From Bacteroidales bacterium (GTDB lineage: Bacteria > Bacteroidota > Bacteroidia > Bacteroidales > UBA12077), in contig JAQIBH010000050.1 in assembly GCA_027859205.1 (NCBI GenBank), positions 1 through 34,242 of the forward strand: a stretch of DNA of 34,242 nt. Reading direction: 5' to 3'. Below the pieces are notes generated by a model that saw only the letters and a program-made list of their open reading frames with translations, ran no database searches and was not told where the DNA came from. Below, in pieces: positions 1-34,242 of the stretch. Position numbers and translations under genes: made by a program. Positions within the stretch are counted from its first letter, which is position 1; each line of letters opens with the position of its first letter.

Positions 1-1
1 A

Positions 2-112
2 TTTTTCATTTTTATTAAATCCAAAAAAATCATTGCAAAACGATTTGAAAAACTAATGTTTGATCTAAGCCATTTCTTAAAAACGGATAAATCAGTGCTA
101 GTTTTTCAGTAG
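2..112 (+). CDS. Possible 3' end of a gene entering from the left edge
   Basis: A frame is open from base 2 to a TAG at 110-112 and ends in residues KTDKSVLVFQ. It could be the C-terminal tail of a gene whose start lies outside the window. An ATG at 56 is in the same frame but would give only 18 residues. The frame is also the same as that of the next gene at 167, so a single gene broken by TAG cannot be excluded. No family is recognisable in so short a piece, and AT-rich sequence can stay open this long by chance. Confidence 0.3.
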   Translation, partial: FFIFIKSKKIIAKRFEKLMFDLSHFLKTDKSVLVFQ

Positions 113-166
113 ACCCTAATTAGTCAAAGCCAATTAGATCGATCAAAAAAAGAAGAAAAGTTTGTT

Positions 167-481
167 TTGTTAACAGCGGAGCAAGTCCGAAAAGATTTTG
201 CAATGTTTGGTATGGAAGTGCAATTTTCCGGCAATATAAATTTTGCATACCAAGAATTGTTTGATCAGTTAATGCTGTATATTGATAAATTATTAAGTGA
301 GGATTCTGGAAAATTAATGTCTTTACTCTACCAGATTGATTTAAGTGAAAAAGAGCTTTCTAAAAAAGACCCAAATATGCAATTCGAAACGATTCCTGAA
401 ATTATAACGCATAAAATACTTGAACGAGAACTTAAAAAAGTTTTATTGCGAACTTATTTTAAAGAAAAGGGGCAAGATTAG
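167..481 (+). CDS. Small hypothetical protein, convergent with the tandem uvrA gene
   Basis: This encodes a 104-residue soluble protein with no signal peptide or membrane segment. It is rich in Leu, Lys and Glu and probably all-helical. The start is a TTG after a purine-rich stretch (agaagaaaag); no in-frame ATG is available before residue 12. The frame stays open upstream of the TTG to a TAG at 110-112, so the true start may be a little earlier. The stop codon is separated from the convergent uvrA stop by only 7 bases and I see no terminator hairpin between them. I recognise no domain. The steady charged composition and length support a real gene, but its function is unknown. Confidence 0.6.
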   Translation: MLTAEQVRKDFAMFGMEVQFSGNINFAYQELFDQLMLYIDKLLSEDSGKLMSLLYQIDLSEKELSKKDPNMQFETIPEIITHKILERELKKVLLRTYFKEKGQD

Positions 482-488
482 AGTTTAT

Positions 489-3400
489 TTATTTGCTTAA
501 TAAATATCCTCCATTTTCTCCTCCCTCTGGACCAAGCTCTATTAAACAATCGGCAATTTTCATAAACCAAGGATGATGCTCGATAATATATAAAGCATGC
601 CCTTGATCTCTTAATTTAAATAATACTTGTAGTAGTTTTTCTATATCATAAAAATGCAATCCAGTTGTTGGTTCATCTAATAAATACAGACATTCCTGCC
701 TTGCCGGCAGGCAGGCTTCCTTCGACTTTTTTAATAATTCTTTTGCAAGTTTTAATCGTTGTGCTTCTCCTCCGGAAAGAGTTGTGGCAGATTGACCTAA
801 TTTTAAATGCCCTAAACCTAAATCACAAAGCAATTCAATTGCAAATTTCAATTTTACTTCTGATTTAAAAACTTCGAAAGCCTTATTAATATTTAATTCT
901 AAGATTTCTGATATCGAATAATTATTCCATTTTACCCTTAAAGTCTCATTTTTAAATCGCTTACCATCACAATCTGAACATGTAACCCAAACATCAGACA
1001 AAAAATCCATTGATATTTTTATTTGCCCTTGTCCTTTGCAAGTTTCACATCGTCCGCCCTTTGTATTATATGAGAAATATGATTTCCTAAATTTATTTTT
1101 TATTGCAATTTCTGTATCAGCAAATAAATTCCGAATTTGATCATATAAATTAAGAAAAGTTACTGGTGTGCTTAAAGGATTTTTTCCTATTGAGGATTGA
1201 TCCATCTTTATTATGGAGCTAAAATACTCAAGTCCTTTTATTGATTTACAATTTATTGATTTTCCTGCAACAGCTGATTGTGCTATTACATCGAATAACA
1301 GACTTGATTTCCCACTACCAGAAACGCCAGAAAATACAGTAATACCATTTATTGGAAGCTTAACATCAATGTTTTTAAGATTATTTGCTGATGCAGATTT
1401 AATTTCTATACCAAAATTTAATTCTAACTTATTCTTTGGGAAATTAAAATTGTAATCTTTTTGAAGATATTTTGAAGTAAGTGATTCCTTGTTTTTAAAG
1501 AACTCATTTATTTCTCCTTTGGCAATAATTTCACCACCTTCATCGCCTGCTCCTTGCCCTAGTTCTAGAATGTAATCGGCAGCTTTTATTACATCTTCGT
1601 CATGTTCAACAACAACAACAGTGTTTCTTTCTGAAAGTTGTTTAATTAATTCAATAAGATGTTGAGTATCTTTTGCATGCAAGCCGACTGTGGGCTCGTC
1701 CAGAACATATGTTATTCCAACTAATTCGCCTCCTAACTGCGAAACCAACCTCAATCTGCGACCTTCACCACCCGATAGAGTCATAGTGCTTCGGCTTATA
1801 GATAAATATCCTAAACCGATTTTTATCATTGCATTTAACTTTTTAATACACGATTTGATAATTGAGGAGGCTATTTCAAAATCATTTTCAGATAGTTGCT
1901 TGTTTAAATTCTTGAAATATTCGATTGTTTCGACTGCTTCTAATTTAGATAATTCAGCAATGTTTTTGTTTGCTATTTTATATTGTAATGTTTTTTGATT
2001 TAAACGTGTTCCAGAACAATGATTGCATTTAACTTCTTTCATTAATCCTGCCACATCATCACCACCCTGTTTATCGTGTTTTCTTTGATACTCATCATCT
2101 ATGTAGTTTGCAAAGCCTAACCATTGTCCTTGAAACTGATGTGATCCTTCTCTGTTTTTGCGTTTATATTTCCAGTCTATTTCATATTCTATTTCTCCCG
2201 TTCCAAAGAGCACAATTTTTTTTGCTTTTTCATTTAAATCGTTCCAAGGCACATTAAAATTTATATTTTGAATTTTACCAACTTCTTGAATAGTTGATAT
2301 ATACTGACCATAAGGATCGCCATAAAACTCACCTATTTTAGAGCCTTTCATAGCGCCATCTACTAAGGTTAAATTAGGATTTGTAATTAATTTGTTAGGA
2401 TCGCAAGTAAGTTTAAATCCTAAACCATTGCATTTACTACAAGCACCTGCTTGATGATTAAAAGAAAAATGACTTGATAATACTGTACTTGGATTTCCGC
2501 TTTTATCTTTTGAAATCCTGGAGTATAGAAGCCTGTACAGATCATAAAGGCCTGTGATAGTGCCTCCTGTTGCTCTGGGACTTTTTGCCACGGATTTATT
2601 ATTTATGGCTATTGTAGGTGTTAATCCTTTACTTTCTAAAATGTTTGGCCGTGATTTTTGTTGTATTAAACTGCGGGCATAAGTTGAAAAACTTTCGGTG
2701 TATCGAAATTGTCCTTCGGCAAATAGTGTATCAAATGCTAAAGAAGATTTTCCGCTACCACTTACTCCTGTTATCACAGTTAACTTATTTCTGGGAATAT
2801 CTACATCAATATTTTTTAAATTATGTGTTTTAACACCCTTTAAACTAATTGGAGCATCTATTACTTTTTGTAAATCAATTTTTTCTTTTGATTTTTCGAT
2901 GGTTTTTTTTCCACTAAGTGCTTTTGAGGTGTGCGAGTTTTTGCAATCTAATAATTCATTATATGATCCGGAAAAAATTATTTCGCCACCATTATTTCCA
3001 CCTTCTGGACCTAAATCAATTATATGATCGGCATTTTTTATAATTCCAAAATCGTGTTCAATTACAACTACAGTATGTTTTTTTTTGGTAAGATTTTTTA
3101 ATGCTTCAAGAAGAATTGAAACATCGTAAGGATGTAATCCAGTTGTAGGCTCATCAAAAATATAAAGGGTGTGATTTTTTGTTGCTTTGACTAATTCTGC
3201 TGAGAGTTTCAGTCTTTGCGCTTCACCACCAGACAATGTAGTTGATGATTGCCCTAAAGATAGATATCCCAGACCAAGATTTTTTAGTACTTCAAGATAA
3301 TGATGGATTTTTGGCTCGTTCGAAAAAAAATCGCAAGCATCCGAAATTTCCATCTCTAGAATCTCCGAAATATTTTTGTCTAGATATTTAACGGTTAAAG

Positions 3401-5351
3401 TTTCATCATCGTATCTTTTGCCTTCACATGTTTCGCAAACTGTCTCAACATTGGCTAAAAAGTGCATTCCTGTTTGAATATATCCAGCACCTTCACAAAT
3501 TTCGCATCGTCCACCTTTGGTGTTAAAAGAAAAATGTCCTTGATTCCAATTATTCTTTTTCGAGTCGTGTAAATTAGCAAAAAGCATTCTAATTTGATCG
3601 AATAATTTGGTGTACGTTGCAGGATTACTTCTTGGTGTACGACCAATAGGTGTTTGATTTATTTCAATTATTTTTTGAATTTCTGTATCAGAAAGAATCT
3701 CAGAACAATTGATTTCTTGATTTAAATTTCCATTCAGTTTTGCTTGGTAAAACTTACCTAATATATCAAAAACCAAAGTTGATTTACCTGCGCCAGAAAC
3801 ACCAGTTACAACATTTAACGAATGTAATCTGAATTGAACATCGATATTTTTTAAATTGTATAAACTTGCACCTTTAATTTTTAACCATTTATTTTTTTGA
3901 TAATTTTTTAATTCAGAATTTGTATTGTCTTCAAATAAATATTTTAATGTCTCACTGTCTTTATTTATAAAATTTTTGATATTCAAAATATCCTTATTGA
4001 AAAGAATCTTTCCTCCATTTTTTCCGGCATACGGGCCAATATCAATTATCCGATCAGCATTTAACATCGTTTCCTTATCATGCTCAACAACTAAAACTGT
4101 ATTTCCCTGATTGCGCAATTCCTTCATTACATTAATCATTCTATTGTTATCTCTCGGATGCAATCCAATAGACGGTTCGTCAAGAATGTAAAGAATTCCA
4201 CGTAAGCCATTGCCAAGTTGTGTTGCCAGTCGTATCCGTTGTGCCTCTCCACCGGATAATGTTGTCGATTCGCGCATTAAGCTGAGGTATCCCAAGCCTA
4301 AGTTTTCAAGAATAAGGCATCGTTCAATAATTTTCTCTATTATTGGTTCAGCAACAGATCTCTGATTATTATCAAAACTAAAATCTTGAAAAACTTCTTT
4401 TAATTTTGATATGGATAATTCAGCAAGATCAATAATGTTTTTACCTTTTATAGTAATTGAAAGCGATTCTTTATTTAATCTTGTGCCATCGCAATTAGTA
4501 CATTTCACGGTTTTTGCAAAACGCAAAATGTTTGGATTTCTGTCAATACGAAGAATATTTTCCATTATTGGCAAAATTCCTTTATAAAATCCTTCTTCGC
4601 GAGGCTTGGCGGTTATCCCACTCCATTTCATTCGCGATTCTAATGTGTGCTTACCAAAAGGAATCTTTATTTTATTGCTTCCATATAAAATGATGTATTT
4701 TTGCTCGTCAGTTAAATCCTTCCATTTAATATCAACATTAAACCCTTCCGATTGACAAACCTGATCCATAACATCTATTGTAACCTGCGAGTATATTGTA
4801 TAACCCGATGGAGTAGTTATTTTTAAAGCTCCTTCGCGCAAACTTTTGTTAGCGTCTTTTATTAAAAGTTTAGGATCAATTTGATCTTCTACTCCTAATC
4901 CTTTACAGTAAGAACAATATCCTTCGGGGCTATTAAAAGAGAAAAGACTTCGAGTTAATTTTAATTCTGTACTCGGATTTGGTTTTTGCCCCGTTCGAGC
5001 AAAAAGTAATCTTAGGTAATCGTAAAGTTCGCTTATTATTCCAACAGTCGACCGTGGGTTTCGACTTACTGTTTTTTGATCGACAGAGATAGAAGGCATT
5101 AATCCTTCAATATGTTCAACCTCGGGGCGGGACATTTTTCCTAAAAACTGACGAGCGTAGGATGAAAAAGACTCGAAATATCTTCTTTGACTTTCCTTGC
5201 AAATAATATCATAAACTAATGAAGATTTTCCTGATCCGGAAACACCTGTAAAACAAGTAATTTGATGATGAGGAATTTTTAAACTAACATTTTTTAAGTT
5301 ATGTTTCGTTCCTTTTTCAAGAGTTATAAAGTCCTGTCCTACGTTTTTCAT
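489..5351 (-). CDS. Tandem-duplicated UvrA family ATPase (four ABC modules)
   Basis: This is a UvrA-type DNA-damage-recognition ATPase of 1620 residues, about twice the usual size. Four Walker A motifs GVSG(S/A)GKS lie near residues 36, 517, 862 and 1342. The matching motifs in the two halves are offset by about 825 residues, so it is a tandem of two complete UvrA units. Four signatures begin LSGGE; the third reads LSGGEGRR instead of LSGGEAQR. Four Walker B/Q regions (LDEP or FDEP) and CxxC pairs of the UvrA zinc modules are present in both halves. The spacing from Walker A to signature in each N-terminal module is about 130 residues shorter than in E. coli UvrA, so both halves appear to lack the UvrB-binding domain, as in UvrA2/DrrC-type proteins. 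Role is inferred: damage or intercalator tolerance without UvrB. I chose the ATG at 5351 over the TTG at 5372 because a -7 box overlaps the latter. A seven-codon palindromic repeat interrupts the last module. Confidence 0.93.
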   Translation of the reverse strand: MKNVGQDFITLEKGTKHNLKNVSLKIPHHQITCFTGVSGSGKSSLVYDIICKESQRRYFESFSSYARQFLGKMSRPEVEHIEGLMPSISVDQKTVSRNPRSTVGIISELYDYLRLLFARTGQKPNPSTELKLTRSLFSFNSPEGYCSYCKGLGVEDQIDPKLLIKDANKSLREGALKITTPSGYTIYSQVTIDVMDQVCQSEGFNVDIKWKDLTDEQKYIILYGSNKIKIPFGKHTLESRMKWSGITAKPREEGFYKGILPIMENILRIDRNPNILRFAKTVKCTNCDGTRLNKESLSITIKGKNIIDLAELSISKLKEVFQDFSFDNNQRSVAEPIIEKIIERCLILENLGLGYLSLMRESTTLSGGEAQRIRLATQLGNGLRGILYILDEPSIGLHPRDNNRMINVMKELRNQGNTVLVVEHDKETMLNADRIIDIGPYAGKNGGKILFNKDILNIKNFINKDSETLKYLFEDNTNSELKNYQKNKWLKIKGASLYNLKNIDVQFRLHSLNVVTGVSGAGKSTLVFDILGKFYQAKLNGNLNQEINCSEILSDTEIQKIIEINQTPIGRTPRSNPATYTKLFDQIRMLFANLHDSKKNNWNQGHFSFNTKGGRCEICEGAGYIQTGMHFLANVETVCETCEGKRYDDETLTVKYLDKNISEILEMEISDACDFFSNEPKIHHYLEVLKNLGLGYLSLGQSSTTLSGGEAQRLKLSAELVKATKNHTLYIFDEPTTGLHPYDVSILLEALKNLTKKKHTVVVIEHDFGIIKNADHIIDLGPEGGNNGGEIIFSGSYNELLDCKNSHTSKALSGKKTIEKSKEKIDLQKVIDAPISLKGVKTHNLKNIDVDIPRNKLTVITGVSGSGKSSLAFDTLFAEGQFRYTESFSTYARSLIQQKSRPNILESKGLTPTIAINNKSVAKSPRATGGTITGLYDLYRLLYSRISKDKSGNPSTVLSSHFSFNHQAGACSKCNGLGFKLTCDPNKLITNPNLTLVDGAMKGSKIGEFYGDPYGQYISTIQEVGKIQNINFNVPWNDLNEKAKKIVLFGTGEIEYEIDWKYKRKNREGSHQFQGQWLGFANYIDDEYQRKHDKQGGDDVAGLMKEVKCNHCSGTRLNQKTLQYKIANKNIAELSKLEAVETIEYFKNLNKQLSENDFEIASSIIKSCIKKLNAMIKIGLGYLSISRSTMTLSGGEGRRLRLVSQLGGELVGITYVLDEPTVGLHAKDTQHLIELIKQLSERNTVVVVEHDEDVIKAADYILELGQGAGDEGGEIIAKGEINEFFKNKESLTSKYLQKDYNFNFPKNKLELNFGIEIKSASANNLKNIDVKLPINGITVFSGVSGSGKSSLLFDVIAQSAVAGKSINCKSIKGLEYFSSIIKMDQSSIGKNPLSTPVTFLNLYDQIRNLFADTEIAIKNKFRKSYFSYNTKGGRCETCKGQGQIKISMDFLSDVWVTCSDCDGKRFKNETLRVKWNNYSISEILELNINKAFEVFKSEVKLKFAIELLCDLGLGHLKLGQSATTLSGGEAQRLKLAKELLKKSKEACLPARQECLYLLDEPTTGLHFYDIEKLLQVLFKLRDQGHALYIIEHHPWFMKIADCLIELGPEGGENGGYLLSK
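695..715. repeat. GC-rich palindromic repeat inserted in the uvrA reading frame
   Basis: The core TGCCGGCA is flanked by CCTGCC and GGCAGG arms, with one extra T breaking an otherwise perfect 20-bp palindrome. It is strikingly GC-rich for this genome. On the coding strand it adds about seven residues (ACLPARQ) before the LYLLDEPTTG Walker B of the fourth ATPase module; the second module lacks them. A GAA codon stands on both sides, which could be a short target duplication. Confidence 0.75.
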
Positions 5352-5369
5352 TTTTCTCTTTTTGAAATA

Positions 5370-5377
5370 CAAATATA
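5370..5377 (-). promoter_or_regulatory. -7 promoter box of the tandem uvrA gene
   Basis: On the minus strand this reads TATATTTG, a full match to the Bacteroidota TAnnTTTG -7 element, 18 bases before the ATG. No clear -33 TTTG is visible, and the implied leader is only about ten bases. Confidence 0.4.
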
Positions 5378-5437
5378 GAGAAATAGAGAATTTTATTAAG
5401 TTTAAATTATGTGTAAATTCTAATTGAAATTATATCA

Positions 5438-5484
5438 AAAATGAAAGAGGACTATTAAATATTTTTTAAGTCCTCTTTCATTTT
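5438..5484 (-). terminator. Intrinsic terminator after the GH114 lipoprotein operon
   Basis: Perfect 16-bp arms (5438-5453 and 5469-5484, core GAAAGAGGACT) surround a 15-nt AT-rich loop. Read on the minus strand the hairpin follows the stop codon of the lipoprotein gene and ends in a T run, isolating that operon from uvrA. Confidence 0.75.
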
Positions 5485-5520
5485 ATCTATTTAAAAACCC
5501 AACGATTTATAAGCATTAGT

Positions 5521-6501
5521 TTATTCAAAATATTCAAAAGCTTCTATGATATCCAGATATACTCCATCGAAACCGGCATCAATAATTTTATCAAGATAAG
5601 AAGTTTCACTACCTAAAATAATAGCTTTCCAATCCGTATTCCAATATTCAACTTTGTAATTTCCTTCCCATTCGGGATTTTCTGCCTTGAGCCATGTTGG
5701 AGTACCCACAGCCCATGATTCATTCCAATAATAACGGTAATCTTCTGCTTCTCCAATACTCATGTAAGAAACAATCAGGCGGGTTCCGCCGTTTGCTTTT
5801 TGTTTTAATTGTTCAATTTCAGAAGCATTAAATTCCTCATTGTCACCAAAGAAAAAATCCATGATCAACAGATCGTAGTTTGTTGCTTTAATTGCATTTA
5901 CAAATTCTGTTTTTGAGGCGTAATTGCTTGGATTAATCAGATACAAGAAATTTTGCACATCATGAATATCTGAAATAATTTCACTATTTTCATTGTAAAC
6001 AGATAATGGATAATCCGGGATTTGACTCAATTCCCTGTCATCAGCAGCAAAAGAAATATAATCTTTTGCATTATTTTTTGAATATGAATCATCCATTTTT
6101 GAATGTGTATAGCAATAGTCAGTAACCAGAATAACATTTCCTGCAGATTTAGATATATCTAACAAAGATGTAAGATATTCATTATCTTCTTCTCCGGTAA
6201 TAACATCGTCATCAACGTAACCATAAAATAAATCTTCCTGTCCACATGCATCTATGGCATTGTTATAATTTGCATCCGGAGATCCGTCTGTATCACCATT
6301 ATCAGAGACTAACTCATGTTCATTTTGAGGTATAATTGCAAAATTTGGATTTTTAGCTTTTGCGTATTGACTAATTTCAGTTACAAAATCACGCATTTCC
6401 TGCTTAAAATCAAGATCAGGATAAAGATTTTCGTCTTCTTCATCATCACTGCATGAGATAAAGATTGACAGAATCAACGAAATAAAAAGTAATTTTTTCA
6501 T
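5521..6501 (-). CDS. Surface lipoprotein with GH114/TM1410-like domain, apparently circularly permuted
   Basis: The 326-residue protein starts at the ATG at 6501, which gives a clean lipoprotein signal with Cys17 followed by SDDEEDE, an export signature for surface lipoproteins in Bacteroidota. The conserved block SYMSIGEAEDYRYYW (about 245-259), NPEWEGNYKVEYWN (about 275-288) and AGFDGVYLDIIEAFEYF (about 309-325) is typical of the TM1410/MJ1477 family of TIM-barrel glycosidases, related to endo-alpha-1,4-polygalactosaminidase. Oddly, motifs that usually follow this block stand here at the N-terminus: DFVTEISQYAKAKNPNFAIIPQN (in two pieces, about 38-49 and 50-60) and GQEDLFYGY (about 87-95). 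The gene ends right after EYFE. This suggests a circular permutation of the barrel. It lies 69 bases after the preceding lipoprotein gene and probably shares its promoter. Substrate is unknown; amino-sugar polysaccharide is a guess from the family. Confidence 0.85.
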   Translation of the reverse strand: MKKLLFISLILSIFISCSDDEEDENLYPDLDFKQEMRDFVTEISQYAKAKNPNFAIIPQNEHELVSDNGDTDGSPDANYNNAIDACGQEDLFYGYVDDDVITGEEDNEYLTSLLDISKSAGNVILVTDYCYTHSKMDDSYSKNNAKDYISFAADDRELSQIPDYPLSVYNENSEIISDIHDVQNFLYLINPSNYASKTEFVNAIKATNYDLLIMDFFFGDNEEFNASEIEQLKQKANGGTRLIVSYMSIGEAEDYRYYWNESWAVGTPTWLKAENPEWEGNYKVEYWNTDWKAIILGSETSYLDKIIDAGFDGVYLDIIEAFEYFE

Positions 6502-6569
6502 AGTAATTTGGTGTTGATTAATATTAAATATTGAGTTTAATTTTTTCACATCTTTTTTTATGTGCTTTA

Positions 6570-7148
6570 TTAGTAAGCTTTTACAGAGTAGGTAGTGCCA
6601 TTAGAATTTTTAAAACTACCACCAATCATATATTGATTATCGTCTCTGTCAGCCATAACGAGATTGGTAATCTTATCTTCAATTGTGTAACTTTCTGTTT
6701 CTGATTTAATACTTATTTCTGAGGTACTTCTTATATCTATTATAAGGTGATATCCGGATGAACTATAATCGGTAAAGCTATAGCTTATAGTACCTGACTC
6801 AATTGTAGTCCTGTTTTGATAAGTATAATTGTTAAAACTGACCGTAAATTTTTTAATATACTCGTAAGTATATGCTCCTGAGAATATTGGGCCGGAATAA
6901 GCACTCCCGTTAACAGTATATGTTCCATCCGGCGAATAATTTGTATATGTGTATCCATAATCAAGATCATCTCTTATATCCTCCAATATATTGTTCAGGT
7001 CAATAGCTACAAGACGCGCATCTTCTTCATTTCGAATTACACCGTTGGTTTCAATTTTAATTTCCTCTTCTTTTTCGCATGATAGTAATAATGCAAAAAT
7101 AGTAAACAGTAATAGCACTTTACATGAAATGTTTCTTTTAGTTTTCAT
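6570..7148 (-). CDS. Surface lipoprotein, beta-rich, unknown function
   Basis: The 192-residue protein has a positively charged N-terminus, a hydrophobic stretch and the lipobox LLSC with Cys24. EKEEE follows, fitting export of the lipoprotein to the cell surface. The mature part alternates short hydrophobic and polar segments rich in Tyr, Ser and Thr (for example TYTNYSPDGTYTV and GTISYSFTDYSSSGYHL), pointing to an all-beta fold. I recognise no family. It is the first gene of a pair with the GH114-like lipoprotein and has the three-unit operator and -7 box described upstream, so it is probably expressed with that gene under the LytTR regulator. Confidence 0.75.
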   Translation of the reverse strand: MKTKRNISCKVLLLFTIFALLLSCEKEEEIKIETNGVIRNEEDARLVAIDLNNILEDIRDDLDYGYTYTNYSPDGTYTVNGSAYSGPIFSGAYTYEYIKKFTVSFNNYTYQNRTTIESGTISYSFTDYSSSGYHLIIDIRSTSEISIKSETESYTIEDKITNLVMADRDDNQYMIGGSFKNSNGTTYSVKAY

Positions 7149-7191
7149 AGTGGTAATATTTTAGTTAGTAAAAGTTGATGACTTATTATTA

Positions 7192-7199
7192 TAAATTTA
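7192..7199 (-). promoter_or_regulatory. -7 promoter box of the lipoprotein/GH114 operon
   Basis: On the minus strand this reads TAAATTTA, of the form TAnnTTTA. It lies 28 bases downstream of the proximal operator unit, exactly as in the barrel-gene promoter, which is the main reason to believe it. Confidence 0.5.
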
Positions 7200-7227
7200 A
7201 GAAGTTAAATCGCAAGTTTTTAGGCAT

Positions 7228-7280
7228 ATTAATAAACGCTTACAATTAATTAAGGAACGTATGAGATAAATTAAATAACG
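7228..7280 (-). promoter_or_regulatory. Three tandem 11-bp operator units with 21-bp period (probable LytTR sites)
   Basis: On the plus strand the units are ATTAATAAACG (7228-7238), ATTAAGGAACG (7249-7259) and ATTAAATAACG (7270-7280), that is ATTAAnnAACG repeated at exactly 21 bp; on the transcribed strand CGTTnnTTAAT. Two-turn spacing of direct repeats is what LytTR regulators bind. They lie upstream of the lipoprotein/GH114 pair. The binding protein is inferred from the neighbouring LytTR gene. Confidence 0.65.
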
Positions 7281-7282
7281 TT

Positions 7283-7723
7283 TTAATTACAATCGCAATT
7301 TATTTTGCTAATTTCAATCATAGCAGTTTTGCCATCTTTTCTCAATATCCTGTCTAATGTATTAATTGAATATTCTGGCCAAAAACTATTTCCGGTGTTA
7401 TCACCTTTAACGTATACATTAAAAACCGATCCTTCCTTAATATTTGAATCTAAATGCCAGTTAGTAAAGCATTTAACATTTTCTTTGGTTTCAGGTGAAG
7501 ATAATGATGATATCTCAAAATAACATGCTGTTCGATCTTTATTAAATGTAATACATCTGTATTCTGAATTAGAATGACTATAATAGTACCAGGTGCCGAG
7601 GATGCCTTTTTCTATTGTTGTTAATTCTGTAATATTTTCTTTTCCTTCATCTTTACCTTTTTCTTCTTTACAGGAACATGAAATTATGAGTAAAACTGAT
7701 AATAGTTTTAATAATGTTTTCAT
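7283..7723 (-). CDS. Lipoprotein with possible lipocalin-like domain
   Basis: The 146-residue protein has a lipoprotein signal peptide ending in ISCSC; either Cys16 or Cys18 could be lipidated. A charged Lys/Glu tether (EEKGKDEGKEN) follows. The mature part starts with GILGTWYYYSHSNSEYRCITFNK (split here only for description around residue 42 onwards), resembling the GTW opening strand of lipocalin-like domains common in Bacteroidota lipoproteins, and ends in a Cys-rich INCDCN. It begins 17 bases after the outer-membrane barrel gene, so the two are probably one transcript. Function is unknown and the lipocalin-like assignment is tentative. Confidence 0.7.
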   Translation of the reverse strand: MKTLLKLLSVLLIISCSCKEEKGKDEGKENITELTTIEKGILGTWYYYSHSNSEYRCITFNKDRTACYFEISSLSSPETKENVKCFTNWHLDSNIKEGSVFNVYVKGDNTGNSFWPEYSINTLDRILRKDGKTAMIEISKINCDCN

Positions 7724-7740
7724 TTAAATTTTCATTATTA

Positions 7741-8403
7741 TTAGAAATTGAAACCAAGTCCAATTTCAATTTGAAATGTAACAGGTTTAGTAAATGATTC
7801 TGTATTCATTTCAAGATCTTCTCTTAAATCATCAACAACTTCCCAGCCTTCATCATCATATTGTTCAATAATCCTATAGGTAACTTCATTTTTTAGAGCA
7901 TTCTGATACCCAAGAGCTGCACCAAGGCGTATTGTAAAGTTATTGTCAAAAACAAATCTATAACCTGCAATACAACCTACATTAATTGAATTTATTGAAA
8001 TTTCAGATTCTACAATGCCTTTGTAAGCAGTACCTCCAGTATATTTATCCTTTAAAAGAACATCTCCGGAAACAGTTTTAAATAGGAATTTACCACCAAC
8101 GTAAAATCCTTCTATATTTCCTTTTGAATAGTAGGTATATGATATACCTGGCATAACACTATGAACATTCAAATTTAATTCATCACCATCGCCAAGCTGA
8201 GATTGAATAAGAACACCGGTTAATCCAACTGAAGGATTATAATATGAAAGATGAGCTCCAATTCCGGCTGGAAGGTTAACCTGAAATCCGAATTCTCCAA
8301 AAAGCATTGGAATAGGATAAATGTCTATACCAACCGACTTTTGAGCTTTAATACCACTTGAAAGTATTAAGCTAACACTTAACAATAAAATTATCTTTTT
8401 CAT
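7741..8403 (-). CDS. Outer-membrane beta-barrel protein
   Basis: The 220-residue protein has a signal peptide cleaved after IKAQ (about residue 21). Alternating amphipathic strands rich in Gly and aromatic residues follow, for example GIGAHLSYYNPSVGLTG, and it ends with GLGFNF, an aromatic C-terminus usual for outer-membrane barrels. Long charged loops (for example YDDEGWEVVDDLREDLEM) would face outwards. No specific family is recognised. It heads a two-gene unit with the lipoprotein that follows. Its promoter region holds three direct-repeat operator units between it and the LytTR regulator gene, so it is probably controlled by that regulator. Confidence 0.8.
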   Translation of the reverse strand: MKKIILLLSVSLILSSGIKAQKSVGIDIYPIPMLFGEFGFQVNLPAGIGAHLSYYNPSVGLTGVLIQSQLGDGDELNLNVHSVMPGISYTYYSKGNIEGFYVGGKFLFKTVSGDVLLKDKYTGGTAYKGIVESEISINSINVGCIAGYRFVFDNNFTIRLGAALGYQNALKNEVTYRIIEQYDDEGWEVVDDLREDLEMNTESFTKPVTFQIEIGLGFNF

Positions 8404-8429
8404 TTTTTTATTTATTTAGGATTTTGAAA

Positions 8430-8437
8430 TAAAGGTA
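8430..8437 (-). promoter_or_regulatory. -7 promoter box of the outer-membrane barrel gene
   Basis: On the minus strand this reads TACCTTTA (TAnnTTTA), 26 bases before the ATG and 28 bases downstream of the proximal operator unit. The same box and spacing recur at 7192-7199. Confidence 0.5.
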
Positions 8438-8465
8438 TAGTAAGAGCTCCTGAAATTTTCAGTAG

Positions 8466-8518
8466 ATTAATTAACGTAAAGATTGAATTGAAATACGTAT
8501 GTATTTTTTTAATTAACG
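8466..8518 (-). promoter_or_regulatory. Three tandem operator units with 21-bp period upstream of the barrel gene
   Basis: On the plus strand the units are ATTAATTAACG (8466-8476), ATTGAAATACG (8487-8497) and TTTAATTAACG (8508-8518), starting exactly 21 bp apart. The middle one is the weakest match to ATTAAnnAACG. They fill the gap just after the stop codon of the LytTR gene and before the barrel promoter, placing them where an activator would sit. Confidence 0.65.
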
Positions 8519-8531
8519 ATATTTAGAAATA

Positions 8532-9290
8532 CTAAATACTGGAAAGACTTTCTAATAGCTTAATAAGCTTCTCCTTTTTTCTAAATGAAACGGGGACCTC
8601 TGATTTATTTTTTAATATTAATGAACCACCATCGGCTTTTTTATACCGATCAATAAATTTTAGGTTTACAATATGCGATTTATGAACTCTCATAAAACCA
8701 TTGTTGTCCAGAAGTTCTTCATAATCCTTTATAGTTTTAGAGATCATGATTTTTTTATCGTCATTGATATAAAAAGTAGTATAAGCTCCATTAGATTCGC
8801 ACCGAATAATATCAGGTATATTAATTAAAAAAATAGATTCAGCAGTTTTAAGAACAATTTTTTTTGTTGAATTAGTTAGTGTATCAATATTTGAAAGCAA
8901 TGCCTTTAAATTTATTTCATTGGAAGATTCGTCAATTAATTCAACTGCTTTATTCACAGTGTTTATTAATTCTATTGGATCAATAGGTTTTACTAAGTAA
9001 TCTATTGCACTTAATTTAATTGCACGAAGTGCATACTCTTCAAATGCTGTTATAAATATTATTTTAAAATTAATTTGATTTAATTGTTCAAGTAATTCAA
9101 AACTAGTTCCATCAGGTAAGTTTATATCTAACAAAACTAAATCAGGATTAGTTTCATTTAGTAAGGTTTTTGCTGTTTCAATATTGTTAGCAATCCCTGA
9201 AATTATAACATTTTTACAATGCTCACTAATTATCTCACGAATTGATTCCTGAATGTGTTTTTCGTCTTCAACAATAACTACTTTAGTCAT
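8532..9290 (-). CDS. LytTR-family response regulator
   Basis: The 252-residue protein is a two-component response regulator. The N-terminal receiver domain (about 1-120) shows the acidic pair in VEDE (9-10), the phosphoacceptor Asp55 in LVLLDINLPDG, and the conserved Lys in YLVKPIDP. The C-terminal LytTR DNA-binding domain (about 150-248) has IRCESNGAYTTFYI, FMRVHKSHIVNL and PVSFRKKEKL. Such proteins bind direct repeats two helical turns apart. The gene starts 10 bases after the sensor kinase stop, so the pair is cotranscribed. Two downstream promoters carry matching repeat arrays, which are its likely targets. No equivalent array is visible before the kinase gene, so autoregulation is not indicated. 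Confidence 0.93.
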   Translation of the reverse strand: MTKVVIVEDEKHIQESIREIISEHCKNVIISGIANNIETAKTLLNETNPDLVLLDINLPDGTSFELLEQLNQINFKIIFITAFEEYALRAIKLSAIDYLVKPIDPIELINTVNKAVELIDESSNEINLKALLSNIDTLTNSTKKIVLKTAESIFLINIPDIIRCESNGAYTTFYINDDKKIMISKTIKDYEELLDNNGFMRVHKSHIVNLKFIDRYKKADGGSLILKNKSEVPVSFRKKEKLIKLLESLSSI

Positions 9291-9300
9291 TTGTAGAGTT

Positions 9301-11343
9301 TTAATTGAAAATTAAAGGTAATTCAAAAATTACTTTTGTGCCAATTGGATTGTTTAAATCGTCGGTTAAATCTGAAACATTAAACGAAACTTTCTTTTTG
9401 TATGATTGCCTCATCGCTTTTATTCTGCTTTCAGTTATTTCAATTGCAACCGATTTATGATTGTCTTTTTTTAATTTTTCAGATACAGTTCGACCAATTC
9501 CATTATCAATAATTTCCACTAATAGCTTTTCTTCTTTATCTGAAAAACTAATATTAATCTTTCCTGATTGATCTTTCTTTTTTAAAATTCCATGTTCAAT
9601 TGAATTCTCAATAAATGGTTGGATTAACATTGGTGGAATAGTTATTTCTACAGTATCAAGTTCAGAATTTATTTCTATGTTATATTCAAGTTTATTATCT
9701 AAACGTAGCTTTTGAAGTTTTAAATAATTGTCAAGTGATAGGATTTCAGCTTCTAAACTAATAAATTCTTCTCTGGAGTTGTTTAAAATGGAACGCATAA
9801 GTTTTGCGAAGCTTGAAAGATACGAGCTAGCTTCAATTGGTTTATTTTTCATGATATAATGTTGTATAGCTGAAACAGCATTAAAAATGAAATGTGGATT
9901 CATTTGAGTTCTAAGTAATTTCTGTTCCAAAACAAGTGCTTTTTGATCTTGTTTTACTCTTTTGAATCGAACTATAAAGAAAGTAATTACAGAAATTAAA
10001 ATAAATGATGCAATTAAAGCCATAACAAGGTTATTTCTTTTTTCAAGAGTAAGTTTTTGTTGGGTGTTCCGTTCTGCAAGCTGAGCTATTTCTTTTTCCT
10101 TTTCTGCCGTTTCATATTTAGTTTGAAGTTCTAATAATTGCTTGTTGCTTTCTCTTGTAAATAAAGAATCTTTTACTTCAATATACTTTTCTAAGTAGAG
10201 ATTGGCTTGTTTGTAGTTGCCAAGAGTCTGATAAATAATATAAAGCATATCCAGGCTAGCTTTTAATGATGGTAGTATATTGTTTTCTTCAGCAATATTT
10301 TTAGCTTTTATTACATACTTTTTAGCGGATTCATAATCATTTAATTCGTAAAATATATTACCTGCAGCATTATAAGATTCGCATAACTGATCTAAACTTC
10401 CAATTTCCTCCACAATTTTAATGCTTTTTAAACAATATTCGCTTGATAATTTTAAATCTCCCTTTTTTCGTGCTAAATGAGCCATATTCGATATAGTAGC
10501 TGAAAGACTTTTTTTATCATCAATTGATTCATAAATATTTTTACTTTTCTCAAAATTGGTTAGTGCTTCATCATACATTTCCTGATAATAGTAAACAACT
10601 CCAATATTTACATAAGTTGATGCTACAGCACGTTGGTTCTTAAGCTCTTCTTTTATTCTAAGACTCTTCTTGAGATATTTGAGAGCTTCATTATATTTTT
10701 CTGTTGATATGAAAATAATTCCAATATTATTTAATGAAGAAGCAATGTCGCTTTTAACTCCTAACTTTTCGCGTATTTCTAAACTTTTAAAGTGATATGT
10801 TATAGCTTCATCGTATTGGCCAGAATTATCAAATACCAAACCAAGGTTATTGTAAATCATTGCAAGTGAAATGCTATCGTTAAGATTTTGATTAATTGAA
10901 AGAGATTTGAAAAAGAAATCTTTGGATATATCAAATTCTCCTTTTTTTCTATGTAAAACGCCAAAGTTGTTTAAAGAGACTGCAATTAACGCATTGTTTT
11001 TAAGCTTTTCTCTAATTTTTAAACTTTCTGCATAATATTTTTCTGCATCATCATAATCTCCTTTGTTTTGATAATATATAGCTAAAATATCTAATGAATT
11101 TGACTTGCCATGTAAATATTTTAAACTATCAGCTAGATTTATTGCTTTTTCAATATAATCTTTAGCTCTTTTAGGTTCTTTATATATATAATATTTTGAA
11201 ATGTTATTTAGTTTAATAACCTTATTTGTATCGTTTAAACCAGTTTTTAAGCTATTTGTTAAACTATCAATACTTGTATTTTGGCTATAAGTTGCTAAAG
11301 ATAAAATTGAATATAATCCTAGTAATAATACTATCTTTTTCAT
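9301..11343 (-). CDS. TPR sensor histidine kinase of the LytS/YehU type
   Basis: The 680-residue sensor kinase partners the LytTR regulator that follows. It has an N-terminal signal peptide (about 1-20) and a long run of tetratricopeptide repeats (about 55-390), visible as repeated ASSLNNIGIIFISTEKYNEAL-like units. A coiled coil (about 395-430) and one membrane segment (about 439-458) come next. The His_kinase domain then has the phosphorylated His484 in QMNPHFIFNAV, and a compact ATPase carries IQPFIENSIEHG (N box) and EIIDNGIG. The TPRs are predicted to be periplasmic, so the signal is probably a protein or peptide contact at the envelope. This agrees with the envelope genes it is proposed to control. 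Confidence 0.93.
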   Translation of the reverse strand: MKKIVLLLGLYSILSLATYSQNTSIDSLTNSLKTGLNDTNKVIKLNNISKYYIYKEPKRAKDYIEKAINLADSLKYLHGKSNSLDILAIYYQNKGDYDDAEKYYAESLKIREKLKNNALIAVSLNNFGVLHRKKGEFDISKDFFFKSLSINQNLNDSISLAMIYNNLGLVFDNSGQYDEAITYHFKSLEIREKLGVKSDIASSLNNIGIIFISTEKYNEALKYLKKSLRIKEELKNQRAVASTYVNIGVVYYYQEMYDEALTNFEKSKNIYESIDDKKSLSATISNMAHLARKKGDLKLSSEYCLKSIKIVEEIGSLDQLCESYNAAGNIFYELNDYESAKKYVIKAKNIAEENNILPSLKASLDMLYIIYQTLGNYKQANLYLEKYIEVKDSLFTRESNKQLLELQTKYETAEKEKEIAQLAERNTQQKLTLEKRNNLVMALIASFILISVITFFIVRFKRVKQDQKALVLEQKLLRTQMNPHFIFNAVSAIQHYIMKNKPIEASSYLSSFAKLMRSILNNSREEFISLEAEILSLDNYLKLQKLRLDNKLEYNIEINSELDTVEITIPPMLIQPFIENSIEHGILKKKDQSGKINISFSDKEEKLLVEIIDNGIGRTVSEKLKKDNHKSVAIEITESRIKAMRQSYKKKVSFNVSDLTDDLNNPIGTKVIFELPLIFN

Positions 11344-11500
11344 AAGTAAGTGATTGAAATTGGAAAATGAGGTTTAAATTTAGTTATATTAGAGTATCTT
11401 ACAAAATTAGATGTGATTTCTTTAAAAAAATAAAATGATTTTTAAAATGTAAGAATTGAGTTTATTTCTCTACTTACTATAAAAAAATAACAATATTAAA

Positions 11501-12010
11501 TTGAATAGCAGAGATTTAAAAGAAGAATTTGTTTTCCAAATTGAAAAACATCAAGGAATTATTTATAAAGTTTCGCGAATGTATTGTGATAATGATCAAT
11601 GTCAGAAAGACCTGTTTCAAGATATTCTGTTTCAACTCTGGCAATCATATCCCTCGTTTAACGAGCAATCAAAATTCTCAACATGGATGTACAGAGTTGC
11701 CTTAAATACTGCTATAGCACAATTTCGAAAAGATAAAAAGAATAATGAAGATCCTGTGCCAGAATTGCCTGTAAATATTCCTGCTGAAGAAACTTATAAA
11801 GAAAAAGAAAGCCGGAAGGAGATTGTACATTGGGCAATTAATAAATTAAGTAAGGCAGAAAAGGCAATTATTATTTTGTATATGGATGATTATACATACG
11901 AAGAAATATCAGAAATTGCTGGTATTACAATGTCAAACGTTGGGGTTAAGATTAATCGTATTAAAATAAAATTACAGAAAATTTTAAAGGAGCTAGACTA
12001 TGGACTTTAA
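11501..12010 (+). CDS. ECF-type RNA polymerase sigma factor
   Basis: The 169-residue protein is a sigma-70-family ECF factor. Region 2 (about 10-80) has DLFQDILFQLWQSYPSF and FSTWMYRVALNTA. Region 4 (about 112-165) has LSKAEKAIIILYMDDYTYEEISEIAG and a helix-turn-helix MSNVGVKINRIKIKL (both about 116-157). It starts with TTG; the first in-frame ATG falls inside region 2 and would cut the domain. Its last 11 bases overlap the ATG of the next gene, a sign of translational coupling with a probable anti-sigma membrane protein. It is divergent from the LytTR kinase. Target promoters are not visible here. Confidence 0.9.
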   Translation: MNSRDLKEEFVFQIEKHQGIIYKVSRMYCDNDQCQKDLFQDILFQLWQSYPSFNEQSKFSTWMYRVALNTAIAQFRKDKKNNEDPVPELPVNIPAEETYKEKESRKEIVHWAINKLSKAEKAIIILYMDDYTYEEISEIAGITMSNVGVKINRIKIKLQKILKELDYGL

Positions 12011-12635
12011 GGATATAAAAAATGCCTGGAAGGATTCTTTTGAGGATGAAGAGCTTCTTAATAAGGAAGATATTGAGGCAAAACTACGAATTAAAAGCAA
12101 ATCGAATACAGCGCTCAATAAAGTTAAAAGGAATTATAAAATTGAATTAATTTTTGGTGGAATCTTATCTCTTTTGTTTTTATTGACAATGTATTTTAAT
12201 TTGAGATCTCAGTATAGATTGCTTTTGATGTTCTTTACTATTTTATTTTTTGGAATTCTTTTATCATTTACTTGGCGAAACTTCAGAAGAATTAGAAAAA
12301 CGGTCATCACTAATGAGAATTTAAAATCGGCATTAATTAAAACAATTAAAGATATAGAACGATACGTAAATTTTAATAAAAGCAACATCGTAAAATATTT
12401 ATTAATGCCTTTTGCAATTTGTTTTGGGATGACAATTGGGTTATTTATGGGTGCCGACGAACAAAACTTGTCGGAGATTTTTACAAAACATGTAATTATT
12501 AAATTATCAATTGTATTAGTTGTATTAAGTATTGTTTTTATACCAATAGCTCAATATTTTAATAAGAAAATGTACAAACAACATCTTGATGAATTAAAGC
12601 AATGTTTAAAAGATTTTGAAGAAACTGAAGAGTAA
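12000..12635 (+). CDS. Four-TM membrane protein, probable anti-sigma partner of the ECF factor
   Basis: The 211-residue protein begins with a charged cytoplasmic segment of about 45 residues (MDFKDIKNAWKDSF onwards). Membrane segments follow at about 48-67, 72-92, 130-151 and 166-185, and then a short charged tail. It overlaps the sigma factor gene by 11 bases. A cytoplasmic head plus membrane helices next to an ECF sigma factor fits an anti-sigma factor, but the classical zinc anti-sigma HxxxCxxC motif is absent. The role rests on position. Its 3' part is duplicated as a decayed fragment ending at 13174. Confidence 0.75.
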   Translation: MDFKDIKNAWKDSFEDEELLNKEDIEAKLRIKSKSNTALNKVKRNYKIELIFGGILSLLFLLTMYFNLRSQYRLLLMFFTILFFGILLSFTWRNFRRIRKTVITNENLKSALIKTIKDIERYVNFNKSNIVKYLLMPFAICFGMTIGLFMGADEQNLSEIFTKHVIIKLSIVLVVLSIVFIPIAQYFNKKMYKQHLDELKQCLKDFEETEE

Positions 12636-12687
12636 AATAGTCCAAATATTAATTTATTAATCATTTTAATTTAAGGAGAATCAAATT

Positions 12688-12909
12688 ATGAAAAAAGGAA
12701 AAATAGGTTATTTTATTATTGGGAGTGCTATAATATGGGGTCTTGTAATTGTTGGGTGTTCTTTAAAACTGAAAGGTACAACTTGTTATGAGAATATTAA
12801 TCTTATTCTTTCTGGCGGAGCAGGAATTCACCTATTACTTATATGGGGCCCACTAGTAAGTTTTTTTAAGAAAGAAACAAATACAGAAAAAACAGATTCA
12901 TTGGTCTAA
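12688..12909 (+). CDS. Small two-TM membrane protein
   Basis: The 73-residue protein has two hydrophobic segments (about 7-25 and 40-60), with a short Cys-containing loop between them and a hydrophilic tail KKETNTEKTDSLV. A clear Shine-Dalgarno AAGGAG stands about 10 bases before the ATG, which is unusual here and supports translation. It lies 52 bases after the anti-sigma-like gene and before a decayed copy of that gene, so it may be part of the sigma factor unit. I recognise no family. Confidence 0.65.
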   Translation: MKKGKIGYFIIGSAIIWGLVIVGCSLKLKGTTCYENINLILSGGAGIHLLLIWGPLVSFFKKETNTEKTDSLV

Positions 12910-12989
12910 AAGAAGAGTTTCTATTATTATAATTAGTATTGTAAAAAGAAAAGATCTCTGGATTAAATTCAGTTACAGGGATACTTTTA

Positions 12990-13174
12990 AGTTAATGCAT
13001 TTTTGAACAACTGCAATTTATGCCTGATAGCAGAATAATTAAAATAATATTACTCATGGTTATTATGAGCGATTTTTTATACCAATCTCACAACATTTCA
13101 ATTAGAAAATGTATAAACAACATTTAGATGAACTAAAGCAATACTTAGAAGATTTTGAAGAAACTCAAGAATAA
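12990..13174 (+). pseudogene. Decayed 3' fragment of a paralogue of the anti-sigma-like membrane gene
   Basis: The last about 75 bases match the 3' end of the gene at 12000-12635 closely, reading KMYKQHLDELKQYLEDFEETQE against KMYKQHLDELKQCLKDFEETEE (22 residues; compared from 12568 and 13106). Upstream the match continues more weakly through the last membrane segment (RIIKIILLMVIMS against VIIKLSIVLVVLS). The copy is broken by a one-base deletion near 13071-13077, a TAG at 13103-13105 where the parent has AAG, and a probable earlier stop. The left boundary is uncertain. Confidence 0.75.
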
Positions 13175-13202
13175 AATTATATATAATTAAAATAAATGTA
13201 TC

Positions 13203-14093
13203 ATGAAAGAAATTAGTTTTATTGAGAAAACCCCAGCAATTAAAAGGGGATGGATAAGAGCTCTGCTTTTGTTGATAGCTTATATTATTGGTATTACAAT
13301 TTTCGGGGTTATTACTACAGTAATTATTAGTGTTGTTACTGGTACAAATTTAATGGATATTGAAGCCCTAATGACAAATCCTGATAATCTATGGATTAGA
13401 TTCGTTATGCAATTTGTATCTTTAATAGTAACTTTTATCGTTATTTGGATATTTAGAAAATATATTGACAGAAAATCTATTATGTCAATGGGGTTTCAAT
13501 TTAAAGGAAAAAATATTGATGTTGTTTTTGGCTTGTTTCTTGGGTTTTTATTAATGTTTCTTGGTTTTGGAATTCTAAAATTAACCAATAATCTTGAGGT
13601 TATTTCAATTAGTTACAATACAAAAGTAGTTTTTGGAGGATTCTTCTTTTTTTTAATTGTTGCTATAATTGAAGAAATAATTTTCAGAGCATATGTCTTA
13701 AATAATCTCATGGATACGTTTAAGAACAAATATGTGGCATTGATTATATCTGCAATAATGTTTGCACTATTTCATGGAATGAATCCTAATTTGAGTTTAA
13801 TGGGGTTTGTTAATTTGATAGTAGCGGGAGGTGCACTTGGAGTAACATATATTCATACTAAAAATATATGGTTTCCTGTATTTCTGCATTTAAGTTGGAA
13901 TTTTTTTCAAGGCCCAATTTTTGGCTTCGAAGTAAGTGGTTTATATTTTAATTCAGTAATACAGCAAAATGTTATTGGGAATGATTTAATTACTGGTGGT
14001 AAATTTGGATTTGAAGGTTCAATTATAATAACTATTTTATTACTTGGGATGATAATAATTACAGATAGGATACTTGTTAAAAAAACTATTTAA
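13203..14093 (+). CDS. CPBP-family intramembrane metalloprotease
   Basis: The 296-residue polytopic membrane protein has about eight hydrophobic segments. It carries the three motifs of the CPBP (CAAX protease/bacteriocin-processing, Abi) family: EEIIFR with Glu157, Glu158 and Arg162; FALFH with His191; and HLSWN with His229 and Asn233. These form the glutamate/histidine active site inside the membrane. Substrates of bacterial members are mostly unknown; self-immunity to peptides and processing of membrane proteins are documented roles. It begins 29 bases after the decayed anti-sigma fragment, with a weak ribosome site. A link to the ECF sigma system by regulated proteolysis is possible from position only. 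Confidence 0.9.
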   Translation: MKEISFIEKTPAIKRGWIRALLLLIAYIIGITIFGVITTVIISVVTGTNLMDIEALMTNPDNLWIRFVMQFVSLIVTFIVIWIFRKYIDRKSIMSMGFQFKGKNIDVVFGLFLGFLLMFLGFGILKLTNNLEVISISYNTKVVFGGFFFFLIVAIIEEIIFRAYVLNNLMDTFKNKYVALIISAIMFALFHGMNPNLSLMGFVNLIVAGGALGVTYIHTKNIWFPVFLHLSWNFFQGPIFGFEVSGLYFNSVIQQNVIGNDLITGGKFGFEGSIIITILLLGMIIITDRILVKKTI

Positions 14094-14242
14094 ATAAAAA
14101 TGATTTAAAAATATTAGCATGCAAAGTACTTATATCGTGCTGTTTTTTATAATAAATTTATTTTGTAACTGATGTTTGCATTTATTAAAAAACCGAAATA
14201 GTTAAAAATGATTAAATCTTTTTAGTGTAAATTATATTTTGC

Positions 14243-14250
14243 TATGTTTG
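14243..14250 (+). promoter_or_regulatory. -7 promoter box of the FKBP lipoprotein gene
   Basis: TATGTTTG matches TAnnTTTG and lies 29 bases before the ATG. No convincing -33 TTTG is seen at the expected distance. Confidence 0.4.
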
Positions 14251-14279
14251 CGAAATAAATTTAATTTTAAAATGATAAA

Positions 14280-14741
14280 ATGAAAAATGTAATTATTTTT
14301 TTAATGGTTTCTTTATTAATATTTGCTGCTTGTGGTGACGAAGATATACCAAAAAGCTATGAAGAACAACTTGCAATTGATATTGAGAAAATAGAAAACT
14401 ATTTATTGGATAGTAATTTAACTGCAGAAAGTACAGCTTCAGGACTACACTATATTATTGAGGAACAAGGAACTGGTAGTCATCCTTCTGTTGATTCAAC
14501 AGTTGAGGTAACTTATACTGGAACATTTTTAGATGGCGAACTGTTTGACGAAGGAACTATAGAAGTTGAATTAAGTGCTCTTGTTTTAGGATGGCAAGAA
14601 GGCCTGCCGTTTTTTAAAGAAGGGGGAAAAGGATTGTTGTTTGTACCTTCAGCGCTGGGCTATGGTATTAACGGTTATTATAATATACCTGGCAGTTCTG
14701 TGTTGATATTCGATATTGAACTTGTGGACGTTTCTGATTAA
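14280..14741 (+). CDS. FKBP-type peptidyl-prolyl isomerase lipoprotein
   Basis: The 153-residue protein has a lipoprotein signal with lipobox FAAC (Cys18) followed by GDEDIP. After an acidic helical linker (about 25-50), an FKBP domain runs from about 55 to 151. It is seen as STVEVTYTGTFLDGELFDEG, VLGWQEGLPFFKEGGKGLLFVPSALGYG (in two parts, about 78-126) and SVLIFDIELVDV. This would catalyse prolyl cis-trans isomerisation during folding of envelope proteins, tethered to a membrane in the periplasm. Phe to Leu-type changes in the pocket are possible, so activity is not certain. It is monocistronic, with its own promoter box and a strong terminator after it. Confidence 0.92.
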   Translation: MKNVIIFLMVSLLIFAACGDEDIPKSYEEQLAIDIEKIENYLLDSNLTAESTASGLHYIIEEQGTGSHPSVDSTVEVTYTGTFLDGELFDEGTIEVELSALVLGWQEGLPFFKEGGKGLLFVPSALGYGINGYYNIPGSSVLIFDIELVDVSD

Positions 14742-14764
14742 AAATGTAAATAAAAAATAATACT

Positions 14765-14801
14765 AAAAGGGCTGTTGTTTAAAATTCAACAGCCTTTTTT
14801 A
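14765..14801 (+). terminator. Intrinsic terminator after the FKBP gene, possibly bidirectional
   Basis: GGCTGTTG (14770-14777) pairs with CAACAGCC (14787-14794) across a 9-nt loop, preceded by an A run and followed by six Ts. It lies between convergent genes (FKBP and thiL), so it could serve both. Confidence 0.8.
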
Positions 14802-14885
14802 ATTAAAGATTTGAGATTTTATTTATTAAACTGTATTAATTAAATTATACAATAAAATATTGCTAAATAGCTAAGGTTTAAATTT

Positions 14886-15932
14886 CTATTCTTCTTTCAT
14901 TTGATTCCATCCTTGTGCCTGGAGTGCTATTGATTGTCCGCTCGTAGTAATTAAAACTGCTCCGTGCTCTATATCAGTTATATGACCTATTGGATGAATC
15001 ATTGTGTGATTTTTGATCTTTTCGAGATCAGTAATATCTATTGTAAATAATAATTCGTAATCTTCTCCCCCGTTTAAGGCTGCAACTAATGGATCAATAT
15101 TAAATTCTTCCGCCATCTTCTCAGTATTTAAATCAATAGGAATCTTATCCTGGAATATTTTGCATCCAACATTCGATTTATTACAAATATGTAGAGTTTC
15201 AGAGGATAAACCATCCGATATATCAATCATCGAAGTAGGTTTTAAATCTAGTTCCTTGAGAATTTCAATTACATCTCTTCTGGCTTCTGGCTTTAATTGA
15301 CGTTGGAGTATATAATCGTTACCTTCTAAGCTAGGATTAAAATCAGGATTAGTTTTGAATATTTCTTTTTCACGCTCTAATAATTGCAATCCCATATAAG
15401 CACCGCCCAAATTACCTGTTACGCAAACTATATCATTTTTATTTGCTGTACTTCTGTAAGTAATATCTTCTTTTTTGGCCTCTCCAATTGCAGTAACACT
15501 AATTGCTAAACCGGTTAATGAGGACGATGTATCACCACCAACAAGGTCAACATTATATTGTTCACAAGCTAAGTTAATTCCCTCATAAATTTGTTCTACA
15601 TGCTCAATAGCAAATTTCTTCGATATAGCAATAGAAACAGTTATATGTTTTGGTGTCGCATTCATTGCATAAACATCGGAAAGATTTACTACAACAGCTT
15701 TATATCCTAAATGCTTTAAGGGAGTATAAATCAGATTAAAGTGAATACCCTCAACCAAAAGGTCGGTTGTAACCACTGAGTATATATCACCATGATCAAT
15801 TACAGCAGCATCATCACCTACACCTTTAATTGTATTTTTATGATTTATTTTTATATCTTTTGTAATATGTTCAATAAGTCCAAATTCGCCTATTTCTGAT
15901 ATTTCCGTTAATTTCTGTTTTTTGTTACTCAT
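14886..15932 (-). CDS. thiL: Thiamine-monophosphate kinase
   Basis: The 348-residue ThiL phosphorylates thiamine monophosphate to thiamine pyrophosphate with ATP, the last step of the cofactor pathway. Metal- and nucleotide-binding motifs of the PurM/ThiL fold are present: GVGDDAAV (38-45), TTDLLVEGIHF (55-65), VNLSDVYAMNATP (82-94), LVGGDTSS (130-137), VTGNLGG (171-177) and DISDGLSSE (237-245). A short lysine-rich N-terminal extension precedes the domain. It stands alone, divergent from sufB, with no other thiamine gene nearby and no TPP riboswitch in its leader. Confidence 0.95.
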   Translation of the reverse strand: MSNKKQKLTEISEIGEFGLIEHITKDIKINHKNTIKGVGDDAAVIDHGDIYSVVTTDLLVEGIHFNLIYTPLKHLGYKAVVVNLSDVYAMNATPKHITVSIAISKKFAIEHVEQIYEGINLACEQYNVDLVGGDTSSSLTGLAISVTAIGEAKKEDITYRSTANKNDIVCVTGNLGGAYMGLQLLEREKEIFKTNPDFNPSLEGNDYILQRQLKPEARRDVIEILKELDLKPTSMIDISDGLSSETLHICNKSNVGCKIFQDKIPIDLNTEKMAEEFNIDPLVAALNGGEDYELLFTIDITDLEKIKNHTMIHPIGHITDIEHGAVLITTSGQSIALQAQGWNQMKEE

Positions 15933-16003
15933 TTTTAAAATTGATATTTATCATGAAAAAAAAAGATTAAACAATCTTGCTTTATTTGTTGTTAAAAATT
16001 AGA

Positions 16004-16011
16004 TATATTTG
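16004..16011 (+). promoter_or_regulatory. -7 promoter box of the suf operon
   Basis: TATATTTG is a full match to TAnnTTTG, 64 bases before the sufB ATG. A TTTG at 15985-15988 could be the -33 element, though the 15-base spacing is short. I see no obvious operator around it. Confidence 0.5.
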
Positions 16012-16075
16012 CACCTAATTTAGAATTAATCTATTTAAGCTTAGGGCCATATTTTTATAGAGATTTTGCAAAGTT

Positions 16076-17524
16076 ATGGAAAAAGATCAAGATAAAATAT
16101 TAAACGAAGTAACTCAAGGTGAATATAAATACGGTTTTGTAACCGATATTGAGAATGAATCAATACCAAAGGGTTTGAATGAAGATGTTGTCAGACTTAT
16201 TTCTCAAAAAAAGAACGAGCCTGAATTTATGCTTGAGGCCAGATTAAAAGCATTTCGCCATTGGCAAACATTGGAAATGCCTGAGTGGGCTCATTTAAAA
16301 ATACCAGAAATTAATTATCAGGATATTATATATTATTCTGCACCTAAGCAAAAAGTTACTTTGGAAAGCATGGATGAAGTTGATCCTGAGTTAAGAGCTA
16401 CTTTCGATAAGTTAGGAATTCCTTTAGATGAGCAAAAACTAATGTCTGGAGTTGCTGTTGATGCCGTGATGGATAGTGTTTCAGTAAAAACAACTTTTAA
16501 AGAAAGTTTAGCTGAATTAGGTATAATATTTAGTTCATTTAGTGAAGCGGTTCAGGAACACCCCGATTTAATTAAAAAATATATGGGATCAGTAGTTCCG
16601 TATACCGATAATTTTTTTGCAGCTTTAAATTCAGCAGTCTTTAGTGACGGGTCCTTTTGTTTTATTCCTAAGGGGGTGAGATGCCCAATGGAATTATCTA
16701 CATATTTTCGAATAAACGCTGCAAATACTGGGCAGTTTGAAAGAACTTTAATTATAGCTGAAGACGATTCTTATGTGAGTTATTTGGAAGGATGCACTGC
16801 TCCTAAAAGAGATGAAAATCAATTACATGCTGCAATTGTCGAAATTGTTGCAAATAGAAACGCCGAAGTAAAATACTCAACTGTACAAAATTGGTATCCA
16901 GGTGATAAAAATGGTATGGGCGGGATTTATAATTTTGTTACCAAACGCGGTAAATGTGCAGGTGAGAATTCAAAAATATCATGGACTCAAGTTGAAACTG
17001 GATCTGCTGTTACGTGGAAATATCCAAGTTGTATTTTATTAGGAGATAACTCAGTAGGAGAATTTTATTCTGTTGCTGTTACAAATAACTATCAACAAGC
17101 CGATACTGGAACCAAGATGATTCATATTGGTAAAAACACGAAAAGTTTGATTATATCAAAAGGTATTTCAGCTGGATTTAGTCAGAATAGTTATCGAGGT
17201 TTGGTTAAAGTTCTGAAGAATGCTAAGAATGCACGCAATTTCTCACAATGTGATAGTTTACTTTTAGGCGATAAATGTGGAGCTCACACTTTCCCATATA
17301 TCGAAGTTGATAATAAGGACTCAATAGTTGAGCATGAAGCTACAACTTCAAAAATCGGAGAAGATCAAATATTTTATTGTAACCAAAGAGGTATTAAGAC
17401 AGAAGATGCCATTGGATTAATCGTTAATGGATATGCAAAAGAAGTTTTAAATAAATTGCCGATGGAATTTGCTGTTGAAGCTCAAAAACTGTTGCAAATT
17501 AGTTTAGAAGGTAGTGTTGGATAA
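16076..17524 (+). CDS. sufB: Fe-S cluster assembly scaffold protein SufB
   Basis: The 482-residue SufB is the scaffold subunit of the SufBCD complex, on which Fe-S clusters are built from SufS/SufE sulfur. Length is typical. The conserved core is clear: [59 protein letters not shown] (in the middle third), and near the C-terminus [14 protein letters not shown], whose Cys matches the conserved cluster or sulfur-accepting residue. It ends in the helical [17 protein letters not shown] segment that SufC binds. It is the first gene of sufBCDSET. Confidence 0.97.
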
Positions 17525-17562
17525 CTAATAAATGAATTTTAATAAAAAATAAATAATATAAT

Positions 17563-18315
17563 ATGTTATCAATTAAAAATTTACATGCAGAGATTGAAGG
17601 AAAAGAAATTCTTAAAGGGATCAATCTTGAGGTAAAAGCTGGTGAAGTTCATGCTATAATGGGACCAAATGGTTCTGGGAAAAGCACCTTAGCTTCCGTG
17701 TTAGCTGGTCGTGAAATATTTGAAGTAACAGAGGGAGAAGTTTTTTATTTAGGGGAAGATTTATTGGAGAAATCTCCCGAAACTCGTGCAAGTGAAGGTG
17801 TGTTTTTAGGATTTCAATATCCTATAGAAATACCTGGAGTGAGCATGGTTAATTTTATGAAAACTGCGGTTAACGAACAGCGTAAACATAAAGATTTGGC
17901 ACCCTTGTCATCATCTGATTTTTTAAAAATTATGCGTGAAAAAAAGGCTCTTGTTGAGCTTGATGCTGCATTAGCGAATAGGTCTGTTAACGAAGGATTC
18001 TCCGGAGGGGAGAAAAAAAGAAATGAAATTTTTCAAATGGCAATGTTAGAACCAAAATTATCAATTCTTGACGAAACTGATTCTGGGCTTGATATTGATG
18101 CGTTGAAAATTGTGGCTAACGGTATAAATAAATTAAAATCTCAAGAGAACGCTACCATTGTAATTACACATTATCAAAGATTATTGGATTACATTATTCC
18201 AGACTTTGTCCATGTACTGTATAATGGCAAAATAATTAAATCAGGGGGAAAAGAATTAGCTTTTGAACTTGAGAAAAAAGGTTATGATTGGTTAAAGAAA
18301 GGTGTTGTAGTATAG
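17563..18315 (+). CDS. sufC: Fe-S assembly ATPase SufC
   Basis: The 250-residue SufC is the ABC-type ATPase that drives conformational change in the SufB-SufD scaffold. It has Walker A GPNGSGKS (34-41), the Q-loop FLGFQYP, signature FSGGEKKRNE and Walker B LSILDETDSGLDID. The Glu-Thr-Asp-Ser-Gly-Leu-Asp pattern is specific to SufC rather than transport ATPases. It lies 38 bases after sufB and 6 bases before sufD. Confidence 0.97.
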   Translation: MLSIKNLHAEIEGKEILKGINLEVKAGEVHAIMGPNGSGKSTLASVLAGREIFEVTEGEVFYLGEDLLEKSPETRASEGVFLGFQYPIEIPGVSMVNFMKTAVNEQRKHKDLAPLSSSDFLKIMREKKALVELDAALANRSVNEGFSGGEKKRNEIFQMAMLEPKLSILDETDSGLDIDALKIVANGINKLKSQENATIVITHYQRLLDYIIPDFVHVLYNGKIIKSGGKELAFELEKKGYDWLKKGVVV

Positions 18316-18321
18316 GGTTTT

Positions 18322-19722
18322 ATGATAGGAAATCGGATTTTAAAAAACAATCTTATGAGCTTAAAAACTGTTATGAAAGATAGTAAAGAAAAATACATAG
18401 AATTATATCTTAAAAATCAAGAATTATTAAAAAAAGATTCTCCTGAGTATATAAATGAAATTCGCAAGAATGCATTTGAAGAATTCCAAGTGAATGGTAT
18501 TCCGAATAAGAAGAATGAATTTTATAAATATACTGATCTAAATAAGGAATTTGATAACGGATTTAAAAATTATTTTTCACCAAAAAACATTAAATTTCAG
18601 TTAGAGGATATATTTAGTTGTGATGTACCCGATTTAAATACTAAAGTTATTCTATTATTAAATGGCTGGTATTATGATAGAGAAAACTTAATTACTGAAT
18701 TGCCGGGAGGTGCTGTAATTGGAAGCTTCCAAAAAGCTACTGAGTTATATCCAGATTTAGTAAAAAAGCATTTTGGAAAATACGCCGATTCTAAAAAAGA
18801 AGGCTTGGTAGCTTTAAATACAGCTTTTGTTAAAGATGGTGTTTTCTTTTATGTTCCTAAGGGAGCAGTAATTGAAAAACCTATTCAGATTATTAATATT
18901 TTAATGGATGAAGAAGAGGGATTAACTCAACACAGAAATTTATTTATTCTGGAAGAAAACAGTCAGGCATCTGTTGTTATCTGCGATCATACTTTATCAA
19001 ATCCAAATTTTTTAACGAATTCAGTTACTGAAATATTTGTTGGGCAAAATGCAAGTTTGGAATATTCTCGTATGCAGAATGAACACAATGGATCGAAACA
19101 AGTATCTCATTTATTTTTTAATCAAGAAAGAGATAGTAAGGTAAATACGAATACAATTACGCTGCATGGTGGACTAATTAGAAACAACGTAAATGTTTTA
19201 TTGAATGGTGAAGGTTGTGAAAATAGCACTACTGGTCTTTATTTTACAGATAAAGGTCAACATATAGATAATTATATTTTTATGGATCATGCTTATCCAA
19301 ATTGTATTAGTAAACAATTGTTTAAAGGAGTATTAGATGATTATGCAACTGGAGCTTTTAGTGGAAAAGTTTTGGTTCGAAAGAATGCTCAAAAAACACA
19401 GGCATACCAAACAAATAATAATATTTTATTAACTGATGATGTTGATATAAAATCGAAGCCACAATTGGAGATTTATGCCGACGACGTGAAATGTAGTCAT
19501 GGTGCGACTGTCGGACAGTTAGACGAAGATGCACTCTTTTATATGCGAGCGCGGGGAATTGATAAAAAAGAGGCAAAATTATTATTGATGTATGCTTTTG
19601 CACACGATGTTATAAAAACAATTCAAGTTCCTGCATTACAAGAGCGTATTCAGGATCTTGTTGATAAAAGATTGCGTGGGGAGTTATCGAGATGTAATTC
19701 TTGTCAAATGCATTGTTGTTAA
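18322..19722 (+). CDS. sufD: Fe-S assembly scaffold protein SufD
   Basis: The SufD subunit partners SufB in the SufBC2D scaffold. An N-terminal helical region (about 15-90) is followed by the beta-helix core with FFYVPKGAVIEKPIQI and ILEENSQASVVICDHTL. The C-terminal DDVKCSHGATVGQLDEDALFYMRARGI contains the conserved His implicated in the cluster site at the SufB interface; that motif spans about residues 389-415. It ends in a Cys-rich CNSCQMHCC tail, unusual for the family. The first ATG gives 466 residues, but internal ATGs at 18355 and 18373 are equally plausible starts. Confidence 0.95.
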   Translation: MIGNRILKNNLMSLKTVMKDSKEKYIELYLKNQELLKKDSPEYINEIRKNAFEEFQVNGIPNKKNEFYKYTDLNKEFDNGFKNYFSPKNIKFQLEDIFSCDVPDLNTKVILLLNGWYYDRENLITELPGGAVIGSFQKATELYPDLVKKHFGKYADSKKEGLVALNTAFVKDGVFFYVPKGAVIEKPIQIINILMDEEEGLTQHRNLFILEENSQASVVICDHTLSNPNFLTNSVTEIFVGQNASLEYSRMQNEHNGSKQVSHLFFNQERDSKVNTNTITLHGGLIRNNVNVLLNGEGCENSTTGLYFTDKGQHIDNYIFMDHAYPNCISKQLFKGVLDDYATGAFSGKVLVRKNAQKTQAYQTNNNILLTDDVDIKSKPQLEIYADDVKCSHGATVGQLDEDALFYMRARGIDKKEAKLLLMYAFAHDVIKTIQVPALQERIQDLVDKRLRGELSRCNSCQMHCC

Positions 19723-19762
19723 TAAGACTATGATTTGTATTTCAAATTATATAGTCGAATTA

Positions 19763-19785
19763 ATCCCGAGTTATAAACGAGGGAT
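19763..19785. repeat. Imperfect palindromic repeat between sufD and sufS
   Basis: ATCCC and GGGAT arms surround GA-GTTATAAAC-GA. Its GC-rich ends stand out in this genome, and it sits just upstream of the sufS start, so it would be in the operon mRNA. It looks like one of the short dispersed repeats of Bacteroidota, but other copies cannot be checked here. Confidence 0.45.
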
Positions 19786-19815
19786 CTTTAAAGTTTGATT
19801 AATAAAATATTAGAT

Positions 19816-21036
19816 GTGAGCTTAGATATTAAAAAAATTCGTAATGATTTTCCGATCTTAAATCAACAGGTTTATAAAAAACCATTGGTTTATTTCGATA
19901 ATGGGGCAACAACTCAAAAACCACAAGTTGTGATCGATGAGGAAGCTAAAATATACTCACAAGAGAACAGTAATATTCATCGTGGAGTACATTATTTAAG
20001 CGAACAATTAACTCAACGATACGAAGATGCCAGAAAAGTTGTTAGTGAATTTATTAATTCAGCACACGATTATGAGGTAGTATTCACCAGTGGAACAACT
20101 GAGTCGATAAATGCTGTAGCATTTTCTTTTGGAGAAAAATATATAAATGAAGGCGACGAAATAATTATTTCATCATTAGAACACCATGCTAATATTGTTC
20201 CTTGGCAAATGGTTTGTGATCGGGAAAAAGCTGTTTTAAAAGTAATTCCTATTAACGATAAGGGCGAATTGTTATTAGATGAATACCAAAAATTATTATC
20301 TCCAAAAACTAAGATTGTTGCTGTAAATCATGTTTCAAATGCTTTAGGAACTGTAAATGACGTAAAGAGGATGATTGATATAGCACATCAGAAAGATATT
20401 CCTGTATTAATTGATGGCGCTCAAAGTATACAACATAGTAAAATTGATGTTCAAGAACTAGATTGCGATTTCTATGTTTTTTCGGGTCATAAAATTTATG
20501 CCCCAAACGGTATAGGTGTACTTTATGGAAAAGAAAAGTGGTTAAATGATATGCCTCCTTTCATGACAGGTGGTGAAATGATTAAAAAAGTAACTTTCGA
20601 GAAAACTACATTTAACGAATTGCCTTTTAAATTTGAAGCGGGCACACCGAATTATGTTGCTGCAATTGGTTTAGCTACAGCAATTAAATATGTTCAGAAG
20701 CTTGGCTTAGAAAATATTGCAGCTTACGAAAAAGATTTGCTTGAGTACGCAACAAAAAAGTTAAATACAATTGACGGTTTAAGAATTATAGGAACTGCAG
20801 AAAATAAAATAAGTGTTATTTCTTTTGTTTTAGAAAATATTCATCATTACGATGCTGGAATGATAATTGATAAGATGGGTGTTGCAGTTCGTACGGGACA
20901 TCATTGTGCTGAACCATTGATGGATTTCTTAAATATTGATGGAACGTTACGAGCATCATTTTCATTTTACAATACAAAAGAAGAAATAGATAAATTGTAC
21001 GATGCAATTTTGACTGTTAAACAAATGTTTAGTTAA
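19816..21036 (+). CDS. sufS: Cysteine desulfurase SufS
   Basis: SufS is a PLP-dependent group II cysteine desulfurase that takes sulfur from cysteine and passes it to SufE. From the GTG at 19816 the protein has 406 residues, the same as E. coli SufS. The PLP Lys is then residue 226 (SGHKIYAPNG) and the catalytic Cys residue 364 (RTGHHCAEPLM), both equal to the E. coli numbering; this decided the start over the TTG at 19795. Other motifs are FDNGATTQKP, TSGTTESIN and the cofactor Asp in DGAQS. It follows sufD and precedes sufE. Confidence 0.96.
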   Translation: MSLDIKKIRNDFPILNQQVYKKPLVYFDNGATTQKPQVVIDEEAKIYSQENSNIHRGVHYLSEQLTQRYEDARKVVSEFINSAHDYEVVFTSGTTESINAVAFSFGEKYINEGDEIIISSLEHHANIVPWQMVCDREKAVLKVIPINDKGELLLDEYQKLLSPKTKIVAVNHVSNALGTVNDVKRMIDIAHQKDIPVLIDGAQSIQHSKIDVQELDCDFYVFSGHKIYAPNGIGVLYGKEKWLNDMPPFMTGGEMIKKVTFEKTTFNELPFKFEAGTPNYVAAIGLATAIKYVQKLGLENIAAYEKDLLEYATKKLNTIDGLRIIGTAENKISVISFVLENIHHYDAGMIIDKMGVAVRTGHHCAEPLMDFLNIDGTLRASFSFYNTKEEIDKLYDAILTVKQMFS

Positions 21037-21102
21037 ATTATAAATAAATATTCTTTGCGACTCTTTGCTTTTGCAGTTAAAAGAATATAAAGAGAAAATA
21101 GA

Positions 21103-21522
21103 ATGACTTTAAACGAACAACAAGACGAAATAATTGAAGAGTTTTCAGTTTTCGATGACTGGATGGATAAATACAATTACTTAATAGATTTAAGTAAAGA
21201 CCTTCCGGATATTGATCCAAAATATAAAACACAAAAATATTTAATTGAAGGCTGCCAGTCTAAAGTTTGGCTTTTTGCCGAAATGGATAATGATAAAATA
21301 AAATATTATGCTGATAGCGATGCAATTATTACAAAAGGAATTGCTGCTCTTTTGGTTCGTGTATTAAGTGGCCAAAAGCCCGAGAATATAATGAATAACG
21401 AATTGTACTTTTTAGATAAAATAGGATTACAACAAAACCTGTCGCCTACACGTTCGAATGGTTTGTTGGCAATGGTTAAGCAGATGAAATTGTATGCAAT
21501 AGCATATAATGCATCCCGATAA
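21103..21522 (+). CDS. sufE: Sulfur acceptor protein SufE
   Basis: The 139-residue SufE accepts persulfide sulfur from SufS, stimulates it and hands sulfur on to SufB. The acceptor Cys51 lies in YLIEGCQSKVWL, at the same position as in E. coli SufE. Further conserved segments are GIAALLVRVLSGQ and LSPTRSNGLLAMVKQM. The last two codons (Ser-Arg) and the stop codon are formed by a palindromic repeat, so the C-terminus has probably been altered by its insertion. This should not affect the core fold. Confidence 0.95.
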   Translation: MTLNEQQDEIIEEFSVFDDWMDKYNYLIDLSKDLPDIDPKYKTQKYLIEGCQSKVWLFAEMDNDKIKYYADSDAIITKGIAALLVRVLSGQKPENIMNNELYFLDKIGLQQNLSPTRSNGLLAMVKQMKLYAIAYNASR

Positions 21523-21531
21523 ACATCGGGA
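21514..21531. repeat. Palindromic repeat supplying the sufE stop codon
   Basis: TCCCGAT (21514-21520) and ATCGGGA (21525-21531) are perfect 7-bp arms around AAAC. The TAA of sufE is bases 21520-21522, inside it. It is followed directly by the strong ribosome site of sufT and could form a hairpin between the two genes. Confidence 0.65.
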
Positions 21532-21540
21532 GGGAAATTA

Positions 21541-21546
21541 AGGAGG
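21541..21546 (+). promoter_or_regulatory. Strong Shine-Dalgarno of sufT
   Basis: AGGAGG, six bases before the ATG at 21553, is a near-perfect ribosome site, uncommon in this window. It follows the repeat at the end of sufE. Confidence 0.55.
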
Positions 21547-21552
21547 AGAGTT

Positions 21553-21870
21553 ATGGAAAATGATTTTATGGCTTTAGAAGCAGAAATAGTAAAAACACTT
21601 AAAGAAATATTCGATCCTGAGATACCAGTTAATATATACGACCTTGGTTTAATCTATGCCATTGAAGTAGATGATGATAAAGAAGTTGAAGTTAAAATGA
21701 CTTTAACAGCGCCAAATTGTCCAATGGCAGATCAATTGCTGGGTGAGGTTCACGAAAAAGTAAATGCAGTTGAAGGAGTGAAAAAAGCAAAAATAAATCT
21801 TGTTTTCGATCCACCTTGGGATAAAAGCTTAATGAGCGAAGAAGCTATGTTAGACCTCGGACTTCTTTAG
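21553..21870 (+). CDS. sufT: SufT-like Fe-S maturation protein (DUF59/MIP18 family)
   Basis: The 105-residue protein is a single DUF59/MIP18 domain, as found at the end of suf operons in many bacteria and related to eukaryotic CIA2. SufT contributes to maturation of Fe-S enzymes, and the mechanism is not settled. Visible motifs are DPEIPVNIYDLGLIYAIEV and MTLTAPNCPMADQL, with the conserved Cys, and a C-terminal VFDPPWDKSLMSEEAMLDLGL (about 77-105). It is the last gene of the suf run, 30 bases after sufE. The following gap holds a heptad array. Confidence 0.9.
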   Translation: MENDFMALEAEIVKTLKEIFDPEIPVNIYDLGLIYAIEVDDDKEVEVKMTLTAPNCPMADQLLGEVHEKVNAVEGVKKAKINLVFDPPWDKSLMSEEAMLDLGLL

Positions 21871-21921
21871 CATCAATTTGCATTGTACTTTATTGAAACA
21901 TTATTAAATACTTGATAAAAG

Positions 21922-21949
21922 CTTCAAGATTCAGGCTGCATGATGCTAA
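21922..21949 (+). repeat. Left heptad array of the first four-helix-bundle element
   Basis: Four 7-nt units in phase read GCTTCAA, GATTCAG, GCTGCAT and GATGCTA. The first nine bases (GCTTCAAGA) are inverted as TCTTGAAGC at 22351-22359 on the other side of the gene. A small hairpin TTTAGC-TTTAT-GCTAAA (21974-21990) lies between the array and the ATG. Confidence 0.5.
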
Positions 21950-21999
21950 GATTTTGAAACATCCTCTTTTATATTTAGCTTTATGCTAAAAGAATAAAT

Positions 22000-22356
22000 A
22001 TGAAAGATTTCAAGAAGTTGATTGTTTGGCAAAAAAGTATTGAATTAGTTACATCAATTTATAAAATTTCAAAAGATTTTCCTTCAGTAGAAAAATACGG
22101 CTTAACTAGTCAGGTTACAAGAGCTGCTGTATCTATTCCATCTAATATTGCAGAAGGAAGTAGTAGATTCAGTGAAAGAGATTATTTTAGATTTCTTGAA
22201 ATTGCTTTAGGGTCTGCGTTTGAGCTTGAAACTCAATTTATAATAATTGAAAAATTGGATTTTGTTATCGCAAATGATGTCAAAATCATAGTTGAGAATA
22301 TTAAAATAATTCAGAAAATGCTTTCAGGTTTAATGAGTAAATTAAAGCGTTCTTGA
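22000..22356 (+). CDS. Four-helix-bundle protein (23S rRNA IVP / Avd-like), copy 1
   Basis: The 118-residue protein belongs to the family of proteins encoded in 23S rRNA intervening sequences, structurally related to Avd of diversity-generating retroelements. It has FKKLIVWQKSIELV at the start, the conserved YGLTSQVTRAAVSIPSNIAEG and the motif RDYFRFLEIALGSAFELETQ, all in one compact helical bundle. The function is unknown and nucleic-acid binding is suspected. Here it sits between sufT and queG, not in rRNA, bracketed by inverted heptad arrays. It is closely similar to the second copy at 26458-26811. Confidence 0.9.
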   Translation: MKDFKKLIVWQKSIELVTSIYKISKDFPSVEKYGLTSQVTRAAVSIPSNIAEGSSRFSERDYFRFLEIALGSAFELETQFIIIEKLDFVIANDVKIIVENIKIIQKMLSGLMSKLKRS

Positions 22357-22377
22357 AGCATGAAGCGCGTGGCATAT
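22350..22377 (+). repeat. Right heptad array, overlapping the IVP stop and queG start
   Basis: Units TTCTTGA, AGCATGA, AGCGCGT and GGCATAT continue at 7-nt spacing. TCTTGAAGC is the perfect inverse of GCTTCAAGA at 21922-21930. The IVP stop TGA and the queG ATG both fall inside it. Later units are degenerate. Confidence 0.45.
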
Positions 22378-23286
22378 AGCAGTTTAATTAAACAAAAAGC
22401 TCTCGAACTAGGCTTTTATGCAATTGGTATTTCTAAAGCAGACTTCCTTGAAAAAGAATCGATTCAATTAAAAGCTTGGCTTGATAATGGTTTACATGGC
22501 GATATGCAATACATGGAAAATCATTTCGAAAAACGAACCGATCCACAAGTTTTAGTTGAAGGTGCAAAATCCGTTATATCTGTTTTGCATAATTACTATC
22601 CGGAAGAGAAACAAAGAAAAGATACTTATAAAATTTCTAAATACGCATATGGTAAAGATTATCATTATGTTGTAAAAGAAAAACTGAATGCTTTATTGGA
22701 GTTTATTCAAAACGAAATAGGAGAAGTAACAGGACGTGCATTTGTCGATTCAGCCCCGGTGATGGATAAAGTTTGGGCAGCAAAATCTGGATTGGGTTGG
22801 ATTGGGAAAAATACTAATCTTATTTCAAAGGAATTCGGCTCATTTGTTTTTATTGGCGAGTTAATTATTGATTTGGAATTAGAGTATGACAACTCTATTA
22901 AGGACTATTGTGGAACCTGCACAAAATGTATTGATGCGTGTCCTACTAACGCAATAAGCGAATATAAGCTAGATGCCCGAAAATGCATCTCATATTTAAC
23001 TATTGAAAAGAAATATGATTTCCTGGAGGAAATGAAAAATAAATGGAGCGACTGGATATTTGGATGTGATATTTGCCAGGATGTTTGTCCATGGAACTCA
23101 AAATTAGAACCACACAGCGAAAAAACTTTTAATATTTCTAATGAACTTAAAAATCTTTCAAAAGAAGATTGGCAGAATTTGGATAAATCCTCATTTAAAG
23201 AACTTTTTAAAAACACTCCTTTTGAGCGAACAAGATTTGAGGGATTAAAAAGAAATATTGATTTTTTGAGTCAAGAAGATCACTAA
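22360..23286 (+). CDS. queG: Epoxyqueuosine reductase
   Basis: The 308-residue QueG reduces epoxyqueuosine to queuosine in tRNA, the last step of that modification, using cobalamin and two 4Fe-4S clusters. The catalytic Asp is in [13 protein letters not shown] (Asp130), followed by [12 protein letters not shown]. Clusters are bound by [12 protein letters not shown] (Cys184, 187, 190, 194) and [11 protein letters not shown] (Cys236, 239, 243) with Cys209. The length is typical of the shorter form. The ATG lies inside the right heptad array of the preceding element, so its first codons (MKRVAYS) may have been rewritten by that insertion. Confidence 0.95.
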
Positions 23287-23390
23287 AATAATTTCTTTTT
23301 TTGTAGTTAGTTATAATTAAATACTATTAATTTGTTATAAGATTGTTTAATATATAATTTAAAATTATAAACGCATTAAATTATTACAAA

Positions 23391-24032
23391 ATGAAAAAGA
23401 TTTTAAGTATTGTATTTATTAGTGCATTTGTATTTGTAAATGCTAATGCGCAGGAAGGGAAAGGCAAATTTGCTGTAGATTTTAATTTTGATCCGGCGGC
23501 TATATTTGATGCAAGTGCAGGTCCAATGTTTCAAATGCCAAATCTTAAGGGACGATATTTTATTTCATCAAGTCTTGCCATCCGCGCAGGAATTGGATTA
23601 GGTTTTGGTAGTGATAAAGTATACACTGATATCGATCCTGCAATTGATGATTATATGAAAACTACTGATTTTTACCTGTCCGTTTCCCCCGGAATTGAAA
23701 AACATTTTGGAAGCGATAAGTTTTTAGTTTATGCGGGAGGAGAAATACCATTTTCAACTTTCTCAACTAAAAGAGAAACAAAGGTTGGTGCTACAACTAC
23801 AGACTCTGAAAACATTAATGGAGGATATACCGGAATTGGATTTAATTTTGTGGCAGGGTTTGATTTTTATGTTTTCGATAATTTTTATATAGGTGCTGAG
23901 TTTGCTCCAGGTTTCGATTATCGCAAAAATAAGGAAGTTACTGTTGGTGGTACTGTTACTCAAAAGGAATCAACCGGGTTTGATTTTGGTTTAACAGCTA
24001 CTTCCGGGATACGAATTGGAGTTAGATTTTAA
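23391..24032 (+). CDS. Outer-membrane beta-barrel protein
   Basis: The 213-residue protein has a signal peptide ending in NANAQ (about residue 21) and Gly/aromatic-rich alternating strands. They include YFISSSLAIRAGIGLGFGS, KFLVYAGGEIPFSTF and FYIGAEFAPGFDYRKN, and a terminal Arg-Phe after SGIRIGV, usual for barrels. It resembles the small porin-like family of Bacteroidota outer-membrane proteins; no specific role is visible. It stands alone and ends in a strong terminator. Confidence 0.8.
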   Translation: MKKILSIVFISAFVFVNANAQEGKGKFAVDFNFDPAAIFDASAGPMFQMPNLKGRYFISSSLAIRAGIGLGFGSDKVYTDIDPAIDDYMKTTDFYLSVSPGIEKHFGSDKFLVYAGGEIPFSTFSTKRETKVGATTTDSENINGGYTGIGFNFVAGFDFYVFDNFYIGAEFAPGFDYRKNKEVTVGGTVTQKESTGFDFGLTATSGIRIGVRF

Positions 24033-24061
24033 TACTATTAATCCGTTTTAATTAACAATTA

Positions 24062-24106
24062 GGTACGGACTATGTCTTATTAGACATATTGTCCGTGCCT
24101 TTTTTT
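24062..24106 (+). terminator. Intrinsic terminator after the barrel gene
   Basis: GGTACGGAC (24062-24070) pairs with GTCCGTGCC (24091-24099), with an inner ATGTCT/AGACAT stem, followed by seven Ts. One G-T pair occurs in the outer stem. Confidence 0.85.
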
Positions 24107-24198
24107 GGAGCTACAATTGGATAATCTGTGAGTTTTATGCATCTTTTATTGTAATTATAATATTTCTTTTATTCTTGGATCATCGAACTCATAAAAAT

Positions 24199-25050
24199 CT
24201 AAAATTTATAAGTCAATCCAACTCCAAACACTTCTTTAAACTGCACGTCCTTAATCATATCATCATCATAAACTAGCTGAGTATTCAAATTAGCCGAGAG
24301 GTATTCGTTAATTTTCATATTAATCATTACTTTCCAATCAATATCTATGTTTTGGGCATTTTCGAAATAATTAGTAAATAATCCTAGAGTTGAATTTAAA
24401 GATACATTTTTCATAATTTCGATTTTTACTCCCATAGCTGCAGAACCCCCAAGTTCCATTCTTGTTTTTGATCCAGGATCAACTCCAAAAGAACCCTGAG
24501 CCGATAAAGAATCGTCCATAACAATGGTTAATTTCCCTGCGATGGGCGATAGAACGGCATAGAATGATTCGCTGGGTTTATATTCCATACCCAATGCACC
24601 TTGTAAATACCCAGGAGCAAGAAATTTTGAAATAACAGCTGTATCAGGAGTATATCTCTTACCGTCAGTAATTTGAGTTTTAAAGTTAAGCATCGCGCTT
24701 ATAAAGAATGATTTAGAAACTTTACGTCCATATTTAGATAGGAAATCAATATGATCGTCTGTTTTTCTAACATCCATATCACCTTGCTTTTGAATACCAT
24801 AACCAAGATCAAGAGTATTAGCCCAGTCATTTTTTTCTTTCGAATAGTTTAATGAAAGATTTAATAAACCATTAAAAGCATAAGAGTTTTCACCGCCCGG
24901 AGCCCAATTTGTAAGCGAAACCTGGGAAAAGTTAATGGCACTTACTCCATCAAATTTCCAGTATTTCATAGTATCTGCTTTTTCCTGGGCATTTAAAAAC
25001 AAACTTGAGCTTAGTGCCAATGTAATTAATAAGGTAATTCTTTTAGTCAT
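24199..25050 (-). CDS. DUF3078 outer-membrane protein
   Basis: The 283-residue protein has a signal peptide ending in FLNAQ (about residue 22). The WKFDGVSAINFSQVSLTNWAPGGENSYAFN block (in two parts, about 32-61) is the hallmark of DUF3078 proteins of Bacteroidota. It continues in regular amphipathic strands and ends in VGLTYKF, so it is predicted to be a beta barrel in the outer membrane. Function is unknown. It is convergent with the barrel gene at 23391 and the strong hairpin lies between them. Confidence 0.85.
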   Translation of the reverse strand: MTKRITLLITLALSSSLFLNAQEKADTMKYWKFDGVSAINFSQVSLTNWAPGGENSYAFNGLLNLSLNYSKEKNDWANTLDLGYGIQKQGDMDVRKTDDHIDFLSKYGRKVSKSFFISAMLNFKTQITDGKRYTPDTAVISKFLAPGYLQGALGMEYKPSESFYAVLSPIAGKLTIVMDDSLSAQGSFGVDPGSKTRMELGGSAAMGVKIEIMKNVSLNSTLGLFTNYFENAQNIDIDWKVMINMKINEYLSANLNTQLVYDDDMIKDVQFKEVFGVGLTYKF

Positions 25051-25124
25051 ATCTATTTAGTTTTTAATATTATTGTAATTATACAAATCTGACTATAGAA
25101 TTGTTCAAAAGAATGCTAACAATA

Positions 25125-25529
25125 TTAGTCAGAGATTATAGAAACAACAATATTTATTTTATCTCTTGGACCATCAAATTCGCAGAAGAAAATATTTTGC
25201 CAAGTTGATAAGCCAATTTTACCATTAATAATAGGAACAGTTTCGCTTGGTCCGACAATTCCTGCTTTTAAATGCGCATCTCCGTTATTGTCTTGTTTAT
25301 CATGTTCCCAAATACCAGCAGGAATTAGTTTTTTCAAAAGAGTTACTACATCGTTTTGCACAGAATTATCCCAATTTTCCTGAATCATGATTGCTGCAGT
25401 AGCTCCTTGAGCATAAATATTAACAATTCCGTTTTTAATATTTGAAGATGAAATAATCTTTTCAACCTGACTTGTAATATCGTATAAACCATTACGCTTA
25501 TCAGTTGATATTTGTATGATTTCTTGCAT
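25125..25529 (-). CDS. YjbQ/UPF0047 family protein
   Basis: The protein has 134 residues from the ATG at 25529, which matches the family start (MQEIIQISTDKRNGLYDIT); an upstream start at 25571 would overlap the opposite gene. It has the conserved NIYAQGATAAIMIQEN, GDAHLKAGIVGPSETVPI, LSTWQNIFFCEFDGPRD motifs of the YjbQ family (about 37-125). Members show weak thiamine-phosphate-synthase activity, but the true role is unsettled. It is divergent from the alpha/beta hydrolase, with a 46-base gap that must hold both promoters. Confidence 0.92.
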   Translation of the reverse strand: MQEIIQISTDKRNGLYDITSQVEKIISSSNIKNGIVNIYAQGATAAIMIQENWDNSVQNDVVTLLKKLIPAGIWEHDKQDNNGDAHLKAGIVGPSETVPIINGKIGLSTWQNIFFCEFDGPRDKINIVVSIISD

Positions 25530-25575
25530 AATATCTTTAAATTTGATTTTTAGATTATATAAATTTACCAAAAAA

Positions 25576-26421
25576 ATGAATTACAAGTCAACAACTTATT
25601 CCTCATTCGACGGAATGAAACTCTCTGGTTATATATGGGAACCAAAAGAAAATCCAAAAGCAATTATCAATCTGGTACATGGGTTTGGTGAGTATAGCGA
25701 GCGATATGACCAATGGGCAATGCGTTTTACTGATAAAGGTTTTCTTGTTCATGCAATAGATTATCGTGGACATGGAAAATCGGAAGGAAAAAGAGGGCAT
25801 ATTAGTAATTTTGAGGAGTTTTTAAATGATATTGATGTTATTGTAAAAGGATCGAAAAAACTATATCCGGAATTGCCACAGTATATATATGGGCATAGTT
25901 TGGGTGGGAATATTGTGACTAACTACATTTTAAAAAGAAATAATGATTTTAAAGGAGCAATTATATCTTCTCCTTGGTATAAATTATCTTTTAATCCTTC
26001 GGCTTTTATGCTTTTTTTGGCAAGAATAATGAATAAAGTTTATCCAAAATTTACGCAGAAATCTAAATTGGAATTGAATGCTCTAACACATGATAAGAAA
26101 GTTGTTGATGACTATTTGGAAGATCCTTTGGTTCATGAGAAAATATCTACAAGAATGTTTTTTGAGATTTATAAATCAGGAGATTGGATTTTAGAAAATG
26201 CCAAAAAAATAAACTTACCTGTTTTAATTCAGCATGGTAATAGCGATAAAATAACATCTTATAAAGCAAGTAAGGAATTTGCAGAAAAGGCAAAAGAGTT
26301 GAATAAAGAAGTTGATTATAAGGAATGGCCAGGATTGTATCACGAATTACACAATGAGTTACAAAAAGAAGAAATATTTGACTTTATTTTAAAATGGATT
26401 GAAAAAAGCTTTGAGTCTTGA
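25576..26421 (+). CDS. Alpha/beta hydrolase, monoacylglycerol-lipase-like
   Basis: The 281-residue serine hydrolase has an oxyanion region in LVHGFGEYSERY (about 33-44), the nucleophile Ser108 in YGHSLGGN, Asp224 in HGNSDKIT and His256 in GLYHELHNE, the complete triad. DYRGHGKSEGKRGHI (about 62-76) is typical of the monoacylglycerol lipase/lysophospholipase branch (Hydrolase_4). No signal peptide is seen, so it is cytoplasmic. The ATG at 25576 fits the family. The last codons and stop overlap the first heptads of the element that follows. Confidence 0.9.
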   Translation: MNYKSTTYSSFDGMKLSGYIWEPKENPKAIINLVHGFGEYSERYDQWAMRFTDKGFLVHAIDYRGHGKSEGKRGHISNFEEFLNDIDVIVKGSKKLYPELPQYIYGHSLGGNIVTNYILKRNNDFKGAIISSPWYKLSFNPSAFMLFLARIMNKVYPKFTQKSKLELNALTHDKKVVDDYLEDPLVHEKISTRMFFEIYKSGDWILENAKKINLPVLIQHGNSDKITSYKASKEFAEKAKELNKEVDYKEWPGLYHELHNELQKEEIFDFILKWIEKSFES

Positions 26422-26437
26422 GCAGGGAGCTTTGAGC
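26410..26437 (+). repeat. Left heptad array of the second four-helix-bundle element
   Basis: Units TTTGAGT, CTTGAGC, AGGGAGC and TTTGAGC are perfectly phased at 7 nt. AGCTTTGAGCTA (26428-26439) and AGCTTTGAGT (26407-26416) are both perfectly inverted on the far side of the gene. The hydrolase stop TGA lies in the second unit. Confidence 0.75.
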
Positions 26438-26457
26438 TAATAAAGAATATAAAAAGA

Positions 26458-26811
26458 ATGAAGAATTTTAAAAATTTAAAAGTCTGGGAAAAGGGATTTC
26501 AAATAGCGATTTCTACATATAAAATAACAAAGAAATTCTCAACTGAAGAGAAGTATGGATTGACTAGTCAAATGAACCGTGCATCAATTTCAATTACATC
26601 GAATATTGCTGAAGGAAGCAGCAGAAGAAGCGAAAAAGATTATTTCCGTTTTTTAGAAATTGCTTTAGGGTCTTGTTTCGAATTAGAAAGTCAATTATTA
26701 ATTTCCACAGAATTAGAGTTTATTGAAAGAGAACAAGCAAATTCATTATTACAAAATATCGATGAAGAGCAAAAAATGCTTATTGCTTTTATGAAAAAGC
26801 TAAATAATTAA
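26458..26811 (+). CDS. Four-helix-bundle protein (23S rRNA IVP / Avd-like), copy 2
   Basis: The 117-residue paralogue of the protein at 22000 belongs to the same family. It shares FKNLKVWEKGFQ, KYGLTSQMNRASISITSNIAEGSS (about 34-57) and KDYFRFLEIALGSCFELESQ, which is nearly identical between the copies. It lies between an alpha/beta hydrolase and a GSCFA gene with no functional link to either. The gene is exactly enclosed by two inverted heptad arrays, so transcript ends could pair and display the coding region as a loop, as in rRNA intervening sequences. Function is unknown. Confidence 0.9.
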   Translation: MKNFKNLKVWEKGFQIAISTYKITKKFSTEEKYGLTSQMNRASISITSNIAEGSSRRSEKDYFRFLEIALGSCFELESQLLISTELEFIEREQANSLLQNIDEEQKMLIAFMKKLNN

Positions 26812-26812
26812 T

Positions 26813-26843
26813 GCTCGTAGCTCAAAGCTAAAAACTCAAAGCT
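26813..26843 (+). repeat. Right heptad array of the second four-helix-bundle element
   Basis: Units GCTCGTA, GCTCAAA, GCTAAAA and ACTCAAA, then GCT, are in 7-nt phase. TAGCTCAAAGCT (26818-26829) inverts 26428-26439 perfectly (12 bp), and ACTCAAAGCT (26834-26843) inverts 26407-26416 (10 bp). The array begins two bases after the stop codon. Confidence 0.75.
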
Positions 26844-26851
26844 ATTTTACT

Positions 26852-27841
26852 ATGAAAAACTTTCACACAATTATACAACCAGAACCGTCTAAAAACAAAA
26901 TAGGCTATGACACCCCAATGCTTTTTCTAGGTTCGTGTTTTACAGAGAATATTGGGAATAAAATTACTGAGTTAAAACTTCCGGTACAAATAAATCCATT
27001 TGGTGTTTTATATAATTCGGTTTCGGTTCGAAATGGTCTGGAAATATTGATCGACCAAAAGAAATTTAAGGAAACAGATTTAGGCTATTTTAACGAACAA
27101 TGGTTTAGTTTTTATCATGATTCTGAGTTTTCAGATTCCGATAAAAAGCAAAGTTTAAATAAAATTAATACATCAATTAAATTAGCAACTGAACAATTAA
27201 GAAAAGCGGAGTATCTAGTTATTACTTTTGGTACCGCTTGGGTATATAAATACCTGGAAACAGGAAATATTGTTTCAAATTGCCATAAAATTCCCTCAAA
27301 AGAATTTGAACGAGTTAAACTGGAACCTGCGGATATTTTTGTTGAATGGTCGAATTTGATAAGTAGATTACAAGAGCTAAATCCAAAATTGAAAATAATA
27401 TTTACAGTAAGTCCGGTTCGTCATTGGAAAGATGGAGCAGTTCAAAATCAATTGAGTAAATCAACATTGATTTTAGCAATTCATCAATTAAAAAATAAGT
27501 TTGAGAATGTAGAATATTTCCCGGCTTATGAAATTATGATGGACGATTTGCGTGATTATCGTTTCTACGCAGATGATATGCTACATCCATCAAAAGTTGC
27601 TGTTGATTATATTTGGGATCAGTTTTCGAAAACATATTTTGGTAAAGAAACAACAGATATTTTTAAAGAAATTGATAAAATAATCTTGGCAAGAAATCAT
27701 CGTCCTTTAAATCCCAACACTCAAAACCATAAAAACTTTATTAAAAAGCAAATAGAGAATATTCAAAAACTTTCTAAGATGTATAGCTTTATTGATTTTG
27801 AAGAAGAGTTAAGATTTTTTACAAAGAATAAAAATTATTGA
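26852..27841 (+). CDS. GSCFA domain protein
   Basis: The 329-residue protein has the name-giving motif LGSCFTENIG (26-35) of the GSCFA family, a branch of SGNH/GDSL-like hydrolases. NPFGVLYNS (48-56), LVITFGTAWVY, TVSPVRHWKDG and ADDMLHPSKVAVDYIW follow, with the probable catalytic Asp/His in the last. The substrate is unknown; Bacteroidota carry it commonly as a housekeeping gene. It lacks a signal peptide. It follows the second IVP-like element, and its own promoter is probably hidden by or within that insertion. Confidence 0.9.
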   Translation: MKNFHTIIQPEPSKNKIGYDTPMLFLGSCFTENIGNKITELKLPVQINPFGVLYNSVSVRNGLEILIDQKKFKETDLGYFNEQWFSFYHDSEFSDSDKKQSLNKINTSIKLATEQLRKAEYLVITFGTAWVYKYLETGNIVSNCHKIPSKEFERVKLEPADIFVEWSNLISRLQELNPKLKIIFTVSPVRHWKDGAVQNQLSKSTLILAIHQLKNKFENVEYFPAYEIMMDDLRDYRFYADDMLHPSKVAVDYIWDQFSKTYFGKETTDIFKEIDKIILARNHRPLNPNTQNHKNFIKKQIENIQKLSKMYSFIDFEEELRFFTKNKNY

Positions 27842-27871
27842 TAAAAAGACACAGTCAAGATTTGTAGGGTT

Positions 27872-28624
27872 TTAATCGAATAATTTATTTTTAAGTATTT
27901 TTTCAAGATCTTCAGGAGTATCAATTCCATAGCTTTCAAAATTAGTTATTGCCACAGAAATGTTATAACCATGTTCAGTCCATCTTAATTGTTCAAGAGA
28001 TTCTGCTAGTTCTAAAGGAGACTGTGCTAACTTTGTTAAAACTTTTAGGGTTTCAGTTTTATACGCATACATTCCAACATGCTTATAAAAATCATGTTTT
28101 AAATGCCATTGTTCTTTTTCAAAATTTCTAATGTAAGGAATTGGAGACCGACTAAATAAAATTGCTTGCATTTGGTTATTAAATATAACTTTAGGTTTGT
28201 TAACGTCAAAAATATCTTCCGTGTTTTCAATCTTTTTTACTAAAGTCGCAATTTCGGTTTTAGGGTTTTTAAAACAAGATATTAATTCCTGAATTTGTTC
28301 CGGATAAATGAAAGGTTCATCTCCTTGAATATTTAAAACAACATCAAAATTCTTTTTGGTATTTTCCCGAATTTTTACGATTGCTTCTGCAATTCTATCT
28401 GTACCACTTTGATGGTTCTCAGAAGTCATTATAACATTGCCTCCAAATCGGGTAACTTCGTCCGCAATTCTATTGTCATCCGTAGCAACATAAACATTAT
28501 CCAGCGCTTTTTTAGACTGTTCATAAACCCTTTCAATCATAGATTTCCCATTAATATCAGCCAATGGTTTGCCTGGGAACCTGGTTGATGCATATCGTGA
28601 AGGAATAATGCCTATAAATTTCAT
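27872..28624 (-). CDS. kdsB: CMP-KDO synthetase (3-deoxy-manno-octulosonate cytidylyltransferase)
   Basis: The 250-residue KdsB activates KDO with CTP to CMP-KDO for the lipid A core. It has IIPSRYASTRFPGKPL (6-21), the CTP-binding start; then VYVATDD, TSENHQSGTDRIAEA, NIQGDEPFI with the metal-binding Asp, and HVGMYAYK. The C-terminal LEQLRWTEHGYNI and GIDTPEDLEK are also family motifs. It is monocistronic and convergent with the GSCFA gene, and the 31-base gap between them has no hairpin. Confidence 0.96.
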   Translation of the reverse strand: MKFIGIIPSRYASTRFPGKPLADINGKSMIERVYEQSKKALDNVYVATDDNRIADEVTRFGGNVIMTSENHQSGTDRIAEAIVKIRENTKKNFDVVLNIQGDEPFIYPEQIQELISCFKNPKTEIATLVKKIENTEDIFDVNKPKVIFNNQMQAILFSRSPIPYIRNFEKEQWHLKHDFYKHVGMYAYKTETLKVLTKLAQSPLELAESLEQLRWTEHGYNISVAITNFESYGIDTPEDLEKILKNKLFD

Positions 28625-28659
28625 ATTAATTTAATTTGAATAAAGCAAATGTACAATTA

Positions 28660-28694
28660 AAACTCTAAACACTAAACTTGAAACTCGAAACTAA
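28660..28694. repeat. Solo array of five heptads (AAACNNN)
   Basis: AAACTCT, AAACACT, AAACTTG, AAACTCG and AAACTAA start at 28660, 28667, 28674, 28681 and 28688, an exact 7-nt period. No gene is associated. It lies in the intergenic gap between kdsB and the sigma-54 regulator. It looks like one end of the elements that bracket the four-helix-bundle genes, with a different heptad sequence. Confidence 0.65.
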
Positions 28695-28764
28695 TTTCCT
28701 GCCTTAATGACAGCTATTTTTTCTTAATTATTGTTAAAAAATCTAGATTTCAAATTTAAAATTG

Positions 28765-28772
28765 TAATTTTG
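28765..28772 (+). promoter_or_regulatory. -7 promoter box of the sigma-54 activator/lptE/secG operon
   Basis: TAATTTTG matches TAnnTTTG and lies 38 bases before the ATG. A TTG at 28731 is too far to be a -33 element. No sigma-54 type GG-N10-GC promoter is seen here. Confidence 0.35.
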
Positions 28773-28810
28773 TCATAATATAAATTGTAATTATTAATAG
28801 CTGAATTTCA

Positions 28811-30037
28811 ATGGATATTCAAAAAATAAAGCAACGTTTTGGAATTATAGGTAATTCAGAAGGATTAAACCGTGCAATTGATGTTGCAGCACAGGTTTCT
28901 CCTACTGATTTGTCTGTTTTGATAACCGGAGAAAGTGGTACAGGAAAAGAAGTATTCCCACAAATAATTCATAATTTCAGTTCTCGTAAACACGGTAAAT
29001 ATATTCCAGTTAACTGTGGAGCAATTCCAGACGGAACAATTGATTCCGAGCTTTTTGGGCATGAAAAAGGATCGTTTACGGGTGCTCACGATAGCAGAAA
29101 AGGGTATTTCGAGGAAGCAAATAATGGTACAATTTTTCTTGATGAAGTTGCTGAATTGCCTTTGTCAACACAAGTTAGATTGTTGCGGGTATTGGAGTCA
29201 GGAGAATTCTTTAGGGTGGGTTCTTCATCAGTTCAAAAAACAAACGTGAGGGTTATAGCTGCTACGAATGTTGACATAATTATGGCTATCGAGGAAAATA
29301 AATTTAGAGAAGATTTATATTACAGATTAAATACTGTACCTATCATTATTCCACCACTGAAAGAACGCGAAGGAGACATTTATTTACTTTTCAGAAAATT
29401 TGCAAACGATTTTGCCGAACGATATAGAATGCCTTCAATAAGTTTGGGTGAAGAAGCTCGTAGAATATTAGATAATTATGAATGGCCGGGAAATGTAAGA
29501 CAATTAAAAAATATTACAGAACAACTTTCGGTTATAGAAACTCAAAGAGTTGTTACCGAAGATGTAATTAAAAAATATTTGCCTGATTATTATCCTAATA
29601 AATTGCCGGCATTGTATAAAGACAATCTTGTCAATGAAAAAACATTTGCAAGTGAACGAGAGATTTTATATAAAATTTTATTTGATATGAAATCGGATTT
29701 AAACAATGTAAAAAAGCTTGTACATGAATTTATTGATAAAGGAACTGATATAAATGATTTGAAAAATGCCGATCAATATATTCAAAATATCCAACAAGAA
29801 TCTTCTTCATTATTAAATTCACCGAACGTTCAGCAAGCTCCTATGCAAAATAGCGATCATAATATTGAGGATACTGAAGAATTTGTTGAAGAATCACTTT
29901 CATTACAAGAAAAAGAAGTTGAATTAATAAGAAAAGCATTAGATAGGCATAAAGGTAAAAGGAAATATGCAGCGCAAGACTTAGGAATATCTGAAAGGAC
30001 TTTATACCGAAAAATTAAAGAATACGATATCGATTAA
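28811..30037 (+). CDS. Sigma-54-dependent activator without receiver domain
   Basis: The 408-residue AAA+ enhancer-binding protein begins directly with the ATPase. It has Walker A GESGTGKE (40-47), the sigma-54 loop GSFTGA (87-92), Walker B FLDEVAEL (109-116) and the arginine-finger region FREDLYYRL. A Fis-type helix-turn-helix closes it (KYAAQDLGISERTLYRKIKEY, about 385-405, given in pieces by position). The region between them (about 255-370) is long and acidic, with no known domain. With no sensor domain, its activity must be set by level or partners. It heads a tight operon: 3 bases to lptE. Confidence 0.93.
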   Translation: MDIQKIKQRFGIIGNSEGLNRAIDVAAQVSPTDLSVLITGESGTGKEVFPQIIHNFSSRKHGKYIPVNCGAIPDGTIDSELFGHEKGSFTGAHDSRKGYFEEANNGTIFLDEVAELPLSTQVRLLRVLESGEFFRVGSSSVQKTNVRVIAATNVDIIMAIEENKFREDLYYRLNTVPIIIPPLKEREGDIYLLFRKFANDFAERYRMPSISLGEEARRILDNYEWPGNVRQLKNITEQLSVIETQRVVTEDVIKKYLPDYYPNKLPALYKDNLVNEKTFASEREILYKILFDMKSDLNNVKKLVHEFIDKGTDINDLKNADQYIQNIQQESSSLLNSPNVQQAPMQNSDHNIEDTEEFVEESLSLQEKEVELIRKALDRHKGKRKYAAQDLGISERTLYRKIKEYDID

Positions 30038-30040
30038 ATT

Positions 30041-30544
30041 ATGAGAAAATTATTACTGTTAATATTTATATACATATTCATAAGCCAGGCATGTACTGTT
30101 AATTACTCTTTAACAGGAGCTTCAATCGCCCCGGAAGTAAAAACAATTTCAGTGCAAAATTTTGTTAATAGAGCACCCCTTGGTTTGGCAAATCTCGAAC
30201 CTTATTTTACGGATGAATTAAAAGACAAATTTAAATCGCAAACCAGTTTAACACTTGTTGGAGATGACGGTCATCTTAATTTCGAAGGAGAAATTACAAA
30301 GTACGATACTAAACCAATGGCAATTACAGGTGATGAAATCGCCGCTCAAAACAGACTTACAATAACGATACATATAAAATTTACAAATGAAATTGAACCT
30401 GTATATAATTTTGATTCTAACTTTACACAATTTGCAGATTACAGCAGTGACCAGGATTTATCTTCAGTAGAACAGGTATTGGTTGAGGAAATTGTTGAGA
30501 AATTAATTGAAGATATTTTTAATAAATCAGTAGTTAATTGGTAG
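30041..30544 (+). CDS. lptE: LptE-family LPS-assembly lipoprotein
   Basis: The 167-residue protein has a lipoprotein signal with SQAC (Cys18). The mature part has SLTGASIAPEVKTISVQNFVN (about 23-43) and LVGDDGHLNFEGEITKYD, the pattern of the Bacteroidota LptE family (secreted, beta-sandwich). LptE forms the plug of the LptD channel that inserts LPS in the outer membrane. It follows the sigma-54 activator by 3 bases. Sequence conservation in this family is low, so assignment leans on the pattern and on the known neighbours (regulator, TPR protein, secG). Confidence 0.85.
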   Translation: MRKLLLLIFIYIFISQACTVNYSLTGASIAPEVKTISVQNFVNRAPLGLANLEPYFTDELKDKFKSQTSLTLVGDDGHLNFEGEITKYDTKPMAITGDEIAAQNRLTITIHIKFTNEIEPVYNFDSNFTQFADYSSDQDLSSVEQVLVEEIVEKLIEDIFNKSVVNW

Positions 30545-30549
30545 ATATT

Positions 30550-31536
30550 ATGACTGATTCAGATATTCTTAAATACATAGATGATCCTGGATTGCTTGTT
30601 CAATCAGACCTTAATCAGTTATACGAATTGATAAATAAACATTCGTACTTTCAAACAGCTAATATATTACTTCTTAAGGCCTTAAAATCTCAAAATCACA
30701 GTGATTTTGAACAACAATTATCTAAGTCGTCGGTTTATGTTGGAGATCGAGATTTGTTATTTAAATTCTTAAATAAAGAATTAGAAGAATTTGAAGTAAA
30801 AGATGAAGTTGTAGAGCAAGAAAAAATAGTTGATGAACTTACTGATTCCAAATTGTTAAAGAACAAAAATGTTAGACGAAAAATAATTGATAGTTTTGAT
30901 GGAATGGGTGAAAATATTTCTGAAACCATTTCAAGTCAGTTGGAGTTTTCTACCTTAAAAGATAATGATAAAATAGAATATCCTTCAGAAATATATTTTA
31001 TTGAAGAGGAACGCGTAGGGAAAAATAATATTATTACTATTGACGCTGATCCTGATGATATTCAAAAAATAAAAAAAAGAGATATTTTACATATAGATGA
31101 AGTAAGTGCATCTAAAAAAGAAGTTTATTTAGAGAAAAAACAAGAAATTAAAGAATCTTTTGAGTTGATTGAATCAGAAAAAATAGAAAAACAAAAAACG
31201 GTAGGAAAACAAAAACGAGGAGAATATTTCGATATAAATAATTACGCTGACGATGATGTTTTGAAAAAAGATGACAGCCTAATTTCTAAGTTTATTCAAC
31301 AAAATTCTCGAATAATACCAAAAGAAACAAACGAAGAAAATATTGATATTTCGGAAGATAGTACAAGGGAGGATAGTAACTTATTATCAGAAACTCTAGC
31401 TAAAGTTTATATAAAGCAAAGATTATTTGAAAAAGCAATTTCGGCATATGAAAAATTAAGTTTGAAATATCCGGAAAAAAGTACTTACTTTGCAAGTCAA
31501 ATTGAAATAATACAGGATAAAATTAATAAACAATAA
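30550..31536 (+). CDS. Tetratricopeptide-type protein of the lptE-secG operon
   Basis: The 328-residue protein has no signal peptide or membrane segment. The N-terminal part (about 1-85) is helical (DPGLLVQSDLNQLYELINKH and SYFQTANILLLKALK). A long, highly charged, low-complexity middle (about 85-270) follows, probably disordered or coiled. A C-terminal TPR-like pair closes it (SETLAKVYIKQRLFEKAISAYEKLSLKYPEK, about 280-310, in one unit). The ATG at 30550, 6 bases after the lptE stop, is preferred to the TTG at 30538. Function is unknown; it lies next to secG, which begins 12 bases later. Confidence 0.8.
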   Translation: MTDSDILKYIDDPGLLVQSDLNQLYELINKHSYFQTANILLLKALKSQNHSDFEQQLSKSSVYVGDRDLLFKFLNKELEEFEVKDEVVEQEKIVDELTDSKLLKNKNVRRKIIDSFDGMGENISETISSQLEFSTLKDNDKIEYPSEIYFIEEERVGKNNIITIDADPDDIQKIKKRDILHIDEVSASKKEVYLEKKQEIKESFELIESEKIEKQKTVGKQKRGEYFDINNYADDDVLKKDDSLISKFIQQNSRIIPKETNEENIDISEDSTREDSNLLSETLAKVYIKQRLFEKAISAYEKLSLKYPEKSTYFASQIEIIQDKINKQ

Positions 31537-31547
31537 AATACTTTGAT

Positions 31548-31889
31548 ATGTACGCATTAGTTTCAGTATTAATCATTATTGCGAGTATATTACTAACATT
31601 AATCGTGTTAGTTCAGAACTCAAAAGGAGGCGGATTAGCAGCGAATTTCTCCGGATCTAATCAAGTTATGGGTGTAAGAAAAACTACAGATTTTCTTGAA
31701 AAAGCAACTTGGACATTAGCAGTTAGCTTGGTAGTTTTAAGTGTAGTTGCTACAATGACTATACCTAGAGGTGGAGTAGAGGTTAAATCAAAAATTGAGC
31801 AACAAATTGATAATGCTATTGATCCTACGCAAATGCCACAATTCCCAACTTCAGTTCCGGAAACTGAAGAAACTGGTGACGGAGAATAA
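31548..31889 (+). CDS. secG: Protein translocase subunit SecG
   Basis: The 113-residue SecG is the accessory subunit of the SecYEG channel for export across the inner membrane. It has a first membrane segment at about 1-22, the conserved VLVQNSKGGGLAANFSGSNQVMG loop (about 20-42), and a second segment at about 52-72. A hydrophilic C-terminal tail rich in Pro and Glu is common in Bacteroidota. It is the last gene of the operon, followed by a terminator hairpin. Confidence 0.95.
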   Translation: MYALVSVLIIIASILLTLIVLVQNSKGGGLAANFSGSNQVMGVRKTTDFLEKATWTLAVSLVVLSVVATMTIPRGGVEVKSKIEQQIDNAIDPTQMPQFPTSVPETEETGDGE

Positions 31890-31912
31890 TAGCTGTTTAT
31901 AAAAATATATTG

Positions 31913-31948
31913 AGTGTCAGTCTGTCATAAAGGCTGACACTTTTTTTA
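31913..31948 (+). terminator. Intrinsic terminator after secG
   Basis: AGTGTCAG (31913-31920) pairs with CTGACACT (31934-31941) across a 13-nt loop, followed by a T run. It separates secG from groESL. Confidence 0.8.
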
Positions 31949-31958
31949 TGCAAAACTC

Positions 31959-31987
31959 TTTGGCATAAATTATGATCAATAGCTTTT
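31959..31987 (+). promoter_or_regulatory. Possible groESL promoter
   Basis: TTTG (31959-31962) and TAGCTTTT (31980-31987) are separated by 17 bases, close to the Bacteroidota -33/-7 pattern, 42 bases before the groES ATG. No CIRCE inverted repeat is present, so HrcA control is not indicated. Confidence 0.4.
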
Positions 31988-32029
31988 CGTAAAATAAAAA
32001 TAAGTTAAACAATTTAAATATTAATAAAG

Positions 32030-32308
32030 ATGTCAAAATTTAAGTACAGACCACTAAAAGATAGAATTTTAGTTGAGTCTCATAAAGCTGAAGCAAAAAC
32101 CGCAAGCGGAATCATCATTCCTGATTCGGCACAGGAAAAACCTCAAAAAGGAACTGTTATAGCTGTTGGTGATGGGAAAAAAGATGAGCCAATGACATTA
32201 AAAGTTGGTGATATTGTTATTTATGCTAAATATGGCGGAACCGAAATTAATATTGATGGTACAGATTATTTGATTATGCGTGAAGACGATATTCTTTTAG
32301 TTGAATAA
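32030..32308 (+). CDS. groES: Co-chaperonin GroES
   Basis: The 92-residue GroES is the 10-kDa lid of the chaperonin. It has PLKDRILVE (8-16), the mobile loop KTASGIIIPDSAQEKPQ (about 23-39), GTVIAVGDG, VGDIVIYAKYGGTEI and the ending YLIMREDDILLVE. Length and motifs are standard. It forms an operon with groEL, 34 bases downstream. Confidence 0.97.
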   Translation: MSKFKYRPLKDRILVESHKAEAKTASGIIIPDSAQEKPQKGTVIAVGDGKKDEPMTLKVGDIVIYAKYGGTEINIDGTDYLIMREDDILLVE

Positions 32309-32330
32309 TTAAATTAAGTTAAAAAAATAA

Positions 32331-33980
<1,650 letters not shown>

Positions 33981-34034
33981 GAAATCAATCATCCTTGCTA
34001 GTTCATATTGGCAAGAAACTTAAATATATATTTC

Positions 34035-34069
34035 AACCCTTTGTGGCTTTGAGCGCAAAGGGTTTTTTT
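34035..34069 (+). terminator. Intrinsic terminator after groEL
   Basis: AACCCTTTG (34035-34043) pairs with CAAAGGGTT (34056-34064) across a 12-nt loop and leads into seven Ts. Confidence 0.85.
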
Positions 34070-34077
34070 ATTTTTTA

Positions 34078-34242
34078 ATGGTCATTTCTGCTAAAGAGAG
34101 TATCGTATTATATTATATTAAAGCACTAGCATCCGAAAGTCGGGATATTAAAAAGCCCTCAGAATCTTGTATTTTTGAGTTTGACAAAAAACTTTATAAA
34201 ATATGGGACTCTTCAGGCGAAACAAAAATAACAATAAACCAC
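34078..34242 (+). CDS. Partial ORF running off the right edge
   Basis: An open frame from ATG at 34078 to the window end gives 55 codons (MVISAKESIVLYYIKALAS and so on). There is no clear ribosome site, the start is just after the groEL terminator, and no family is recognisable. A short palindromic repeat is read through as part of the frame (ASESRDI). It could be a real gene start or a chance opening. Confidence 0.35.
   Translation, partial: MVISAKESIVLYYIKALASESRDIKKPSESCIFEFDKKLYKIWDSSGETKITINH
34131..34146. repeat. Short palindromic repeat near the right edge
   Basis: ATCCGA-AAG-TCGGGAT has inverted arms with one base missing from the left arm. It is of the same style as the GC-capped repeats at 19763 and 21514 but differs in sequence. 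Confidence 0.4.

Follow-up and report, generated by a model that had tools for sequence, protein, structure and literature searches.

The window analysed here is the whole stretch of 34,242 nucleotides from a Bacteroidales bacterium, and it contains a four-helix-bundle (FHB) gene lying between an alpha/beta hydrolase gene and a GSCFA family gene, with all three genes on the plus strand (Table 1). The FHB gene is enclosed by two arms of 36 nt each, 78% complementary to one another. A scan of the window at distances of 250-700 nt ranked these arms first among the long-range inverted pairs, and they share a perfect 12-bp core (26428-26439 with 26818-26829). Both arms are built of heptads, namely TTTGAGT (26410-26416), CTTGAGC (26417-26423), AGGGAGC (26424-26430) and TTTGAGC (26431-26437) on the left and GCTCGTA (26813-26819), GCTCAAA (26820-26826), GCTAAAA (26827-26833) and ACTCAAA (26834-26840) on the right. 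The right array was called independently by TRF at 26819-26843 with a period of 7. The inverted score of this pair is 20, a value that dinucleotide shuffling of the flanks never reached in 1000 trials (best shuffle 17). The preliminary description had noted arrays in 7-nt phase that are mutually inverted around the FHB gene, in an element adjoining the hydrolase stop; the coordinates, the 12-bp core and the shuffles confirm the first of these, and the stop codon TGA (26419-26421) was indeed found inside the left heptad array.

Table 1. Features of the window discussed in the text
Feature	Position	Strand	Basis
Upstream neighbour, alpha/beta hydrolase (Hydrolase_4); final codons belong to the array; start codon taken from the mechanical listing	25516-26421	+	Pfam
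Left arm made of degenerate heptads (unit about AGCTTTG); includes the hydrolase stop codon	26402-26437	+	
FHB gene, 117 aa, PF05635 23S_rRNA_IVP / TIGR02436	26458-26811	+	Pfam 129.4 bits; NCBIfam TIGR02436 125.8 bits
Right arm with heptads in inverted orientation (unit CAAAGCT), stopping 3 nt short of the GSCFA start codon	26813-26848	+	
Downstream neighbour, GSCFA family protein	26852-27841	+	Pfam
Left array of second element, AGCTTCA-like, weak	21920-21950	+	by eye
Second FHB gene, between genes 21553-21870 and 22360-23286	22000-22356	+	Pfam 125.9 bits
Right array of second element, TTGAAGC/ATGAAGC; contains the downstream gene's start codon	22350-22373	+	by eye
Heptad array AAACTCG, 4.7 copies, no FHB gene, divergent intergenic region	28660-28692		TRF

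The only Pfam match of the FHB protein is PF05635 and no nuclease domain was found by Pfam. Relatives of the protein have solved structures (2gsc and 2rld). A median dN/dS of 0.11 was obtained over 78 FHB pairs, a figure that is approximate because many of the pairs have saturated dS and are not independent, and as judged from these substitutions the FHB protein is under purifying selection.

A second FHB gene occurs in the window. Its flanks look heptad-like by eye but are not significant alone, with a score of 11 that was equalled or exceeded by 317 of 1000 shuffles; at the same locus, the element of the relative G007 (L019) scores 26. Another relative (L232) has no element at this locus, where the spacer is too diverged for the junction to be placed. 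The array at 28660-28692 may be the leftover of an FHB element. On the minus strand at 489-5372, the window also carries an ORF of 1627 aa with four SGSGKS/SGAGKS-type ATP-binding stretches, which by eye resembles a tandemly doubled UvrA.

The history of the main locus was followed by eye in ten genomes that have the GSCFA gene, including our own (L213-L222). Four of them retain the FHB gene, two of these with an internal stop, and the other six comprise two remnants, three cases with leftover arrays only and one locus cut by a contig end. The leftover arrays are clear in G008; those of G007 and G004 are short and open to doubt. The unit present on both arms is about AGCTTTG in the own genome (G000) and AGTTATT/AGTTTTT in G009 (by eye). 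No clean empty site for the window's own element was found among these relatives; the locus looks inherited, with losses.

Heptad arms as a property of the gene family

Inverted scores were computed as ungapped +1/-1 matches within 160-nt flanks, with the own pair of each element set against cross-pairs between elements. Fifteen PF05635 matches were found in the own genome, eleven of which lie at or above the 95th percentile of the cross-pairs when the bounds of the profile matches are used; by eye, 7-nt arrays border most of these FHB genes, the left matching the right, with a unit that differs from gene to gene. Own pairs exceeded cross-pairs in each of the sets scored. The mean was 16.1 against 10.4 in the genus and order set (83 of 84 elements, one being dropped for a short flank), with scores of at least 16 in 41 of 83 elements and 2.3% of cross-pairs. 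For 29 Bacteroidota loci (29 hits scored of 32) the means were 16.0 and 9.8, with 15 of 29 against 3.4% at this threshold, and for 74 of 80 named loci (six dropped) they were 19.5 and 9.7, with 55 of 74 against 3.8%. The record titles of the named loci include Desulfosarcina, KSB1, Omnitrophota, Planctomycetota, Clostridia, SAR324 and candidate phyla, the taxon names of MAG records being those of the titles and hence open to misbinning. A score of at least 16 was also found at 10 of 12 cyanobacterial plasmid loci, a selection made among the 30 records listed, out of 41 plasmid records in which PF05635 matched; most of the named records among these 41 are cyanobacterial. No FHB match was found in phage records.

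A total of 220 unique FHB elements, mostly from Bacteroidota and excluding the cyanobacterial ones, were collected, of which 135 score at least 16, 71 at least 20 and 85 below 16. Among 231 ordinary genes of 90-400 aa, two reached 16 and none reached 20, while 380 kb of the relative G007 contained fifteen inverted pairs of at least 17 at 250-700 nt, one of them located at an FHB gene. Genes of the PF05635 family were present in 232 of the 296 Bacteroidota genomes sampled, in a survey that recorded best matches only and took one locus per genome.

The period of the arrays is distinctive. In 79 kb of FHB flanks, 101 arrays were found at lag 7, 35 at lag 8 and 72 at the harmonic lag 14, with 0-3 at each of the lags 5, 6 and 9-13. 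Only four strict lag-7 arrays occur in the 380 kb of G007, so that their density beside FHB genes is about 100-fold above this background. At the strict threshold a lag-7 array is held by 73 of the 220 elements, and one at lag 7 or 8 by 100. The left unit, as read from 97 elements, consists of AG followed by five mostly A/T letters, the frequency of AG in this consensus being inflated because the phase was set by AG. Chance or low complexity as the source of the arms was rejected on the shuffles, the window scan, the ordinary-gene control and the lag-7 counts. The preliminary description had proposed that other family members be examined for 7-nt periodicity and inverted complementarity, and random intergenic places for similar arrays; its claim came through both comparisons, with the arms going with the family.

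Several elements depart from the common layout. Arrays running in the same direction on both sides, rather than inverted, were observed at L277, which has many near-perfect AGCTAAA/AGCCAAA copies, and at L279. A direct match scoring 103 connects the two flanks of L200, and by eye the arms of L107, L115, L168 and L039 show an 8-nt unit. The FHB frame of L004 (G000:C51:3798-4103) has no stop of its own, stays open for 330 aa and runs past the gene, a possible natural fusion.

Inverted flanks are also found beside Y1 (IS200-type) transposase genes, and hairpin ends are suited to such transposases. REPIN/RAYT systems combine a small Y1 nuclease gene with REP palindromic ends, many copies and solo copies. 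FHB elements resemble them in the small gene, the palindromic ends and the many and solo copies, and Y1_Tnp matches occur in 17 of 19 genomes, with four in the own genome. The flanks of 19 Y1 genes (one of the 20 fetched being dropped) have a mean inverted score of 14.8 and reach 16 in 7 of 19 cases through other palindromes. They are hardly enriched at lag 7 (0.314/0.291 against 0.295 at other lags), which shows that inverted flanks alone are not special and that heptad arms are. FHB and Y1 counts are uncorrelated (rho 0.22, p 0.35), and G004, which is 86% complete, has eight FHB matches and no Y1 match. REPIN/RAYT itself was rejected on the grounds that Y1 genes have palindromes without heptads and that the gene of the unit matches PF05635 only; a REPIN/RAYT-like element moved by a Y1 transposase is accordingly judged very improbable.

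The two arms of an element change together, as their sequences show. Cross-element arm matches of at least 14 were found in 77% of pairs at 70-85% protein identity, 37% at 60-70%, 8% at 50-60% and about 1% below 30%, whereas the left and right arms of the same element match at all protein identities. Heptad similarity tracks protein identity above 60% only; a heptad code that follows the protein over larger distances was not seen, the correlation being -0.04 below 60% identity. For 242 pairs of elements that share both neighbour families, own matches exceeded cross matches in 198 and the reverse held in 35, with ties in the rest, a count that is no more than indicative, since the pairs lack independence and a cluster of 21 members among them covers two or more different joints. 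No correlation was found between left and right array length (rho 0.15, p 0.16, 86 elements).

The order of unit variants is mirrored to a small but consistent extent, since arms of 124 elements scored 20.2 in register and 18.8 after block shuffling. Most of the arm-to-arm match is accounted for by shared units, and the in-register effect is too small for the arms to be purely mirrored copies. It had been suggested that the repeated units allow pairing in several registers; such pairing can be drawn on paper, and the in-register agreement is only slightly better than that of the block-shuffled arms.

Placement and probable movement of the elements

Most FHB elements occupy short gaps between co-directional genes. 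The median element length is 464 nt and, over 135 elements, the median distance is 22 nt from the end of the left arm to the start codon and 1 nt from the stop to the beginning of the right arm. Co-direction with both neighbours was observed for 185 of 203 elements, compared with 169 among 300 triples of neighbouring genes in one relative under the same naive gene calls; the remaining 17 of the 220 elements were left out of this count as both neighbours did not lie within 400 nt. The cyanobacterial loci (n=12) comprise eight elements in sense with both neighbours, three antisense to both and one mixed. The sense bias in Bacteroidota may reflect a need for operon transcription or the avoidance of polarity.

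The strong orientation bias favours a reading in which RNase III excises the FHB segment after pairing of the arms within the operon mRNA, and the element spreads or persists through RNA. The layout also matches that of the intervening sequences (IVS) of rRNA, which according to PMC4990558 are cleaved by RNase III at a terminal stem of 28 bp. On the other hand, G.U mismatches in the arms do not outnumber A.C ones but are rather the fewer (161 against 217 at scores of at least 13, 92 against 150 at scores of at least 18, and 292 against 367 in cross-pairs), so that no tolerance of sense-strand wobble is apparent, and the three cyanobacterial elements antisense to both neighbours also speak against it. 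Moreover, the own genome (G000, 95.53% complete, 15 FHB matches) contains no RVT_1 match, and FHB and RVT_1 counts over 19 genomes correlate negatively (rho -0.58), findings on which mobilisation by a diversity-generating retroelement or reverse transcriptase was rejected. A DNA-level element with hairpin or duplex arms as protein sites is therefore favoured, with RNA processing as a strong rival: we regard the RNA-level reading as possible although tentative, and it overlaps with the DNA-level explanation rather than excluding it.

The neighbours of FHB elements are varied and include cas, nrd and conjugation genes. Three elements have cas genes on either side: L285 and L287, both of which carry inverted arms, and L277 with its same-direction arrays.

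Two further observations were made on the surroundings. In several Bacteroidota, FHB elements were seen by eye at more than one joint of an apparent beta-oxidation operon (hydroxyacyl-CoA dehydrogenase, thiolase, acyl-CoA dehydrogenase); loci of this type include L105, L124, L152, L165, L169, L170, L175, L184, L193, L196, L205 and others, the neighbours having been read for L205, L193, L196 and L152. In a KSB1 record (L148), two minus-strand Acido-Lenti-1 RNA matches (2986-3031 and 3559-3604) lie near the FHB gene.

Seven comparisons of filled and empty sites were obtained in Nostocales and related plasmids (sites A, B, C, D, E, F and nrd). At site A, the element of Trichormus L286 is a clean insert of 420 nt relative to the empty L295 and L296, with flanks that are 98.5 and 97.5% identical; by eye, GTAAT stands on both sides of the insert and once in the empty site, while a mismatch-tolerant script gave an overlap of 8. 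A clean insert of 418 nt was likewise found at site B (L288 filled, L302 empty, flanks 92.8% identical), where TTCTA was read by eye on either side of the insert, one base fewer being present beside it, and the script value is -1. Sites C, D, E, F and nrd show no flanking repeat, and their filled copies lack, or cannot be aligned with, about 1-42 nt of the spacer seen at the empty site; the flanks of site C are too diverged for an exact junction. The seven sites revealed no consistent target-site duplication of fixed length, a 5-bp repeat (by eye) being present at two of them at best. The annotated gap between the neighbours at the empty sites measures 13 nt at A, 3 at B, 12 at C, 52 at D, 2 at E, 2 at F (L306) and 40 at nrd; in L305, where the genes at site F are called differently, the gap is 111.

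Relatives of the site A element that are 78-82% identical occur at other sites, the similarity ending roughly at the arms (e.g. query 66-484 of 621), and in Bacteroidota L010 and L093, at different sites, are alike from 31 nt 5' of the gene to 50 nt 3' of it. The pair L284/L289 from two plasmids of one strain shows no move because the element is shared together with its surroundings, and no empty site for L285 was found among plasmids. The proposal made for the window, of a mobile element akin to the 23S IVS and not described before, is supported by the family-linked arms, by the Nostocales sites and by similar elements at different sites; the empty sites that had been recommended as a check were found for relatives in Nostocales plasmids but, in clean form, not for the window's own copy. 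These findings suggest that FHB elements are an overlooked kind of mobile DNA that enters gene joints.

A non-mobile explanation would make the FHB protein a host operon regulator that binds adjacent heptads, the arms serving as operators. It is favoured by the purifying selection on the protein and by the recurrence of elements at the same places of certain operons across Bacteroidota. It is hard to reconcile with presence and absence among plasmids at sites A, B and D within flanks that are 92.8-100% identical, with broken copies (two of the fifteen matches in the own genome have an internal stop) and with the variety of neighbours, and we consider it unlikely.

Arms without an FHB gene raise another possibility, namely that heptad foldbacks are a primary non-coding repeat, as in the heptanucleotide repeats of cyanobacteria, in which FHB genes have settled as passengers. 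At site D, L293 has arms without the FHB gene that is present in C052, and on two cyanobacterial plasmids (L298 780-1010 and L299 780-1010) non-coding foldbacks of about 180 nt were found with both FHB-type arms and a common core hairpin but no FHB gene; an Rfam search of these foldbacks gave no match. Stems of 7-nt repeats without an FHB gene are also described in the P6b loop of the Nostoc trnL intron (PMC4476775). Against passengers stand the rarity of strict lag-7 arrays away from FHB genes, the tracking of protein identity by heptad similarity above 60% and the presence of gene and arms together at sites A and B, where the empty relatives have no array at that spot. It is improbable on this evidence that the gene is a mere passenger.

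Relation to known systems and proposed mechanism

The closest known system is the 23S rRNA IVS with an S23p/IVP open reading frame, e.g. that of Coxiella (428 nt; PMC4990558), which has the same protein family, a gene looped between complementary ends, a size of a few hundred nt and a scattered distribution. The window element has a PF05635/S23p protein and complementary ends enclosing an ORF. It differs in its location, since an IVS lies in 23S rRNA and has a 28-bp stem, with tandem heptad arms not mentioned in the available text of PMC4990558, whereas FHB elements lie in protein operons and have heptad arms. An Rfam scan of the window gave no match, so no rRNA was found there, and none was found by the same means in 20 further FHB loci (18 with non-Bacteroidota titles); an rRNA IVS proper was rejected on these scans. 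Inverted ends are also shared with terminal-inverted-repeat transposons and MITEs; no transposase is known for FHB elements, and no consistent fixed duplication was seen at the seven sites.

STRR are intergenic heptamer repeats of cyanobacteria. Intergenic TAACTGA heptamer repeats have been described in Beggiatoaceae, Cyanobacteria and Bacteroidetes as direct repeats with no gene attached (PMC4679880); like FHB arms they are 7-nt repeats in intergenic regions, often near start codons, with 7-nt indels and in the same phyla. The terms '23S', 'four helix' and 'S23' are absent from the main text of PMC4679880. In the P6b stem of the Nostoc trnL intron, heptads of Class I (TDNGATT) and Class II (NNTGAGT) occur in a region that is replaced at once (PMC4476775). 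They resemble FHB arms as 7-nt repeats in a stem, but are located in a group I intron and have no FHB gene. By our own reading of the letters, Class II NNTGAGT would fit AGNNNNN after rotation.

Avd of diversity-generating retroelements has a related four-helix-bundle fold, 4DWL having been compared with 2GSC, and works with RT, TR and VR (PMC10053308); the Avd model gave 23.8 bits for the window protein, below its cut-off of 80. Eighteen 23S_rRNA_IVP genes have been reported in cas loci (PMC3936711) and FHB genes are also listed as cas-associated in PMC10910872. No paper joining an FHB gene with heptad repeats was found among the matches listed from open-licence PMC papers. Heptad-armed FHB elements are real, general and, as far as the open-licence PMC literature searched goes, undescribed.

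On balance, the element at 26402-26848 is likely, though by no means certain, to be an IVS-like foldback element outside rRNA, mobile or formerly mobile, with an arm-binding FHB protein and an enzyme acting in trans. It consists of a left degenerate heptad array, the FHB gene and an inverted right array; such elements would enter the gap between co-directional operon genes, usually in sense orientation. The FHB gene would then be read with the host operon, and the spacing at the adjoining stop and start codons would now be provided by the arms. Four-helix bundles of a homologue assemble into a pentamer (Lin et al. 2006, as cited in PMC3936711). Recognition of heptad stems by the protein, as the preliminary description proposed, is plausible, the oligomer probably binding the arms of the element that encodes it; that the pentamer touches about five heptads of one arm, with one subunit per heptad, is a guess. 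The protein may help the element to spread or to be maintained, in concert with an enzyme provided in trans that cleaves or copies, and slippage of units together with arm-to-arm copying would keep both arms alike. We know of no enzyme for the mobility of FHB elements and of no transposase that recognises their ends.

A wider version of this explanation is tentatively offered, which we hold to be conceivable but doubtful as a whole. The FHB system would be a distinct class of mobile elements without a transposase or reverse transcriptase, in which 7-nt registers are read by a pentameric FHB protein that binds nucleic acid, slippage and arm-to-arm copying extend and homogenise the arms one heptad at a time, and entry occurs into operon joints at stop codons. 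STRR, the TAACTGA arrays, the trnL P6b heptads, the FHB genes of cas operons and the rRNA IVS would then be its products or fossils.

If FHB genes are elements that spread themselves and lodge in the joints of operons, their associations with cas genes need re-examination, and a source would be at hand for the long-known heptanucleotide repeats. The natural pairs of filled and empty sites make the mode of movement directly testable.
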